DNA of 64,000 bases, from NCBI GenBank assembly GCA_013215505.1, contig JABSQZ010000003.1:1-64000 (forward strand). The letters run 5' to 3'. Source of the stretch: Oceanospirillaceae bacterium. Lineage in GTDB: Bacteria; Pseudomonadota; Gammaproteobacteria; Pseudomonadales; Balneatricaceae. A program made the translations under genes and the position numbers. Positions 1 to 64,000 of this stretch are shown here, one piece after another. The number at the start of each line of letters is the position of its first letter. Position 1 is the stretch's first letter. The notes under the pieces are model-generated. The model made no database searches and had not been told where the DNA came from. It saw nothing but the letters and a program-made list of their open reading frames with translations.

Positions 1-219
1 TTTTATACGCTCAAGGCTGGCTACTCGACCTTTCATCGGCTGCTAGTAACAAATCTTCAACCCCAGTTAATCCGACTCCATCCCCTATCTACTACCTAAA
101 CACTAAATAACCATACAACTTAATGATATATATGTTCAAACTCGCGTAAAATAGACGGACTCTGCAGATATTGCCAGTATAGGCATTATTGATAACTCAC
201 TTAGAAGACTGAAACTGAT

Positions 220-933
220 ATGAATTTGTCGAAATATTACACTGCTACTGCCGATGATGGTTTAGTTTTTACCCGCGAACAAGGCAGTCATTTCGCCAAA
301 GATATTGCCGGTGATTTTAATCCGTTACACGATGCAGATGGAAAGAAATTTTGCATCCCCGGCGATCTGCTATTTTCTTTATCACTGGCTAAACTTGGCG
401 TCAGCCAAAGGATGCAGTTTACCTTTAGTGGCATGGTCACTGAAGATATCGCAATAAACTTTTCTAACTCGGATGTACAAAATATTAAAGTTACCGATGC
501 GAATGACAAAGAGTATATGTCAATCCAGCGCAGTGGTGATATTTGTCCAGATAGTGAATTTGCCAGTAACTTGGCGCAACGTTATGTTGAGTTTTCCGGG
601 CATACTTTCCCGCACATATTAGTACCACTGATGGAGCAGGAGAATGTCATGATTAATCCTGCTCGCCCGCTGGTAATTTATCAGAGTATGTCGATTGAAT
701 TAGAGCGTTTGGATTTTTCAAACCCTAGCCTGGAGATTACTGAAACACGCCTGGAAGTTACCGGAAAACGGGGGCGCGCTATTTTACAATTCTGCTTTAA
801 AGTGGACGGTGATGTAGTAGGCAAAGGAGAAAAAATAATGCTGCTCAGTGGTTTACGAGCGTTTGATAGTGAACTTATCAATCAAGTTGTGTCTGATTAT
901 GATCAGTGGAAGCAAGCGTACGTAAAGTCCTAG
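220..933 (+). CDS. DUF3581 family protein
   Basis: The 237-residue product opens with a segment resembling the conserved start of DUF3581 proteins: an EQGSHFAKDIAGDFNPLHD stretch near residue 20, then FCIPGDLLFSLSLAKLG. The AGDFNPLH pattern also recalls the hot-dog (MaoC-like) fold, where an Asp/His pair near the N-terminus can bind a thioester, but catalytic activity is not established for this family. There is no signal peptide or membrane segment, so it should be cytosolic. It stands alone upstream of a convergent pirin gene. The start is an ATG. The family assignment rests on remembered sequence pattern; the function is unknown. Confidence 0.8.
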   Translation: MNLSKYYTATADDGLVFTREQGSHFAKDIAGDFNPLHDADGKKFCIPGDLLFSLSLAKLGVSQRMQFTFSGMVTEDIAINFSNSDVQNIKVTDANDKEYMSIQRSGDICPDSEFASNLAQRYVEFSGHTFPHILVPLMEQENVMINPARPLVIYQSMSIELERLDFSNPSLEITETRLEVTGKRGRAILQFCFKVDGDVVGKGEKIMLLSGLRAFDSELINQVVSDYDQWKQAYVKS

Positions 934-980
934 CCGTTTGAGTATGCATGCGCATTGCGGGATCTGTAGTCGTTTGGATA

Positions 981-1000
981 GTTGGGCTTAATCGCCCAAC
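981..1000. terminator. inverted repeat between convergent genes
   Basis: GTTGGGC, a 6-nt loop and GCCCAAC form a perfect 7-bp stem in the gap between the DUF3581 gene and the convergent pirin gene. There is no immediate T-run, so it is a weak candidate for a two-way terminator. Confidence 0.35.
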
Positions 1001-1044
1001 CTGCTAACTTTGTTTTAGCTTTTAGTCCAAAGTCGGCTGCGGAT

Positions 1045-1887
1045 TTAAATAAACTGTCCCTTTTGATAATCATCAATAGCTTGATTAAGTTGTTTCTTAG
1101 TGTTCATTACGAATGGCCCTGCACGCTCTACGGGCTCATTTAATGGTTGACCAGCGACTAACAGAAAATGGGCACTATCACTACTGGTCAGTTGAATTTT
1201 GTCCCCGGTAGACAGCACGGCTAATTGCCCTGCTGATAGCGTAGTCTGTTGTTTGCCTACATTAACATGGCCACTTATGACATAGACAAACGCCGTATGT
1301 TGCCCGGGTATATGCTCAATAAAACAGCTATTTACCAGTAGTTGAATGTCCCAGAATATCGGCTTCACGCTGTTGTCTTTGATAATTCCTTTAGTGCCTA
1401 GAGTCGTTGTACCTGCAATCACTTTAAGCCTGCACTGATTGCCTCTATTTTCCTCCGGGATGTTAGCAGCTTCGGCTAGCTGATATTTAGGATCGATCAT
1501 CTTCTGTGCAGCAGGTAAGTTCACCCAAAGCATTAAGCCCTTCATTAATCCGCTGGTCTGTAGCGGCATTTCAGAATGAATAACACCTTTTCCAGCGGTC
1601 ACCCACTGCACATCGCCAGCGGCCACTACAGAGCTATGTCCCCTGCTGTCACAGTGGCTCATTTTGCCATTGAGCATATAGGTGACAGTTTCGATACCTC
1701 GATGTGGGTGAGCCGGGAATCCACCGATATACTCTTGAGCATTATCACAGTCGAATATATCAAAGAGGATAAAGGGGTCGAGCATTTGCAGATAAGCACA
1801 ACCAATCACGCGGGTTAATGGCATTCCATCGCCATCAGTGGTCGCTATGCCGCTAACAATTTGCTTAACTTCTCTGGTTGTTCCCAT
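1045..1887 (-). CDS. pirin family protein
   Basis: The 280-residue product is a bicupin of pirin type. The N-terminal cupin has the metal-binding pattern FPAHPHRGIETVTYMLNG (two His and a Glu around residues 57-65), followed by GDVQWVTAGKGVIHSEMP, in which the His near residue 103 would complete the site. The C-terminal cupin ends with AGPFVMNT, typical of pirins. Many pirins have quercetin dioxygenase-like or redox-sensing activity, but the substrate here is unknown. The gene lies 31 nt downstream of the azoreductase gene on the same strand, so the two are probably one operon controlled by the divergent LysR protein. Confidence 0.9.
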   Translation of the reverse strand: MGTTREVKQIVSGIATTDGDGMPLTRVIGCAYLQMLDPFILFDIFDCDNAQEYIGGFPAHPHRGIETVTYMLNGKMSHCDSRGHSSVVAAGDVQWVTAGKGVIHSEMPLQTSGLMKGLMLWVNLPAAQKMIDPKYQLAEAANIPEENRGNQCRLKVIAGTTTLGTKGIIKDNSVKPIFWDIQLLVNSCFIEHIPGQHTAFVYVISGHVNVGKQQTTLSAGQLAVLSTGDKIQLTSSDSAHFLLVAGQPLNEPVERAGPFVMNTKKQLNQAIDDYQKGQFI

Positions 1888-1918
1888 AAAGCTCTATTTC
1901 AGTTACCGGACAGTGTTG

Positions 1919-2536
1919 TTATGCAGCAGCCAGTTGCTGCATTTGCGAGTTAATCGCTGCAGTTATTTCCTCACTACTGCCGTCCATATTAACTTTCGAA
2001 GCATCGATAATAGTGACATCAGTAATGCCGACAAAAGCTAGAAAGTACTTTAAGAAGTGAGAGGCAAAATCTGATTCACTGCCGATCGGAACTCCGCCAG
2101 AGGCCATTACTAAATAAGCCTTCTTATTTTTTAATAAGCCAACCGGGCCATTTTCTGTGTATTTAAATGTTACTTTGGCTCTGGCAATCAAATCGACCCA
2201 AGCTTTTAAAACGGCGGGAAGGCTGAAATTGTAGATAGGTGTAGCAATCACTATATGTTCAGATTGCTGTATTTCATCTATCAATTGATCTGATAACTTT
2301 AACGCTTCTCGCTGTTCATCACTGCGCTCATCTGCGGCTGTGAAATTAGCCCCTATCCATGTTTCATCGTAAAAAGGTAAGCCAGTTGCCAGGTCCCGGT
2401 CAATGATATTGCCTTCTGCTTTGGGAGCGGTAGAAGAGCCCACGATGTGCTGGATTACCAATTCCGTAAGTTGACGGGTAACAGATCCGTTAAAGCGGCT
2501 GCTGGAATTAATTTTTAGGATGTTAGTTGTGCTCAT
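1919..2536 (-). CDS. azoR: FMN-dependent NADH-azoreductase
   Basis: The 205-residue protein matches the AzoR/flavodoxin-like quinone reductase family in length and motifs: INSSSRFNGSVTRQL binds the FMN phosphate, ATPIYNFSLPAVLKAWVDLIARAKVTFKYTENGPVGLL is the conserved core, and ASGGVPIG forms the FMN isoalloxazine loop. The enzyme reduces azo bonds and quinones with two electrons from NADH. AGGAAA lies upstream of the ATG and supports this start. The azoR-pirin pair and a divergent LysR gene form a common electrophile or quinone stress arrangement. Confidence 0.92.
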   Translation of the reverse strand: MSTTNILKINSSSRFNGSVTRQLTELVIQHIVGSSTAPKAEGNIIDRDLATGLPFYDETWIGANFTAADERSDEQREALKLSDQLIDEIQQSEHIVIATPIYNFSLPAVLKAWVDLIARAKVTFKYTENGPVGLLKNKKAYLVMASGGVPIGSESDFASHFLKYFLAFVGITDVTIIDASKVNMDGSSEEITAAINSQMQQLAAA

Positions 2537-2620
2537 AATGATTATTTCCTGTTAACTGTTAGTCGTCTTGTTTGTATATGCGGCCATTTTACCGTTGACG
2601 AAAAATAGATAAAGACTTAG

Positions 2621-2651
2621 AGTTCGAACTTATAGTTCTGTATCTGAGAAC
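2621..2651. promoter_or_regulatory. candidate LysR operator between azoR and lysR
   Basis: The 145-bp gap between the divergent azoR and lysR genes holds the palindrome AGTTCGAACT (2621-2630). Immediately after it comes GTTCT-N7-AGAAC (2635-2651). Repeated GTTC/GAAC half-sites in this position suit a LysR-type tetramer that represses itself and activates azoR-pirin. The regulator-site pairing is inferred. Confidence 0.45.
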
Positions 2652-2681
2652 AATGATGAGTTTTTTAAGTAGGCACAATGG

Positions 2682-3593
2682 ATGAATCAAATTGAAGATA
2701 TGCAAACTTTTGTACGTATTGTTGAAGCGGGTAGTATTACCAAAGCCGCTGATCAATTAAATACAGTTAAGTCTGCCATCAGCCGCCGTCTGTCAGATCT
2801 GGAGAGGCGCTTGGCAGTCACTTTATTAACCCGTACCACCAGAACACAAACTTTAACCGATAATGGCAAGAGCTATTATCAACACTGTTTGCGGATTATC
2901 GATGATATAGCAGAAATTGAATCGGGTCTGCGGCATGATAATTGTGCATTGTCAGGACTGATTAAGATTGCTGCGCCACTGTCTTTCGGTTTAGACCATT
3001 TGGGGCCAGCGTTACGTAAATTCAATGAATTACACCCGGACATATATTTTGATGTGGATTTTAATGACCGTAAAATAGACTTAATTGAAGATGGTTTTGA
3101 TCTGGCTATTCGGATTTCAAATCTTCAAGATTCGAGCCTGATTGCCAGGAAGTTGACCAGTAATCGCTTTCTACTGGCAGCGAGTCCCGGTTATCTTAAA
3201 GTCCGAGGCACCCCTCAGCAGCCAGAAGATTTAAGCAGCGGCCATGTTAAATTGTACTATCGCGGGGCTCCTGAAAACTGGCAGTTTAGAGATAAGCAAG
3301 GGCAACTATTTACCATCAAACTGCCGACAGCCATTACAGCAAACAACGGTAATTTTCTGCTGCAAGCGGCGATTGACGGAGTAGGCTTAATCTACACCCC
3401 CGATTTCATCTGTTATAAGGCCATGCGTCTGGGGCAGTTAACGCCCTTACTGAACGAATATCTCACTGATATTGAAGTGCCTGTTTATGCTATCTACCCG
3501 CAAAATAGGCATTTATCTCACCGGGTCAGAAGTCTGGTTGATTATCTGGCACAATATTTTGGTGAACAGCCCTATTGGCGGCTCTCGTTGTAG
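2682..3593 (+). CDS. LysR family transcriptional regulator
   Basis: The 303-residue protein has the LysR winged helix at residues 1-60 (MQTFVRIVEAGSITKAADQL, then KSAISRRLSDLERRLAVTLLTRTTR). A type 2 periplasmic-binding-like effector domain begins at about residue 90. It resembles the subgroup of proteobacterial LysR proteins that sit beside quinone reductases. It is transcribed away from azoR-pirin and is the likely regulator of that pair. The inducer cannot be read from the sequence. Confidence 0.93.
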   Translation: MNQIEDMQTFVRIVEAGSITKAADQLNTVKSAISRRLSDLERRLAVTLLTRTTRTQTLTDNGKSYYQHCLRIIDDIAEIESGLRHDNCALSGLIKIAAPLSFGLDHLGPALRKFNELHPDIYFDVDFNDRKIDLIEDGFDLAIRISNLQDSSLIARKLTSNRFLLAASPGYLKVRGTPQQPEDLSSGHVKLYYRGAPENWQFRDKQGQLFTIKLPTAITANNGNFLLQAAIDGVGLIYTPDFICYKAMRLGQLTPLLNEYLTDIEVPVYAIYPQNRHLSHRVRSLVDYLAQYFGEQPYWRLSL

Positions 3594-3675
3594 CTGCTAA
3601 CTCGGCCTTAGCATACCGCAGAATCGCAAGACATTTGTGCATCTACCGCTCAGCAAATCAGGTTTAGCTGTTGCT

Positions 3676-3696
3676 TCTGTCAGTAATAGTGACAGA
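3676..3696. terminator. hairpin between convergent lysR and Dabb genes
   Basis: TCTGTCA, a 7-nt loop and TGACAGA form a perfect 7-bp stem between the ends of two convergent genes. There is no T-tract. It could end either transcript. Confidence 0.35.
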
Positions 3697-3706
3697 GCTA
3701 TAGAAG

Positions 3707-4009
3707 CTAAAAATCCACAACCAGTACATTGTCCTCAGTATTTTCCAGGACATCGGCAATCAGCAGTTTTACTTTTTCGTGCTCTGGGTGAGATAAATAG
3801 GCATCACGGGATTGTTCACTGCAAAATTGCATGTAAAAAGCATGATTGTAGCCTCTATTGATAGCTTCGGGACTGCAGTTACTGCCGCTAGTACAGCTTT
3901 GTAAACCAGGGATTTTATCGACTAAATCATTGAGTGCACAAAACATTGTATTCAATTGCTGCTCAGCAATATCCGCACGACATTTAAGTAGAACTATGTG
4001 GCTAATCAT
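3707..4009 (-). CDS. Dabb family (stress-responsive alpha/beta barrel) protein
   Basis: The 100-residue protein starts MISHIVLLKCR and has the Dabb pattern: an early His in the first strand, a PGLQSCTSGSN segment near residue 34, YNHAFYMQFCSEQSRDAYLSHPEHEKV in the middle, and a closing strand NVLVVDF. Dabb proteins are small dimeric ferredoxin-like barrels. Some are enzymes such as olivetolic acid cyclase, but most bacterial ones have no known role. It is transcribed as a single gene, away from the downstream binding-protein gene. Confidence 0.85.
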   Translation of the reverse strand: MISHIVLLKCRADIAEQQLNTMFCALNDLVDKIPGLQSCTSGSNCSPEAINRGYNHAFYMQFCSEQSRDAYLSHPEHEKVKLLIADVLENTEDNVLVVDF

Positions 4010-4212
4010 TGTTGCTAACTCCGTTTGTTTGCTGCATTGGGCTGGGTTTATTCAAACTTGACTGCCTGCACTTTCTTGAATGCAGGAGTATTAGCAGTAC
4101 TAGACACAAATATAAGTGACAGAGTAGACGAAGAATAGCTGGAATGTGTTTTTTAGACTAAATTTATTCTGTCCAGGTTGTATAATGTTTAGTCCAATAG
4201 CCCGAGGTGAGT

Positions 4213-5016
4213 ATGAGAGGCATCTGCAAGGTTATCCTATTATGTTCGCTACAGTTCTTGCTGTTGTATAGCTTGCAGGTTCGTGGTGCTCAGACAGTAG
4301 TCATCATCGGCGATGATAGTTACCCACCTTACTCTTTTATCGAGCATGGGGTTGCCAAAGGCGTCTATGTCGACATCCTAAAAGCTGTATTCGATCAGCT
4401 TCCGGAATATCAGGTTACTATCAGTATGATGCCCTGGAAGCGCGGCCTCACATATATTAAGCAAGGAAAAAGACTGGCGATATTTCCTCCTTATTACTGG
4501 CCGAAGAGCCGCCCTTATATGGAAGTCTACTCAGAGCCTATCCTACTAGAAACAGTACTGGTTACTTGTAATGAAGCTATCTTTAAAGTTGCACGCAACC
4601 GTTGGCCCACTGATTATTTTGGTTTGAGGATAGCCACTAACCGAGGATTTTTAGCCCCAGGTCCAGAGTTTTTCGACGCTGTAAAGTTGGGGAAAATATC
4701 CCTAACACAAACAAAAAGTACAGAGCATGGGCTGCGTATGCTGTTGCTCAATCGCATTGACTGTTATGTGAATTCCAAGCTGACAATTCAATGGGCACTA
4801 AAGCAGTTGCAAAACCCGCAACGTCTGAAATCCAATACGGCGTCGCTAAAGTTTGGCGCTGTGATATCTGAGCAATGGGGTTATTTAGGTTATAGCGCTG
4901 CGACTGAGCAATTTCCCTATCGGCAAGATTTTCGTTTGAAAGTCGATGAAATATTGCGGCAAATGAAAAAAGAGGGGGCTATCAGTCAAATCATTGAGCG
5001 TTTTATCAACCAATAA
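4213..5016 (+). CDS. periplasmic substrate-binding protein (SBP_bac_3 type)
   Basis: The product has an N-terminal signal peptide (hydrophobic LLCSLQFLLLYSLQ, cleavage near VRGA-Q). A polar amino-acid-binding-like domain follows, beginning VVIIGDDSYPPYSFIEHGVAKGVYVDILKAVF, the usual first lobe of this family. I chose the ATG at 4213, which has GAGGT just upstream, over an in-frame GTG at 4207. No permease or ATPase gene is adjacent. Orphans of this kind often feed signalling proteins or act as sensors, so amino acid transport is not shown. A second protein in the window (42705-44063) carries a related domain. Confidence 0.8.
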   Translation: MRGICKVILLCSLQFLLLYSLQVRGAQTVVIIGDDSYPPYSFIEHGVAKGVYVDILKAVFDQLPEYQVTISMMPWKRGLTYIKQGKRLAIFPPYYWPKSRPYMEVYSEPILLETVLVTCNEAIFKVARNRWPTDYFGLRIATNRGFLAPGPEFFDAVKLGKISLTQTKSTEHGLRMLLLNRIDCYVNSKLTIQWALKQLQNPQRLKSNTASLKFGAVISEQWGYLGYSAATEQFPYRQDFRLKVDEILRQMKKEGAISQIIERFINQ

Positions 5017-5193
5017 CCATACTTGTTTCTATTTGCTTATAAAATTGAGTAATTCATATGTTTGTTAATGGGAGGCCACTCTCAATATGCAGAGTTGTTA
5101 GCAGCCCCCTTTTTCTTCAAAATACTTACAACATTGCATTTTGATCGGTATAAGCTGCCTGGATTCCGTCATTACTAGCTGCATAAAATCTAT

Positions 5194-5231
5194 TTGCTTG
5201 TGCGCTAGAACTAGTTCTGCCGCACAAGCAA
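5194..5231. repeat. 38-bp nested inverted repeat
   Basis: TTGCTTGTGCG and CGCACAAGCAA are perfect 11-bp arms. The centre contains a second palindrome, AGAACTAGTTCT, so nearly the whole 38 bp folds. It lies in the gap between the ends of two convergent genes. No T-run follows on either strand. It may be a two-way transcription stop or a protein-binding palindrome. Confidence 0.6.
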
Positions 5232-5248
5232 TGCTTGCATCAGCCAGG

Positions 5249-5977
5249 TTAATCCCGATAGTCTGGATTCGTTTTATCCAGCATGGCTTTTAGCTGCTCA
5301 AAATGAGCCTCTGCTGCACCACTGAATTCATCCCAGCTGGCAGCTGTCTGCTCGGCGAGTTGATCCGGCAATACATTCAGCGGCTGTCCGGTGGAATACG
5401 CCAGTACCATGGTTTTGCAGGCCTTCTCCAGGTAGTACAAAGACTCAAATGCCTCGGCAACTGTTTCTCCGACCACAGTGATACCGTGATTGCCCATCAT
5501 CAGTGCCTGCTTTCCTGCAAAGCTGTCAGAGATACGTTTACCTTCGACCTCTGAGTTGGCGATTCCACCGTAATTAGTATCATAGGCGATACGATTGTAA
5601 AACCGGGCGGTATTATTATCCAGTGGCAAAATACGTGGGTCTTTCAGTGTCGACAGCGTTGTCGCATAAGTAGTGTGTAAATGCAGCACTACCCGTGCCG
5701 TGGGGTATTTTCGATGCACATTACCGTGGATAGTCCATGCAGAGGGATCGGGTGCCTGATCCGTGGACATTATGCTGTCGTCATCACTGTCGAGGGCTTG
5801 AAGGTTACTGGCGGTGACATTGGAAAAATGCATCCAGCGACGGTTCATGATAAATTTTTTGCCATCCTCTGAGATTGCTGCACTGAGATGGTTGGCCACT
5901 GATTCATGCATGTCCATCTGGTAGATAAGACGAAACGCCGCCGCCAGATCGACCCGTAATTGCTGTTCTTTGTTCAT
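5249..5977 (-). CDS. class II aldolase/adducin family protein
   Basis: The 242-residue product belongs to the class II aldolase/adducin superfamily. The zinc ligands appear as LHLHTTYATTL in the middle of the chain and GNHGITVVGETVAEAFESLYYLEKAC downstream. The family includes fuculose- and ribulose-phosphate aldolases/epimerases and non-enzymatic adducin heads. This subgroup is usually unassigned, so the substrate is unknown. The reading frame runs 35 codons further upstream, but the ATG at 5977 is preferred: AGGGGAA stands before it and homologues begin at about this point. It is divergent from the MDR oxidoreductase gene. Confidence 0.85.
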   Translation of the reverse strand: MNKEQQLRVDLAAAFRLIYQMDMHESVANHLSAAISEDGKKFIMNRRWMHFSNVTASNLQALDSDDDSIMSTDQAPDPSAWTIHGNVHRKYPTARVVLHLHTTYATTLSTLKDPRILPLDNNTARFYNRIAYDTNYGGIANSEVEGKRISDSFAGKQALMMGNHGITVVGETVAEAFESLYYLEKACKTMVLAYSTGQPLNVLPDQLAEQTAASWDEFSGAAEAHFEQLKAMLDKTNPDYRD

Positions 5978-6315
5978 AGCCGTTCCCCTACATTTAATTG
6001 TTATTAGTAAAAACCAGAATGCAAGATCAGAACTGACTGCCAGATATTGCACGATGCTAATTCGGTCTTTAAAGAAGACCATCGAAGAGCATTAGCTTAG
6101 CCCTATTTTAGGGTGAATCATGTCTTACCGGTAGTGCTTCTCTGTTTTGAAAACGACACGACATGTGTGATTAACGGCCTGAGACTAAGGTTAACAGGAC
6201 AAACAATCTGACTGCAGGTAAAGTTTTACCTATAAAAATCGATATTAAATCAGTTCACAGGAGCTGTTCGTATATGTCTGAGAACAGTCATATCTAAGTT
6301 CCAGGAAGAAAAATA
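5978..6315. promoter_or_regulatory. divergent promoter region, 338 bp
   Basis: This gap separates the divergent aldolase-like and MDR genes. It contains CTGTTC-N12-GAACAG (6264-6287), a possible operator close to the MDR start, and AGGAAG before the MDR ATG. I see no convincing -35/-10 pair and no RNA gene. Confidence 0.35.
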
Positions 6316-7395
6316 ATGACAGATAAATTAATGAAAGCGATTGTCACAACCGGCAACGGTGGCTACGAAAAACTGCTCTATACAGATGTGCCAATTCCGC
6401 AAATAAGCGTGGATGAAGTGCTGATTAAAGTACTGGCAGCCGGTGTCAATAATACCGAGATCAATACCAGACTTGGCTGGTATTCTTCGTCGATCACTGA
6501 ATCCACCAATGATATCGCAGGCGAACAAACCAGCATTGCGAGCAAAGATGGGGGCTGGAACAAGCAGACACCATTCCCGTTTATTCAGGGTACCGACTGT
6601 TGTGGCCAGGTAATCAGTGCCGGAGAAGAAGTAGGGCGCAATCTGCTAGGCAAGCGGGTACTGGTCCGCCCCTGCATCCGTGAACAAGGTTTTAGCTCAT
6701 TGGATAGCATCTGGATGGGGTCGGATTTTGACGGGGCTTTCGCCCAGTATGTGAAGGTTCGGGCCAGTGAAGTATTTCCTGTTAGCTGCGACTGGACGGA
6801 TGCGCAACTTGGTACTATTCCCTGTGCCTATGGTACCTCCGAAAATATGCTGCACAGGGCTGAGCTGCAGGCCGGTGAAACTGTACTTATCACTGGAGCC
6901 TCTGGTGGTGTAGGTTCTGCAACGGTACAACTGGCCAAGCGCAGAGGTGCGACAGTCATCGCAGTTTCCAGCGAAGATAAACATGCTCTAGTAAGAGAAA
7001 TAGGTGCTGATAAGCTGTTCTGTCGATCCGCTGATTTATTGGCAGAGTTAGGCGAGCAGTCTGTGGACTTGGTGGTAGATAACGTAGCTGGAAGTGGCTT
7101 CCCGACTATGCTCAAACTGTTAAAAGCGGGTGGTAGATATGTTTCTTCTGGTGCTATTGCCGGTCCCATGGTCAATTTAGATATGCGAGATATGTACCTA
7201 AAAGATATCACCTTGATTGGCGCCACGTTGTGGGATGAACCAGTGTTTGCAAATCTGATCAGCTACATTGAACAAGGTGAAATTCGGCCACTATTAGCCA
7301 AAACTTTTCCCCTTTCTGCAATAGCGCAGGCACAAAAAGAGTTTTTGCAGAAAAGACACGTGGGCAAGTTTGTACTCATACCTTGGGTTCAATGA
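6316..7395 (+). CDS. MDR family alcohol dehydrogenase / quinone oxidoreductase
   Basis: The 359-residue protein is a medium-chain dehydrogenase/reductase. It has a GroES-like N-terminal half with AAGVNNTEINTRLGWY, then QGTDCCGQVISAGEEVG. A Rossmann domain follows with GASGGVGSATVQLAKRRGATVIAV near residue 195 as the NAD(P)H site. The structural zinc cysteine cluster of classical ADHs is absent, so it is closer to the quinone oxidoreductase/Qor branch. The substrate is unknown. The ATG has AGGAAG upstream. It is divergent from the aldolase-like gene, which may share regulation. Confidence 0.85.
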   Translation: MTDKLMKAIVTTGNGGYEKLLYTDVPIPQISVDEVLIKVLAAGVNNTEINTRLGWYSSSITESTNDIAGEQTSIASKDGGWNKQTPFPFIQGTDCCGQVISAGEEVGRNLLGKRVLVRPCIREQGFSSLDSIWMGSDFDGAFAQYVKVRASEVFPVSCDWTDAQLGTIPCAYGTSENMLHRAELQAGETVLITGASGGVGSATVQLAKRRGATVIAVSSEDKHALVREIGADKLFCRSADLLAELGEQSVDLVVDNVAGSGFPTMLKLLKAGGRYVSSGAIAGPMVNLDMRDMYLKDITLIGATLWDEPVFANLISYIEQGEIRPLLAKTFPLSAIAQAQKEFLQKRHVGKFVLIPWVQ

Positions 7396-7469
7396 TCACC
7401 TTTCGCCGGATCGGAGCATTCCCCGGTTCTGGTTGGACTCTGTGCTGTGCTTCGATACAAGTAGAGCCC

Positions 7470-7504
7470 TTAACCCGCGGTGGGGAAATTGCACTGCGGG
7501 TTAA
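7470..7504. terminator. 9-bp stem inverted repeat after the MDR gene
   Basis: TTAACCCGC and GCGGGTTAA are perfect arms with a 17-nt loop, 75 nt after the MDR stop and upstream of the DUF2726 gene. There is no T-run. It may act as a transcription stop or as an operator for the next gene. Confidence 0.4.
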
Positions 7505-7594
7505 TCCAACTGAGCAGCCAATAATAGCCGCGAACCAACAACGCTTTTTAATGTATGATGTGCTGGAAAATAAAGCGCTTAAGGTTGTGTGTTG

Positions 7595-8113
7595 ATGGAA
7601 AATTTGTATATTTACCTGTTAATTTGTATGTTTAGTGTCGCCCTGATTGCCCTTATCTGGATTCGCTCTAACGCCAAATCAGGCGCCTCTCAAGCCGAGC
7701 AGAAAAGTGGTCCACTTTTTACCGATGCAGAGCGATCATTTTACGGACTCCTGTGCCAGGTTTCACAGGGCCGCGCCATTGTTTTTGGTAAGGTCAGCGC
7801 TATGGATGTGTTAAAAGCACAAGATGGACAGCAAAATAGAAAGACAGCAGCTGCCTTGAAGAGAGTATCACAGCAACATTTTGACTATGTGTTATGCAAG
7901 CATGATGATCTATCAGTGATTGCAGTCGTTGAGCTCGATGCTGGGGCTCAGCAAAGTGACAAAAGCCTCAAACAGGATCAATTACTGGACACTGCCTGTG
8001 CAGCGACCGGACTGAAATTACACCGTTTTAAAGTCAGTAAGGTCTATGATGTGAGAAAAATTCGTGAAACCCTTTATCCATCTGATCATGTTAAAGAATC
8101 AGGGAAAGGCTGA
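7595..8113 (+). CDS. DUF2726 domain protein with N-terminal membrane anchor
   Basis: The product of about 172 residues has one N-terminal transmembrane helix (LYIYLLICMFSVALIALIWI). A DUF2726 domain follows: FTDAERSFYGLLCQV, then AALKRVSQQHFDYVLCKHDDLSVIAVVELD. The latter resembles the core of restriction-endonuclease-like nuclease folds, though nuclease activity of DUF2726 is not established here. The ATG at 7595 is preferred to in-frame GTG and TTG codons just upstream. Its biological role is unknown. Confidence 0.75.
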   Translation: MENLYIYLLICMFSVALIALIWIRSNAKSGASQAEQKSGPLFTDAERSFYGLLCQVSQGRAIVFGKVSAMDVLKAQDGQQNRKTAAALKRVSQQHFDYVLCKHDDLSVIAVVELDAGAQQSDKSLKQDQLLDTACAATGLKLHRFKVSKVYDVRKIRETLYPSDHVKESGKG

Positions 8114-8287
8114 CTGCTGGACGAAATCTCAGATGGCCCCTTATTAGTATAAGCGCGTATCACGGGACAAGCTCAGTTTGACGAGCGTCCATAATGTTCT
8201 TAAGGCTTACTCCGAGCATAGAACTTTGCATGTCCTTGTTAATAGATTAATCAGGTCTTGTTACTAAAGTCATAATTGGGATATGTA

Positions 8288-8785
8288 ATGAAAAATAGCT
8301 TATTAATAAAAATTGTCATCTTATTGACTCTCTCAATTACAGGTTGTGCTGATCTTAAGAAAGGAAAGATGTTTAACGATATCAATGTAACAGGAAGCTG
8401 GAGTGGTAATTGGCAAACTAAAGATGGGACTTATACAGAAAGTTTTAAATTGGATCTCATTCAAAATAATAATAAAATTTCAGGGACTGGGCTTGATGAA
8501 CATGGCTCATCAGCGGCTATTACAGGGCATCTGATACAAAAAGAAGTAGAACTAAAAATATGGAACAACCAAGGCACAGGTGTTTTTGTAGGTTTACTAA
8601 ATAATAATCAAATCACAGGTACATGGGTTTCTGAAAATAGATCTGGTCCATTTCAGATTATTAGGAAAAAAGCAGGTATTTCATTTGCATCGGCCAAAGA
8701 GCTGTGTAAAAAGTTTACGAGGCCTGGGAATTCTCAAAATATTGGCGAGGAAGTGCTTGCTAAAGGACAAATTAAGAATTGTTGA
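8288..8785 (+). CDS. small lipoprotein with a beta-rich domain
   Basis: The product of about 165 residues begins MKNSLLIKIVILLTLSITGC, a lipoprotein signal with the modified Cys at position 20. The mature part has repeated strand-forming segments: GSWSGNWQTKDGTYTESFKLDL, then NKISGTGLDEHG and NNNQITGTWVSE. This looks like a lipocalin-like or calycin-type small barrel. Four codons further upstream are open, but the ATG at 8288 starts a normal signal peptide. The gene is clearly more AT-rich than its neighbours, which may reflect transfer. No specific function is assigned. Confidence 0.65.
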   Translation: MKNSLLIKIVILLTLSITGCADLKKGKMFNDINVTGSWSGNWQTKDGTYTESFKLDLIQNNNKISGTGLDEHGSSAAITGHLIQKEVELKIWNNQGTGVFVGLLNNNQITGTWVSENRSGPFQIIRKKAGISFASAKELCKKFTRPGNSQNIGEEVLAKGQIKNC

Positions 8786-9042
8786 AATGATTCATATAGA
8801 AAGGTAAAGATACTTGAGCGTAGAGACATAATGGATTTGAATCCCAATATATGCAGGTTATCGCTCAAGGTTTTACTCTGTCTCCGTTGAACTCAAATTA
8901 TAGATAGTCTGCCGGTCATTAAAGGCCACTAAATCAGAATAATTATTTTGTTACACTGGATCAGTTAACTGCATCTTGGAAGGTGATTATGTGGCTAAAA
9001 AACCATGACTTGATGTTCTCTAGGACGAGAAATAGCAAGTCT

Positions 9043-9723
9043 TTATAAATTTAGGTCAAAGTAATCAGCTAAGCCCTGCTTACCTTTTTTAGTGATAAAT
9101 ATTTCCCGATAATCCGGGTTTTTTCTGATCCATTGCCGGTTCTGTAAACTACCCATAAGCGCGGCACCTAAAGCACCGCCCAGGTGGTTTTTATTTTCAG
9201 TCCAGTCACAACAGGCACGGGCAAATTGGCGTCTGGATTTCTTGACCTTATGCAGGTCTACCCCCAGATCACTGAAAAAAGTTTCGCCATTGGCTGTCAG
9301 AGAATAATTGCCGTTTGTCTGTTCCTCAAGGTAGCGATTCACAATTAAACTGTGGGTGATGTTAACCCCCAGCCAACCAGCGATATGGTCGTAGCATGAG
9401 CGAGCAAAAGCGATCTCAGTTTGTGGTGGGATCTGCGTATGGCTGAGATAAGCGACCTGCTCGCCTAGTACTTCTAGCATATCACCGACTACTTCATCCC
9501 TTATCTGAAAGAACCTATAGCGTCCCTGCTTTTTGACTTTGATTAAATCGACTTTCAGCAATACTTGTAAATGCGTTGTTGCGGTATTGGCCTGCACATC
9601 AGCCAGTATCGCTAAGTCAGTAGCAGATCGTGCCACACCATCAGCTAAAAACTCCAGCATCTTGAGTCGGGCTGGTGAAGCCATTGCCCCCGCCATTTTT
9701 GCCATACGATGTATTGCCGTCAT
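9043..9723 (-). CDS. ArsR family winged-helix transcriptional regulator
   Basis: The 226-residue protein has an ArsR-type winged helix at residues 10-75: MASPARLKMLEFLADGVARSATDLAILADVQANTATTHLQVLLKVDLIKVKKQGRYRFFQI. A C-terminal extension of about 130 residues contains several Cys/His residues (CYDHIAGWLGV, ACCDWTENKNHLGGALGAALM). That extension resembles a subgroup of long ArsR proteins annotated in proteobacteria and is not the classical arsenic site. The gene is divergent from the NIF3/CutA-like gene with a 91-bp gap. Confidence 0.85.
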   Translation of the reverse strand: MTAIHRMAKMAGAMASPARLKMLEFLADGVARSATDLAILADVQANTATTHLQVLLKVDLIKVKKQGRYRFFQIRDEVVGDMLEVLGEQVAYLSHTQIPPQTEIAFARSCYDHIAGWLGVNITHSLIVNRYLEEQTNGNYSLTANGETFFSDLGVDLHKVKKSRRQFARACCDWTENKNHLGGALGAALMGSLQNRQWIRKNPDYREIFITKKGKQGLADYFDLNL

Positions 9724-9814
9724 ACTTCGATGAAGTCCGAATTGTTAGTAGTTTATCAAGTGTACAGTTCTCTGGAATAAAGACAAAACAGAACGTTTTC
9801 AACGGAGACTATTT

Positions 9815-10276
9815 ATGCAATCTAAAGGTTCAATCGATAATATTGAGGATGTATGTACAGATCTAAACCAGCTCCTCAACACTTGTTCTCTGGTACCGGT
9901 ATGGTTTGTTCGGGTAGAGCTAGCAGAGCGAGATGATCAACGGGTTCGTGATAGTGTCGCAAATGCAGTGGCTTTGCCATACGGAGCCTATACCAAGGTC
10001 GCTTTCGAATCTTCTGCAGGGGTACAATTTTTTTGCCCTCAACAGCACTCAAAATCCGGGGATATACAACGCACAGTTGCAATGCCAACGCGCATCCTAA
10101 CTTTTTCTATAGCTAAAGACTCAGACAAACTGGCTTTGGCCATAGAGGCCATCAGGGAAAATCACAGCTATGAGGAGCCTGTCATCTATATCACAGAAGG
10201 AATGGCGTCTCGCGCAGACTACAGCGCGGACAGGGATAACCCCAATCGGTGGTGGAATCGGGGTTTTGATATATAG
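9815..10276 (+). CDS. NIF3/CutA-like small alpha-beta protein
   Basis: The 153-residue protein has PVWFVRVELAERDDQRVRDSVANAVALPYGAYTKVAFESSAGVQFFCP, which resembles the ferredoxin-like insert of NIF3/YqfO proteins. NHSYEEPVIYI follows, similar to the HPYEEPAYDI and HPYEVPEI strands of YqfO and CutA1. Those folds trimerise and may bind metals or small signals. GGAG stands before the ATG. It is divergent from an ArsR regulator that may control it. A regulator- or metal-linked role is plausible but not shown. Confidence 0.55.
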   Translation: MQSKGSIDNIEDVCTDLNQLLNTCSLVPVWFVRVELAERDDQRVRDSVANAVALPYGAYTKVAFESSAGVQFFCPQQHSKSGDIQRTVAMPTRILTFSIAKDSDKLALAIEAIRENHSYEEPVIYITEGMASRADYSADRDNPNRWWNRGFDI

Positions 10277-10356
10277 CTTATAGGGCTTAAGAGTTTCGCT
10301 GCTATTAACACCAAGTAGCAAACCTTGCCAATACTCTGCTCAGTGTCTCTAACCCA

Positions 10357-10383
10357 GTGCGACAACCAACGGGGTTGTCGTAC
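10357..10383. terminator. 11-bp hairpin between convergent genes
   Basis: GTGCGACAACC and GGTTGTCGTAC pair over 11 positions with a single G-T wobble and a 5-nt loop. The hairpin lies between the NIF3/CutA-like gene and the convergent DUF4856 pseudogene. No T-run follows. Confidence 0.4.
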
Positions 10384-10413
10384 AATTAGCAAGGGTGTTA
10401 AAGTCAATTTTTC

Positions 10414-11829
10414 TCAAACTAAATCGTTTTCAGTATTATTGCCGGAACCTAACTTTTCCGCTAAAGCGGCAAGCTTGCTGATTTGGTCCTTATCGCGGGC
10501 CAGCAGTGCAAAGTTATCTGCAAGAAGCTTTTGTACTTTAAGCATGGTCAGAGCGTACTCATTCAAACCAACAGAGTTTCCCTGCAGATAATCCCCTTTA
10601 GCGTCGATGCCTATTACTTGTGTATCACCGAGCAGTACCGGACTAAAGCCAATTAAGCGATTCAGTGATACCGCCAGCCCCGCTAAGTCTTTAGCACCGG
10701 TTTGCAGAGACATGCTGAAGCCCTTCAGTTCACCCCATACATGTATATAGTCCTTGAATAGTGTGCCCGCATCTTGGTTGTTCTCTACAGCGATTTGTAG
10801 TTTTAATATCGAGGAATAGATCCTACCGGCATATTTAAAAGCGGCCTTGGCAATTACCAGCTCCCAGTTGTTTTTAATAATATCAGCGTAACTGAGTAGC
10901 TGTACGCGCGCCCTGGAGCTGAGTTTTTCACTGTTAACCTTAGTGATTAACTGGCGGCCGTCAATTAAAGCTCTGGTAATGATGTGCAGATAATTGGACT
11001 TTCCGCCAAGATCGGCGCTAGCTGCATAGTAAACATTGGCATAGGTCATTTCGCTGCTCAGATCGATACTGCCGCTGTTGTTACTATCTGCCAGAAAAGA
11101 CCTGGCTTTTACCTTTGGCGATTGCATGGGCCGTTGCTACCTGTAAATTTAAAGCATTGGCAGGGGCACCAAAATAACCAAAGGCCTCATCCCAGATGTG
11201 CTCTTTACCGATATATGCAGCATTTTCCTTATAGGCTTTATCGTTAGACTTTACATCCGCATTTAACTTCTCATCCAAATATGAATCGACTGCTTGATTG
11301 TAAAAGACGGCGCCCATAACAAACTTGGAAATTAATTGTGGATAATCCATACCGTTAGTGACATCGAAACCTCGATCTGCCGCAGAGGCTTTTTTCAGCA
11401 TAAATGCCAGTACTTCTACAGAAGTCATATTACCTGGCCAGCCGTTGACTATGCCTTTGTAAGCTTTCCCTGCAAGGTTTTTGTCTTTGGACAACTGGTC
11501 GATTTTACTCTCTGCGATGCTAAAGCCATCTTTGCTGACAGGATTAAGTATCGGTCGCCCCGCATCTGTTGCAGCAATAATATTGCTGCATGAGTGCCTG
11601 TAATTCAGGATTAGCGGCTCCGTTACCTTTCGCGGCTAGTTTTTTAAGTGCATTGTGCAGCAAGTGTCGGGCAGTTTGTCCGCCGTAAGCAACCGAACTT
11701 TTCTTATCACCCCAATAACACTTTTAATGTTATTGGGAAGTCAGAATAGACTGGCTCAGTGGCTGCAGCTGCTGAAATTGAGCTGAAAGAAGTCAGTGCC
11801 GTGATTGCTATGAGTCTATTTAATTTCAC
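10414..11829 (-). pseudogene. DUF4856 family secreted protein, frameshifted
   Basis: Read on the minus strand, a GTG at 11829 opens a good signal peptide (KLNRLIAITALTSFSSISAAAA) that meets a stop at about 11707. The frame then changes to SSVAYGGQTARHLLHNALKKLA, stops near 11570, and changes again to an open stretch with LISKFVMGAVFYNQAVDSYL and HIWDEAFGYFGAP, which are DUF4856 hallmarks. It stops again at 11084 and resumes in another frame with RSFLADSNNSGSIDLSSEMTYANVYYAASAD to 10414. The joined product would be about 460 residues. DUF4856 proteins are exported imelysin-like proteins of unclear role. Three frame breaks argue for a decayed gene, unless the sequence has indel errors. Confidence 0.75.
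11711..11737. repeat. perfect 10-bp inverted repeat at the first frame break
   Basis: CCCAATAACA, a 7-nt loop and TGTTATTGGG form a perfect 10-bp stem. It lies where the signal-peptide frame of the DUF4856 pseudogene ends and the next frame takes over. A small insertion or hairpin-driven slippage could have caused the break. Confidence 0.6.
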
Positions 11830-12019
11830 AAGCTGTCGCCTCAGATTTATAAGGGAATTGATTGCTATTAAGCATTGATGAAACAATCTAATCAGCCATA
11901 AAGAGCTAAAGAATATCTTAAAGAGGCTTGAAAAAGGCCGAACTCTTATATGGCACTGATCTAAGGGGAGTGTATATAATAGTTGTAAGTATAAGATTTT
12001 ATTAATCAGGGTGATCGCG

Positions 12020-12457
12020 TTGGATAGCATTAACAAAAAAATTATTCGTATTCTATCTGAGAACTCACGTATCACAGTCTCCGAACTATCTAAGTTGGTG
12101 CACTTGTCCGCCCCGGCGGTAAAAGAGCGTATCGAAAAATTGGAACAACAGCGGGCCATTTTAGCTTACAGCCTTAAAACTGAGCCAGAAGCATTGGGCT
12201 ACGCCATTTCCGGTTTTGTCCAGGCGAATGTGATCCCGGGTAGAGAAGCACAATTCAAGCAAATGATTACCAGCAGCTTATCTATCACTGAGTGCTATAA
12301 CGTGACCGGTGAAAAAGCCTTCGTCTTTCGCGTCAGCGTCAGAACTATGTCTGAGCTGGACGAATTGCTGGAATCACTGTCTAGTGTCTGTAAAACTGAA
12401 ACTTCGCTAATCTTATCTGAAACAATTAGCCCGCGGTTGCCGCTGAGTTTCAGATAA
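12020..12457 (+). CDS. Lrp/AsnC family transcriptional regulator
   Basis: The product of about 145 residues has the Lrp helix-turn-helix at the start (DSINKKIIRILSENSRITVSELSKLVHLSAPAVKERIEKLEQ). The RAM ligand-binding domain follows (GFVQANVIPGREAQFKQMI, then ECYNVTGEKAFVFRVSVRTMSELDELLE). The start is uncertain: a GTG at 12011 and this TTG are in frame, and GGGTGA just before the TTG favours it. It sits upstream of the OCD-thrC-thrB genes and is a natural candidate for their amino-acid-responsive regulator. Confidence 0.88.
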   Translation: MDSINKKIIRILSENSRITVSELSKLVHLSAPAVKERIEKLEQQRAILAYSLKTEPEALGYAISGFVQANVIPGREAQFKQMITSSLSITECYNVTGEKAFVFRVSVRTMSELDELLESLSSVCKTETSLILSETISPRLPLSFR

Positions 12458-12799
12458 AAAGCTGCAGCAAAAACAGTGCTGGCAACTTACTGCTTAGCAA
12501 TGTCGTTATTCACTTATCCTCAACGGCGCATTGATTTATAAATAATCCGTGGCTGTTTTCTTGTCTTTTTATATTTTTTGCGGGTTAATCCCTTAGTTTC
12601 TCTCTGCGCCTGACGCTTATGTTTGCCTATAATAGATAACATTAACCACTGACAGTTAGCTCGCTTGTGGCAGGTTATTACGCGTTGAGAAAAGAGATTT
12701 ACTCTCGATCGTTTGGGCTAATCAGTCGGAATTTTTTACCTGTAATTGACATTGTCTGTGCCGCTCTAAGTGAGCGCATCGCTATAAGGAAGTAACATT
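12458..12799. promoter_or_regulatory. 342-bp leader upstream of the OCD-thrC-thrB operon
   Basis: No coding potential is seen. The region should carry the promoter of the following three-gene operon. AAGGAAG before the TTG start at 12800 is a strong ribosome-binding site. I see no clear terminator or riboswitch fold. Confidence 0.35.
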
Positions 12800-13762
12800 T
12801 TGACCGCTATTATTGAACTTAAAGAAATACAATCCAGCCTCGGTCAAATCGATATGATCAATGCTATGCAAGAGGGTTTCATTCAGTACAGTAATGGCAA
12901 TACTGTAGTGCCGCCAGTTGGCGAATTACTCTTTGACGAGCCTAAAGGGGAAGCCCATATTAAATATGGATACATAAAAAATGATGATTACTTTGTGATT
13001 AAAATCGCCTCGGGTTTTTATGACAATGCACAGTATGGTCTGCAATCCAGCCAGGGGCTGATGCTGCTTTTTGCGCAAAAAACCGGAGTGCCAGTGGCAG
13101 TGCTACTGGATCAGGGATACCTAACCGATATCCGCACAGCAGCTGCAGGCGCGCTGGTGGCAAAGTATTTTGCACCGCAACAAATTCAGGCCATCGGCAT
13201 TATTGGCACCGGCATTCAGGCCAAGTTACAACTGTTACAGCTGCAGCAATACAATCCTTGTAAAATGGTCTGGGTATGGGGCAGAAACAGACAAAACTGT
13301 GAAAAATTCGCCCTTGATCTGGGCAGTGAATTTACAGTGCACATTGCCAACAGCCCGGCGGAAGTGGCAGCCAATAGCAATCTGATTGTGACTACGACAC
13401 CTAGCGAAAGCGCTTTACTTAAGGTTGAAGACATTCAAGCCGGTACTCATATCACCGCGGTAGGAGCGGATATGGCGAGTAAACAGGAATTATCCAGCCA
13501 GATACTGAAACTGGCAGATATTGTGATCGTCGACAGCATTCCACAGAGTCGCAGTCGGGGTGAAGTGTATCGGGCGATATGCGATGGCGCTATCACTGAG
13601 TCCCAAGTGTTAGAGCTGGGAGCCGCCATTCAATCAGCTGACTTACAGCGTCACGACGATCGGCAAATAACTGTTGCCGACCTGACCGGCGTCGCCGTAC
13701 AGGACATCATGATTGCCAGCGCAGTTTACAACCAGTACCTGAAAAATAACCAGTCAGTTTAA
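12800..13762 (+). CDS. ornithine cyclodeaminase / mu-crystallin family protein
   Basis: The 320-residue protein shows the OCD/mu-crystallin pattern: VPPVGELLFD near the N-terminus, KIASGFYDNAQYGLQSSQGLMLLF, LTDIRTAAAGALVAKYFAP, and the NAD-binding IGIIGTGIQAKLQLLQLQ near residue 135. Family members include ornithine cyclodeaminase, alanine dehydrogenase, ketimine reductase and the ectoine-utilisation protein EutC. The start is a TTG with a strong ribosome-binding site. It leads an operon with threonine synthase and homoserine kinase genes, so a role in reducing or recycling a 2-oxo or imino acid is plausible. The substrate is not known. Confidence 0.88.
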   Translation: MTAIIELKEIQSSLGQIDMINAMQEGFIQYSNGNTVVPPVGELLFDEPKGEAHIKYGYIKNDDYFVIKIASGFYDNAQYGLQSSQGLMLLFAQKTGVPVAVLLDQGYLTDIRTAAAGALVAKYFAPQQIQAIGIIGTGIQAKLQLLQLQQYNPCKMVWVWGRNRQNCEKFALDLGSEFTVHIANSPAEVAANSNLIVTTTPSESALLKVEDIQAGTHITAVGADMASKQELSSQILKLADIVIVDSIPQSRSRGEVYRAICDGAITESQVLELGAAIQSADLQRHDDRQITVADLTGVAVQDIMIASAVYNQYLKNNQSV

Positions 13763-13783
13763 TATCCACAGAGACAGAGAACT

Positions 13784-15235
13784 ATGCTCAAATATATCAG
13801 TAACAAGGGTGGCGTCGAGCCGGTTGATTTTGAAACTGCAATTCTAGACGGATTCGCCGCAGATGGCGGCCTCTATGTTCCTCAGACACTGCCTGCCATT
13901 AGTGCTGAGCAATTAGAGAAATGGAAAAATTTAACCTATCTAGAGTTAGCTTTTGAAATTCTATCACTTTTTATCGACAGATCGATTATTTCAGCCGCTG
14001 AATTAAAACAACTTTTGACGACTGCCTACGCCCCTTTTGAAAAGCGGGAAATAATTCCGCTGCACCCGCTAAAAAGTAGAAAAAATACTTATATTATGGA
14101 GTTATTCCATGGCCCGACCATCTCATTTAAAGATATAGGCTTAGCTTTTCTAGTCAATCTGGTGAATTTCTTTTTGCAGCGAAAAGACCAACACCTCACT
14201 CTTATCGTCGCCACTACCGGAGATACCGGTCCGGCAACCGCCTATTTCAGCGCGGGAAAATCTAATTTAGATGCCTGGGTACTCTACCCCAAAGAGATGA
14301 TCACGCAAGAGCAAGAGCGGCAAATGACCAGTTTACAGCACGCCAATATTCACCCCTTTGCCGTATCCAATTGCCCGGAGGGCGGCGATGATTTAGATGC
14401 TGTGATCAGTAAGTTATATGCCAATCAAAATTTCAAGGAAAAATTGCAACTCTCCAGTGTCAATTCCATCAACTGGGGCCGGGTGATGATGCAAACGGTG
14501 CACTATTTTTACGCCTACTTTCAAGTAGTAGATCAGATCGGCGAAAAAATTAACTTGTCTGTGCCCTCAGGTGGTTTTGGCAACTTATGCGCTGGCGCGC
14601 TGGCTCGGGAGATGGGGTTGCCGATCAAAAATCTGCTGGCCGCCAATAATCAAAATTCCTGCTTAGAGCGTATTTTTTCCACAGGAAAATTTAGCAAAGA
14701 AGCACTTATCAACACGCAATCTTCGGCGATAGACATCCTTATTCCCTTTAATTTCTGGCGCTATTTATACTTTAAGGTCGGTGGGGATACACAGAGAATC
14801 AAAGCCTGGATGGATGAATTTAGTGCCAGCGGCACGCTGCAGTTTGATCCCCAAGTCTTTGCCAGTTACTCTCAGGGGTTCTTAGCAAACAGCGTTACCG
14901 ATGAGCAGACCTTAGCGCTGATCAAAGAAATCTATACAGGGGAAGGCTATTTACTGGATCCACATGCGGCAGTCGGCTTAAGCGCCAGCGATACCCTTAG
15001 AGAACAGCTGGGCACTGAAAAACTCGTTGTGCTGGCAACGGCGCATCCGGCGAAGTTCCCAGAGACCATTCGCAGGGCTCTGAATGGCGCTGAGTTACCG
15101 CTAGCCGCCACTCATCACAGCATCGAGAGTGCTAAAAAGTATAGCCAGAAGGTACATTTGTGTGAATACCAGGTTTTAGAGCCGGCTTTAATCCACGCTA
15201 TGCAAAGCAACTGGGAGTTAACCAAAGGACAATGA
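13784..15235 (+). CDS. thrC: threonine synthase
   Basis: The 483-residue protein matches long-form (ThrC1-type) threonine synthase. MLKYISNKGG and GLYVPQTLP form the N-terminus, the PLP lysine lies in ELFHGPTISFKDIGLAFL, the substrate region is ATTGDTGPATAYF, and the PLP phosphate site is VPSGGFGNLCAGALAREMGLP. The C-terminal part has GYLLDPHAAVGL and ATAHPAKFPETI. It converts O-phosphohomoserine to threonine. It starts 21 nt after the OCD gene, and its stop overlaps the homoserine kinase start (ATGA), so the two are translationally coupled. Confidence 0.93.
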   Translation: MLKYISNKGGVEPVDFETAILDGFAADGGLYVPQTLPAISAEQLEKWKNLTYLELAFEILSLFIDRSIISAAELKQLLTTAYAPFEKREIIPLHPLKSRKNTYIMELFHGPTISFKDIGLAFLVNLVNFFLQRKDQHLTLIVATTGDTGPATAYFSAGKSNLDAWVLYPKEMITQEQERQMTSLQHANIHPFAVSNCPEGGDDLDAVISKLYANQNFKEKLQLSSVNSINWGRVMMQTVHYFYAYFQVVDQIGEKINLSVPSGGFGNLCAGALAREMGLPIKNLLAANNQNSCLERIFSTGKFSKEALINTQSSAIDILIPFNFWRYLYFKVGGDTQRIKAWMDEFSASGTLQFDPQVFASYSQGFLANSVTDEQTLALIKEIYTGEGYLLDPHAAVGLSASDTLREQLGTEKLVVLATAHPAKFPETIRRALNGAELPLAATHHSIESAKKYSQKVHLCEYQVLEPALIHAMQSNWELTKGQ

Positions 15236-16185
15236 CTTTGAACTCAAATTTAAATGCAGCACAAGTAGCTGCCGTGTTAGCCCCTTATGGGATAGCCAAT
15301 ATTGATTCTTTCAAACTGCTGAGCGGTGGATCGGAAAATAGTAATTACCAGGTGAAAACTCCGTCCGGGGATTACGTACTGACTGTTTGCGAGCAAAAAT
15401 CACTGCAAAAAAGCCAAGAGTTAGTGTTTCTATTAGATTATTTGCAGGCCAATAATTTTGCCAGCTCTAAAGCGCTAAAAACCAGCGATGGCCAATCGAT
15501 TAGTTTATGGAAAAACAAAGCGGTAATCCTCAAGGAATTTATAGAAGGTGACATCCTGGATGACTTTGCCGATCCGCTGTTGCACTATCTGGGGGTTGAA
15601 GTGGCGAAATTGCACTCTCTGCCTGCCCCAGATTATCTACCCAGAGAACTCAGTTATGGGATGCAGAGGTTTGATGAAGTAAAGCTCTATGCCCCCGACT
15701 CAGCTTTCTATGCCTGGCTGCTGCAGACCCGCAATTACATTCAGGGGTATATCAATGCTGATTTACCTAAAGCGCTCATCCACAGTGACATCTTTACCAA
15801 CAATATTATTGTCAGTGAAAATGCTCAGCGGGCCACTATCATGGATTTTGAAGAGGCCAGTTATTACTATCGGGTTTTCGACATCGGCATGATGATGGTG
15901 GGTTGCTGTTGCTCAGCAGAGAGTTTTTCTCTGAGTAAAGCCACTAGCTTGTTAAAGGGCTATCGGGCAACAATAGAACTGAAGTCTTCTGAAGTAAAAG
16001 CCCTACAAGCATTTACCGCCTATGGTGCCGCAGCTACGGCCTTCTGGAGGCATCAGAACTTTAATCATCTGAATCCTGATCCGCGAATGAAAGATCACTA
16101 CCTGGCGATGCAACAATTAGCCGATCAAGTAATGGCTATTCCCGCAGCAAACTTCATTGAATCACTGGGGCTCGAATCAGTGTAA
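15232..16185 (+). CDS. thrB: homoserine kinase, type II (APH fold)
   Basis: The 317-residue protein resembles the Pseudomonas-type homoserine kinase, which has the aminoglycoside-phosphotransferase fold rather than the GHMP fold. LAPYGIANIDSFKLLSGGSENSNYQVKTPSGDYVLTV is the nucleotide-binding lobe. LIHSDIFTNNIIV holds the catalytic Asp, and TIMDFEEASYYYRVFDIGMMM holds the metal-binding Asp. It phosphorylates homoserine for the threonine synthase encoded just before it, and the ATGA overlap fits equal expression. Another small hydroxylated amine substrate cannot be excluded. Confidence 0.82.
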   Translation: MTLNSNLNAAQVAAVLAPYGIANIDSFKLLSGGSENSNYQVKTPSGDYVLTVCEQKSLQKSQELVFLLDYLQANNFASSKALKTSDGQSISLWKNKAVILKEFIEGDILDDFADPLLHYLGVEVAKLHSLPAPDYLPRELSYGMQRFDEVKLYAPDSAFYAWLLQTRNYIQGYINADLPKALIHSDIFTNNIIVSENAQRATIMDFEEASYYYRVFDIGMMMVGCCCSAESFSLSKATSLLKGYRATIELKSSEVKALQAFTAYGAAATAFWRHQNFNHLNPDPRMKDHYLAMQQLADQVMAIPAANFIESLGLESV

Positions 16186-16222
16186 AAGTGACTGCTCAAG
16201 CTCTATACGCCAGTAGTATAGA

Positions 16223-16456
16223 GCTACATCAGTGCAAAAAAGTGTGACTTTGTCAGTGGAGACTATAGGCGAGGAGCAGTTTTACATCGACAGTATCACC
16301 GCTGCAGATGATTACAAAAAAGTTCCCATGTTAAGGTTGATTGTTGGCCAGTAGCTGTTTGATATCGATATTATCGCCGCTGCAGATGATTACAAAAAAG
16401 TTCCCATGTTAAGGTTGGTTGTAGGCCAGTAGCTGCTTGATATCGATATTATCGCC
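16223..16456. repeat. 78-bp tandem duplication of a gene 3' end
   Basis: Units at 16301-16378 and 16379-16456 are nearly identical and have a 78-bp period. A third, diverged unit lies at about 16223-16300. On the minus strand the dehydratase gene ends IICSGDNIDIKQLLAYNQP. The next unit encodes IICSGDNIDIKQLLANNQP then a stop, and the outermost encodes IICSGDTVDVKLLLAYSLH then a stop. The repeat therefore copies the last codons of the gene plus its stop and flank. Confidence 0.85.
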
Positions 16457-17380
16457 GCTGCAAATAATGGCGATGTTCTCTCCCATCTCAATCTGGCTAT
16501 GGTGCAACAGCATAGCCATAGTGGCGGCACCACCACCCTCGAGCACCAGTTTTTCCCTACTCAGGCTATAGCACATCGCATCGATAATCTGCGCCTCAGA
16601 AACCAGCACTATTTCATCGATTAAACGTCGGCAAATATCAAAAGTATAACGGTTGTCAGCCGGGATAGGGCCGGGTAAGGCGTCGGCGACACTGGGCTGC
16701 TCTTGCACATTGACTATTTTACCGGCCTTGATGCTTTCATACATAGCAGCTCCGTGCTCCAGCGACACGCCAATAATTTTAATCCCAGGCTGCAGTGCTT
16801 TCGCTGCAACCGCAATGCCACTGGCGAGGCCGCCGCCACTGAGCTGAGTAACGATAGTGTCGATTTGTGGTCGCTGCTGCAAAATTTCCAGGGCGATAGT
16901 CCCCTGGCCCGCGATCACATAAGGGTCATCAAAGGGCGAGATAAAGTGCATCTGCCGCGCCTTAGCTATCTGTAAGGCTTTTTCTGTTGCAATATCCTGG
17001 TTATCACCGCAGATAACTACTTCGGCCCCCAGCTGTTCAATGGCGGCGATTTTATTGGCCGGCACTAGGGTGCTCATGCAAACGATGGCTTTAATACCCA
17101 GAGTATTCGCCACATAGGCGACCGCCCGGCCGTGATTACCGGTGGATGCCGTCACCACGCCGCTGGCTTTTTGCGTCGCTGATAAATGCATCATGACATT
17201 GGCGGCGCCCCTTAATTTAAAGGCGCCGGTGTCCTGCATGGTCTCCATTTTCAGGTAGACATTTTTTTGCAACAGTTTCGAAAGATTGATGGATTTCTTT
17301 AGAGGGGTGCGACAAGCGAGTGATTCAATAGCGATCGCCGCTTGTCGGATTAGATCTAAATTTATATCTTCCACTAACAT
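16409..17380 (-). CDS. threonine/serine dehydratase (PLP-dependent, EutB/serine-racemase-like)
   Basis: The 323-residue protein is a fold-type II PLP enzyme. TGAFKLRGAANVM near residue 50 holds the PLP lysine, ASTGNHGRAVAYVA binds substrate, the glycine loop is LSGGGLASGIAVA, and the C-terminal CSGDNID binds the pyridine nitrogen. The length fits catabolic threonine dehydratase, serine racemase or hydroxyectoine-utilisation EutB, and lacks the regulatory domain of biosynthetic IlvA. It converges on the homoserine kinase gene. With ThrB and ThrC it could complete homoserine to 2-oxobutanoate plus ammonia. Its 3' end has been tandemly duplicated. Confidence 0.87.
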   Translation of the reverse strand: MLVEDINLDLIRQAAIAIESLACRTPLKKSINLSKLLQKNVYLKMETMQDTGAFKLRGAANVMMHLSATQKASGVVTASTGNHGRAVAYVANTLGIKAIVCMSTLVPANKIAAIEQLGAEVVICGDNQDIATEKALQIAKARQMHFISPFDDPYVIAGQGTIALEILQQRPQIDTIVTQLSGGGLASGIAVAAKALQPGIKIIGVSLEHGAAMYESIKAGKIVNVQEQPSVADALPGPIPADNRYTFDICRRLIDEIVLVSEAQIIDAMCYSLSREKLVLEGGGAATMAMLLHHSQIEMGENIAIICSGDNIDIKQLLAYNQP

Positions 17381-17660
17381 AGAGTGCCCGAGTGATTAAT
17401 TATAATTAGCTTAAATTTTAGTGGATTGGTAAGCATATAGACATACAGTAAAACAGTAATTTGGCGGCTACAACTTTCAATAATAAGGAAATTTCTGCAT
17501 ATTCTTCAGCTGGGCTGCTATTCAGGGCAAAGCCCCACAGTTTCTTGGCCTTTCGAAATGCGAAGGGGTCAGTTTTTAAGTTTGTTAGTATGCTCAAGCG
17601 CATGCTGTATACTTCATCTGTTTGAATAATATATCCTTTATTTTCCAGGGCCTCAGTAAC

Positions 17661-18416
17661 ATGTTTATTTTTAAAAAATTGTTTGCCGCCATTTTAATGC
17701 CAGTACCTATGGTGCTGATTATCACTGTTCTCGGGCTGTTATTGTTGTTATTCAGCCAACGACAGCGCCTTGGCAAGTGGCTGACGACTGGTGGTGTGTT
17801 GATGTTAGTTTTACTCAGTTCTACGCCAATTGCGAACTTATTGATCACACCATTGGAAAATCACTACCCAGCTTATAACCTGGATAAAGGCTCGGTAAAG
17901 TTCGTAATAGTATTAGGTAGCGGGCATACCTCAGATTCAAGGGTAGCTGTCACCAGCCAAATAGGCTCTGCCTCTCTGGCTCGTTTAATGGAAGGCATGC
18001 GCATCTATAAAGCTAACCCCGATGCCAAACTGATCTTTTCTGGGTGGGGGGGGACAGATCCTGTGCCTAATGCCGAGGTTGTTGCCAGGGTCGCTATAGC
18101 ACTGGGTGTACCTAAGACTGACATCATCAAAGAGCCCAGAGCCAAAGATACCCACGATGAAGCTGAAATGAATAAATCCGTTGTCGGCGATGCTCCCTTT
18201 GCACTGGTGACCTCTGCCGCGCATATGCCAAGAGCAATGGCGCTGTTTCAAAAGCAGGGGTTGATGCCTGTCGCAGCCCCTGCCAATTACTTAGTCAAAA
18301 ATAGCCCCGGGCAGAGTCCCAGTGTGAAATTCGATGCAGCAAACCTGGCAAAAAGTGAGAGTGCCATCCATGAGTACCTGGGGTTAGCCTGGGCTAAATT
18401 GCGCGGACAAATTTGA
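17661..18416 (+). CDS. elyC: envelope biogenesis factor ElyC (YcbC/SanA/YdcF family)
   Basis: The product of about 251 residues closely follows E. coli ElyC. It has two N-terminal membrane helices (FKKLFAAILMPVPMVLIITVLGLLLLLF and WLTTGGVLMLVLLSSTPIANLL). A periplasmic DUF218 domain follows, beginning VKFVIVLGSGHTSD, with LARLMEGMRIYKANPDAKLIFSG, AEVVARVAIALGVP and FALVTSAAHMPRAMALFQKQGLMPVAAPANYL. ElyC supports peptidoglycan and undecaprenyl-lipid carrier metabolism in E. coli. The frame extends 13 codons upstream to a TTG, but the ATG at 17661 aligns with the ElyC N-terminus. Confidence 0.85.
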   Translation: MFIFKKLFAAILMPVPMVLIITVLGLLLLLFSQRQRLGKWLTTGGVLMLVLLSSTPIANLLITPLENHYPAYNLDKGSVKFVIVLGSGHTSDSRVAVTSQIGSASLARLMEGMRIYKANPDAKLIFSGWGGTDPVPNAEVVARVAIALGVPKTDIIKEPRAKDTHDEAEMNKSVVGDAPFALVTSAAHMPRAMALFQKQGLMPVAAPANYLVKNSPGQSPSVKFDAANLAKSESAIHEYLGLAWAKLRGQI

Positions 18417-18587
18417 TTGCAGCGATGTTCTCAATAACGGGTAAGTGAATCCCCTCCAAACGGCATCATGCACTCAAGTTGTTGTCATTGTTTTTCAAAA
18501 ATACCAGGTTGTTTGTTTCGAAAACTTCTCTGCTGCAGCAGCTATAGGTCGTAGTTAGTTGAATAATCTTCTCGCCACAGATAGCAG

Positions 18588-19979
18588 TTAACTGCGCAGG
18601 CGAGTTAACACTAAGCTTAACCAGCTCTGGTAATACTCGAGTGGATCAGTGTCTAACTGCATTACAGGCACTGCTGCACTGGGTAATTTAACTTGCCAAG
18701 TGCAATCGCTAACGGATAGCGCAGTGCCGAGTGTCGTACCGGTGCTGTCCTCGCTGGCCAGTACTTTTTGTTGCGGGTTAAGTTGCTGTAACAAACTTAG
18801 GTACAGGTCATTACCGGCAAAACTGCCCTCGATATAGATATTTCCGCGCTGCTCTCCCTGTACCAAATCAAGACAATAGTGAGTGACAAAAGCGCAGTAT
18901 AGCGATGCCAGTGCACTGCACTGGCTGTCATTTAACTGCTCTGTAGGCCCTAAAATTTTCCCTTTAAATTGCTTAAATGGCCCGCCCTGATCGGCAAAAC
19001 AGGGCAGTGCATGTATCCCTAGCTGCATAATAGCATTCAGATCGATAGGGCCTGCAGACTGCTCAGTCGAGAGCGTCTGCCACTCTCGTCCACCCATAAA
19101 CCTGATGCAGGGTACAGCTTCACCAAAGGCGTTGACGTTTGCCAACATATCTTGCTGCTCTTGCAGAGTGTTTAAAGGTGCTCCGATAGCAGCTATCACT
19201 ACCCAGGTACCCGTAGAAATCACCGTGCAGGGAAGCTGTTTCTGTTTTATATAGGGAACCAGGGATGCGTTGCTATCGTGAATACCGTTGATAACCTGGC
19301 AGTCAGCGCTCAAACCTAATTGTGCAGCCAGAGCGGGCAGAACCGGGCCGAGTGACTGGCCGGTGGGCAGTAGCGGCGGGAACAGCTTTCGCCAGCCCAT
19401 ATTATCGACCAGCGATGAAAAACGGTTTTGCTGTGGGTTCCATAAATCTGTGTGACAGCCCAGGGAGGTGACTTCGCTGACCTTGATGCCGCTCATGCGC
19501 CAGCCCCAGTACTGTGGATACAGCAAAATACAATCGACAGTGGAAAATTGCTCGCTGAACTGCTGTTGCTGCCAATGCAGTTGTCTGCCAAGGTTAAGAC
19601 CCACACCTAGCGCAGGACTTAAACTCTGCGCATAAGAGGGGCGCTGCAGGTTGTATTGGAGATCGGCGCCGCTGCATACGTCAGACTCGTAATCTAGTAC
19701 CCCCAGGGCCATCTCATTACCGCTCAAGCAGACTGCGGTAGCCCCGTGAGTGGTGAAAGCGAGTTTTTTGATGGCGTATTGCTGTGCTAAGTTTTTAAGG
19801 TTTTCGCAGTACCACTGCCATATACCCTCGATGTCTAACTGCGGATAAGGTGTTTGTAGCAAGACCCCATTCGGCCGTTTTAGTACCGCTAGCTGCCGGG
19901 CATTGTTCAACGCTAAAGCGCAGATTTTTAGATTGGTTTTGCCTATGTCTAAAACGACGATGACATTGATTTTGCTCAT
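18588..19979 (-). CDS. rhaK: L-rhamnulokinase (FGGY family)
   Basis: The 463-residue FGGY carbohydrate kinase starts with the phosphate-1 loop VIVVLDIGKTNLKI. It has VINGIHDSNASLVPYI and a later ADP-binding motif VISTGTWVVIA, with GSFAGNDLYLSLLQQLNPQKV-like sequence near the C-terminus. It is the last gene of the rhaRSTPQUK operon, 35 nt after rhaU, matching RhaK of Rhizobium leguminosarum in position. It would phosphorylate L-rhamnulose for the RhaD aldolase. In Rhizobium RhaK is also needed for transporter activity, which may apply here. Confidence 0.88.
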   Translation of the reverse strand: MSKINVIVVLDIGKTNLKICALALNNARQLAVLKRPNGVLLQTPYPQLDIEGIWQWYCENLKNLAQQYAIKKLAFTTHGATAVCLSGNEMALGVLDYESDVCSGADLQYNLQRPSYAQSLSPALGVGLNLGRQLHWQQQQFSEQFSTVDCILLYPQYWGWRMSGIKVSEVTSLGCHTDLWNPQQNRFSSLVDNMGWRKLFPPLLPTGQSLGPVLPALAAQLGLSADCQVINGIHDSNASLVPYIKQKQLPCTVISTGTWVVIAAIGAPLNTLQEQQDMLANVNAFGEAVPCIRFMGGREWQTLSTEQSAGPIDLNAIMQLGIHALPCFADQGGPFKQFKGKILGPTEQLNDSQCSALASLYCAFVTHYCLDLVQGEQRGNIYIEGSFAGNDLYLSLLQQLNPQQKVLASEDSTGTTLGTALSVSDCTWQVKLPSAAVPVMQLDTDPLEYYQSWLSLVLTRLRS

Positions 19980-20014
19980 TGTATTTGGGTCTTATACTGA
20001 GATGAGATTAGAGG

Positions 20015-20329
20015 TTAATTTAGAAAAAACATTTCACAGAGTTCGACACTCTGGGGCTCATCGCTGGCCCCTTGAGTGAGCATATAGGGTGCCATGCTCG
20101 CCCACCATTTCTGCATTAACGGCTCTCGCTTAAGACCCGGCTGATCAAAGTCTTCTGACGCATCAAAAGAGGCAAATAGCTGTAAGCTTTGAGGCTGTAA
20201 ATAAATTTGGTAATTAGCGATTGAGTAACTTTTCAACAACTCTGTCAGTTCGGGCCATATTTGCTGGTGGCGCTGTAGGTATTGCTCCTCACAGCCGGCT
20301 TTTAATTGCATGACAAAAGCGTATCGCAT
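20015..20329 (-). CDS. rhaU: L-rhamnose mutarotase
   Basis: The 104-residue protein has the RhaM/RhaU pattern: MRYAFVMQLKAGCEEQYLQRHQQIWPELTELLKSYSIANYQIYLQPQSLQLFASFDA, with the conserved His near residue 21, and WWASMAPYM near the end. It interconverts the alpha and beta anomers of L-rhamnose, and is called RhaU in the rhizobial cluster. It begins 2 nt after the rhaQ stop, so it is tightly coupled to the permease genes. Confidence 0.92.
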   Translation of the reverse strand: MRYAFVMQLKAGCEEQYLQRHQQIWPELTELLKSYSIANYQIYLQPQSLQLFASFDASEDFDQPGLKREPLMQKWWASMAPYMLTQGASDEPQSVELCEMFFLN

Positions 20330-20331
20330 GG

Positions 20332-21324
20332 CTAACTCCCCCTGTGGCTAAATTTTTTGATCAGCACCGGCGTGGCAATCACGGAAATTAACATGCCGCC
20401 GATGATAATCGACATCACTATTCCCGGGACATTCAATAAACCTAAACCAAAGGTGACTATGCCCATCAAAAACACCGCGATGAAGACCCCGGGTATAGAC
20501 CCGGCACCACCCATGATGTTGACCCCGCCCAGAACCACCATAGTGATGATACTCAGCTCCCAGCCCAGAGCGATAGTCGGTCTGGTGCTGCCCAGGCGCG
20601 AGGTCAGTAACACTGCAGCGACGCCAGCCAGTGCACCGACTATGACAAACAGCAGCAGCCGATGGCGTTTAACATTGATACCTGAGTAAAAAGCGGCGGT
20701 TGGGTTGTTGCCAATCGCGTAGCAGCGTCGGCCAAAATTGGTCTTGTGCAGCAGCGCATAAAAAAACACTGCGGCTAGCAGAAACAGTGCAAACTCAAAA
20801 CTAAACACCCAGTAGATATAACCTTGACCAAAGTATTCAAAACCATCGGGGTAATCTTTAAGTACCTGGTCGCCGAGCAGAATATAGCTGATACCGCGAA
20901 ACAAACTCATAGTGCCGATAGTGACAACGATCGCCGGTATATCGAAATGGGTCACCACCCAGCCATTGAATAAACCGCAGAGTACCCCGACACTGATGCC
21001 GATAATCACAATTAACTCCAGGCCCAGGCCGTATTGGGCTGCGAAGCCCATTGCCACTGAAGAGAGTGCGATGATGGAGGCGATTGAAAGGTCGATGTCC
21101 CGACAGATGATCAACATGGCCAGGGGCAGTGCTACTATAGCTTTTTCGACAAAGTTGAAGGTGGCATCTGACAAATTCCAAACATCTAAAAAGTACGGTG
21201 ATGCGAAACTACACAAGGTAAAGACTAACGCTGTAATCAGTATTAAAAAGAACTCCCAGGGCAGTTTGATTGCCTTGAACCAGTCTTTTGACAGTTGCCA
21301 TTTTTGCTCTGTTATTTTTTCCAT
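20332..21324 (-). CDS. rhaQ: rhamnose ABC transporter permease
   Basis: The product of about 330 residues is a BPD_transp_2 (RbsC-like) permease with about 8-10 membrane helices. It contains ALPLAMLIICRDIDLSIASIIALSSVAMG, the conserved AIVVTIGTMSLFRGISYILLGD and NPTAAFYSGINVKRHRLLLFVIVGALAGVAAVLLTSRLGSTRP. The upstream in-frame codons overlap the previous permease gene, and the ATG at 21324 gives a natural N-terminus. It pairs with the other permease to form the membrane channel. The RhaP/RhaQ naming follows gene order in R. leguminosarum. Confidence 0.88.
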   Translation of the reverse strand: MEKITEQKWQLSKDWFKAIKLPWEFFLILITALVFTLCSFASPYFLDVWNLSDATFNFVEKAIVALPLAMLIICRDIDLSIASIIALSSVAMGFAAQYGLGLELIVIIGISVGVLCGLFNGWVVTHFDIPAIVVTIGTMSLFRGISYILLGDQVLKDYPDGFEYFGQGYIYWVFSFEFALFLLAAVFFYALLHKTNFGRRCYAIGNNPTAAFYSGINVKRHRLLLFVIVGALAGVAAVLLTSRLGSTRPTIALGWELSIITMVVLGGVNIMGGAGSIPGVFIAVFLMGIVTFGLGLLNVPGIVMSIIIGGMLISVIATPVLIKKFSHRGS

Positions 21325-21340
21325 GAAGCTAATTCCACTG

Positions 21341-22327
21341 TTAACGCGATGGCACAATTGCGGCGCTTTTTAAAATAATGCGCCCAGATTTTTTCTCGGC
21401 TTTGGAACTGGCGATAACCGCCAGGACAATCACAGCTCCGGAGATCGCCATCTGCCAGAAAGGTGAGACGCCAATCACCGGCAAGGAGTTATTGATCACC
21501 CCGATAAACACTGCCCCGAGCACGCAGCCGGTCACGGTACCTCTGCCACCCATTATGCTGATACCACCGATCACACAGGCGGATATCACTTGCAGCTCAA
21601 AGCCTGCTGCGACATCGACATAGGCGACTGCATAGCGTGAGACCCACAAGTAACCACAGAGCCCCGCCAGCAACCCTGAAATTGAAAAGGCGATAAACTG
21701 ACTGCGACCTACGTCAATGCCGGTGTAAAAAGCTGCGGTGGGGCTGTTGCCGGCGGCGTAAATTTCGCGACCTGAGCGGCTGTAGCGACAGAAATAATAA
21801 AAGATTCCTACCACCATAATCGATAGCCAGGAGAGCAGTGCCACCCCTAAATGTAAACTGCGCGGAATATGCATAAATGCTTCGGACATCTCATGAACAT
21901 TGACCCAGGCGCCTTCACTGAGTAGGAAAATAATGCCCCGGTAAATACTCATAGTGCCCAGTGTGACTACGATAGCTGGAATCTCTAATTTCCATACCAG
22001 CAATCCGTTGATCATGCCCATGGTCAAACCTAAGAGCATGCCAAATAGCATCAGCAAGGGGACTGGAAAATCCGGGTAGCTACTGTTTAACATCGCAACC
22101 ACCATACCGGTTAAGGCTAAGTTGGCGGCCACTGATAAGTCTATACAGCGGGTAATAATGACCAGCATTTGCCCCAGCGCTAAGATAATCAGGATAGAAG
22201 TATCGTTATAAGCTGAAAGCAAATTACTCAAGCTCAAAAAATCTTTGGCGACAGAACCCACCGATAGCAGCATAGCTAAGATCAGCAGGCACAGTAGTGC
22301 TTCGCGACTAGTGAATAGTTTTTTCAT
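21341..22327 (-). CDS. rhaP: rhamnose ABC transporter permease
   Basis: The product of about 328 residues is a second RbsC-like permease. LALGQMLVIITRCIDLSVAANLALTGMVVA, AIVVTLGTMSIYRGIIFLLSEGAWVN and NSPTAAFYTGIDVGRSQFIAFSISGLLAGLCGYLWVSRYA mirror the segments of its partner. The ATG at 22327 has a strong GGAGG and lies inside the end of rhaT (20-nt overlap), showing coupled translation. It is one half of the heterodimeric rhamnose channel. Confidence 0.88.
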   Translation of the reverse strand: MKKLFTSREALLCLLILAMLLSVGSVAKDFLSLSNLLSAYNDTSILIILALGQMLVIITRCIDLSVAANLALTGMVVAMLNSSYPDFPVPLLMLFGMLLGLTMGMINGLLVWKLEIPAIVVTLGTMSIYRGIIFLLSEGAWVNVHEMSEAFMHIPRSLHLGVALLSWLSIMVVGIFYYFCRYSRSGREIYAAGNSPTAAFYTGIDVGRSQFIAFSISGLLAGLCGYLWVSRYAVAYVDVAAGFELQVISACVIGGISIMGGRGTVTGCVLGAVFIGVINNSLPVIGVSPFWQMAISGAVIVLAVIASSKAEKKSGRIILKSAAIVPSR

Positions 22328-23825
22328 TGAGACCTCCGCTGGCCGCGCTGACAATTTTTTCTGCATTAAAATCTGCCCTGTGCCACTGCGCCACTTGCAG
22401 TCCCTCGCTCATCACAATAATACGATCGGACATGCCCATCACTTCGGGAAGCTCAGAGGAAATCATGATTACCGCCAGTCCCTGCTCGACTAATTCAGAC
22501 ATAAAACTGTGTACCGCCGCTTTCGAGCTGATATCAATGCCCTTAGTGGGTTCATCTAAAATGATCACTTTAGGTTTGGTTGCCAGCCACTTGGCGATAA
22601 CCACTTTTTGCTGGTTGCCCCCGGACAAATTGCCGACATGTTCGTGCCAGTCGGGGGCTTTGACCAACAGGCGGCGTGCGTAAGTATCAGCCAGTGCGTA
22701 TTCACTGCGCTGGTTGAGCAGTCCGTTTTTATTGATCTGATTGAGTTGTGGTAAGCCGATGTTCTGATAAATAGGTAGATCAAGTACCACCCCCTGGCTC
22801 TGGCGCTCCTCGGGAACATAGACGATACCGGCCTTAATCGCATCCGCGGGCGAGCGAATTGACAGGGGCTGGCCCTGCAGTTCTAGCGTGCCGTTTATAT
22901 TTTCTGAAACACCGTATATGGCCTGCATAAGTTCAGTTCGTCCGGCGCCAACCAGGCCGTAAAAACCGAGAATTTCGCCGCTGCGCAGTTCAAAATTTAT
23001 ATCGTTAAACTCAGTGGGGTGGGAAAAGTTCTGAGCTTTTAGGATCACATCTCCCAATGGCAGTTTTTGTTTAGGGTAAACCTGATCGACGGTTCTACCC
23101 ACCATCATAGTGACCAATTGCGCCTCGTCTATCTGGTCAATTTTTCCCTGGCCGACAAAGCAGCCGTCGCGGAATACTGTGTAGCGATCGGCAATGGCAA
23201 AAACTTCATCGAATTTATGGCTGATAAACATGATTGCGCAGCCGGAGGCTTTGAGCTTATTGACGATTTTATACAGCTCTTGGGTCTCGTGTATCGACAG
23301 CGCTGCGGTGGGCTCATCTAAAATGACCACTTTTGCGTCGAAGGAAAGTGCCCTGGCGATAGCGACCATGTGCCGCTGGCCGATACTTAAATGCCTGAGT
23401 AGCATATCCGGATCAATAGGTGCCTCTATATCAGATAAAATTTGCATCGCCTGGCGTCGCATTTCTTTCCAATCGAGGGTTTTAAAGGGACCATGGGTCA
23501 GATAGTGGCCGGTAAAAATGTTTTCCGTAACACTCAGCTCATCAAATAACACTGTCTCTTGGTGGATAGCGGTGATGCCTAAACTTCTGGCGGCATCGGG
23601 TGTGGCTAGTGATACTGTTTGCCCCTGAAGGCAGAGTTCCCCTGAGTCAGGTTGGTAGATTCCGGTCATGGTTTTAACTAAGGTCGATTTCCCAGCACCA
23701 TTTTCACCGATCAGGGCCATCACTTCGCCGGGATAGAGATCCAGTTGCACTTTGTCTAAGGCTTTGACCCCGGGAAATGCTTTACTTATTCCGCGCAGGG
23801 AATAAAAAGGTGCGACTTGAGGCAT
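22308..23825 (-). CDS. rhaT: rhamnose ABC transporter ATP-binding protein (two-domain)
   Basis: The product of about 505 residues has two ABC domains, as in RbsA/MglA sugar ATPases. The first has Walker A GENGAGKSTLVKTMTG, signature LSIGQRHMVAIARAL and Walker B KVVILDEPTAAL. The second has the degenerate Walker A GLVGAGRTELMQAIYG, signature LSGGNQQKVVIAKWL and Walker B VIILDEPTKGID. The frame extends 18 codons further upstream, but the ATG at 23825 starts the usual N-terminus before FYSLRGISKAFPGVKALD. The unrelated E. coli rhamnose symporter is also called RhaT; the rhizobial name is used here. Confidence 0.9.
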   Translation of the reverse strand: MPQVAPFYSLRGISKAFPGVKALDKVQLDLYPGEVMALIGENGAGKSTLVKTMTGIYQPDSGELCLQGQTVSLATPDAARSLGITAIHQETVLFDELSVTENIFTGHYLTHGPFKTLDWKEMRRQAMQILSDIEAPIDPDMLLRHLSIGQRHMVAIARALSFDAKVVILDEPTAALSIHETQELYKIVNKLKASGCAIMFISHKFDEVFAIADRYTVFRDGCFVGQGKIDQIDEAQLVTMMVGRTVDQVYPKQKLPLGDVILKAQNFSHPTEFNDINFELRSGEILGFYGLVGAGRTELMQAIYGVSENINGTLELQGQPLSIRSPADAIKAGIVYVPEERQSQGVVLDLPIYQNIGLPQLNQINKNGLLNQRSEYALADTYARRLLVKAPDWHEHVGNLSGGNQQKVVIAKWLATKPKVIILDEPTKGIDISSKAAVHSFMSELVEQGLAVIMISSELPEVMGMSDRIIVMSEGLQVAQWHRADFNAEKIVSAASGGLNEKTIH

Positions 23826-23880
23826 AGTGTATTTTCTTATAGTTGTTTTTTTACATATATAGTGTTCTTGAACAATCAAG

Positions 23881-23917
23881 GCGCTGCCCGGTCACTTTTT
23901 GCATACCCAGGCAGCGC
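23881..23917 (-). promoter_or_regulatory. intercistronic hairpin between rhaS and rhaT
   Basis: Arms GCGCTGCC and GGCAGCGC pair perfectly (8 bp, with further partial pairing inside). The hairpin lies 6 nt after the rhaS stop and before rhaT, and no T-run follows. This position is typical of hairpins that block 3'-to-5' decay and leave more binding-protein message than ATPase/permease message. Confidence 0.6.
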
Positions 23918-23923
23918 GAGTGC

Positions 23924-24916
23924 TTAGAATATATCAGCAAACTTGTGTACATTTGAAGCATTGTAGATAAAAGGTTCGCTCATCGCCGCTTCACCATTTT
24001 CATCTAATTGTGCATCGCCCAGACGACCCATGCCAATTTTGCTGTCGCTGCCATTACCTTTAACTAAGTTGTAAGCAATCATAGTCGCAGCGTAGCCCAA
24101 ATCTATCGGGTTCCAAATCGCGAAAGAATGTACCGCTCCCGAGTCGACGTGACCCGCTAGTTCAGAGGGAAGGCCTAAACCTGTGACAAAGACTTTGCCT
24201 ATTTTGCCCTGGTCTTTAACTGCTTGCGCTGCCGCTAAAATACCCACAGTAGTAGGGGCGATAATCGCCTTAAGGTCAGGGTAAGTTTTTAATAGCGCCA
24301 AGGTTTCACGGTAGCTCTTATCGGCTAAGTCATCACCGTAAACAGTCGCCACCAGATTTAAGTTACTGTAATTAGGCAGTACCTTTTTCATCTCTTCAAT
24401 CCAGATGTTCTGGTTAGTAGAGGTAGGTGTAGCACTGAGGATAGCGACATCGCCACCGGCAATGTTGGCAGCTTTGAGTGCGTCGGCAGCCAGTTTGATA
24501 TTCATTTCGCCGATCAGTTGGTTACTGGACGGGTTTAAGTGCATTTGACGACCCATCGCCGACACACCTGAATCCCAGGAGATAACCTTAATACCACGCT
24601 GTTGCGCTTTTTTAAGAATAGGCACCAAAGCATCAGTGTCGTTGGCGGAGACCGCGATAGCATCAACCTTTTGTGCGATAAGTGCACTGATTACTTCAAT
24701 TTGCCCCTCGGCAGTAGTGCTGGTCGGCCCTGTGTAAATGACTTTTACATTGCCTAACTCTTTGGCTGCCTCTTGAGCACCCTCATTAGCGGCTTCAAAA
24801 AAGCCTATACCCAGCGCTTTTACTACCAGGCCAATTTTTATTTCATCTGCACTTACTGTGCTCGACATCATGGCGAGCGCCACAGCGGTGGTGGCTAATA
24901 CTTTCTTAAAAGTCAT
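23924..24916 (-). CDS. rhaS: rhamnose ABC transporter substrate-binding protein
   Basis: The 330-residue protein has a signal peptide (FKKVLATTAVALAMMSSTVSA-DE). A Peripla_BP_4 domain like the rhamnose-, ribose- and AI-2-binding proteins follows: IKIGLVVKALGIGFFEAANEGAQEAAKELG, VDAIAVSANDTDALVPILKKA, and IKVISWDSGVSAMGRQMHLNPSS. It is the first transporter gene after rhaR, as in R. leguminosarum. It delivers L-rhamnose to the RhaP-RhaQ channel. Specificity is inferred from the complete surrounding rhamnose pathway. Confidence 0.92.
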   Translation of the reverse strand: MTFKKVLATTAVALAMMSSTVSADEIKIGLVVKALGIGFFEAANEGAQEAAKELGNVKVIYTGPTSTTAEGQIEVISALIAQKVDAIAVSANDTDALVPILKKAQQRGIKVISWDSGVSAMGRQMHLNPSSNQLIGEMNIKLAADALKAANIAGGDVAILSATPTSTNQNIWIEEMKKVLPNYSNLNLVATVYGDDLADKSYRETLALLKTYPDLKAIIAPTTVGILAAAQAVKDQGKIGKVFVTGLGLPSELAGHVDSGAVHSFAIWNPIDLGYAATMIAYNLVKGNGSDSKIGMGRLGDAQLDENGEAAMSEPFIYNASNVHKFADIF

Positions 24917-24971
24917 GGTCCGTCTCCGTTCTATTTATTGTTGTTGATCGCGTACCAGACGCCATCGGATT

Positions 24972-25754
24972 TTAAGTTGACGACTCTCCTGCAATAATGA
25001 GTCGACAGCCTGAAGCTTCTATCATTTTGATACTCTTGTTGCTGACACTTTGATCGGTGATCACAGTGTCTAACTCGTTCAGTGAGCAGATGATCATGCT
25101 GCTGCTCAAGGTGAACTTACTGCTGTCTACCAGTAAAATTCGCTGTTCGGTTTGTCTTAACAGACGTGTAGTGCCCTGTACTATCTGCGGATCTGTTTCC
25201 ATCACCCCCAGATTGCCTAAACCCTGAGCGCCAAAAAACATTTTGCTGGCGTAGAAGCGGCTGGTGCCGTCTTCCGGGTAGGGGCTGAGAATTAAATTTT
25301 GCTCCCGGTAAATTTTACCGCTGGGTACTGTGACGCTACATTTCCCCTCCTTTAACAGGAAGTCGGCAATCATAAAAGAGTTGGTCATCACATCTAACTG
25401 CAGATGCTTAATGTGTTCTGCCATCATAAAGGCGGTGGAGCCGCCGCCGATGATGATTGACTCCCCCTCTTTACACAGTGCCGCTGCGGCCAAGGCGATG
25501 CTTTTTTTCGCTTTAGCATTAATTGATTGGCTGATTGCAAATGGCCGTCCCGCCAACCCGGTCGAGGTGGGTGGGTGTAGCGATTCTGCGCCGCCGCGCA
25601 CTCTCCTGAGTTTGTCTTCGGAGTGTAAAAAATTAACGTCGCGGCGGATGGTTGCCTCAGAGGCATCCAGTAGCTCAACCAGGTAACTGATAGTCACTAC
25701 CGGTTTAGCCGCGGCCTCTGCGAGAATAATTCTATGTCGTTCACGTTCGTGCAT
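24972..25754 (-). CDS. rhaR: DeoR family regulator of rhamnose genes
   Basis: The product of about 260 residues has a DeoR winged helix at the start (HRIILAEAAAKPVVTISYLVELLDASEATIRRDVNFLHSEDKLRRVRGGAESL). A sugar-phosphate-isomerase-like sensor domain follows (IIIGGGSTAFMMAEHIKHLQLDVMTNSFMIADFLL). The ATG at 25754 has AAGGAG before it. It heads the minus-strand transport operon and faces rhaD, the position of RhaR in Rhizobium. DeoR proteins usually repress and release on a phosphorylated pathway sugar, so rhamnulose or its 1-phosphate are candidate inducers. It is unrelated to the AraC-type RhaR of E. coli. Confidence 0.9.
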   Translation of the reverse strand: MHERERHRIILAEAAAKPVVTISYLVELLDASEATIRRDVNFLHSEDKLRRVRGGAESLHPPTSTGLAGRPFAISQSINAKAKKSIALAAAALCKEGESIIIGGGSTAFMMAEHIKHLQLDVMTNSFMIADFLLKEGKCSVTVPSGKIYREQNLILSPYPEDGTSRFYASKMFFGAQGLGNLGVMETDPQIVQGTTRLLRQTEQRILLVDSSKFTLSSSMIICSLNELDTVITDQSVSNKSIKMIEASGCRLIIAGESST

Positions 25755-26099
25755 AACTTCTCCTTTGATCAAATATGACCGAATAAAAAATCATTTTCAA
25801 GCTTTTTATGAAATAATTTGAATGAAGTTGACTGTTTGTGCAAGTTATTGTACATTTTGATGATTGTCTTTGAGTGATTTTGATTTAAATTGACAGGTTT
25901 TGCTTCTGTAACCTGGATTTTATAGCTTTTCTTTTTTATCTACAATTGCCAATAGAGTGAAAAGCGACCCCAGGTCATTACTCAATCCCTCAAAGTGAGC
26001 GAGAGTTACAATTCAGTCACTATACAAAGTAGATGCCCGATGCATTGAAGCTCGCCATAACTGTATTTTAATAATGATTAGTCAACGAGGTTGCATTTA
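25755..26099. promoter_or_regulatory. rhaR-rhaD divergent promoter/operator region
   Basis: TTGACT (25828-25833) and TACATT (25851-25856) are separated by 17 nt and make a plausible sigma-70 promoter facing rhaD. Overlapping and following it are direct repeats ATTTTGAT at 25854-25861 and 25877-25884, 23 bp apart, which resemble DeoR-type half-sites. The spacing would let RhaR block the promoter. Binding is inferred. The leader to rhaD would be about 240 nt. Confidence 0.5.
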
Positions 26100-28202
26100 A
26101 TGTCGGATCCTAAAATTAACCAACAAATTATCCCCGCCTGGGATGACAAAAAAGCGGCGCCAATGAGCGAACCCGAGCTGCTTGTGTATCGATCAAACCT
26201 GTTGGGCTCTGACCCTAAAGTGACCAACTATGGTGGGGGAAATACTTCGGCTAAAGTGTCGAGTAACGATCCTATAACTAATGAGTCGGTTGAAGTGCTC
26301 TGGGTCAAGGGATCGGGGGGCGATATAGGCAGTATGAATCTGGACGGATTTTCTACCTTGTATTTAGACAAACTCGAGCAGCTTAAAGGGCTGTATCGCG
26401 GCGATGCCTTTGAAGATGAGATGGTTGCCTATTTACCTCACTGCACCTTTAACCTCAATACCCGGGCAGCCAGTATAGATACCCCGCTGCACGCTTATGT
26501 CCCCTACCGCCACGTGGATCATTTGCACCCGGATGCGGTGATCGCGATAGCTGCTTGTAAAAATTCACGGGCGATCACCGAGCAAGTGTTTGGTGCAGAT
26601 ATAGGTTGGTTGGCCTGGCGCAAGCCCGGTTTCCAGCTGGGGCTAGAGCTCTCAGAGATCGCCAGCAACAATCCGCACTTAAAGGGAGTGGTACTGGAGG
26701 CGCACGGTTTGTTTACCTGGGCGGACGATGCCAAGAGCTGTTATCAACTCTCAGTGGCTATCATTAATAAAGCCCAGGCCTGGCTGGACAGTCAGATTCA
26801 GGGACAGGCGGCATTTGCTGGTGCCCGTGTCAAATCGCTGAGCGCTGAAAAACGCCGTGAAGTCGCGGTGCAATTAATGCCCGTCATTCGCGGCAAGAGC
26901 AGCGCAGTGCAACGTCAAGTTGGTCACTTCAACGATGCTGCTCAGGTTCTGGAGTTTGTGAATAGCCAGCAGCTAGACCAGCTAGCGGCTCTGGGAACAT
27001 CTTGCCCCGATCATTTTTTGCGTACTAAAATTAAACCTATAGTGCTTGATTATAATCCGCAACAGGATAATTTAGCGCAAGTGATTGAGGCGCTTGAGCA
27101 AAACTTGATTGTCTATCGCGCCGACTATGCTGCTTACTATGAGCGCTGTAAGCAAGTTGACAGCCCGGCGATTCGCGATGCCAACCCGGTGGTGTATTTG
27201 ATCCCCGGGGTGGGTATGTTAACGTTTGCCAAAGACAAGGCCACCGCCCGTATTGCCGGGGAATTCTATCTCAATGCAATCAACGTGATGCGCGATGCTA
27301 ACGCCGTGGATCAGTACTGTGGCCTGGAGGAGCAAGAGGCTTTTAATATAGAGTACTGGCTGTTGGAAGAGGCGAAGTTACAGCGCATGCCTAAGCCGAA
27401 GAGCCTGGCGGGACGTATCGCCTTGATTACCGGAGGTGCCGGTGGCATAGGCAGGGCAACGGCCGAGAAGTTACTGGGCGAAGGTGCCTGCGTGGTGCTG
27501 ACGGATATAGACAAGCAGGGACTGCAAGACAGTGTGCAGCACTTTAGTAACATCTATGGTCGCGATGTAGTCACCGCCATAGAGATGGATGTTACCGATG
27601 AGCAGCAAGTGCAGCAGGCCTTTGACTTTGCGGCACTGAGTTTTGGTGGCCTGGATATTTTAGTCTCCAACGCCGGTATCGCCTCTTCGGCGCCACTGGA
27701 TGAAACCACCTTGTCGGATTGGAATTTCAATCAGAGTATTTTATCTACCGGTTATTTCCTGGTGTCGCGCTCGGCTTACACTATGATGAAAGTGCAGAAA
27801 ATGGGCGGATCCATCGTCTTTGTCGCCAGTAAAAATGGTCTGGTGGCCTCGGCCAATGCCTCCGCTTACTGCACCGCCAAGGCCGCCGAGATTCAGTTGG
27901 CGCGCTGTGTTGCATTGGAGGGGGCGGTCCATGGGATTCGCGCCAACGTAGTCAACCCGGATGCGGTGCTGCGCGGTTCTAAAATTTGGAGCGGTAAGTG
28001 GAAAGAAGAGCGCGCCAGTGCCTATAACATGTCTACCGATGATTTAGAGGAGCACTACCGTCAGCGCAGCTTGTTAAAGCTCAATGTATTCCCGGAGGAT
28101 ATCGCCGAGGGAGTGTATTTCTTTGTCGCTGACTTGTCTGCAAAATCTACCGGCAATGTATTAAATGTGGATGCGGGTCACGCGCCTTCCTTCACCAGAT
28201 AA
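26100..28202 (+). CDS. rhaD: bifunctional rhamnulose-1-phosphate aldolase / short-chain dehydrogenase
   Basis: The product of about 700 residues has two parts. Residues 1 to about 425 form a class II aldolase domain with LGSDPKVTNYGGGNTSAKV, zinc ligands in YRHVDHLHPDAVIAIAACKN, and VLEAHGLFTWADDAKSC. Residues from about 437 are an SDR domain with GRIALITGGAGGIGRATAEKL, VSNAGIASSAPLD, catalytic SAYCTAKAAEIQLAR (Tyr/Lys) and NVVNPDAVLRGSKIW. The aldolase splits L-rhamnulose-1-phosphate into DHAP and L-lactaldehyde, and the SDR domain is thought to oxidise lactaldehyde. The ATG at 26100 has GAGG upstream. It is followed 15 nt later by rhaI. Confidence 0.93.
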   Translation: MSDPKINQQIIPAWDDKKAAPMSEPELLVYRSNLLGSDPKVTNYGGGNTSAKVSSNDPITNESVEVLWVKGSGGDIGSMNLDGFSTLYLDKLEQLKGLYRGDAFEDEMVAYLPHCTFNLNTRAASIDTPLHAYVPYRHVDHLHPDAVIAIAACKNSRAITEQVFGADIGWLAWRKPGFQLGLELSEIASNNPHLKGVVLEAHGLFTWADDAKSCYQLSVAIINKAQAWLDSQIQGQAAFAGARVKSLSAEKRREVAVQLMPVIRGKSSAVQRQVGHFNDAAQVLEFVNSQQLDQLAALGTSCPDHFLRTKIKPIVLDYNPQQDNLAQVIEALEQNLIVYRADYAAYYERCKQVDSPAIRDANPVVYLIPGVGMLTFAKDKATARIAGEFYLNAINVMRDANAVDQYCGLEEQEAFNIEYWLLEEAKLQRMPKPKSLAGRIALITGGAGGIGRATAEKLLGEGACVVLTDIDKQGLQDSVQHFSNIYGRDVVTAIEMDVTDEQQVQQAFDFAALSFGGLDILVSNAGIASSAPLDETTLSDWNFNQSILSTGYFLVSRSAYTMMKVQKMGGSIVFVASKNGLVASANASAYCTAKAAEIQLARCVALEGAVHGIRANVVNPDAVLRGSKIWSGKWKEERASAYNMSTDDLEEHYRQRSLLKLNVFPEDIAEGVYFFVADLSAKSTGNVLNVDAGHAPSFTR

Positions 28203-28217
28203 TCTGAGAGTAAAATA

Positions 28218-29522
28218 ATGACAACAATAAAAACACAGACAATTGACCAGCAACTAATCAACGATAGCAATGCCGGACAGATAGCGGCACTGGAAAGTGA
28301 TTATCAGGCTCTGGGCGAAAAATTGGCGCGTAATGATTGCGATATTGAACAGCTGACAGCCCAGGCGAGCGAGTTTGCGGTTGCGCTGCCTTCATGGGGA
28401 CTGGGCACTGGCGGTACGCGATTCGCCCGGTTTCCGGGTTTAGGAGAGCCACGCAACGTCTATGAAAAAGTGGCCGATTGCGCGGTAGTTCAGCAGTTGG
28501 GCAGAGCGACCCCCAGTGTCTCGCTACATATCCCCTGGGATACCCCCTCAGATCCCAGTGAATTGCTGCAATACACTCAGCAGTTAGGCCTGAGTTTTGA
28601 TGCCATGAATTCCAATACTTTTCAGGACCAGCAAGGGCAGCCCCATTCTTACAAATATGGCAGCATGGCCCACAGCCAGAGCGCGATGCGCGAACAGGCG
28701 GTGGCCCACAATATCGAGGTGATAGAGCTGGGTAAAAAACTCGGCTCTAAAGCATTGACGGTATGGGTTGGTGATGGTTCTAACTTCCCGGGACAGCAAC
28801 ATTTTTCCAAGGCGTTTGGCCGCTATTTAGATTGTGCCAAAGATATTTATGCGGCGCTGCCGGATGATTGGAGCATGTTGCTGGAGCACAAAATATTTGA
28901 ACCTGCGTTCTATTCAACTGTGATCCAGGATTGGGGCAGTAGCTACCTGGCTGCTACAGAAACCGGTGAGCGCTGTATGTGTTTAGTAGATTTGGGGCAT
29001 CACGCGCCGAACGTCAACATCGAGATGATTGTCTCGCGGCTGGCGCAGTTTGGTAAGCTCGGCGGTTTCCATTTCAATGACAGTAAATACGGCGACGATG
29101 ATTTAGATTCAGGCTCGATCAACCCCTACCAGTTGTTCTTAGTGTTTAATGAGTTAGTGGACATCAAAAACAATGCGGCAGAATTTGCACCCTTTTACAT
29201 GTTAGATCAGTCGCACAATGTTACAGATCCGATCGAAAGCCTGATTTATTCGGCTGCAGAAGTGCAGCGTGCCTATGTTAAAGCGCTGCTGGTTAATCGC
29301 CAGAACTTGACTGGCTATCAAGATGGCAACGATGCAATGATGGCACAGGCAACCTTAAAAAGTGCCTACAATCTAGATGTGGAGCCTATCTTGCAAATGG
29401 CCAGAATGCGCAGCGGTGGGGCGATTGACCCTATTGCTACTTACCGACAAAGCGGCTATCGGCGGGCATGTGCCAAGCAGCGCCCGGTCGATACAGCGCG
29501 TAGCGGCTCAGGAATCGTCTAA
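28218..29522 (+). CDS. rhaI: L-rhamnose isomerase (Pseudomonas/Rhizobium type)
   Basis: The 434-residue protein matches the xylose-isomerase-like L-rhamnose isomerases of pseudomonads and rhizobia rather than E. coli RhaA. It has LPSWGLGTGGTRFARFPGLGEPRNVYEKVADCA near the start. Metal-site regions are SMLLEHKIFEPAFYSTVIQDWG, MCLVDLGHHAPNVNIE and GFHFNDSKYGDDDLDSGSINPYQLFLV. It converts L-rhamnose to L-rhamnulose. It is the second gene of the rhaDI operon. Confidence 0.92.
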   Translation: MTTIKTQTIDQQLINDSNAGQIAALESDYQALGEKLARNDCDIEQLTAQASEFAVALPSWGLGTGGTRFARFPGLGEPRNVYEKVADCAVVQQLGRATPSVSLHIPWDTPSDPSELLQYTQQLGLSFDAMNSNTFQDQQGQPHSYKYGSMAHSQSAMREQAVAHNIEVIELGKKLGSKALTVWVGDGSNFPGQQHFSKAFGRYLDCAKDIYAALPDDWSMLLEHKIFEPAFYSTVIQDWGSSYLAATETGERCMCLVDLGHHAPNVNIEMIVSRLAQFGKLGGFHFNDSKYGDDDLDSGSINPYQLFLVFNELVDIKNNAAEFAPFYMLDQSHNVTDPIESLIYSAAEVQRAYVKALLVNRQNLTGYQDGNDAMMAQATLKSAYNLDVEPILQMARMRSGGAIDPIATYRQSGYRRACAKQRPVDTARSGSGIV

Positions 29523-29598
29523 GATAACGGGGGGCAAATAGGTGCTGGCCGCTGCCTTCTTGGGGTGGTCAGTGAGGCTGAGGGATGTAATTGTTGGT

Positions 29599-29624
29599 GC
29601 TTTGTGTACTGAAATCCACAAAGC
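29599..29624 (+). terminator. hairpin downstream of rhaI
   Basis: GCTTTGTG, a 10-nt loop and CACAAAGC form a perfect 8-bp stem about 76 nt beyond the rhaI stop. There is no T-run directly after it, so it may be a 3'-end stabiliser or weak terminator. Confidence 0.4.
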
Positions 29625-29900
29625 CCATTGGCGGCTAAATTTTATCCTCTGTATTTATCGTTATTAGTTGCCATGACTCCTATTATTTCACTGAGCTTTA
29701 GCAATGCGGCTGCAATCTTGCCTAGCATCTTGGGGAGAACTGACCATTCAACAGGCGCTGTGTGCCTTTGTGCTGGAGCAGTTTGTAAACCCACAGAGAA
29801 AAATTAGGCTTATTGCCTGCCCCTAAAGTGACTGTCTGAGCAAAAGCACAGCAGGTTTCAGAGCACTTAGACTGGATCTGTTTACCTATGGCGCTCGAAT

Positions 29901-29928
29901 TTACATAACTCAGGTTTGAGTTATGTAA
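29901..29928. promoter_or_regulatory. perfect 28-bp inverted repeat (operator or attenuator candidate)
   Basis: TTACATAACTCA and TGAGTTATGTAA are perfect 12-bp arms around a 4-nt centre. It lies 240 bp before the receiver-GGDEF gene and is followed by only four A residues, so it looks more like a protein-binding palindrome than a terminator on the plus strand. Confidence 0.5.
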
Positions 29929-30167
29929 AAAGCTCTACTAATGTTTATATGTTATCGAGGACACTTTAACAGTTTGTTTTAGCGCAGTGGATCAATAATG
30001 AATGAAAATGCCAGCGCTACCTGTCGTACTGAACAATTTACCGGTGATAAAAAGAACAACAAAACTATAGATTGAACATGCCTTATCTTATTGATAGGAA
30101 TGTCTGTTGGTTACTCACTGCAAAAATATAAACCTATATTATTCCTAATTATGGATCTATTTGGATA

Positions 30168-31082
30168 ATGAATATTCTAGTGATTGATGATTCAAAACTG
30201 ATGAGAAAAATGGTCAGCGCCATCATTGCAGATGCAGGAGATCAGCCGTATGTAGCTTCAGGAGCTGAGCAAGCTCTACTTATGCTCGATAAAAAAAATA
30301 TCGAATTAATATTTATGGATGTGGAAATGCCCAAGATGAATGGTTTTGAGTTGACCCGTTTAATTCGAAGCAAAAAACGATCCTGGATTCCCATCATATT
30401 TTTAACGGCGAGTACTGATGATTCACATTTAACAAAAGGCATCGAATCGGGTGGCGATGATTACATAATGAAACCCATTAACAGCGTGGTTCTGGCGGCT
30501 AAAATTAAGGCCATGGCACGTATTGTTAATATGAAAAAAGAGTTAGATACAGTCAACAGGCAGTTGTTACGATTAACAAACGTAGATGCCCTAACAGGTA
30601 TTATGAATAGGCGTGGTTTTAATGAGTCCCTGAAAAGAGACTGGAAAAACCACACCAGAGAGCGCAAAGAAATATCAATGGTCTTTTTAGATATTGATAA
30701 TTTTAAAGCTTTTAACGATAACTATGGACATCAGCGAGGAGATGAATGCCTGAAACAATTTTCTGCCGTTATAAATACCCAATTAAAACGCCCTATGGAT
30801 ACCTTAGCCCGTTATGGCGGCGAAGAGTTTGTCATCATCTTACCCAATACAACATTAGATGGAGCGGCATTAATAGGATCATATATTATCGATGCTTTAG
30901 CTGATGCGAAAATTGAGCATCAGTATTCACCGGTCGCTCCCTATCTCACTGCCAGTATGGGAATTACCTCTAGCCGCTTTAGTGCCAAAAACGAAAATAT
31001 GTTTATACAACAGGCAGATCAAGCCGTGTATAAAGCCAAAAAGCAGGGAAGAAATAGATACTCTGTATATGAGCCCTTATAA
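30168..31082 (+). CDS. response regulator with GGDEF diguanylate cyclase domain
   Basis: Residues 1-118 are a receiver domain: acidic pair IDDS at 7-8, phosphoacceptor Asp 51 in IFMDVEMPKMNGFE, FLTAS at 78-82 and the conserved Lys in MKPINS. A linker helix leads to a GGDEF domain with DALTGIMNRRGF, DIDNFKAFNDNYGHQRGD and the active site RYGGEEF (217-221). RPMD at 208-211 is five residues before GGEEF and forms the allosteric I-site, so c-di-GMP feedback inhibition is expected. It makes c-di-GMP on phosphorylation. No cognate kinase gene is nearby. Confidence 0.93.
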   Translation: MNILVIDDSKLMRKMVSAIIADAGDQPYVASGAEQALLMLDKKNIELIFMDVEMPKMNGFELTRLIRSKKRSWIPIIFLTASTDDSHLTKGIESGGDDYIMKPINSVVLAAKIKAMARIVNMKKELDTVNRQLLRLTNVDALTGIMNRRGFNESLKRDWKNHTRERKEISMVFLDIDNFKAFNDNYGHQRGDECLKQFSAVINTQLKRPMDTLARYGGEEFVIILPNTTLDGAALIGSYIIDALADAKIEHQYSPVAPYLTASMGITSSRFSAKNENMFIQQADQAVYKAKKQGRNRYSVYEPL

Positions 31083-31284
31083 TTAAAGCAATAATATTTG
31101 AGCTTTCAACACAAGTCTACAGGTAATAGATGTGATACATACTTAACAGCTGATGCTTGGTAATTGGCAAGGTTAAAAGTAGAAATTTGTAGGTATGCAA
31201 TAAACTATTATAATTTTAAGTGAGACTAATCAGTGCTACATTATTAATTGATCACTACAGTTTAGTCATCTTCTACCTAGAACC

Positions 31285-31312
31285 AGCCCCGGCAATAAAG
31301 CGGGGCTTTTTT
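31285..31312 (+). terminator. rho-independent terminator
   Basis: AGCCCCG, a 9-nt loop and CGGGGCT form a perfect 7-bp GC-rich stem followed by six T. It lies about 200 nt after the GGDEF gene and is the clearest intrinsic terminator in the window. Confidence 0.85.
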
Positions 31313-31475
31313 ATGCCAGAAATTCGAAAATTCGGATCAATAAAACAAACAGAGGATTATCGAGGGGGTAAGGGATAAAGGCCTAAAAAAAAATAGCTTA
31401 TAGTCAGGTTACTACTGCGGATTAGAAATTTTAGCGCAAGTAACTAAAAGATCGTAGCTGACTCAGGGTTCTCTC

Positions 31476-31523
31476 TATAAAAATATAAAAATATAAAAAT
31501 ATAAAAATATAAAAATATAAAAA
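31476..31523. repeat. octanucleotide tandem repeat, six perfect copies
   Basis: TATAAAAA is repeated six times without error over 48 bp, upstream of the HExxH lipoprotein gene. Such repeats can change length by slippage. Here it lies about 160 bp before a start codon, where copy number could alter promoter spacing or DNA curvature. Confidence 0.9.
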
Positions 31524-31685
31524 GAGTATAGACATAGAATTAATGTTTTGTGATAGTAACTATAACCTAATAAGAAAAATTTTAAGAAGGGACCCTTAAT
31601 ATTATTGACTCAAATCGGTTGGTTTAGTGCACATATGGCAACAACACCCCAAAAATAATAGCTGACATTAATAAAAGGGACTTTT

Positions 31686-32291
31686 ATGAAATGCATTATA
31701 GTATTGGCACTGATTTTGTTAACGGGGTGCGCCACTCGCGGTTTGAATGAAAGTGAGATAAATAACTTAATAAATCAATATAGCGGTCAGTTAAAATATA
31801 ATATTGTGCAGATAGCAAACAAGGATGTTGATAGTCATTATGAATTTAACCAAGAATTAGAAAAAATATATGCGGAACATAAAAGCAGTGATATTAAGGT
31901 ATTTAAGTTACGACCTTTTGTAATAAACAATAAGATTTTCTACCCTAAAAAATATTATAAAGAAGACTTTGCTAGTTATATTGGCGATGATGATTTCGAG
32001 TGGGGTAGATTTGTGCATGAAAATTGCCATATATTACAATATCAGCTTGGGCTTACATCGAAAAAACATCCAGGGGAAAGTTACAGTTGGAAGCTGGGGT
32101 TAAAAGAGCAGCTTCTATCTCGATATCCTTACATGATTCCCGGCCCTACTGAAATAGATTCTCAGGATAGGCTAGAGGATTTTAGCTTTGAACAACAATG
32201 CCAATTCTTTTTTTACTGGTCTATTTCAGCGCAAAATCCCACATATGCAAGTTATGGAAAATTAATTAATGACGCCCTCGGCAGTCAGTAA
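31686..32291 (+). CDS. lipoprotein with HExxH metallopeptidase-like motif
   Basis: The 201-residue protein begins MKCIIVLALILLTGC, a lipoprotein signal with Cys 15. In the mature part, FVHENCHILQYQLG at residues 109-122 is an HExxH motif (111-115) followed by a Gln-Tyr-Gln. This resembles the HExxH-x-x-Q zincin-like motif of DUF4157/'vgr-related' proteins. A later FEQQCQFFFYW fits the second conserved helix of that group, where a Glu may act as third ligand. The gene is AT-rich and stands alone. Zinc protease activity is possible but not shown. Confidence 0.6.
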   Translation: MKCIIVLALILLTGCATRGLNESEINNLINQYSGQLKYNIVQIANKDVDSHYEFNQELEKIYAEHKSSDIKVFKLRPFVINNKIFYPKKYYKEDFASYIGDDDFEWGRFVHENCHILQYQLGLTSKKHPGESYSWKLGLKEQLLSRYPYMIPGPTEIDSQDRLEDFSFEQQCQFFFYWSISAQNPTYASYGKLINDALGSQ

Positions 32292-32512
32292 GGGGATTAT
32301 ATAATCTGATTATTGATTACACCCTGTAGCGCTGTTTTAAAGAGTCTATAGGGTCGGCGCTATATCAGTTAAGTACCTGATTTAGCTGTACTTTATTCGC
32401 AGAATGGCAGAGGCGCAGCGGACTTGTTTGCATGCTCCTATAAATAGAATGTCCTCAAATGTTATCAACAGTGCGGCAGTGGTTTTGATCTGTGCATACT
32501 TCTAGCCAGGGG

Positions 32513-33556
32513 TTATTCTCCCTGGGCCACAGCTTGACTTTGGTTATACGAAATCCCCGGGTATTTAGGCGGATTTTCGGCGCTACAGCAACTGGGGATA
32601 CAGTGCATTTTGTAGTCGGAGTTAGCATTAAAAAAGAACGGAATGGAATACCTGGAGACTCCAGTGGTATTACTGTGAACGAAGTGTTTCACACTCAAAA
32701 ATCTATCATTAGACCACTGCCTTAATAACTCACCGGTATTAACGATAAAGGCGCCATTTAGCATAGGCACTTCTAACCATACTTTGCGCTGTTCACTGTA
32801 AATACTCAAACCGGGTTGGTCCTGGATTAAAATGGTGCAAAAGCTGGTATCTACGTGAGGTGCAATACCAAACTCATCATCCGATACTGATGTATCGGCA
32901 GAGGGATAGTGGGTCATGCGCAATCTAAAAAGCGGATCGACAAATGCCTGGTCGAAAAAGTCCTTGGGTACATCTAATGCCCTGGCGAATATGGGTAACA
33001 GTCGCTTTCCTAAAGTCACCATAGCACCCGCATACACTTGTGAAGCCTGTCGAAAGCCCGGGATCACAGCGTCATCTAACCACTGGTTGTCATCCATGTT
33101 TAAATTATGATCTGACTTGAGCAAAAACGCCTCATTGCGATTGCCAGTATCGCGCGAAGGTAACTTTCTATTTTTAAACGGCAGATATCCTACGCCGCCA
33201 ACCGGCCAACTAGCTTGATCCATCTCGATGGATTTCTTATCTTGCATCGGGAGCGCGTGAAAGCGTTTTATCATTGAAAACTGTTTATCGATAACCTCAG
33301 TGCTTACCTGATGGCCAACAATGGTAAAAAAACCAACATTCTCACAGGCGTGGCGCAGTTGTCTGGCGACATCATCCAATGCCTGCTCGCTGTTACTGGC
33401 CAAATAGGGGCCAATATCAATAACCGGTATATCGTTGTGCTCTGCCTTTGTAGTACTTGAAGTCTTCCACGAGCTGGCTTCAGCACGTAGCGCCCGCTCT
33501 TTGGCAAAGGGATCAAAACTGCTGCTGCTGCTGGTGGCTGGCTTATTTTCTGACAT
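32513..33556 (-). CDS. isopenicillin N synthase-like Fe(II)/2-oxoglutarate dioxygenase
   Basis: The 347-residue protein has the DIOX_N segment DIPVIDIGPYLAS near residue 41 and GFFTIVGHQVS near residue 75. The double-stranded beta-helix core carries iron ligands His233 and Asp235 (APHVDTSFCTIL) and His290 (SVKHFVH). Arg301/Ser303 in SRYSIPFFFN would bind the 2-oxoacid. Such enzymes hydroxylate or demethylate small molecules. It neighbours a LysR gene and two flavoprotein demethylase-like genes, so an oxidative step on a methylated amine is a reasonable guess. Confidence 0.88.
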   Translation of the reverse strand: MSENKPATSSSSSFDPFAKERALRAEASSWKTSSTTKAEHNDIPVIDIGPYLASNSEQALDDVARQLRHACENVGFFTIVGHQVSTEVIDKQFSMIKRFHALPMQDKKSIEMDQASWPVGGVGYLPFKNRKLPSRDTGNRNEAFLLKSDHNLNMDDNQWLDDAVIPGFRQASQVYAGAMVTLGKRLLPIFARALDVPKDFFDQAFVDPLFRLRMTHYPSADTSVSDDEFGIAPHVDTSFCTILIQDQPGLSIYSEQRKVWLEVPMLNGAFIVNTGELLRQWSNDRFLSVKHFVHSNTTGVSRYSIPFFFNANSDYKMHCIPSCCSAENPPKYPGISYNQSQAVAQGE

Positions 33557-33760
33557 ATCTTTAAGAACCTCAATAGGGTCAATGATGGGCTGATAAAATG
33601 GCTACTGTAGCAGTCTGTTAATTACCTGGAATGAACAGATTATCAGAGCTGTTTTACAGTAGAGGTCCCCAGAAGAATAATCCATACTTTACTGACAAAA
33701 ATTGTTCGTGTATGAAAATTAAAGACAGCGGTTAAATCAGTTAATAGTGACTTAAATAAT

Positions 33761-34666
33761 TTATTTATGCTCTGCAAAATCCGCTAGCAGCCAGCTGCTG
33801 AAGGCCTGAATATTGTGTTGCTCGCGCATATCCTGCCGGCATACTAGCCCCCACTCGCCAAATTCTGTTACGCAGTGCGCTGTGGGCCGAATGAGTCGCC
33901 CAGCGGCTAGCTCTCTATCTGCAAAAGGGCCGTTAACTAAGGTAATTCCCTCGCCGTCGATCGCCATTTCGATCGCCATTACCGTACTGTTGACGCTGAT
34001 ACTGCTATTCGGCAGTTTGCCGACGTTGCTGTCTTTGAAAAAATCATGCCACTGCCAGACCTCTGATGTAACTTCTATCAGCGGGTAATCTAATAAGTCT
34101 TCTGGGCGTAACTCAGCAGAGTTGGAAATCAGTGTCGGACTGCAAACAGCAATGAGTGCGCCCTTGAATAGTGGACTCCAGCACAAGGGCAGCTGAGGTG
34201 GCTGAAGACAGAAAACGATACCGATATCTGCCACAGTTTCATTAAAGTCTTGTTCTTCGATACAAGAAATTATCTGTAAATCTAATTCAGAATGCAGTGC
34301 TGTAAAACGCGGTAACCTGCGTGCTAACCAGCGAATAGAGGTTGATACATAGGTTTGGACTCTCAATGTTGACGGGTTTGCGCTGCGTCTGATGGTTTCA
34401 CTGCCGTTAATCAGCGCCTCTAGTGCCTCTCTGACTATAGGGTAGTAGCGATGACCTGCAGGAGTCAGGCTCATCTGCCGACTGTCCCGGTTAAAAAGTT
34501 TGACCCCAAGATCTTGTTCCAGACTCTGGATCTGATGGCTGATAGCCGGGTGGGTCAAGTTTAACTCCGCAGCGGCTTTGCGAAAGCTCAGTTGCCTGGC
34601 GGTGCTCTCAAAACCTTTAAGCGATTTAAGCGGCGGAAGTTTTCTGTAGTTAAGAGTTTTAGTCAT
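33761..34666 (-). CDS. LysR family transcriptional regulator (GcvA-like)
   Basis: The 301-residue protein has a GcvA-type LysR start: LPPLKSLKGFESTARQLSFRKAAAELNLTHPAISHQIQSLEQDLGVKLFNRDSRQMSLTPAG. The effector domain contains DIGIVFCLQPPQ. GcvA in E. coli controls glycine cleavage, and relatives often control one-carbon or amine catabolism. It is transcribed away from the dimethylglycine-dehydrogenase-like gene, its most likely target, and lies 204 bp upstream of the dioxygenase gene on its own strand. Confidence 0.92.
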   Translation of the reverse strand: MTKTLNYRKLPPLKSLKGFESTARQLSFRKAAAELNLTHPAISHQIQSLEQDLGVKLFNRDSRQMSLTPAGHRYYPIVREALEALINGSETIRRSANPSTLRVQTYVSTSIRWLARRLPRFTALHSELDLQIISCIEEQDFNETVADIGIVFCLQPPQLPLCWSPLFKGALIAVCSPTLISNSAELRPEDLLDYPLIEVTSEVWQWHDFFKDSNVGKLPNSSISVNSTVMAIEMAIDGEGITLVNGPFADRELAAGRLIRPTAHCVTEFGEWGLVCRQDMREQHNIQAFSSWLLADFAEHK

Positions 34667-34847
34667 GGCGGCTTATTTTTTACCTAGGCTGTAAGCAAGT
34701 GATAGATTAGTGGTAACAAAACTTACCAGTAATTAAAAAATTGTCAATTGTTAGCCGGGTGTTTACGTGTGAATATCCTGTCATTACTTTCGAGTTGTGC
34801 AGATTAATATTCAGAAACCAGCCTGAGATTATTGCATTTCCAGATAT

Positions 34848-34864
34848 CACTACGGACAGTAGTG
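34848..34864. promoter_or_regulatory. inverted repeat upstream of the DMGDH-like gene
   Basis: CACTAC, a 5-nt spacer and GTAGTG lie 34 bp before the flavoprotein start, in the divergent gap with the LysR gene. A LysR or repressor site is possible. Confidence 0.35.
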
Positions 34865-34897
34865 TGCAAAATAATAACCAGATACAGCTAATTAGGT

Positions 34898-37345
34898 TTG
34901 ACTATGACAGATAAAAAACAGATACCGGCCAAGGCCCAAGTGGTGATCATCGGCGGTGGTATTGTAGGTTGTTCCATCGCTTATCATCTTGCCAAACAAG
35001 GGCAAAAAGACGTTGTGGTACTAGAGCGCAAGCAGCTAACTTGTGGTACCACCTGGCATGCTGCAGGCCTGGTAAGTCTGCTCTGGCCAACCCCTTATCT
35101 AACCAGTCTGGCAAAATATAGCCATGAACTTTATGCCTCTTTGGAAGAGGAAACAGGCCAGGCGACCGGCTATCGGCAAATAGGCAGTTTGTCACTGGCG
35201 AGAACTGAAGAGCGCCTTGAAGAACTACAGCGCACTTCATCTATGGCCAGTGTCTTTGGGGTGGAATCGGAGATGATCGATAACACTCGCCTGGTGGAAC
35301 TCTACCCCGGTATAAATACCGAGGGGATACTGGGCGCTCTGTACACTGAAAAAGATGGCCAGACCAACCCAATTGACACCACCATGGCCCTGGCCAAAGG
35401 GGCTAAGTTACATGGGGCCCAGGTTCTTGAAAATGTAAAAGTAGAGCAGATACTGACCGAGAATGGCAAAGCTGTCGGGGTGCAAACTGATTGCGGCATT
35501 ATCAAGGCAGATACAGTCGTGTTAGCCGGTGGTTTGTGGTCGCGGGATATCGCAGCCCAGATTGGCGTCGACTTACCTCTGTATGCCTGTGAACATTATT
35601 ATGTAGTGACAGATGAAATGGATGGCCTGAGCAAGCGCCCGGTGCTGCGCGATTTCGACAAAGGTCTGTATTTCAAAGAAGATGCCGGCAAGATGCTGGT
35701 CGGCTGGTTTGAGCACAACGCCCGCGGCTGCCCGATGAGTAAAATAGCTGAAGACTTCTGCTTTGACGAATTCCCCTGTGATTTAGATCACATCGAAGAA
35801 TATCTGATGAACAGCATGGATACCTTCCCCGATTTACAAAAAACCGGCATTCGCACATTCTTTAACGGCCCGGAGAGTTTTACCCCCGACAACTTACACT
35901 TGTTGGGCCCTACCCCTGAAGTAGATAACTTCTATGTGGCCTGCGGCTTAAATTCTAAGGGAATTGGCGCCGGCGGAGGGTTGGGGAAATTGATGGCTGA
36001 TTGGATTATCGACGGCTATCCCCCTGGAGATATCTGGGATTGCGATGTGCGACGTCATCATTCTGTACAACGTCAGCAAGCTTATATCGAGGCGCGGATT
36101 CCCGAGGCGCTGAGCCATACTTACGCCATGCACTGGCCGTTTTATCAATACAGCAGCGGACGTGGGCAAATACTGTCGCCACTGCATGATGTGTTGAAAG
36201 AGCAAGGTGCCTGTCACGGTGAAGTGGCGGGTTACGAGCGCGCTAACTGGTTCGCCAGAGACGGCGCTAAGGCTGAGTATAACTACAGCTATAAGCGGCA
36301 AAACTGGTTTGATTTTTATGCCCGGGAGCACATGGCGGTGCGCGAGAATGTCGGTATCTACGATATCTCTTCGTTCGGCAAGTTTGAAGTGTCTGGCCCC
36401 GATGCAGAAAAAGCCCTGCAGTGGGTATGCGCGGGAGATATGTCGGCTGCACCAGGTGCGGTCATCTACACCCAGTGGCTGAATGAACGCGGCGGCATAG
36501 AGGCAGATATAACGGCTACCAGAACAGCGCAAGACAGCTATATGATTACCACCGGAATTGGTTCTGTATACCGCGATTGGTGGCATCTACAGAAAAATTT
36601 GCACGGGGATGTGCAAGTGCGGGACATCAGTGCCGACTATTCTTGCCTGGCACTACAAGGGCCCAATGCCCGCGCGGTGCTGGAAAAAGTTGTCGATACA
36701 GATTTAGACCCGCAACAATTCTTATTTGCCAGCGGCCGCTATGCCAAGATAGTGGGGGCGAAAGTCTGGTTGCAGCGCTTGTCATATGTTGGCGAGCTGG
36801 GCTGGGAAATATTTGCCGAGGCCGCCGACACTGTTAAAGTGTTCGCTGCGCTGCAGCAAGCCGGCGCAGAGTTTGAAATGTGCAACGTCGGAATGCACGC
36901 AGTTAACAGTCTGCGTCTGGAGAAAGGCTTCCGTCACTGGGGCCACGATATAGGTTCTTCAGATAACTTGATTCAGGCGGGGCTCGGTTTTGCAGCTAAG
37001 CCTGATGCCGCCGATTTTATCGGCCGCAGCGCTTTCATCGAGGCCAAGGCCGCGGGGTTACCCAATCGACGGATGCTGCAGTTTAAGCTGAATGACCCTG
37101 AACCAATGTTGTATCACAATGAGCCCATTATCATGGACGGACGGATTGTCGGTTATTTGACCTCAGGTATGTATGGCCATGCTGTCGGTGCGGCGATTGG
37201 CATGGGATACGTAGAAGCGGCAGGCCTGTCGGCCGATGTGATCAAAGATGCACAGTTTGAAATAGAAATCGCCAAGACTCGCTTTACAGCGCAGGCTTCA
37301 CTGCGCGCTTTCTATGACCCTAGTGGAGGTCGCATGAAAGTGTAG
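34898..37345 (+). CDS. dimethylglycine/sarcosine dehydrogenase-like flavoprotein with GcvT domain
   Basis: The 815-residue protein starts with the FAD-binding fold VVIIGGGIVGCSIAYHLAKQG. TCGTTWHAAGLVS follows, in which His54 matches the histidine that carries covalent FAD in dimethylglycine dehydrogenase. An FAO_M linker and a C-terminal GcvT-like folate domain complete it (VGIYDISSFGKFEVSGPDAEKALQWVCAGDM, then RLSYVGELGWEIFAEA and NSLRLEKGFRHWGHDI). Such enzymes oxidatively demethylate N-methyl groups and pass the carbon to tetrahydrofolate. The natural substrate is unknown. It is divergent from a GcvA-like LysR, and a second paralogue lies at 55083. Confidence 0.9.
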   Translation: MTMTDKKQIPAKAQVVIIGGGIVGCSIAYHLAKQGQKDVVVLERKQLTCGTTWHAAGLVSLLWPTPYLTSLAKYSHELYASLEEETGQATGYRQIGSLSLARTEERLEELQRTSSMASVFGVESEMIDNTRLVELYPGINTEGILGALYTEKDGQTNPIDTTMALAKGAKLHGAQVLENVKVEQILTENGKAVGVQTDCGIIKADTVVLAGGLWSRDIAAQIGVDLPLYACEHYYVVTDEMDGLSKRPVLRDFDKGLYFKEDAGKMLVGWFEHNARGCPMSKIAEDFCFDEFPCDLDHIEEYLMNSMDTFPDLQKTGIRTFFNGPESFTPDNLHLLGPTPEVDNFYVACGLNSKGIGAGGGLGKLMADWIIDGYPPGDIWDCDVRRHHSVQRQQAYIEARIPEALSHTYAMHWPFYQYSSGRGQILSPLHDVLKEQGACHGEVAGYERANWFARDGAKAEYNYSYKRQNWFDFYAREHMAVRENVGIYDISSFGKFEVSGPDAEKALQWVCAGDMSAAPGAVIYTQWLNERGGIEADITATRTAQDSYMITTGIGSVYRDWWHLQKNLHGDVQVRDISADYSCLALQGPNARAVLEKVVDTDLDPQQFLFASGRYAKIVGAKVWLQRLSYVGELGWEIFAEAADTVKVFAALQQAGAEFEMCNVGMHAVNSLRLEKGFRHWGHDIGSSDNLIQAGLGFAAKPDAADFIGRSAFIEAKAAGLPNRRMLQFKLNDPEPMLYHNEPIIMDGRIVGYLTSGMYGHAVGAAIGMGYVEAAGLSADVIKDAQFEIEIAKTRFTAQASLRAFYDPSGGRMKV

Positions 37346-37370
37346 GCAACCGCTTATTTAGACTATTAAC

Positions 37371-37402
37371 AAAAACAGATGCTGATTAAGTATCTGTTTT
37401 TT
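37371..37402 (+). terminator. rho-independent terminator after the DMGDH-like gene
   Basis: AAAAACAGAT and ATCTGTTTTT form a 10-bp stem around an 11-nt loop, ending in a T-run, 26 nt after the stop codon. The A-rich 5' arm also makes it usable in the opposite direction. Confidence 0.7.
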
Positions 37403-37522
37403 GCGTTTTCCGGGCTGCTGGCTTTTGAATAAACTAGACAACATTTTGCTTTTATTGCACATTACTGCTTTGCACTAAGCACTCGACTGAAACCCGAGTA
37501 TCGCCAGGAGTTAGGGAATAAC

Positions 37523-39484
37523 ATGAATCAGAAGCTACTGGCGAATTTATTTGCGCCTATCAGCATCGGGCCAGTCACTATCCGCAACCGTATTATGTCT
37601 ACCGGTCACGATACCACCTTGCCCACCGATGGTACTGTCAATGATGCCTATGTGGCCTATCAAGAATCCCGTGCCCGTGGCGGGGTCGGACTGATTGTAT
37701 TGCAAGTAGCCGCGGTACATGAAAGCGCACGTTACTCCTCTCATGTACTGATGGCCACCGATGACAGTTGCATTGCCGGTTACCGTAAAATGGCCGATGT
37801 CTGTCACAGCCACGGCGCCAGTGTCTTTGCTCAGCTGTTCCACCCAGGCCGGGAAATAATGGAGAGTGACGATGGCTTGGCGGGGGTGGCCTATTCTGCT
37901 TCCGCTGTCCCGCAAGAGCGCTTTCATGTGATGCCACGCCAGGCATCGGTGCAGCTAATTGCCGAGATTGTAGCAGGCTATGGCGCCGCGGCGAAACGCA
38001 TGCAAAGTGCCGGTATAGATGGCGTAGAAATAGTTGCCAGCCACGGTTACTTGCCCTCTCAATTCCTTAACCCCGCAGTTAATAAACGTCTGGATCAGTA
38101 CGGCGGCAGCGATGCAAACCGGCTGCGTTTTCTCAGGGAAGTGATCACTGCGGTACGTGAAGCGACCAGTGATAGTTTTGCCGTAGGTCTGCGCATTTCC
38201 AGCCGCGAGATGGATACACAGGGGCTGCAGCTGGATACTACACTGGCCGCCTGCCAACAACTGGCAGCGCAGCTGGATTTTGTCAATGTGATTGCAGGCA
38301 CCTCAGCGTCGCTCGGTGGTGCAGTACATATCGTACCGCCGATGAGCATAGAGAATGCCTATCTGGCACCCGATGCAAAACTCTTTAAAGAAAACCTGCA
38401 AATCCCGGTGTTTGTAGCCGGGCGTATTAACCAGCCCCAGGAAGCCGAAATGATACTGGCCAACGCAGAGGCCGACATGGTGGGGATGACCCGGGCGCTG
38501 ATTTGTGATCCACAAATGCCGGCGAAAGCTGCGGCGGGTCTGCTCGAGGATATTCGCGCCTGCATCGGCTGTAATCAAGCCTGTATCGGGCATTTCCACC
38601 GTGGCCTGCCTATTTCTTGTATCCAGCATCCGGAAACCGGTCGCGAGTTGAACTTTGGCTTTGGTGAAATTCCCAGGACCGCCAAGGCTAAGCAAGTAAT
38701 GGTGGTAGGTTCCGGGCCAGCGGGACTGAAGGCCGCCAGTGTGGCGGCTAAGGCAGGTCATAAAGTGACTCTCTACGAAAAATCCAAACAGTTAGGTGGG
38801 CAGGTGTTGTTAGCGCAGAAACTGGCCGGGCGTATGGAGTTCGGTGGTCTGGCCACCAATCTGATCAGAGAGTGCAGCCTGGCGGGGGTAGAACTGCTGA
38901 CTAACACAGTAGTGGACAGAGCGTTGGTAGAACAGCAACAGCCCGACACAGTGATTGTTGCAACTGGCGCCAAGCCCTATATTCCGGAGTTTGAAAATTT
39001 TGGTGCGATGCAGGTACTTAATAGCTGGCAGCTACTCAGTGGGGACGCTACAGCCGGCACCAGTGTGTTAATTGCCGACTCTATGTGCGACTGGATTGGC
39101 ATGGGACTGGCCAGAGCGCTGGCAGAAAATGGCCACCAGGTACAACTTGCGGTCAACGGTATCTGCGCAGGCGAACAGCTGCAATCTTATGTTCGCACCG
39201 AAATGGTGGCAGCTCTGCACCGGCTCGGGGTAGTAGTGATCCCCTATATGCGTCTCTATGGTTGCGATGACGACACAGTATATATGCAGCACACCGCCAG
39301 CGGGGAAGCGGTGCAGTACCAGGCGATTGACTCCTTAATTCTCTGCCAGGGACATCTGCCACAATCGGCGCTTGTCGATGAAATTAATGACCTTACCCAA
39401 GTACACTTGATCGGAGATGCCCTTGCGGCCAGAACCGCTGAAGAAGCGGTGTTTGATGGCCTGAAAGTGGCCTGGAATCTGTGA
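37523..39484 (+). CDS. trimethylamine-dehydrogenase / N-methylproline-demethylase-like flavoprotein
   Basis: The 653-residue protein combines an old-yellow-enzyme FMN barrel (IRNRIMSTGHDTTLPTDGTVNDAYVAYQESRARGGVGLIVLQ, then QLFHPGRE and EIVASHGYLPSQFLNPAVNKRLDQYGG), a 4Fe-4S motif (CIGCNQACIGHFHRGLPISCIQ) and a C-terminal FAD/NAD(P) domain (VMVVGSGPAGLKAASVAAKAGHKVTLYEK). This layout is shared by trimethylamine and dimethylamine dehydrogenases, 2,4-dienoyl-CoA reductase, DgcA and N-methylproline demethylases. Its neighbourhood favours oxidative N-demethylation. It lies 177 bp after the DMGDH-like gene, with a terminator between, so it may have its own promoter. Confidence 0.85.
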   Translation: MNQKLLANLFAPISIGPVTIRNRIMSTGHDTTLPTDGTVNDAYVAYQESRARGGVGLIVLQVAAVHESARYSSHVLMATDDSCIAGYRKMADVCHSHGASVFAQLFHPGREIMESDDGLAGVAYSASAVPQERFHVMPRQASVQLIAEIVAGYGAAAKRMQSAGIDGVEIVASHGYLPSQFLNPAVNKRLDQYGGSDANRLRFLREVITAVREATSDSFAVGLRISSREMDTQGLQLDTTLAACQQLAAQLDFVNVIAGTSASLGGAVHIVPPMSIENAYLAPDAKLFKENLQIPVFVAGRINQPQEAEMILANAEADMVGMTRALICDPQMPAKAAAGLLEDIRACIGCNQACIGHFHRGLPISCIQHPETGRELNFGFGEIPRTAKAKQVMVVGSGPAGLKAASVAAKAGHKVTLYEKSKQLGGQVLLAQKLAGRMEFGGLATNLIRECSLAGVELLTNTVVDRALVEQQQPDTVIVATGAKPYIPEFENFGAMQVLNSWQLLSGDATAGTSVLIADSMCDWIGMGLARALAENGHQVQLAVNGICAGEQLQSYVRTEMVAALHRLGVVVIPYMRLYGCDDDTVYMQHTASGEAVQYQAIDSLILCQGHLPQSALVDEINDLTQVHLIGDALAARTAEEAVFDGLKVAWNL

Positions 39485-40276
39485 ACAGCGGCTATCTGAG
39501 TAGCTGCAAATCAATGACTCGACCAGTGTTGAATTCTCGATTCTAATGCTGTTGCAAACAGCAACTAAATTTGTGCAACAGTAAAGATTCATATAGGCCC
39601 TAAAAAAAGCGTTACTGTACGCTTATCACAAAATAGCCACTAACTTCCTGGTATTGCATGATTGGGCTGGTATCGCTTTCATGCAGCGGGCTGCACTCAT
39701 TTCGACTCTGCTTGGTCATAAATACCGATCAAAAACCTGTCGGTGAAAATGATGCTTTTGAAAAAATACAAAATTTAAGGATTCTGCAGTGATCTGGGAT
39801 CAACTCTGCTACTGAGGGCCTTGCAATGCACTCATGGAGGATATTTCATAGGGCGAATCTTCAACTGTTGCGGCACACAAGTTATTGCACTGGTAAATTG
39901 CTCAGAATTAAGGGGATTAATAAACAGTGTGGTTCTTTGGCTGTGCTTTTTTAAGTTGTTTTAGCTCGTTAAGTTTATAAAAAAAATAGGCTTAATATCA
40001 ATTGACGCAGCTGCCATTATCCTCAGTTATAGATGCTATTCAGCCTTCGCGGCCAGGCGCAAAATGTGCAAAATATTGTCGTAGCAGGGCAAGCAGTAAA
40101 GTGATTGTTTGTCTTATGCTGATCAGAATATATTTTGCTTTTCTAACTGCAATCTGTAGATTGCGCGGGATTTTACGATTGGCTGGCTAAGGTTAGGATA
40201 ATGATACTGCTGCAGGAGTCTGGCAGACTATCCAATCTATGATCATTGAATTTTGAGTGTAAGGGTTAACTACAGC
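39485..40276. other. 792-bp non-coding region
   Basis: No ORF with family resemblance is seen on either strand. A small inverted repeat GCTGTT-GCA-AACAGC lies near 39548-39562. The region presumably holds the Lrp gene promoter. It is unusually long for this window and could hide a small RNA, but I see no specific structure. Confidence 0.4.
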
Positions 40277-40777
40277 ATGAAAAAAATTGCCTTGGATGCA
40301 ATAGATATACGTATTTTATCTGCGTTACAAAAACACGGAAAAGTCAGTAAATCAGTTTTGGCAGAGCTAGTAAACCTTTCACCGACACCTTGTTGGGTGC
40401 GCATGTCAAAGTTAACCAAAGCTGGGCTAGTATTAGGCTATAGAGCCGAGATTGACCTGGATAGGATGATAGATCTGACTCAAGTCATAGTGACTATTTC
40501 CTTAAAAACCCATAAAAAGTCAGATTTCGCCCGCTTTGAAGCATATATACAGAAAACCGACGAAATAGTAGAGTGCAGCGCCACCGGCGGCGGCTCCGAC
40601 TATGTAATGAAAATAATCACCCAAAGCCTGGTGGACTTTCAGTGCCTGGTAGAGAAATTACTCAGCGACGAAATTGGTATAGACCGCTATTTTATCTACA
40701 TAGTCACCAAGCAAATTAAATCTACCCCAGCTAACTTATCATTGCTTCTGGATAACGCTACCGCTTCGGCTAGCTGA
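40277..40777 (+). CDS. Lrp/AsnC family transcriptional regulator
   Basis: The product of about 166 residues has an Lrp helix-turn-helix (LDAIDIRILSALQKHGKVSKSVLAELVNLSPTPCWVRMSKLTKAGLVLGYRAEIDLDRM). A RAM domain follows (QVIVTISLKTHKKSDFARFEAYIQ, then ECSATGGGSDYVMKIITQSLVDFQCLVEKLL). The ATG at 40277 is preferred to upstream in-frame codons. It precedes the DmdA-like gene in the same direction, 561 bp away, and may regulate it. Confidence 0.88.
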   Translation: MKKIALDAIDIRILSALQKHGKVSKSVLAELVNLSPTPCWVRMSKLTKAGLVLGYRAEIDLDRMIDLTQVIVTISLKTHKKSDFARFEAYIQKTDEIVECSATGGGSDYVMKIITQSLVDFQCLVEKLLSDEIGIDRYFIYIVTKQIKSTPANLSLLLDNATASAS

Positions 40778-41338
40778 ACTAAAATAGCTCTACACTGCTC
40801 TATCGATTTTGCTTGAGTTTTAAACAGTAACTTCGATATTTTTCGCAACTACTCAAACGAGTTGAGTGAGTCCCTGAGGAGATGCCTGTAGCGCTATCTG
40901 CCGTAGATATCTTCTGTAGTCTCTCGCATTCCCACCCCTCAGAATTTTTTATAAGCCGAAGCTAAGAAACGGGATTGATAGTCTCTAGATTAGTGACTAA
41001 CCGTTTTTAATTCAGAAAATGATCTGGGCTAGCGGTAAGCCAATTATTAAAACTTAAGTCCAAACAGACTGTTTTCTTTTGCAAAGAAGCCCGCTGATAT
41101 ATTTCTGGAGTTGCTTTTAGTCCTAAATTGTCAGCGACTTTGTATATTATTTAAACGGCACTAACATTTATCGGTATTACTAATCAAGAGTGTAGCACTG
41201 CAACTGTCTGCTTAAATGCTCTAGCCACCGTCTCAAAATGTCAGCCCTTTCGCTAACTTGAATAACTAAACAGCTATTTGTGCTGGTTGGGAAAATGCGA
41301 AATCAAGGATTATAAATCACACTGTATAGGACATAAAA
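40778..41338. promoter_or_regulatory. 561-bp upstream region of the DmdA-like gene
   Basis: No protein-coding gene is seen. CTCAA-ACGAG-TTGAG forms a short hairpin near 40855. I looked for a glycine-type riboswitch core and did not find one. It likely holds the promoter of the DmdA-like gene and possibly an Lrp site. Confidence 0.35.
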
Positions 41339-42481
41339 ATGGCCAAACAAGAAGAATTTGGATTTGGAACACAGATTCGTAAATCTCCCTATTTCGACGC
41401 TACTGTGCGTTGGGGTGCACAGGGATTTTCGGTGTATAACCACATGTATATTCCGAGGGATTTTGGAGATCCGGTGCAAAATTTTTGGAATTTGGTCAAC
41501 GATGCAATTCTCTGTGACGTTGCAGTAGAACGACAGGTGGAAATAACCGGTCCGGATGCCGCAGAGTTCACCCAGTTGCTGACTCCCCGTGATCTTTCCG
41601 CACTTGCAGTTGGCCAGTGTAAATATGTACTCATTACCAACGCTCAGGGAGGTATTCTCAACGACCCAATCTTGTTGCGCCTGGCGGAAAATCACTTTTG
41701 GATTTCGCTGGCTGATAGCGATGTTCTGCTTTGGGCACAGGGAGTCGCAGTGAATTCCGGTTTGGATGTGCAAATTCGTGAACCTGATGTGGCACCGCTG
41801 CAGCTGCAGGGGCCCAAGTCCGGAGAAGTGATGAAAGCACTATTGGGCGAGAGTATCGCCGATCTTCGCTATTACTGGCTGCGCGAATATGATCTCGATG
41901 GTATCCCGTTGATCGTCTCCCGCACCGGTTGGTCGAGTGAGCTGGGTTATGAGCTTTATCTGCGCGATGGCTCTAAAGGCGATGAACTGTGGGAAAAGAT
42001 CATGTCAGCAGGTGCTCCCTTTGGGCTTAAACCTGGTCATACTTCTACCATCCGCCGTATTGAAGGCGGTATGTTGTCTTACCACGCAGATATGGATATC
42101 AATACAAACCCTTATGAATTGGGGCTCGGCCGTCTGGTTGATGTCGATGCAGATATTGAATTTATTGGCAAAGCGGCACTTAAAAGTATTCGTGATAAAG
42201 GAGTTTCTCGTCAACAGGTAGGCCTGGTGATTGATGGACCTGCAATGGCGAATTCAAATACTAAATTCTGGGTGTTAGAAAAGCAGGGTGAACCAGTGGG
42301 TAAAGTAACATCCGCGGTGTTTTCACCACGCTTAGAGAAGAATATCGCGCTGGCAATGGTGGGCTCAGAGTTCACCGCACTAGGTAGCCAATTTACCTTA
42401 CAGACAGCTAGCGGAAAAACCACGGCCAGAGTCGTAGAAAAGCCTTTTTTTGATCCGAAAAAGAAAATCACAACAACCTGA
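41339..42481 (+). CDS. DmdA-like aminomethyltransferase (possible DMSP demethylase)
   Basis: The 380-residue protein is a stand-alone GcvT-fold enzyme. Its pattern follows DmdA from memory: RKSPYFDATVRWGAQGFSVYNHMYIPRDFGDP, AVERQVEITGPDAAEFTQLLTPRDL, GQCKYVLITNAQGGILNDPILLRLAENHFWISLADSDVLLWAQGVAV, and IRRIEGGMLSYHADMDINTNPYELGLGRLVD. DmdA transfers a methyl group from dimethylsulfoniopropionate to tetrahydrofolate. Glycine-cleavage T proteins usually come with gcvH and gcvP, absent here. A different methylated substrate, such as glycine betaine, cannot be excluded. Confidence 0.6.
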   Translation: MAKQEEFGFGTQIRKSPYFDATVRWGAQGFSVYNHMYIPRDFGDPVQNFWNLVNDAILCDVAVERQVEITGPDAAEFTQLLTPRDLSALAVGQCKYVLITNAQGGILNDPILLRLAENHFWISLADSDVLLWAQGVAVNSGLDVQIREPDVAPLQLQGPKSGEVMKALLGESIADLRYYWLREYDLDGIPLIVSRTGWSSELGYELYLRDGSKGDELWEKIMSAGAPFGLKPGHTSTIRRIEGGMLSYHADMDINTNPYELGLGRLVDVDADIEFIGKAALKSIRDKGVSRQQVGLVIDGPAMANSNTKFWVLEKQGEPVGKVTSAVFSPRLEKNIALAMVGSEFTALGSQFTLQTASGKTTARVVEKPFFDPKKKITTT

Positions 42482-42503
42482 ACTTTGCATTAGAAAATTG
42501 TCG

Positions 42504-42538
42504 ACAGGTCCTGTACGCCAGAGGCGTGTTGGACCTGT
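42504..42538. terminator. two-part hairpin after the DmdA-like gene
   Basis: An outer stem ACAGGTCC/GGACCTGT and an inner stem ACGCC/GGCGT share one axis with small symmetric bulges. The structure lies 23 nt after the stop codon and no T-run follows. It probably ends or protects the transcript. Confidence 0.6.
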
Positions 42539-42704
42539 TCACATGTTGCTTAAGTAAATTATGTCTTCAATACCCATTAATCATTCTCAGCGAATAGGCA
42601 GCAAAAAGTTATTTACAGCCTTTAGTGGCAAGCGGTTTTTCAGTTGCCGGTGGAGGCTCAGATTTAATAAAACTAATATCTAGTCTTGTGGGGGTTTTAA
42701 CTAG

Positions 42705-44063
42705 TTACTCTAAATTATATTTTAGAGCTGCGACATAGACCGGTTGTAGGTTGCCATAAAAACCGGAACAGGCAATAGTGTCATAATACTTTCCACCGAT
42801 AGAATATATCTGGTTTATATTTTGCACATATATCGCATCAAACCGTTCTTTGAGTAACATTTCAGTCAATCTCGATGATAAGCCTGAACCAACAACTTCT
42901 AGGCTATTGGGATTGTTATTGTACTTTTTCAGCACACTGACTAGTTTTGTACCGCCGGGAAATCCAATGCGCAAATTTTTCCACAAGTGAGTTGCACTGA
43001 GAAATGGAATAAAATTTTTCTTTTTGAAACACAGTCCGGGAATTTCAAAAGTAATTGGTTTCCCTATTGGCTGTAACTCAGCTATATCATAGATCGGAAA
43101 GGCCAATTGAATTGCCCCGTTCTGTAAAAAGCCTCGTAGTCTTTTTCTTGGAATCCCAACCAGTTTCAGATCGATAAATTCTACTGATTCAGTAAAGTGT
43201 TGTGGCCAGGATTGTTTAATGTCTCCATTGTTTTCTATCTTAATATAAGGGGGATAATCGAATACGCCCATGACCAGTTTTTGCTGCATAGCGACCTCTG
43301 GCTTAGAATCATATTGTTCGAATATCAATTTATCCATGGCGAAGCTGACCCCTCCTGCTAATTGATTGAGCTTAAAATTCTGCATTTTAAAGCCTGCTAT
43401 ATTTATATTTGTCCATTTAGACGGTGGCAGGTTTAGATTGAGGAGATTATCCTCTGCTGCTCCATGGCAGCTAAGACAGCCTTTGTCATGGTAAAGTGGA
43501 TACATATAGCGCACTTCATCGGCAACGATTTCCAAGTGAGTTTGGCCCTTTTCCCAACTGGGACTGGCTATTTTTTCTAGTACAGCTTGCTCCCATTTGT
43601 CGGGTTTGTTGAGCTCATTATAAAGTTTACCTGCAAATCCGGAAAATTTTATCCGCATGGGTAAATACGCATTAGAAAAACGTTGCGATAATTGAAACGC
43701 AAAAATCGCAGGAATAAACCCTTTGACCTTTATCTGTTTGTCCAAAAGAAGGGCTTTGTTTGTCTCCATTATAACTTTCATAGACAGCAACATTTCTCTG
43801 GTCACAATATTATCTGATTTCGGAAATTTTTTTTTGAAAGTCGTTACATAGGTGGCTTTAACTTGAGCTATAAAGTTTTCCCCGAATAGGTGCGATTTGT
43901 CTGCATCTGTAGAGTTGATAATTGATTGATTTTCGAAAATAGTTTTCATCGCTGCGACATATATTTGTGTGGTTTGTTGCGCGATATCTTGCACTGTTTT
44001 TTGTGTTGCAGCTGCAGAATTGAAGCTATAGATGAGTAGAATTAGATAAACTATATTTTTCAT
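42705..44063 (-). CDS. secreted heme-c sensor (Tll0287/DUF3365-like) fused to a solute-binding domain
   Basis: The product of about 452 residues has a signal peptide (KNIVYLILLIYSFNSAAA) and no later membrane helix, so it should be periplasmic. Residues ~20-245 look like a Tll0287-like/DUF3365 sensor with FIPAIFAFQLSQRFS and a c-type heme site CLSCH at 196-200. From about residue 260 a type 2 periplasmic binding domain starts (LVMGVFDYPPYIKIENNGDI), similar to SBP_bac_3. The ATG at 44063 has GGAGG 6 nt upstream. The fusion suggests heme-dependent redox or gas sensing coupled to ligand binding. The gene is AT-rich and divergent from a chemoreceptor gene. Confidence 0.7.
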   Translation of the reverse strand: MKNIVYLILLIYSFNSAAATQKTVQDIAQQTTQIYVAAMKTIFENQSIINSTDADKSHLFGENFIAQVKATYVTTFKKKFPKSDNIVTREMLLSMKVIMETNKALLLDKQIKVKGFIPAIFAFQLSQRFSNAYLPMRIKFSGFAGKLYNELNKPDKWEQAVLEKIASPSWEKGQTHLEIVADEVRYMYPLYHDKGCLSCHGAAEDNLLNLNLPPSKWTNINIAGFKMQNFKLNQLAGGVSFAMDKLIFEQYDSKPEVAMQQKLVMGVFDYPPYIKIENNGDIKQSWPQHFTESVEFIDLKLVGIPRKRLRGFLQNGAIQLAFPIYDIAELQPIGKPITFEIPGLCFKKKNFIPFLSATHLWKNLRIGFPGGTKLVSVLKKYNNNPNSLEVVGSGLSSRLTEMLLKERFDAIYVQNINQIYSIGGKYYDTIACSGFYGNLQPVYVAALKYNLE

Positions 44064-44614
44064 CTTAACCTCCACCCAATAATTAGAAAATATCTAATGG
44101 ATCCTGTCAATTTGCAGCGGCTTCTTCAAGTGCCCTTAACAAGCCCGCTGTTCAGCAATCCTACCTTAAACTATAGCTTAAAATGCCGCACTTTAGCGCT
44201 AATTGAAGTCAATGCAGGGGGGAGGTGGAATGTTATCCCTTTTTGCCACTGTGCGGTTTATTCCTTCGCTGATGCCAGAGTGATAGCGTCCGTAAAATTC
44301 AATCTGGCTAAGTTTGTTTCAGGCGTATCTCCTAGCAAATAATATGTATTAGCCATCAGCTGATAGGCATGCTCAGACCCTTTAAACTGATCTAATATGC
44401 ATAGAAAGTTAAACCTTTCGTTATTGGCTAAGAGGCTGAATTGCTTTCTCTAATTGAGAGTCTATAGTTAGATTAGGAAAATTCGAATTACCCAACCCAG
44501 CACCCTGATTTAACCTGTATATATCAAAACCCTTGTATCTATACAAAACGGATAGATTAGTGCTATTTTTATGACATAGACCCACTTGGGTTTATCCCAA
44601 TAGAGGCACTCAGT
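44064..44614. other. 551-bp divergent region with a decayed minus-strand ORF
   Basis: It separates the heme-sensor gene and the chemoreceptor gene. On the minus strand from about 44450 to 44258 an open stretch without a clear start reads ...ERFNFLCILDQFKGSEHAYQ, then LMANTYYLLGDTPETNLARL and ends LASAKE. It may be the tail of a lost gene. Its family is not recognised. Confidence 0.3.
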
Positions 44615-46255
44615 ATGGACATTTTAAGAGCATTTAAAATATCTCGCAGAATCCAATTTCTGATAATGCTGGCTTTTTTGTCAATTATCTCCATCACAGC
44701 GACTAACCTCACCCAACTGCAAGAGGAGCTTTTAGCACAAAAAAGTATCCAGACGCGCAACTTAGTTGAAACCGCTCACAGTTTAATTAAAGCCCAATAT
44801 GATCAATTTCAAGCGGGTGTAATCACTGAAGACCAAGCCAAGCAACAGGCTATCCAAATAGTTAAAAGCATGCGCTATGAAGATAACAACTATTTTTGGA
44901 TCAATGATTATGCCCCCCGAGTGATCATGCACCCGATTAAACCTCAACTTGATGGCAAAGATGTATCCAATGTTAAAGATGCCAGTGGAAAACTGTTATT
45001 TGTCGAGATTGTCAAAGTTGCCCGCAGTCACCCAGACGGCGGAATACTCCCGTATCTGTGGCCCAAACCCAACCATGATGAGCCGGTCGAGAAAGTATCC
45101 TATGTCAAGGCTTTCCAGCCCTGGGAGTGGGTCGTCGGCTCAGGTATATACATTGACGATGTCGATGTGATTTTCTTTTCTCAGGCTAAAATAGCGCTGG
45201 GGATGTCGTTATTTCTAGTGCTATTGCTGCTATGCGTCTCGTATATTATAGCTCGCAGTATTTTGCTACCCCTAAATAGCACCTCTTCAGCGTTGCTTAA
45301 TCTCTCTCAAGGGGAGGGGGATTTAACTGAAACTCTGTCCACCGCAGGTAATGATGAGGTGACGGTACTGGTCAGCGCATTTAACAACTTTGTCGATAAA
45401 ATTAAACATACCGTTATTCAAGTGGAGGAGGTGGGGAAAAGTGTAAATATGTCCTCACTCGAGTTGTCCGAAATCACCGATATCAACAAGCAGCAGCTGG
45501 AAAGTCAGCATATGGAGATAACTCAAGTTTCAACGGCGGTTAATCAGATGTCTGCAACGGTACAAGATATTGCCTCTAGTGCTGAGAATGCAGCCGCTGC
45601 AGCCAGGCAAGCTGACACTGAGGCGCAAGAGGGAATGATAGTAATGCAGAGCACAACGGAGTCGATTGAGCTTTTAGCGTCAAATGTCGACTCAGCAGTC
45701 AGTGTTATTAATCAATTAGAAACCGAGAGTCAACGCATAGGAACGGTCATAGAGGTCATACAAAGTATTGCCGCGCAGACCAATTTATTAGCTTTAAATG
45801 CAGCCATTGAAGCCGCTAGAGCGGGTGAGCAAGGTAGGGGTTTTGCCGTCGTTGCCGACGAAGTTCGTACACTGGCAAGTCGTACCCAACAGGCGACTGA
45901 AGAAATCAATAAAATGATCGAGGAACTGCAAAACCAAAGTGAAAAGGCCGTTCAAGTGATGGCTGAAAGTAATGAAAATACTAAAAGCACGATTGAAAAA
46001 GTCGGCAATGCTGAGCTTTCTCTTAGAACCATAGTATCTTCGGTTAATGAAATTTCTGACATGAATATCCAAATTGCCAGCGCGGCTGAACAACAATCTG
46101 CTGCGGCAAACGAAATAGACCAAAGTATTGTCAGGATAGCTTCGCTTGCCGATGAATCATTTAAATCCGGTAACAAAGTAGCAGAGTCCTCTGTTAATTT
46201 GGCAGCATTAGGTGACCAACTAAATACTTTAATATCTACCTTCAAAACACGTTAA
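44615..46255 (+). CDS. methyl-accepting chemotaxis protein with Cache domain
   Basis: The 546-residue receptor has a first membrane helix at about 13-33. A periplasmic single Cache (sCache_2) domain follows with [32 protein letters not shown] and [18 protein letters not shown]. The second membrane helix is at about 195-215, then come HAMP and a long signalling coiled coil. Its hairpin tip is [33 protein letters not shown]. Such Cache receptors sense small organic acids or related ligands. It is divergent from the heme-sensor fusion, which could present a ligand or redox state to it. No other chemotaxis gene is nearby. Confidence 0.93.
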
Positions 46256-46757
46256 AGAATATAAATAGCTCAGCTCAAAGCTAGCCTGAGAAGTGCGCAA
46301 ATAATAGACCATCTGCGATGGTGTTCGAAAAAAAGATGTTGCGGACACAAATAAGAGTCTTGAAACTAGCATACTAAGCAGGTTGCCGGGCCTTGTATGG
46401 GTGAATAATTCGTACACTTTGCTTGAATTTTACTGCAGTTAGCGGCAGCAGTCTTAATCTTCATCGTCCGCAATAGGGCCTTCTTGTGCCTGTTTAGAGC
46501 AACGTTATTTCAAAACTCCCTGACCAATAAATGCTCAGACTGTGAAGTATTATGTATCCCGCCTTAATGCACAGAAAAACCGTATGCTATTTAGACTCTT
46601 GCTGAAATTCAGCGGCTCTTGTTAAATAGCTGTACAGAATGCGGTTATTTCGTGGTGTTACTCCGCCAAGTTGTATTCACCTAGTAGTTCGCGAATTCGT
46701 TCACTTGAGTAGTGGGCATGTTTATAATATTACTTAAAGAATATTAGAGAATTAGAA
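46256..46757. other. 502-bp non-coding region
   Basis: Between the chemoreceptor and the second diguanylate cyclase I find no gene, repeat or convincing hairpin. It presumably carries the promoter of the cyclase gene. Confidence 0.4.
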
Positions 46758-47783
46758 ATGATCTTTACAGAAGATGCGAATACAGCCGCTGCTTTTTTGC
46801 GCAAAGCGGTTCCTAAAATGATCGAGCATAATATTGTCCCCAATCCTTTTAACTTCACACTATGGTATAGCTATTACACTGAGCGTTTCCCAGAATTGAA
46901 TCGCGAACTTGACTATATTCTAGATAGATTTAAAACCTGTCCGCCTGAAATGAGTGAAACATTGCTGCTCAAATATATCATTAAAAAAGATGATACCGAG
47001 CATAAAGACAGGGATGCATTTCAAATAGCGATAGACGCTTTATTGGAAGATTTATCTGAAAATATAGGACAAGCTGCAGCGCAAAGTAATATCTACCTCT
47101 CTGCATTAGGCGATAATGTGGCCGGCTTGTCAGATGCCAATTTAGATGAAAATCATGTGCAAATTCTGGGTGAACTAACTGAGAATGCTAATTCGTTGTG
47201 CCAGCTAAATGATGCATTGCAAGTAAAAATGTCTTCTGCCCAAACAGAGATAGAGTCTCTTAAAAAACAGCTACAAGAGAGCGTAGAGGAAGCGAATACA
47301 GATGCATTGACGGGTTTAAGTAATCGTCGCTTGTTTGAATCTGTCTATCAGAAATTTGTCGAAGAAGAAGCTGAGTTAGAAATTTCTTTGATTATGATGG
47401 ATATTGATAAATTTAAAGTTTTCAATGATACCCATGGCCACCTTATGGGAGATCAAGTCTTGAAGCTTGTTGGCAAGCTGCTAAAAGCTGAGTGTAAAAA
47501 ACCTATCATCCCTGTTAGATTTGGAGGAGAAGAGTTTGCTTTGCTCTGCCTTGGAGTCAATGTACAGGAGGCAAAAGAAGTTGCGGAAAAATTAAGAGCA
47601 AGGTTATCCAGTATTGCGTTAAGCAACAAAAGAACAGGCGAAAAAATTTCACCGGTTACAGCGTCTTTTGGGGTCGCTTTCTCTAAGGATATTGAATTGT
47701 TACCCGAGCTAATTGATAGGGCAGATAAGGCGCTTTATCAAGCAAAAGAAAATGGACGTAATCGGGTTCAAGTCGCTGCTTAA
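46758..47783 (+). CDS. diguanylate cyclase (GGDEF)
   Basis: The 341-residue cytosolic protein has an N-terminal helical region found in many proteobacterial cyclases (AAAFLRKAVPKMIEHNIVPNPFNFTLWYSYYTERFPELNRELDYIL). A coiled-coil linker follows (SAQTEIESLKKQLQESVEEAN). The GGDEF domain has DALTGLSNRRLF, DIDKFKVFNDTHGHLMGD and active site RFGGEEF. The usual RxxD inhibitory site five residues before GGEEF is absent, so feedback by c-di-GMP is not expected. It differs in this from the cyclase at 30168. Confidence 0.92.
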   Translation: MIFTEDANTAAAFLRKAVPKMIEHNIVPNPFNFTLWYSYYTERFPELNRELDYILDRFKTCPPEMSETLLLKYIIKKDDTEHKDRDAFQIAIDALLEDLSENIGQAAAQSNIYLSALGDNVAGLSDANLDENHVQILGELTENANSLCQLNDALQVKMSSAQTEIESLKKQLQESVEEANTDALTGLSNRRLFESVYQKFVEEEAELEISLIMMDIDKFKVFNDTHGHLMGDQVLKLVGKLLKAECKKPIIPVRFGGEEFALLCLGVNVQEAKEVAEKLRARLSSIALSNKRTGEKISPVTASFGVAFSKDIELLPELIDRADKALYQAKENGRNRVQVAA

Positions 47784-48213
47784 TGTAAAAAAACGCTGGC
47801 GTCGCAAACTGCCAGAGTTATGGAAATTTTTCGCTTCACTGAACAGTTGTTATCTTCTGCTAATACCCATTTCCATACTGCTTAGGACTCATCCCTTCAT
47901 TAGTAGCATGAACGGGAATGGGTGCTAGAAGGTCTTTTTATTCACTAGACTCAGACAAAAATCTTGGATGCTTTACCCCCGGCATCTGGCTGAGCGCTAG
48001 CTATAAACGTAGCCTGGATCTTAGCTGTTGTAACAACCTTAGAATGCCCATCTGCTTAGATAGCCAAGGCAAAGGCTCACCGGCTGATAGCCTCATAGAA
48101 ACATAAGTAGGACGAGTCTGATAGGGGGTTCTATATCGGACTCCTGCCTTCTTTAAAGCATGAGTCAATAGAGCTGTTCTTATAGCCTGATCAGCAAACC
48201 ATTGCTTGTCAGA
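47784..48213. other. 430-bp non-coding region before an integrase remnant
   Basis: No recognisable gene is present. It lies between the cyclase gene and a decayed integrase and may contain scars of an old insertion. No tRNA or attachment-site direct repeat is visible. Confidence 0.35.
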
Positions 48214-48475
48214 TTATACATTATGGAACACCTGTTCAGCCGCTAAAAAGGTAAACCGCTTTTGTTGCTGCAGGGCAAACAAAGTATCTGGCAACAGCTT
48301 AACTGTCCTGGTACCGCTGGCGGTCACAGTAGATTCAGGCTCTTTGCTTACTTGAGTTAATGCCCATGATATTCGCATCTCTTTTTTAACCCAATCAATA
48401 TCAACCCACAACAGGGTAATCAGCTCTGATGTCCTAGGACGGTGCAAAAAGCAAAGCGCAGTAAATGCTTAGCAT
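48214..48475 (-). pseudogene. phage integrase (tyrosine recombinase) remnant
   Basis: The minus strand reads TALCFLHRPRTSELITLLWVDIDWVKKEMRI and then STVTASGTRTVKLLPDTLFALQQQKRFTFLAAEQVFHNV before a stop. This matches the first part of a tyrosine recombinase catalytic domain, where the usual R-P/T-SEL-ALRW-DID segment carries the first catalytic Arg. The Arg is kept here, but the His-x-x-Arg box and catalytic Tyr are missing. An in-frame stop lies just upstream. It marks a lost prophage or island. Confidence 0.75.
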
Positions 48476-48675
48476 GTCCAAGAATGGTTTAAATACATAG
48501 CTCAGAGGGTAATTTACTGTATAGCGAGGGTGATCAATATCTGTCTTAAATTTCTATATGGGTCAGTATGGAATGTCGAAAATTCCTGTTTCTTCCATTA
48601 TTTTCGAAGAAATATAGAACTATATTTAATCTTATAAAGATTGCCATTTGATATACCTGAGTGAGGCAGATTATT

Positions 48676-48942
48676 ATGTTTGAATCTGAGGGTGGACAAG
48701 AAAAGGATCTACAAAGCGACTTGGATAAACTTGGAAAGTTAACCAGAGAAGCCCGTATAACCAGCAGAGAAAATTCAACAGAATTACATGCAGAAATTAT
48801 CGATTTATTGTGCAAAACAAAACCATTTCGCAAGCTGTCGAAGGTTTCTGAAATTAGATCAGAAGCTGTTAAGATGCTGTTGTTAAAAAATAAATGGGAT
48901 GCTGAATTTGTTAGATTGGCTGTGGTTATTTCAAATCCTTAA
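48676..48942 (+). CDS. small protein of unknown function
   Basis: A protein of about 88 residues, mostly helical and charged (DLQSDLDKLGKLTREARITSRE, then LHAEIIDLLCKTKPFRKLSKVSEIRSEAVKMLLLKNKWDAEFVRLAVVI). It has no signal or membrane segment. The ATG at 48676 has GAGG upstream, and the frame also opens at a GTG at 48661. A good terminator follows 38 nt after the stop, which supports a real transcript. It lies beside the integrase remnant and may be cargo. No family is recognised. Confidence 0.5.
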   Translation: MFESEGGQEKDLQSDLDKLGKLTREARITSRENSTELHAEIIDLLCKTKPFRKLSKVSEIRSEAVKMLLLKNKWDAEFVRLAVVISNP

Positions 48943-48979
48943 GAAAAAATAATAGCGGGTCATTTTTTAGCACTTTGTA

Positions 48980-49006
48980 AGTCTCGCAATTGGGCGGGAC
49001 TTTTTT
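48980..49006 (+). terminator. rho-independent terminator
   Basis: AGTCTCGC and GCGGGACT form an 8-bp stem with one G-T pair and a 6-nt loop. A run of six T begins with the last base of the stem. It ends the small-protein transcript. Confidence 0.85.
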
Positions 49007-49099
49007 ATATCTGCGATTCGATAATCCCGCTGAACAAAACTGCTACTACTGTTAATACAGCACCTAGGCGGCACTGTCGCGCTGAGCTACTGACTGGTT

Positions 49100-49867
49100 T
49101 TAAGGTAAGATCAGTTTTACTTCATATTCCTCTAACAAGGCACAGAGGTCTGCCGGGGGCGCCTGGTTACTGATGAGAACATCAACTTGTTGCAAAGAAC
49201 AGGCCTGGATCAAGGCGCGGCTGCCAAACTTGCTGCTGTCGGCGACAATTATTGTCTGTTGTGCCTGCTTGATCATTGCCCGTGAAAATTCGGCCTCTAG
49301 CATGTGGTGATCCATAAATTCACCCTGCAAAGAAATGGCTGCAATCGAGAGTATCGCGTATTTAACCTGAAACTGGCTGACGAAGGTTAATGCCGAGCTG
49401 CCAAAAACGGCTGAATCGTCTCTGCGCAGTTGTCCACCGGCCAAGTGGACTTGATTGCCCGATCCCATCACTAGTGTGCGGGCGATTTCTGTACAGTTTG
49501 TCACCACACTTAGGTCTTTGTGTCCGCGCAGTGCGCGGGCGACATAAGCCGTGGTTGAGCCCGTATCTATCATCAGAGAATCACCGTTGTCTATAATGCC
49601 CGCTAGCAAATTGGCAATTTGCTCTTTTTCAACGGCATTACTTTGCATGCGCCGACCAAAGGGCTGCTCATCTTCCCCTTGAGGCGCCAGAATCACACCG
49701 CCATGGACTTTCTGCAGGTAATTTTTTTCGATCAGTGGTCGTACATTACGCCTGATGGTCTCATCCGAGACTTCCAGCATTTCGGCTAATTCAATAATGG
49801 AACATGAACCCCGGGCTTGCAGCAGACTTAGGATAGCGTCTTGTCTACGGTGTTGCTTCATCTTCAC
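49100..49867 (-). CDS. DeoR/GlpR family transcriptional regulator
   Basis: The 255-residue protein has the DeoR winged helix (RRQDAILSLLQARGSCSIIELAEMLEVSDETIRRNVRPLIEKNYLQKVHGGVIL) and the sensor domain (DSLMIDTGSTTAYVARALRGHKDLSVVTNCTEIARTLV). The start is a GTG at 49867 or the in-frame ATG at 49861; GGAG lies just upstream of both. It is divergent from the betaine transport operon and is its probable repressor. DeoR proteins usually sense phosphorylated metabolites, which fits the kinase gene in that operon. Confidence 0.9.
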   Translation of the reverse strand: MKMKQHRRQDAILSLLQARGSCSIIELAEMLEVSDETIRRNVRPLIEKNYLQKVHGGVILAPQGEDEQPFGRRMQSNAVEKEQIANLLAGIIDNGDSLMIDTGSTTAYVARALRGHKDLSVVTNCTEIARTLVMGSGNQVHLAGGQLRRDDSAVFGSSALTFVSQFQVKYAILSIAAISLQGEFMDHHMLEAEFSRAMIKQAQQTIIVADSSKFGSRALIQACSLQQVDVLISNQAPPADLCALLEEYEVKLILP

Positions 49868-49919
49868 TGGTCTCCTCAGTCATTAGCGGTAATCAGGGGC
49901 AGTATAACACCGACTTTAA

Positions 49920-49967
49920 TCAACACAAATCCACCAGTTTAATTAAAAATATGTGTAATTGTGTTGA
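49920..49967. promoter_or_regulatory. paired operator half-sites in the DeoR-betaine operon gap
   Basis: TCAACACAA (49920-49928) and TTGTGTTGA (49959-49967) are a perfect inverted pair, 39 bp centre to centre, between the divergent regulator and transporter genes. This suits a DeoR-type protein that binds two separated half-sites. Binding is inferred. Confidence 0.55.
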
Positions 49968-50076
49968 CTTTATGTGGGTTTTCTGCGAAAAAATGACTCT
50001 CTTGATGCGTTGATACCGCACATAAGAACGATAAGTTCAAAGGTTTAAAAAAAAAATAAATAACTCTGGAGGTATC

Positions 50077-51030
50077 ATGAACAAGCTCAATTCTTGGAAA
50101 AATACACTTGCTGTGCTCGGATTAGGCCTTGCCTGCACTTTCCCGGCACAGGCTGCCGTTGAATCAAAAGACCCAATCAAATTGACACTGCACGATTGGA
50201 CTGGCCAGCTGATCACTACCCAAATCATGGGTGAGGTATTGAAAAAAGCCGGATATAACATTCAGTACGTACAGGCTGATTATATTGCACAGTTTGCTGG
50301 GCTCAAAAGTGGTGACTTGCATGTGGCGATGGAAATTTGGGAAACCACCGGTCGAGAGGCGATGGATGAAGCCACCGCGACAGGTAAAGTTGAAAACCTG
50401 GGAGAATCCGGGATGTTAGCCACCGAGGAGTGGTGGTATCCAGATTATATGAATGATCTCTGCCCGGGTCTGCCGGACTGGAAGGCTCTGAAGAATTGTG
50501 CTGAGCAATTCAGCACCCCGGAAACAGCACCAATGGGCCGCTATCTTGGGGCACCAGTGACTTGGGGCGGTTTTGATGACGAGCGGGTAGAGGCACTGGA
50601 CTTACCTTTTGAGGTTGTGCACGCAGGTACTGATGCAGCGCTTTTTGCCGAACTAGAATCTGCCTACCAACGCAAGGCGCCGGTACTGTTGTGGGTCTAT
50701 GCGCCGCACTGGGCTCCTATCAAGTATAAGGGCGAGTGGATTAAGTTTCCCGCGTACTCTAAGGAGTGTTACAGCGACCCGAGTTGGGGATCAAACGCCG
50801 ACATGGCCTATGACTGTGGCAAGCCGACTGGACCCATTTGGAAAGTTTCCTGGGCTGGGTTAAAAGACAAATGGCCGGGTGCGCACAAGATCATAAGTGA
50901 TTTTAGTGTCAATAATGCAGAGATGGGGGCGATGATCTCGAAGGTTGATCTCGAGGGCAATAAACTTGAGGACATTGTCTCCAGCTGGATGGATAAAAAC
51001 CCTTCTCGCTGGCAGCAGTGGATCAAATAA
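50077..51030 (+). CDS. glycine betaine/proline-type ABC substrate-binding protein
   Basis: The 317-residue protein has a signal peptide (LAVLGLGLACTFPAQAA-VE) and an OpuAC domain: PIKLTLHDWTGQLITTQIMGEVLKKAGYNIQYVQADYIAQFAGLKSGDLHVAMEIWETTG, then WVYAPHWAPIKYKGEWIKFP. Trp residues in these segments are the kind that form the aromatic cage for quaternary ammonium groups. GGAGG stands before the ATG. It is the first gene of a five-gene operon that ends in demethylation functions, so the ligand is likely a catabolised betaine and not only an osmolyte. The exact ligand is unknown. Confidence 0.88.
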   Translation: MNKLNSWKNTLAVLGLGLACTFPAQAAVESKDPIKLTLHDWTGQLITTQIMGEVLKKAGYNIQYVQADYIAQFAGLKSGDLHVAMEIWETTGREAMDEATATGKVENLGESGMLATEEWWYPDYMNDLCPGLPDWKALKNCAEQFSTPETAPMGRYLGAPVTWGGFDDERVEALDLPFEVVHAGTDAALFAELESAYQRKAPVLLWVYAPHWAPIKYKGEWIKFPAYSKECYSDPSWGSNADMAYDCGKPTGPIWKVSWAGLKDKWPGAHKIISDFSVNNAEMGAMISKVDLEGNKLEDIVSSWMDKNPSRWQQWIK

Positions 51031-51038
51031 TGCCCTTG

Positions 51039-51063
51039 GCCAGTGCTGTAAAACGTCACTGGC
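51039..51063 (+). promoter_or_regulatory. intercistronic hairpin after the betaine binding-protein gene
   Basis: GCCAGTG and CACTGGC pair perfectly (7 bp, 11-nt loop), 8 nt after the binding-protein stop and before the ATPase gene. There is no T-run. It is placed like the hairpins after rhaS and dctP. Confidence 0.55.
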
Positions 51064-51090
51064 TGATATTCTTTTGCAGGTAAATTAAGT

Positions 51091-52119
51091 ATGTCAAACA
51101 CTGTCAAACTCTCCTGTCGAGGAGTGTGGAAACTGTTCGGCGATAATGCCGAAAAATTCCTCGAGCAGGGGATTGCTGCCAGCGATGACGAGGCTCTGAC
51201 GCGTGCCTCGCTGGTGGGGGCAGTAAGGGATGTCAACATCGATATCTATGAGGGCGAAATTTTTGTCATTATGGGGCTTTCTGGCTCAGGCAAATCGACC
51301 TTAGTGCGCGCCCTGTCACGGCTGATAGAACCCAGCGCCGGCCAGATCTTATTCGATGGTGAAGATTTACTGCGCATGCCGGAACCGCAGATGGTGGAAA
51401 TCCGCCGACACAAAATGGGCATGGTGTTTCAACATTTTGCGCTGCTGCCGCATCTGACAGTACTGGGCAACGTCGCTTTTCCCCTTGAGGTGCAAGGCGT
51501 GGCTAAACAGGCACGGGAGGTGCGAGCCCGTGAGATGATAGAGCTAGTCGGGCTCAGTGACCGGGCCGATAATTATCCCCGCGAGTTATCCGGTGGACAG
51601 CAGCAGCGGGTGGGCATAGCCAGATCGTTGGCGGTGGAACCTGAACTCTGGTTTCTCGACGAGCCTTTCTCGGCACTTGATCCGCTGATTCGTCGCGAGA
51701 TGCAAGATGAATTTTTACGCCTGCAGCAGGTACTAAATAAAACCATTGTCTTTATTACCCACGATTTTGATGAGGCAATCCGCCTTGCCGATCGGATAGC
51801 GATTATGAAAGATGGCCAGGTTATTCAGGTCGGGACCCCCGAGGAGCTAGTACTGTCACCGGCAAATGATTATGTGGCAGAATTTACCCGGCATATCCCC
51901 AGGGGCAAAGTCTTGAGTGTTGCCGCCGTAATGCAGCCCGTCAGCGCCAGCCATTTTGTGGGCGAAGTACTTTTTCAACAGCGCATCGAAGAGATCATCA
52001 CTAAGGTAACCGCAGAAGCGCAGCTGCCGCATGCCGTTGTCGATAATACAGGTAAGCGGGTCGGACAAATTGATAGGGCGGCTGTTGTTGAGTTACTGGT
52101 AGGGGCCGGTAATGTATAG
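51091..52119 (+). CDS. glycine betaine/proline ABC transporter ATP-binding protein
   Basis: The 342-residue ATPase of ProV/OpuAA type has Walker A GLSGSGKSTLVRAL, Q-loop MVFQHFALLPHLTVLGN, signature LSGGQQQRVGIARSL, Walker B LWFLDEPFSALDP and the switch His in FITHDFDEAIRLADR. A short C-terminal segment with AVVDNTGKRVGQIDRAAVVELL looks like a partial CBS repeat. The N-terminus has the ProV-like KLFGDNAEKFLEQG. Its end overlaps the permease start by 8 nt. Confidence 0.93.
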   Translation: MSNTVKLSCRGVWKLFGDNAEKFLEQGIAASDDEALTRASLVGAVRDVNIDIYEGEIFVIMGLSGSGKSTLVRALSRLIEPSAGQILFDGEDLLRMPEPQMVEIRRHKMGMVFQHFALLPHLTVLGNVAFPLEVQGVAKQAREVRAREMIELVGLSDRADNYPRELSGGQQQRVGIARSLAVEPELWFLDEPFSALDPLIRREMQDEFLRLQQVLNKTIVFITHDFDEAIRLADRIAIMKDGQVIQVGTPEELVLSPANDYVAEFTRHIPRGKVLSVAAVMQPVSASHFVGEVLFQQRIEEIITKVTAEAQLPHAVVDNTGKRVGQIDRAAVVELLVGAGNV

Positions 52120-54103
52120 CCTTTGGTTGCAGAAACTCTGTCACTGGAAAACCTTCTGGCTATGGGCACTTCTGACTTCTTTGCTGCTAAACGCATACGG
52201 CCGGGAATGGCTGCCGCGTTGGTCGCTAAAGTTCCCCCGCCAGTGGGAACTGCCACTGCGCCATGAAATTTCTGCCTTTATGAACTGGTTAGTAGAAGAT
52301 GCCAGCTTCGGGCTGTTTAGCTTTCGCGAGCTTACTCGGGGAATTGCCTGGCTGTTGGACATACCGCTGCAGATCGCCCGCAGTTTTTTCTCCACCGGCT
52401 TGATGCAGGGGGTCGGTTCCGATGCTGTGCAGCTATTGCCGCCCCTGCCCTGGTTGGGGGTGATTACTGTTGTGGCGGCCCTTGGCTACTGTGCAAAAGA
52501 CCTTAAACTGGCGCTGCTAGTGGCCGCCTGTTTTGGCTACCTTGCGGTGTTTGGCCAGTGGCAGAGTGCCATGGATACGCTGGCCTCTATATTGATTACC
52601 GTGCCCATCGGTGTCGCCGGCGGCCTGTTTCTGGGTATCATGAGTTACCGTCACCGCTGGGTTGAAAAACTGCTGTCACCGCTGCTGGATTTGATGCAGA
52701 CCATCCCTATTTTTGCCTACCTTGTGCCAATTTTGTTTTTGTTTGGTTTTGGTCCAGTAGCGGCCATGGTGGGCACTATCATCTACGCGATGCCACCTAT
52801 GGTGCGCATTACCTTGCAGGCACTGCAGGGTGTGCCCCCTGAATTGGTGGAGTTCGGGCGCATGGCGGGCTGCTTACCTCGCCAGTTGCTATGGAAAGTA
52901 TTGATCCCCAGTGCTCGGCCAGGACTGATGATAGGCGTCAACCAAGTGATAATGCTGTCCCTTAACATGGTGATTATCGCCTCTATGATAGGCGCGGGTG
53001 GTTTGGGCTACGACGTGCTAACTTCACTGCGCCGCCTGGATATTGGCGCGGGGTTGGAGTCTGGGTTAGCCATTGTCGTGCTGGCGGTGGCGCTTGACAG
53101 GTTGAGTCAGGCTTTTGCCAGTAAATCCCCTGTGACACCAGCGGTACATGCTTCGAGTTTTGTCGCCCGCCACGCATGGCTGTTGGGCACCGCGGGGCTG
53201 ATAGGGGTGATGTATTTGCTGGGGTTTGTTATCCCCTCAGTACAGAGCTATCCTGAATCGCTGCAGTTGACCACAGGCTCTGGATTGAGCGAGGCAGTTA
53301 AATGGTTAAATATTAATATGTTTGACTATTTTGAAGCGGTGAAATCCGCACTGTTGCTGAATATTTTAATTCCCCTGAAACGTTTTCTGATCGCGCTGCC
53401 CTGGGGCTGGGTGATTTGCCTGTTGGCGATATTGGGCTGGCAGTTGGGGCGCTGGAAGCTTTGCCTGTTAGTATTGGGACTGGCGTTATTTATCCTGCTT
53501 ACAGGGCAGTGGCAAAAAGCCATGATCACCGTTTATCTCTGTGGCATCTCGGTAATTATAGCGGGCCTGATTGGCATTCCTTTAGGCATTTTTGCCGCCG
53601 GTAGTGAACGTTCCTGGCGCATCATGCAAGTGATTATAGACACCTTGCAAACCTTGCCCTCCTTTGTCTATCTGATACCAGTGGTAATGTTGTTCAGGGT
53701 CGGGGATTTTTCGGCGATGATCGCCGTAGTGCTCTACGCTATCACCCCGGCGATTCGCTACACCGCCCACGGCATTCGCAGCGTAGATCCTCAGTTGATC
53801 GAGGCTGGCACTGTCTCTGGTTGCACTAAGGCGCAGCTGTTGTGGAAAATTCGCTTGCCGATGGCGATGCCGGATATTCTGCTGGGTATTAACCAGACCA
53901 TTATGCTGGCTCTTTCAATGCTGGTGATTACCGCGCTGGTGGGCACCCGTGATTTGGGGCAGGAAGTGTACATCGCCCTAACCAAGGCTGATACCGGTCA
54001 TGGCATGGTTGCAGGTCTCTCCATAGCTGCCATCGCCATTATCGCTGACCGACTGATCGCCGCCAGAGCCAGGCATACCCGGCAACGTCTGGGGTTGAAT
54101 TGA
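52112..54103 (+). CDS. betaine ABC transporter permease, two fused permease domains
   Basis: The 663-residue protein contains two BPD_transp_1 units. The first has LDLMQTIPIFAYLVPILFLFGFGPVAAMVGTIIYAMPPMVRITLQALQGVPPELVEFGRMAGC. The second has IDTLQTLPSFVYLIPVVMLFRVGDFSAMIAVVLYAITPAIRYTAHGIRSVDPQLIEAGTVSGC. Each carries an EAA-type coupling loop after that. ProW/OpuAB proteins normally have one unit of about 300-350 residues and work as homodimers. Here the dimer is encoded as one chain, so the two halves can specialise. About 12 or more membrane helices are expected. Confidence 0.9.
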   Translation: MYSLWLQKLCHWKTFWLWALLTSLLLNAYGREWLPRWSLKFPRQWELPLRHEISAFMNWLVEDASFGLFSFRELTRGIAWLLDIPLQIARSFFSTGLMQGVGSDAVQLLPPLPWLGVITVVAALGYCAKDLKLALLVAACFGYLAVFGQWQSAMDTLASILITVPIGVAGGLFLGIMSYRHRWVEKLLSPLLDLMQTIPIFAYLVPILFLFGFGPVAAMVGTIIYAMPPMVRITLQALQGVPPELVEFGRMAGCLPRQLLWKVLIPSARPGLMIGVNQVIMLSLNMVIIASMIGAGGLGYDVLTSLRRLDIGAGLESGLAIVVLAVALDRLSQAFASKSPVTPAVHASSFVARHAWLLGTAGLIGVMYLLGFVIPSVQSYPESLQLTTGSGLSEAVKWLNINMFDYFEAVKSALLLNILIPLKRFLIALPWGWVICLLAILGWQLGRWKLCLLVLGLALFILLTGQWQKAMITVYLCGISVIIAGLIGIPLGIFAAGSERSWRIMQVIIDTLQTLPSFVYLIPVVMLFRVGDFSAMIAVVLYAITPAIRYTAHGIRSVDPQLIEAGTVSGCTKAQLLWKIRLPMAMPDILLGINQTIMLALSMLVITALVGTRDLGQEVYIALTKADTGHGMVAGLSIAAIAIIADRLIAARARHTRQRLGLN

Positions 54104-54183
54104 GTGATGTACAGCTATCTGCAAATGCCCGCAGCGATGGGATTAGCGTTTTACCGAAAAATTACTTTAGTAACTACGAGGCA

Positions 54184-55077
54184 ATGCCGATGTTAACAGT
54201 GGCAAAAAAATTAGCCGAAAACCTCAGTTGTTGGCAAGAGCCTGTATTGGCAATACCTCTGGACGGTGGGCTGACCAATACTAATTTCAAAGTACGTTAC
54301 AGAAATGAAGACTACGTGATCAGAATCGGCGAGGACATCCCCGAGCACGGCATTATGCGCTTCAATGAACTCAACGCCAGTCGCGCTGCATACCAGGCGG
54401 GAATCTCACCAGAAATAACCCACAGTGAAAAAGGGGTGCTAGTGATTCGCTTTATCGAAGGCGATACATTAAACGCTGCCGATGTTCGCAACCAGGGCAT
54501 GTTACAGCGCATCTTGCCGCTGTTAAAGAGCTGTCACAACCAAGTACCCAAACACCTTAAGGCTGGCTGCCTGAGCTTTTGGGTCTTTCAGGTTAACCGC
54601 AATTACGCGGGGACCCTTCAGGAGATCCAGAGCCACTACTGTACTGAGCTAAACAAGCTAATGGAGTTAAACGCACAATTAGAAGCGGCGGTCGGCAGAG
54701 TCAATATTAGTTTTTGTCACAACGACATGCTAGCTGCCAATTTCATTGATGGAGAGCAAAAACTCTGGCTGATTGACTGGGATTACGCGGGGTTCAACAG
54801 TCCATTGTTTGACTTGGCTAATCTATCTGCGAACAACGATCTGAGCCAACAGCAAGAGCACTGGCTACTGGAAAACTACTACGAGCGGCGGGTCAGCGAG
54901 AAACTGTGGCGCAGTTACAATGCCATGAAATGTGCCTCGCTGCTGCGCGAGGCGATGTGGAGCATGGTGTCTGAACAATTCACTAAAATCGACTTTGATT
55001 ACCCAGAATACACAGCGGAAAATTTGCGGCGCTTTGACAGCGCCTATACAGAATTTGTAGACATAGCAGGAGCATAA
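54184..55077 (+). CDS. choline/ethanolamine kinase-like phosphotransferase
   Basis: The product of about 297 residues has the kinase fold of the choline kinase/LicA group. PLDGGLTNTNFKVRYRNEDYVIRIGEDIPEHGIMRFNELNASRAAYQAGISPEI is the ATP lobe. FCHNDMLAANFIDGEQKLWLIDWDYAGFNSPLFDLANLSANN gives the catalytic Asp and metal-binding Asp. The frame is open from a TTG at 54100 overlapping the permease stop. The ATG at 54184, with GAGG upstream, starts nearer the domain. It lies 5 nt before the flavoprotein gene. It may phosphorylate choline or a hydroxylated betaine taken up by the adjacent transporter. Confidence 0.75.
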   Translation: MPMLTVAKKLAENLSCWQEPVLAIPLDGGLTNTNFKVRYRNEDYVIRIGEDIPEHGIMRFNELNASRAAYQAGISPEITHSEKGVLVIRFIEGDTLNAADVRNQGMLQRILPLLKSCHNQVPKHLKAGCLSFWVFQVNRNYAGTLQEIQSHYCTELNKLMELNAQLEAAVGRVNISFCHNDMLAANFIDGEQKLWLIDWDYAGFNSPLFDLANLSANNDLSQQQEHWLLENYYERRVSEKLWRSYNAMKCASLLREAMWSMVSEQFTKIDFDYPEYTAENLRRFDSAYTEFVDIAGA

Positions 55078-55082
55078 CAGCG

Positions 55083-57548
55083 ATGACATTTCCAACACAG
55101 GCACAAATAGTCGTCATAGGCGGCGGTATTATTGGCTGCAGTACCGCTTATCACTTGGCCAAGGAAGGCGCCAAAGATGTGATAGTACTTGAGGGTGGGC
55201 AGCTAACCAATGGCTCAACCTGGCACGCCGCCGGTCTTGTCGGACAATTGCGCAGCTCTGCAAACATTACCCAATTGTTAAAAAATTCAGTGGATATCTA
55301 CAAAAATCTCGAGTGTGAAACTGGGTTAGCGACAGGCTGGAAAATGAACGGCGGGCTGCGGCTCGCCTGTAATAAAGACCGCTGGACCGAGGTCAGGCGT
55401 CAGGCGACCACCGCCCACAGTTTCGGCCTGCCGATGGAGTTGCTCACTCCCAGTGAAGCGCAAAAACTCTGGCCGCTAATGGATGTGTCCGACATTGTCG
55501 GAGCTGCTTTTCTACCCACCGATGGACAGGCCAATCCCTCTGATATCACGCAGTCACTGGCTAAAGGGGCGCGCATGCGCGGGGTAAAGTTCTACCAGAA
55601 CACTCAAGTAACCGGGATCAAAGTCGTCGACGGCGTAGTAGTGTCAGTCAGCACCGAAAAAGGTGAGATTAAATGTGAAAAAGTAGTTAACTGCTGCGGT
55701 CAGTGGGCCAGAGAAGTGGGGCGTATGGCGGGTGTCAACGTACCCTTACAGAGCGTTGAACATCAGTACATGGTGACAGAGCCGCTAAAAGGTAGCCCCG
55801 TGCCCGGTGACTTACCTACCTTGCGCGATCCCGATCGGCTTATCTATTTCAAAGAAGAAGTGGGCGGGCTAGTGATGGGAGGTTACGAGCCAAACCCCAT
55901 CGCCTGGGCGCGCAAAGGCATACCCGATAAATTCTATTTCTCGTTGCTAAATGAAAATTGGCAGCACTTTGAGCAGTTGATGGAGCAGGCGTTGTTTAGG
56001 GTGCCGGCACTGGAGAGCGCAGGGATCAGGACATTAACAAACGGTCCCGAATCCTTTACCCCGGATGGTAACTTTATACTCGGTGAGGCGCCTGAGGTGA
56101 AAAATTTCTTTGTTGGCGCCGGGTTTAACGCCTTCGGCATTGCCTCGGGTGGCGGGGCAGGGCAGGCACTGGCACAGTGGGTCATAGCCGGTGAGCCACC
56201 TATGGATCTGTGGCCGGTAGATATTCGTCGCTTTAGCAAAGTACACCATGATGATGACTTTGTCTGCACCCGCACCTTGGAGGCATACTCTAAACACTAC
56301 ACCATGAGCTGGCCCTACGAAGAGTATAGCAGCGCCCGTGGAGTCCTGACCTCGCTACTCTATCCAGAACTCCAAGCACAAGGTGCCTGTTTCGGCTCTA
56401 AAAACGGTTGGGAGAGACCCAACTGGTTCGCTACACAAGCTATGCAAGCTAACGATATACAAGCTAAAGATAGCTACTCGTACGGACGGCAGAACTGGTT
56501 TGAGGCGGTGGGAGAGGAGCATAGTGCGACCCGCGATTCAGTGGTCGTTTTTGATCAGAGTTCATTTGCCAAATTCAGCCTCAAAGGAACGGGTGCGGGG
56601 GATGCACTAAGCTGGATATGCGCCAACGATGTCGATAGAGAAGTAGGTAAGCTGGTCTATACGCAGCTGCTGAATGATCGCGGTGGCATCGAGTGTGACT
56701 TGACGGTGGCCAAAATAGCAGAGGATGAATTTTACATTGTCACTGGCACCGGTTTTCGCACCCACGATTACAGCTGGATCAGCGACAATTTACCGGATCA
56801 TTTACCTGAGTTAACCCTGACCGACATCACTGAGCAGTGGACTACCTTGTCGTTGATGGGCCCGGATGCGCGCCATGTTTTGAGCCAGATTACAGCAACA
56901 GATATGAGTGCTGAGGCTTTTCCTTTCGCCAGCTTGCAGATAATTGACATTGCCGGGCATCAAGTACAAGCACTGAGGGTTACTTATGTCGGTGAGCTGG
57001 GCTGGGAATTGCACATGCCGCGAGAGGCGGGCTCTGATGTGTATCGTGCAATCATGACTGCAGGACGAGAGTATAAAATTCGCAACGCCGGTTATCGCGC
57101 CATTGAATCACTGCGCCTGGAGAAAGGTTACCGCGCCTGGGGTGCGGAGCTGACGCCTGATAGCACCCCTGAAGAGGCGGGGTTGGGCTGGGCGGTGAAA
57201 CTAAAGTCGGATATTGCCTTTAAAGGCCGCCAGGCACTGGAGCAGCGCAGGGCTGAACCGCTGCAAAAGCGCTTAGCCTGCTTCACTGTGGAAGATCCGG
57301 ATATTATTTTACTGGGACGTGAAACCATTTATCGCAACGGTGAACGGGTTGGCTATCTCACCAGTGCGGGCTGGGGTTATACAATCAAAGCCAACATAGG
57401 GTACGGTTATGTGCGCAATGCTAAAGGGGTTGATAGTCACTATCTGCAAGAGGGTGAATACGAGCTAGAAATCGCATCCACGCGGGTTCCCTGTAAAATA
57501 CACCTCAAAGCCTTGTACGACCCGAGCATGGCCAAGGTTAAGGCGTGA
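55083..57548 (+). CDS. dimethylglycine/sarcosine dehydrogenase-like flavoprotein with GcvT domain
   Basis: The 821-residue protein parallels the one at 34898. FAD fold IVVIGGGIIGCSTAYHLAKEG leads to LTNGSTWHAAGL with His48 at the covalent-FAD position. A catalytic domain follows, then a GcvT domain (VVVFDQSSFAKFSLKGTGAGDALSWICANDV, later VTYVGELGWELHMPREAG and ESLRLEKGYRAWGAEL). It should oxidatively remove N-methyl groups and load them on folate. It is the last gene of the betaine uptake operon, directly after the kinase-like gene. The two paralogues probably act on different substrates. Confidence 0.9.
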   Translation: MTFPTQAQIVVIGGGIIGCSTAYHLAKEGAKDVIVLEGGQLTNGSTWHAAGLVGQLRSSANITQLLKNSVDIYKNLECETGLATGWKMNGGLRLACNKDRWTEVRRQATTAHSFGLPMELLTPSEAQKLWPLMDVSDIVGAAFLPTDGQANPSDITQSLAKGARMRGVKFYQNTQVTGIKVVDGVVVSVSTEKGEIKCEKVVNCCGQWAREVGRMAGVNVPLQSVEHQYMVTEPLKGSPVPGDLPTLRDPDRLIYFKEEVGGLVMGGYEPNPIAWARKGIPDKFYFSLLNENWQHFEQLMEQALFRVPALESAGIRTLTNGPESFTPDGNFILGEAPEVKNFFVGAGFNAFGIASGGGAGQALAQWVIAGEPPMDLWPVDIRRFSKVHHDDDFVCTRTLEAYSKHYTMSWPYEEYSSARGVLTSLLYPELQAQGACFGSKNGWERPNWFATQAMQANDIQAKDSYSYGRQNWFEAVGEEHSATRDSVVVFDQSSFAKFSLKGTGAGDALSWICANDVDREVGKLVYTQLLNDRGGIECDLTVAKIAEDEFYIVTGTGFRTHDYSWISDNLPDHLPELTLTDITEQWTTLSLMGPDARHVLSQITATDMSAEAFPFASLQIIDIAGHQVQALRVTYVGELGWELHMPREAGSDVYRAIMTAGREYKIRNAGYRAIESLRLEKGYRAWGAELTPDSTPEEAGLGWAVKLKSDIAFKGRQALEQRRAEPLQKRLACFTVEDPDIILLGRETIYRNGERVGYLTSAGWGYTIKANIGYGYVRNAKGVDSHYLQEGEYELEIASTRVPCKIHLKALYDPSMAKVKA

Positions 57549-57767
57549 GTATAGTTTAGGGCTGATTCGAGAACCGAATTGGGCCCTAGCTGCGTTAAAC
57601 TAATGCATAGTTGAAGTCGCGTCTCTGTAAGTTGTAAAAAAGTAAGCTGTAAAGAATATATTAGTGGTGCCCGGCGATTGGTTAATACACCCGCAGACTG
57701 ACAAAGCACCCTTTAAGTCAGAGAGTTACAGTGCCAGGCAACTTGCACAGACGCTTGTGTGTACCAG

Positions 57768-58856
57768 TTAAGCGCTGTCACGGGCGATTAATTCAAAACC
57801 TAAATCCAAGGTTTTCGACAAGTTTGGACGTCGCTTCAAGGTATTGATCAATAACTCTGTAGCGCGGTTGCCAATTTCATACAGGGGCGTTCTGATTGTC
57901 GTCAGGGAGGGATTAATGGATGCCGATGCATCCAGATCGTTAAAACCAGCGATGGCTATTTGCTCTGGAATACGCAGTTTCCTTCGCTGACATTCAAAGA
58001 TTGCACCGTAAGCCAAATCGTCGTTGTTACAAAATACCGCGTCCACCTGAGGATGCTCAGACAATAGATCGGCAATCATATGACCGCCAAGTTTGACGCT
58101 TGATGGGATTGTAGTGGTCATCAGATACTTATCAGTCTCTAAGTTGGCGTCTGCTAGCTTAGATAAAAAGCCCTGCATACGGCGTTGCGATCTAAAGTCC
58201 ATTTGCGCACCGAGAAAACCTATATTACGATAACCTTGGGCAAGTAAATACTCCGCCATAGAGGCACCCGCATCGAAGTGAGAAAAGCCGACATTCATGT
58301 CCAGAACCTCACCTGCGCCCACTTCCATTATTTGCACCAGTGGAATATTTGCCGCTTGTAAAAGCTCCTTTGAGCGCTCGGTCATATCTAATCCTGTGGT
58401 AATAATACCATCGGGATACTGGGCTAATAACTTGGAAATCACCTTCTCTTCGTTTTGTAGCGAATAATAGGTGTTGGCAAATAATACTTCATAATTATGC
58501 TCAATAGTTTGGTCGTAAATGCCTTTTAACACATTGCTGAATACTGTGTTTGATATGGTTGGGATTACTACAGCCAAAGTCTGAGTACTGCCGGCCGCCA
58601 GAGATCTAGCCGCTCTATTGGGGACATAATTAAGCTCTGCGACAGCCTTCTCAATACGGGCACGCAGCACAGGTTTAACTTTATCCGGATCGTTTAGCGC
58701 TCTGGAGATTGTAATAGCACTTACGCCCACTGTTTTTGCCACATCGTTTAAAGTGATACGTCCCTTGGCGCGTGAACCGCTTTTGGCAGGCTTAACGCCA
58801 GCGTTATCTCTACTCACTTCTATGCCTTTTTTATAATTTTGTGGAAAGAGCACCAT
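57768..58856 (-). CDS. LacI family transcriptional regulator (GntR-type)
   Basis: The 362-residue product has a LacI helix-turn-helix at residues 35-80 (ITLNDVAKTVGVSAITISRALNDPDKVKPVLRARIEKAVAELNYVPNRAARSLA). A periplasmic-binding-like sensor follows (LAVVIPTISNTVFSNVLKGIYDQ, later AEYLLAQGYRNIGFLGAQMDFRSQRRMQGF). The DNA-binding part begins later than usual. A GTG at 58817 with AAAGG upstream would give a more typical N-terminus than the ATG at 58856. It is divergent from gntK and, like E. coli GntR, probably represses gluconate genes until gluconate binds. Confidence 0.88.
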   Translation of the reverse strand: MVLFPQNYKKGIEVSRDNAGVKPAKSGSRAKGRITLNDVAKTVGVSAITISRALNDPDKVKPVLRARIEKAVAELNYVPNRAARSLAAGSTQTLAVVIPTISNTVFSNVLKGIYDQTIEHNYEVLFANTYYSLQNEEKVISKLLAQYPDGIITTGLDMTERSKELLQAANIPLVQIMEVGAGEVLDMNVGFSHFDAGASMAEYLLAQGYRNIGFLGAQMDFRSQRRMQGFLSKLADANLETDKYLMTTTIPSSVKLGGHMIADLLSEHPQVDAVFCNNDDLAYGAIFECQRRKLRIPEQIAIAGFNDLDASASINPSLTTIRTPLYEIGNRATELLINTLKRRPNLSKTLDLGFELIARDSA

Positions 58857-58876
58857 ACTAACACACTCTAATAAAC

Positions 58877-58896
58877 ATATGTTAGCGCTAGCATAT
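58877..58896. promoter_or_regulatory. LacI/GntR-type operator 1
   Basis: ATATGTTAGCGCTAGCATAT is a 20-bp near-perfect palindrome with a central CG typical of LacI-family sites. It lies 20 bp before the regulator start, where it could mediate autorepression. Confidence 0.75.
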
Positions 58897-58965
58897 TGCT
58901 TGACTTTTCTTCTTTAAAGAAGGTAATCTGTTTGGAATATAGTTAACAAACAATAAATGTTAAAT

Positions 58966-58983
58966 AATGTTAGCGCTATCATT
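58966..58983. promoter_or_regulatory. LacI/GntR-type operator 2
   Basis: AATGTTAGCGCTATCATT shares the TGTTAGCGCTA core with operator 1, is almost palindromic and lies 21 bp before gntK. The pair, about 88 bp apart, could support looping or separate control of the two transcripts. Confidence 0.75.
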
Positions 58984-59004
58984 TGGTAAGGATTCGTAAT
59001 TTAT

Positions 59005-59493
59005 ATGTATATTATTGTCATGGGCGTCGCCGGTAGTGGAAAGAGCACAATAGGTAAAAATTTAGCCGGTTTTCTGGATGTGGATTTTTTGGAAGGTGAT
59101 GATTATCACACCGCAGAAAACGTATCCCTAATGAGCGCTGGCGTGCCACTTAACGATGATAACAGAGCACCTTGGCTAACGATTTTAAACCAGACAATGA
59201 GCCAGCGTGTCGCGCAGCAACAAGGGTTTGTACTGGCCTGCTCGGCCCTGAAGAAAACCTATAGACAACAGCTTATCAATAACATTGATAACCTTAAATT
59301 TGTCTATCTTAAAGGGAGTCGAGCAGAAATACACAGTCGCATGGCGGCACGTGAAAATCACTTTATGTCGCTGTCACTCATTGACAGTCAGTTCGAAGCA
59401 TTGGAAGAACCGGATCAAGAAGAGAATTTGATCACGGTTTCAATCAATAATCCGGTCCAACAAGTCGTGGATCAAATAGCTCAAACCCTTTAA
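59005..59493 (+). CDS. gntK: gluconokinase
   Basis: The 162-residue protein has the P-loop MGVAGSGKSTIGKNLA. The GntK/IdnK pattern follows: FLEGDDYHTAENVSLMSAGVPLNDDNRAPWLTIL, then ACSALKKTYRQQL and FVYLKGSRAEIHSRMAARENHFM. It phosphorylates D-gluconate to 6-phosphogluconate. It is preceded by the LacI-type operator and followed 60 nt later by the TRAP transporter genes, which implies that the transporter carries gluconate or a related sugar acid. No edd/eda genes are in the window. Confidence 0.93.
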   Translation: MYIIVMGVAGSGKSTIGKNLAGFLDVDFLEGDDYHTAENVSLMSAGVPLNDDNRAPWLTILNQTMSQRVAQQQGFVLACSALKKTYRQQLINNIDNLKFVYLKGSRAEIHSRMAARENHFMSLSLIDSQFEALEEPDQEENLITVSINNPVQQVVDQIAQTL

Positions 59494-59553
59494 CTAAAGG
59501 ATTGGGTACAAGCATTAAAAAAACGCAACACTAAGATAAAAACGAGGCTACTA

Positions 59554-60606
59554 ATGAAAATAATTAAAACAAATATCTCGAAAACTGCAGCTGTTATCTC
59601 CAAGACCGTCATAGGTTCTCTGGCCGGTATCAGCTTGATGTCTAGCGCAGCGTTTGCTGCTGAATTTGAATTGAAATTCCAGGCAAGTGACAACGCGGGT
59701 AACGCCAATTATGTCATCATGCAGCAATGGGCGAATGGCGTTGAGAAACTGACCAATGGCGTGGTAAGCATTGAAATGCTTCCAGTAGGCTCTATCGTAA
59801 AGCACACTGAAACGTTAGAAGCAGTTGGCTCTGGTATTCTCGATGGTCACATCACAGCGACAGGTTACTTTTCAGGTAAAGATCCAGCCTTTGGTCTACT
59901 GGGTAACACGGTAGGCGCTTGGGGCGATCCAGCTGAAATGCTTGATTTTATCAACAACGGTGGCGGTCGTGAACTCTATGAAGAGTTGTTGACTCCCTAC
60001 GGTGTACAATTCCTCGGCGCATCTGCCACAGGTCTTGAAGCCTTTGTTTCAAAAATTCCCCTTAATGGTGTAGCCGATCTTAAAGGCCTTAAGCTTAGAG
60101 CACCTGAAGGTTTAGTTCAGGCAGTATTTGCAGCTGCGGGCGCATCGCCAGTTAACCTTCCGGGTTCAGAAGTTTACACCTCTCTTGACAAAGGTTTGAT
60201 CGACGCTGCAGATTACACGGTTTTCTCAACTAACCAACAGCAAGGCCTGCACAAAATTGCCAAGCACCCGGTTTATCCTGGATTCCATTCAATGCCTGTG
60301 ATCGAAGTTTCAATGACACAGAAGACTTGGAATAAAATCCCTGCTGCAACCCAAAAAATCATTTCCGATTCAGTGTCAGTTTTTGCCAACAATATGATCA
60401 CAACGTTGAAAAACAATGACATCAAAGCTGTTGCAGAAGCAAAAGCCTCTGGTGATGTGACTATTCATGACTGGAGCGCAACAGAGCGTAACAAGTTCCG
60501 TGCTATTGCCCAAGGTCAATGGGAAATCTTTGCTAAGAAATCTCCTAATGCGCAAAAAGTATTTGACGTATTGTCTAAGTACCTAGCTGACAAAGGCATG
60601 TTATAA
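59554..60606 (+). CDS. dctP: TRAP transporter substrate-binding protein
   Basis: The 350-residue protein has a signal peptide ending SSAAFAA. A DctP domain follows: FELKFQASDNAGNANYVIMQQWANGVEKLTNGVVSIEMLPVGSIVKHTETLEAVGSGILDGHITATGYFSGKDPAFGLLG, then the conserved LKLRAPEGLVQAVFAAAGASPV. That segment contains the Arg that usually salt-bridges the substrate carboxylate. It captures an organic acid in the periplasm. Gluconate is the best guess from the linked gntK. GAGG stands before the ATG. A strong hairpin separates it from the permease genes. Confidence 0.92.
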   Translation: MKIIKTNISKTAAVISKTVIGSLAGISLMSSAAFAAEFELKFQASDNAGNANYVIMQQWANGVEKLTNGVVSIEMLPVGSIVKHTETLEAVGSGILDGHITATGYFSGKDPAFGLLGNTVGAWGDPAEMLDFINNGGGRELYEELLTPYGVQFLGASATGLEAFVSKIPLNGVADLKGLKLRAPEGLVQAVFAAAGASPVNLPGSEVYTSLDKGLIDAADYTVFSTNQQQGLHKIAKHPVYPGFHSMPVIEVSMTQKTWNKIPAATQKIISDSVSVFANNMITTLKNNDIKAVAEAKASGDVTIHDWSATERNKFRAIAQGQWEIFAKKSPNAQKVFDVLSKYLADKGML

Positions 60607-60632
60607 GCCTGCAGTTATAGTATAAGCAACAC

Positions 60633-60657
60633 AACCGGGATGTTGAACATCCCGGTT
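60633..60657 (+). promoter_or_regulatory. intercistronic hairpin between dctP and dctQ
   Basis: AACCGGGATG and CATCCCGGTT form a perfect 10-bp stem with a 5-nt loop, 26 nt after the dctP stop. No T-run follows. It could protect the dctP message from decay or partly stop transcription before the permease genes. Confidence 0.7.
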
Positions 60658-60788
60658 TATAAGTCCTACTTTTGGATGAGCGGACAGCACCAGCATTCAA
60701 TGCTTACGTATTATCCTTGCTCTTTTATAGATCCGTACTCATGGATGTCGTTCGATCTTCAAAGATGTTAGATTACAGGCGATTAATT

Positions 60789-61349
60789 ATGAATAGCCCA
60801 AAAACCAGTGCGCTACGCGCCTCAGATAACCACGAGCCAATTACTCCCCTCGACAGGTTAATCATCAAATTCGGCGACATTTTAAGCACGGTATTTCTGG
60901 TCAGTGCCTGCATCATTATCTTTGAAATTGTGATGCGTTATGTCTTTAATGCCCCCACTATCTGGGTACACGAGACCACTACCTTATTTTGTGCCATCCT
61001 TTTTTTGTATGCCGGCAACTACTGCCTCGCCTGCAACCGTCATATACGCATCGGAATATTATACGATTGGGTATCAGATGAGACGCGCTACTACCTGGAT
61101 GTTTTTATCGCCTTGTTTGGCTTGATATATATGTCGGTATTAACTTGGGCAGCTTTCGGCGTCGCACAAAAAGCACTGTTCGCTCCCTGGGGTGACTTTC
61201 GCATGGAAACCAGCGGCAGTGCCTGGGATCCCGCTCTACCTGCTTTGGTTAAATCCGCGCTATTTTGTGTTGTGCTGCTGATGCTAGTGCAATACCTGCT
61301 GCACTTAATCAAGCTAATCACGGATCACAGAGGCAACAAGAATGTTTGA
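60789..61349 (+). CDS. dctQ: TRAP transporter small permease
   Basis: The product of about 186 residues has four membrane helices and the DctQ pattern (LDRLIIKFGDILSTVFLVSACIIIFEIVMRYVFNAPTIWVHETTTLFCAILFLYAGNYCLACNRHIRIGILYDWV). The frame is open for 39 more codons upstream, but those lack family resemblance and the ATG at 60789 gives the usual length. Its end overlaps dctM by 8 nt. Confidence 0.9.
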   Translation: MNSPKTSALRASDNHEPITPLDRLIIKFGDILSTVFLVSACIIIFEIVMRYVFNAPTIWVHETTTLFCAILFLYAGNYCLACNRHIRIGILYDWVSDETRYYLDVFIALFGLIYMSVLTWAAFGVAQKALFAPWGDFRMETSGSAWDPALPALVKSALFCVVLLMLVQYLLHLIKLITDHRGNKNV

Positions 61350-62673
61350 ATTATTTGATTTATCTGCGATTGGCATAGGGTGGGGTAGTCTGCTGATGCT
61401 TGGCATTATGTTTGCGCTGTTAGCCACCGGCATGCCGCTGGCAATAGTGACAGGTATTGTTGCACTGTTTTTTGCCATATTTTGGATCGGACCGCATTCC
61501 ACTCCTCTGCTGATTAGCCGAGTTTACAGTTTCTCTACCTCATATGTATTTGTCGCAGTACCGATGTTTGTCTTGATGGCCGCCATACTCGACAGATCGG
61601 GCATTGCCAAAGACCTGTTTAATGCCATGCGCTTAGTGGGCGGTAAAATACGTGGTGGCGTTGCAGTACAAACCTTAGTTGTCGCTGTGTTCCTTGCTGC
61701 AATGTCCGGTATCATCGGCGGTGAAACTGTATTGCTGGGATTACTGGCACTGCCACAAATGTTGCGCCTGGGTTATAACCGCAACCTCGCCATAGGTGTA
61801 GTCTGTGCTGGTGGAGCCCTGGGTACTATGGTACCCCCCTCTATCGTATTGATTATCTATGGTTTAATTGCCAACGTCTCTATCGGCGATTTATTTACCG
61901 CCTCTTTTGTACCAGGGTTCTTACTGGCCTCTTTCTACGTCATTTACGTTTTAGTACGCTGTTATTTGGATCCAAGTCTGGCACCCATTGCCGATACCGA
62001 AGAACTGTCGATGAGTCGTGCAGAAAAATGGAAAGTGATGCGCGGTGTCGCACTACCTGTAGCAGTGGCCTTCACTGTATTGGGCAGTATCTATGGCGGT
62101 ATTGCCTCTGTCACCGAAGCCGCCGGAGTTGGCGTAGCAGGAATCGCCTTGTCTACCTGGGTGCGCGGCGAGCTCAACTGGAATCTGATGCGTGAAAGCG
62201 CCAAGCAGACTATGCGTACCTGCGGCATGATTATCTGGATTGGCATCGGCGCCACTATGATAGTGGGCGTATACAACTTGATGGGCGGCATGCGCTTTGT
62301 AGAGAATTTAATTCTCAACTTCGGCGACGGCAGTCCTCTGTCTATCTTATTGTTGATGATGGCGATTCTATTCTTATTGGGGCTGTTTTTGGACTGGGTA
62401 GGCATAGCATTGCTAACCATGCCCATCTTCGTACCGATCATTATTCAACTAGGTTACGATCCGATTTGGTTTGGGGTAGTGTTCTCGATGAATATGCAGA
62501 TATCATTCCTGACCCCACCCTTTGGACCCGCCGCATTCTACCTAAAAAGTGTCGCACCCCCTGAGATAACCTTGGCGCATATTTTCCGCGCGGTGTTGCC
62601 TTTTATCGGCTTGCAAGTCATCGCCTTAACGTTACTTGTCAGCTTCCCGGTGCTTGCTCTATGGTGGCAATAA
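61342..62673 (+). CDS. dctM: TRAP transporter large permease
   Basis: The 443-residue protein has the DctM pattern and about 12 membrane helices: LLMLGIMFALLATGMPLAIVTGIVALFFAIFWIG, FVAVPMFVLMAAILDRSGIAKDLFNAM, AAMSGIIGGETVLLGLLALPQML, and AIGVVCAGGALGTMVPPSIVLIIYGLIANVSIGDLF. It forms the sodium-coupled channel with DctQ and ends the gntK-dctPQM gene group. Confidence 0.94.
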   Translation: MFELFDLSAIGIGWGSLLMLGIMFALLATGMPLAIVTGIVALFFAIFWIGPHSTPLLISRVYSFSTSYVFVAVPMFVLMAAILDRSGIAKDLFNAMRLVGGKIRGGVAVQTLVVAVFLAAMSGIIGGETVLLGLLALPQMLRLGYNRNLAIGVVCAGGALGTMVPPSIVLIIYGLIANVSIGDLFTASFVPGFLLASFYVIYVLVRCYLDPSLAPIADTEELSMSRAEKWKVMRGVALPVAVAFTVLGSIYGGIASVTEAAGVGVAGIALSTWVRGELNWNLMRESAKQTMRTCGMIIWIGIGATMIVGVYNLMGGMRFVENLILNFGDGSPLSILLLMMAILFLLGLFLDWVGIALLTMPIFVPIIIQLGYDPIWFGVVFSMNMQISFLTPPFGPAAFYLKSVAPPEITLAHIFRAVLPFIGLQVIALTLLVSFPVLALWWQ

Positions 62674-63438
62674 CCTACCAGTTGGCTTAATCCGCCAAAG
62701 ATATAACAGCTAGGTCCGGATAAGGGCATAAGATATAGGTTAAATATTCAGCCTTCTTTTATGCCCTTTTTTAGTGGGCAATGATTTTTCTTGCTTGAAT
62801 AAAATCAAAGAATTAGTGGGTGTTTTATGCGAAGTCACGACAAAAAAATGCCTATTGAACAATGTCACACTTAATAAAGGAGCTATCAGGGATTGTTTTT
62901 TATTGGCTGCAGTATGATTGCTGGACTGCGATAGTCTAAAACGGTCTGATTTTCTGACGTATACTCAATAGTTATGTCAGATCATTGATTTTAATAAAAT
63001 ATATAATTAATTTTTTCCATCTACCCCATAAATACATCGGTTCGTTTTCAGTAAAATAGCGCCAAAATCACTTTGAATTATTATAGGCTTTGTATGACTA
63101 TTATAATGGCCAGGTCCAGCCGTTAGTAAGGTTGATTAGATAGCGATGAATCTGTGATTGGAAATCGACTGTATCGGACAACAGCAGTTATTCTCATAGT
63201 CCGAATGAAACACTTTTTATGCCCCCCATTAATATATCGATTTGCATGTTTAACTTTACCCAATATTTATGCTCGTGAAAGGCTGTATTGTATTGGCACT
63301 CTTGAAGATAGACTGGCACTGCTATTAAATGTTTAATTATACAAACAGGGTGTTGAATGGAATTTACAGAACATCAGGTATTCGAGATAAATACTGATGC
63401 TAAGATTTTAGATTATCGTGATGAAAGGAGAGAGCCTA
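62674..63438. other. 765-bp region after the TRAP genes
   Basis: It contains a probable terminator at 62722-62772 and then AT-rich DNA. A possible short reading frame at 63154-63336 has no recognisable features. A second small frame begins at 63357 and overlaps the STAS-like gene. No RNA gene is recognised. Confidence 0.4.
62722..62772 (+). terminator. terminator after dctM
   Basis: GGGCATAA (from 62724) pairs with TTATGCCC (to 62766), with flanking A/T pairs, a loop of about 27 nt, and a following T-run. It lies 50 nt after the dctM stop. Confidence 0.6.
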
Positions 63439-63452
63439 ATGTCGATACATAA
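63357..63452 (+). CDS. possible 31-residue leader peptide
   Basis: An ATG-initiated frame of 31 codons (MEFTEHQVFEINTDAKILDY, then a charged tail) ends 14 nt inside the STAS-like gene, in another frame. The overlap could couple translation of the two. It lacks a strong ribosome-binding site and may be chance. Confidence 0.25.
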   Translation: MEFTEHQVFEINTDAKILDYRDERREPNVDT

Positions 63453-63837
63453 GTTGTCATTTGGTGAAATCACCATACTCAAGCTTAATTTAGCTGAGGT
63501 CATAATTGACAGTGATGTTGTAATGGATTTGGAAATGGTTGGCGAATATCATCAATTCCTTCTCACTCACCTTAAGCATCCTTTTAATTTGTTAATCAAT
63601 AAGGTTCACCAGTACACTTATACCTTTGAAGCTCAACAACTTCTAGCTGCACTACCCCAAATCAATTCAATGGCTGTGGTCGCATATAACTCTGTCACTG
63701 AAAAATCTACAAAATGCCTTTTTCTCATTCCCAGAGCTATCCCATGGAATATACAAGTATTCAAAGAGCGTAAAACTGCATTGGACTGGTTAGTGAGTAT
63801 AGAGCAACAATCTAATCGGGTAGCCGAGATTCTCTAA
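63439..63837 (+). CDS. STAS/SpoIIAA-like small protein
   Basis: The product of about 132 residues has an alternating strand-helix pattern: MSIHKLSFGEITILKLNLAEVIIDSDVVMDLEMVGEYHQFLLTHLKHPFNLLINKVHQYTYTFEAQ, then INSMAVVAYNSVTEKSTKCLFL and FKERKTALDWLVSI. This resembles STAS/SpoIIAA-like single-domain proteins widespread in marine bacteria. AAGGAG lies 9 nt before this ATG, and upstream in-frame codons are less likely. Its role is unknown. A regulatory or lipid-binding role would be typical for the fold. Confidence 0.6.
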   Translation: MSIHKLSFGEITILKLNLAEVIIDSDVVMDLEMVGEYHQFLLTHLKHPFNLLINKVHQYTYTFEAQQLLAALPQINSMAVVAYNSVTEKSTKCLFLIPRAIPWNIQVFKERKTALDWLVSIEQQSNRVAEIL

Positions 63838-64000
63838 CCCCACAACATCCTGCATGCGGTTTCGCACAGGCGTTCACTTAGAATAGAGAAGCTTAATCCA
63901 AGCATCATATTGCGATAATTTATCGTTTTAAAATCGTCTGCAATGTGTCAGGTTTAGCCGTTACCGAGACTGACTTGCAAGCGCTGAATCTTCGGTTGGC

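Follow-up and report, generated by a model that had tools for sequence, protein, structure and literature searches.

Stand-alone heme-c Cache proteins, NO-binding receptors that carry the same domain, and systems that couple a soluble binding protein to a membrane or redox partner are the closest described relatives of the locus analyzed here. The main text of a 2026 preprint (PMC12889525) counts nearly half of sCache_heme (DUF3365) proteins as stand-alone, assigns redox roles to these, reports that a member without the axial Cys binds NO similarly to known NO sensors, and makes no mention of a binding-protein partner for the domain. The preliminary description of our locus, which took DUF3365 to be usually part of membrane-bound proteins, was therefore only half right. 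Tll0287 of Thermosynechococcus elongatus and the stand-alone sCache_heme (PF11845) protein of P. putida are, like the protein described here, CxxCH heme-c Cache proteins outside signalling receptors, but they use Cys/His heme ligation, whereas our heme half has no candidate axial Cys. GSU0582, GSU0935 and a P. azotoformans protein have similar heme-c Cache domains and are reported to bind NO, and the last of these also lacks the axial Cys; all three are membrane receptors, however, whereas our protein is predicted to be soluble and is fused to a domain with a solute-binding-protein (SBP) fold.

The type-2 fold of this second domain is common to SBP_bac_3-type binding proteins and to the periplasmic Venus-flytrap domains of BvgS and other histidine kinases. 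NspS-MbaA and similar systems have a membrane receptor under the control of a soluble binding protein, which is the working principle that we propose by analogy, with the difference that the binding protein here has a heme domain as its partner, encoded separately or in the same chain. XoxJ/MxaJ are encoded with the cytochrome XoxG/MxaG beside methanol dehydrogenase, and XoxG/XoxJ thus resemble our pair in that the genes for a c-type heme protein and for a partner with a PBP fold go together. However, the heme domain here is a Cache domain and not a cytochrome fold, and among the Pfam-scanned neighbours of the pair there was no PQQ methanol dehydrogenase and a single PQQ-type sugar dehydrogenase (GSDH).

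Architecture of the fusion protein

Within the window (the whole stretch of 64,000 nucleotides from a marine Oceanospirillaceae bacterium), the reading frame at 42705-44075 on the minus strand is uninterrupted and joins a heme-c domain to a binding-protein fold, as had been observed previously (Table 1). The GTG at 44075 assumed earlier is probably the wrong start because the ATG at 44063 has a GGAGG ribosome-binding site ahead of it and begins the signal-peptide-like sequence MKNIVYLILLIYSFNSAAA. Inspection and hydropathy agree with the earlier suggestion of a secreted, soluble protein that has no membrane anchor. Since phmmer, run with the full-length protein on PDB sequences, returned no match up to an E of 10, profiles and folds were used for its assignment. 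The model of all 452 residues consists of two confident domains (pLDDT 86.9, pTM 0.85).

The N-terminal half is the DUF3365/Tll0287 heme-c domain that had been proposed. It matches the Tll0287-like family PF11845 (E 4e-13; 50.5 bits against a cut-off of 24.1), contains the motif CLSCH, and has Tll0287 (5b82) as its best fold match (Z 11.4, rmsd 3.6 A, 149 residues aligned); in a first model, usable only for residues ~1-250, 5b82 scored a Z of 10.9 versus 7.8 for the next entry. Pfam found no HAMP, MCP, kinase or cyclase module fused to this domain, and what follows it is the SBP fold.

Residues 261-452 are a divergent type-2 solute-binding fold, again as proposed. This half alone has no SBP match in Pfam, with PF00497 (SBP_bac_3) failing to match at E up to 1, and the best of four relatives tested (L067) reached 25.8 bits against the cut-off of 26.4. 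Nevertheless, the profile of the family matches the solved binding protein AncQR (E 6.4e-6), and amino-acid-type SBPs are the fold matches of the model in Foldseek (E 1.8e-9); in VIA, 4kr5_B was matched with Z 10.6, rmsd 3.3 and 187 residues. Apart from falling below the Pfam cut-off, the half differs from SBP_bac_3 proteins in an extra cysteine pair and in its short C-terminus in the window. In addition, the family profile, in a weak alignment to AncQR, does not keep the Arg and Asp with which amino-acid-binding proteins hold their ligand. The cysteine pair is present in all 16 heme-linked SBPs and in none of 16 unlinked second-tier SBP ORFs (those with no heme gene found nearby), a contrast that may simply reflect shared ancestry. 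Both Cys345 and Cys432 lie in strands according to DSSP of the model, and the fold suggests that these are neighbouring hinge strands.

Alignment to relatives revealed a feature that had gone unseen, namely that the window copy is missing their last 20-27 residues. At the position of the linker, one gene ends at a stop codon in relatives and the next one starts, with a signal peptide of its own. An assembly or frameshift artefact was considered as the source of the fusion and rejected, since a second signal peptide would not fit between the halves and no remnant of the C-terminus was found in the three frames downstream of the stop. No RNA feature reached the Rfam gathering thresholds in 40000-48500, and promoter and terminator scans gave no excess over shuffles.

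Table 1. Positions of the fusion gene, its parts and two neighbouring signalling genes in the window.
Feature	Position	Strand	Remarks
Fusion gene	42705..44063	-	452 aa; heme-c Cache (Tll0287-like) and type-2 SBP fold; ATG 44063, GGAGG just upstream
Signal-peptide-like residues 1-19	44007..44063	-	By inspection and hydropathy
sCache_heme/Tll0287-like domain, residues 20-248	43320..44006	-	Pfam, fold match
CLSCH heme-c attachment motif, residues 196-200	43464..43478	-	Only Cys residues of the heme half
Short linker, residues 249-260	43284..43319	-	pLDDT <50 at 253-258
Type-2 SBP-fold half, residues 261-452	42708..43283	-	C-terminal ~20-27 residues of relatives absent
Cys345 codon, PGLCF motif	43029..43031	-	First of the family-specific cysteine pair
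Cys432 codon, IACS motif	42768..42770	-	Second of the family-specific cysteine pair
Divergent MCP (sCache_2, HAMP, MCPsignal)	44615..46255	+	Pfam; neighbour, not conserved partner
GGDEF diguanylate cyclase	46758..47783	+	Pfam; one gene beyond the MCP

Paired genes in related genomes

The pairing of heme domain and binding protein is more widespread than the fusion itself. In all 15 related loci the two are separate adjacent genes, with the heme gene first and on the same strand in 14, leaving the window as the sole fusion among 16 loci; one pair (L129) was found solely with the heme profile of a related clade described below. The 15 paired heme sequences in our tree, which include the window and exclude L129, form one clade (support 98/96), and every one keeps CxxCH. 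Their other cysteines are confined to the signal-peptide region or the C-terminal tail, and L129 has no cysteine beyond CxxCH. No counterpart of the axial cysteine of the stand-alone "redox" type was found in the window heme half, as a conserved residue of the paired clade, or in the related MCP-linked clade. The fused and paired proteins are predicted to carry heme.

Neighbours were tabulated from our own longest-ORF calls rather than from annotation, Pfam scans covered those bearing on the question, and two of the 16 loci (L069 and L129) each run into a contig end on one side. Since signalling genes are immediate neighbours in only 7 of the 16 loci, no single receptor travels with the pair. 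A co-directional Reg_prop/Y_Y_Y histidine kinase, a candidate for a receptor encoded with the binding protein as in NspS-MbaA, adjoins the pair in 4 of the 16 loci (~0.04 expected by chance over 8 genomes whose choice was biased); in one of these (L089) a 143-aa ORF on the opposite strand, with no Pfam match, lies between pair and kinase. Redox-enzyme or cytochrome genes adjoin the pair in three loci among the neighbours assigned: the GSDH gene before the heme gene in L067, a cytochrome c/rhodanese gene in L091, and a divergent molybdopterin oxidoreductase gene in L037.

In a related clade of secreted heme-Cache proteins, which are likewise stand-alone, an MCP gene lies directly downstream at 10 of 11 loci; with two more distant members (L108 and L113), which have no MCP alongside, the count is 10 of 13. 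This association supports the broader notion, put forward in the preliminary description, that a soluble protein senses redox state or gas; the interpretation given there is partly supported as a whole. The heme profile of this clade has matches in 5 of 369 genomes of the class at E 1e-15. One MCP-linked locus of the clade is in the window's own genome, which also contains, upstream of an MCP, what is left of a related heme gene (57 aa).

Proposed sensor module and alternative explanations

The pair is most likely a soluble, heme-based sensor module with membrane receptors as its targets. That the window gene is a natural fusion of such a two-gene periplasmic module, with heme/NO-redox signalling to a membrane receptor, is our preferred reading, held tentatively and with slightly less than even confidence. 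The first unit would be the soluble heme-c Cache protein, whose distal heme site is probably exchangeable because it lacks the axial cysteine of Tll0287, and which would respond to NO or redox state. A heme change (NO binding or oxidation) would then be relayed to the second unit, either through direct contact or through redox exchange involving its family-specific cysteines, which lie in two strands of the model, and would alter the open or closed state of its solute-binding-protein fold. The second unit may in turn dock on a membrane receptor, in the manner of the binding proteins of NspS-MbaA-type systems, and the likely receptors would vary by lineage, with the Reg_prop histidine kinases that adjoin the pair in some Colwellia-type genomes as candidates. 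Counting against the sensor module are the truncated C-terminus of the window copy, the limited number of loci with signalling neighbours, the redox-enzyme or cytochrome genes beside the pair in three loci, the two distant members of the related clade that have no MCP, and the redox roles assigned to stand-alone sCache_heme proteins.

Those assigned roles would instead fit an electron-transfer or maturation pair, in which the heme domain shuttles periplasmic electrons with the help of an SBP-fold partner that serves as chaperone or docking factor, by analogy with XoxJ/MxaJ. XoxJ (6onp) is indeed among the fold matches of the C-terminal half (Z 10.1, tied with many), the Arg and Asp that the weak profile alignment does not keep point the same way, and the redox neighbours, including the GSDH gene, are compatible with electron transfer too. 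However, such neighbours were identified in three loci and are outnumbered by signalling genes, and the heme half lacks the axial Cys that marks the redox type. We regard this explanation as rather unlikely. We consider it improbable that the window copy is a decaying relic, fused in frame by accident and on its way out after losing its C-terminus. Its status as the only fusion, the missing residues with no remnant downstream, and the remnant of a related heme gene in the same genome would agree with decay, but the frame is open over 452 codons behind a good ribosome-binding site, the alignment-invariant residues of both halves are kept, and the two-domain model is confident.

More improbable again is the earlier proposal that the fusion protein serves as soluble sensor for either the divergent sCache_2 MCP or the diguanylate cyclase nearby. 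The Cache chemoreceptor exists as described and is the divergent neighbour, whereas by chance ~1.6% of genes in the window genome would have an MCP neighbour (40 MCP matches taken), and the MCPs downstream of related heme-Cache genes also favour such a partnership. Nevertheless, the conserved chemoreceptor neighbourhood on which the proposal had been staked is absent from the fused and paired family, where an MCP adjoins only 1 of 16 loci, that of the window, and the MCP was therefore rejected as a conserved partner. In addition, 551 bp separate the two genes (539 if counted from the GTG), and the window MCP has its own Cache domain, unlike the nine MCPs scanned for the related clade, in which Pfam found no known periplasmic domain. 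Its best homologue in six genus-mates, at E 1e-100, is 37% identical; in G760, the one genus-mate found with the pair, the nearest homologue, at 37% identity, is on another contig. The cyclase gene is likewise real, but it lies one gene further on and nothing observed links it to the fusion.

Returning to the sensor module, a broader possibility, which we regard as somewhat doubtful, is that these proteins represent an undescribed class in which a soluble periplasmic heme-c Cache protein controls a Venus-flytrap protein, possibly via a redox-active hinge cysteine pair, feeding histidine kinases in some lineages, while the related clade feeds sensor-less MCPs. If true, such a class would run counter to the proposed rule by which sCache_heme proteins that stand alone are redox and not sensory proteins, and the window would be the case in which the heme and binding parts became one polypeptide. 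Heme-c Cache domains have only recently been described as NO sensors, and the pairing and the MCP-linked clade name concrete candidate partners, which make the idea that stand-alone means redox directly testable.

The fusion gene and its separate counterparts

The fusion gene joins a heme-c Cache half (N-half) to a type 2 solute-binding-protein (SBP) half (C-half). The ATG was taken as its start because GGAGG lies directly upstream; the GTG at 44075 chosen in the preliminary description overlaps the GGAGG site and is probably not the true start. A signal-peptide-like stretch opens the protein, in which no other segment is strongly hydrophobic (the top later 19-residue hydropathy window is 1.07). 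Pfam matched the protein to the Tll0287-like family (PF11845, 50.5 bits; cut-off 24.1), and the C-half alone had no Pfam SBP match. In an AlphaFold2 model (alignment A8, 24 rows; pLDDT 86.9, pTM 0.85), linker residues 253-258 were floppy and the N-half matched Tll0287 (5b82) with Z 11.4 and 3.6 Å over 149 residues. The same structure was the top match in another, earlier model (Z 10.9; Foldseek E 1.7e-4), where a chemoreceptor Cache domain was runner-up (Z 7.8). The modeled C-half resembled binding proteins of the amino-acid type (Foldseek E 1.8e-9 for 9e2b), with Z 10.6 to a GlnP domain and LAO, BvgS VFT2, XoxJ and others tied; its profile matched AncQR in PDB sequences (E 6.4e-6).

Coordinates of the genes and remnants discussed (L-numbers, loci; C-numbers, contigs of the host genome; MCP, chemoreceptor)
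Feature	Coordinates	Strand	Details
Fusion gene	42705-44063	minus	452 aa; start ATG at 44063
Divergent MCP	44615-46255	plus	
GcvT-family protein	window 41339-42481		371 bits, close under the NCBIfam DMSP demethylase cut-off (410)
GSDH (PQQ-type sugar dehydrogenase)	L067:8361-10540	as heme gene	directly upstream of heme gene; host's genus-mate
Heme-Cache/MCP operon	L070:6294-8787		host contig C10
Heme-Cache remnant	L101:1483-1656 (C7, about 74969-75121)		57 aa; related clade
MCP match	C7:76200		remnant lies upstream
Heme-Cache frame before MCP	L107:4602-5240		212 aa, no CxxCH; one cysteine, residue 204
Operon MCP	L102:1127-5062		1311 aa; HAMP_2 repeats, 6 matched stretches
Operon MCP	L103:5230-8091		953 aa; HAMP_2 repeats, 3 matched stretches

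A whole-protein scan of genome contigs returned four loci, three in Colwellia and one in Pseudoalteromonas denitrificans, and a whole-protein search of the host's order matched 20 of 293 genomes, both halves being matched in G255 only, the host's own gene aside. C-half profile searches of whole genomes in three families (E 1e-12) matched 2 of 116 genomes in the host's family, host included, 1 of 10 in that of G255 and 16 of 295 in the family of a Colwellia genome, the last comprising eight strong matches (E < 1e-80) and eight weak, second-tier ones (8.6e-16 to 2.6e-13). Class-wide, the profile matched 12 of 369 genomes at E 1e-3, strongly in the window only. Since few genomes matched in these family- and class-level C-half searches, the heme/SBP module is rare.

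All 15 loci considered besides the window, which include a second copy in G764 and L129, found later with the heme profile of the related clade described below, carry separate adjacent heme and SBP genes. By inspection, each paired gene begins with a signal-peptide-like stretch (except the L068 heme ORF as called). At 14 of the 15 both genes share a strand and the heme gene leads; the pair is convergent in L067, the one genus-mate found with it. Fusion of the halves occurs in the window only, among the 16 loci; the short in-frame linker of the fusion gene stands in the place of a stop codon, a second start and a signal peptide in L069, the window's nearest relative. The window's SBP half ends about 20-27 residues early relative to its relatives, and no remnant of the missing C-terminal residues was found downstream of the fusion gene. 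In a heme-half tree of 34 rows (L129 left out; 12 of 31 inner branches drawn open, some rows long), the window and 14 paired heme genes formed one clade (support 98/96), with L069 sister to the window (100/98).

Heme ligation and a conserved cysteine pair

The window's heme half has no cysteine beyond CxxCH, and extra cysteines of its paired relatives are confined to the signal-peptide region or the C-terminal tail. Unlike the Tll0287 and P. putida proteins, which use an axial cysteine, the window's clade lacks this ligand. The main text of a 2026 preprint (PMC12889525) describes the P. putida type as redox-like and a membrane-bound type without axial cysteine as NO-sensor-like, and draws from these findings a division between stand-alone and signalling-fused domains. 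The paired clade does not fit the division as set out there, because it has no signalling-module fusion, yet the axial cysteine is absent. In GSU0935, according to passages in PMC8396549, Met60 can serve as the sixth ligand and is displaced by CO and NO.

Each of the 16 heme-linked binding proteins has Cys345 and Cys432 of the SBP half (window numbering). Among second-tier SBP relatives at 13 loci, 16 ORFs from 11 loci were matched (L078 and L050 gave none) and none had a cysteine at either column, some matches being weak (E up to 1.7e-4) and of uncertain alignment. Those 13 loci are short, and no heme gene turned up in them, nor at L093 and L094, two of these places that were read with longer flanks. 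Shared ancestry alone could explain this contrast between heme-linked and second-tier proteins; we hypothesize a redox link between the cysteine pair and the heme.

Neighbouring genes and the related heme-Cache/MCP clade

At 7 of the 16 loci a signalling gene (MCP, kinase or GGDEF) directly adjoins the pair or fusion, the 16 including L069 and L129, where a contig end cuts one side. These neighbours are the MCP beside the fusion gene, Reg_prop/Y_Y_Y histidine kinases on the strand of the pair at L036, L037, L086 and L089 (the last counted as adjacent by skipping a 143-aa opposite-strand ORF without Pfam match), and, convergent to the pair, a GGDEF gene at L035 and a kinase at L092. With Y_Y_Y domains counted in 8 genomes and 0.9 genes per kb assumed, the four Reg_prop kinases compare with about 0.04 expected by chance, which overstates the case because the 8 genomes, selected from 14 others, were chosen with all four positives among them and L036 and L037 are closely related; even so, an excess is likely. 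Other immediate neighbours that were assigned include a sugar dehydrogenase and an S58 peptidase (L067), an aldose epimerase (L088), an M20 peptidase and a cytochrome c/rhodanese protein (L091), a molybdopterin oxidoreductase (L037), transcription regulators (L036, L090), TonB receptors (L089, L092), an efflux pump (L090) and a ferritin (L068).

The divergent MCP, proposed as a possible partner in the preliminary description, lies 551 bp from the fusion gene. Homologues at E 1e-100 occur in only 2 of 6 genus-mates (35-37% identity), and in the genus-mate G760 the homologue and the pair are on different contigs. Given 40 MCP matches in the host genome, the chance of an MCP neighbour is about 1.6%; one pair locus besides the window, L068, has an MCP a few genes away.

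The window-protein search also found secreted, stand-alone heme-Cache proteins (30-35% identity to the window protein), which appear, at a support of only 91/90, to be the closest relatives of the paired clade. At 10 of the 11 strong loci (own profile E < 1e-90: L070, L102-L107, L109, L110, L127, L128) the heme gene is directly followed, on its own strand and 14-156 bp away, by an MCP gene; the exception, L127, came with L128, which has one, from a subsequent 390-genome search. With L108 and L113, more distant members of the same tree group (93/95, drawn open) and with no adjoining MCP, the count is 10 of 13; L112, more distant again, has none either. Nine of the ten MCPs were confirmed by Pfam and that of L128 by phmmer only; eight of the nine have MCPsignal and HAMP domains, that of L106 has MCPsignal alone, and none of the nine has a Pfam-known periplasmic sensor domain. 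Outside the signal-peptide region the clade's heme genes encode no cysteine besides CxxCH, and L107 differs, its frame ending through a frameshift or a sequence error. This MCP linkage, though seen in a related clade and not in the window's own, gives the strongest backing to the idea that soluble heme-Cache proteins serve membrane receptors as sensors.

One such operon lies on C10 of the host genome; the C7 remnant and MCP are a decayed copy. Thirteen Tll0287 domain matches occur in this genome, and among those read are receptors that carry fused MCP, GGDEF or kinase-like parts.

Proposed function

The chief rival to a sensory role is electron transfer or maturation, by analogy with XoxJ/XoxG. 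We found no published description of the heme-Cache/SBP pairing in the literature searched on Tll0287, DUF3365 and sCache_heme, and the main text of PMC12889525 contains no mention of solute-binding, substrate-binding, SBP or periplasmic binding. The best reading of both fusion and pair is a soluble sensor, with NspS-MbaA a precedent for receptor control by binding proteins. In such a sensor the heme would respond to NO or to redox state and the binding-protein half would relay its signal to a membrane receptor, a different one in different lineages.
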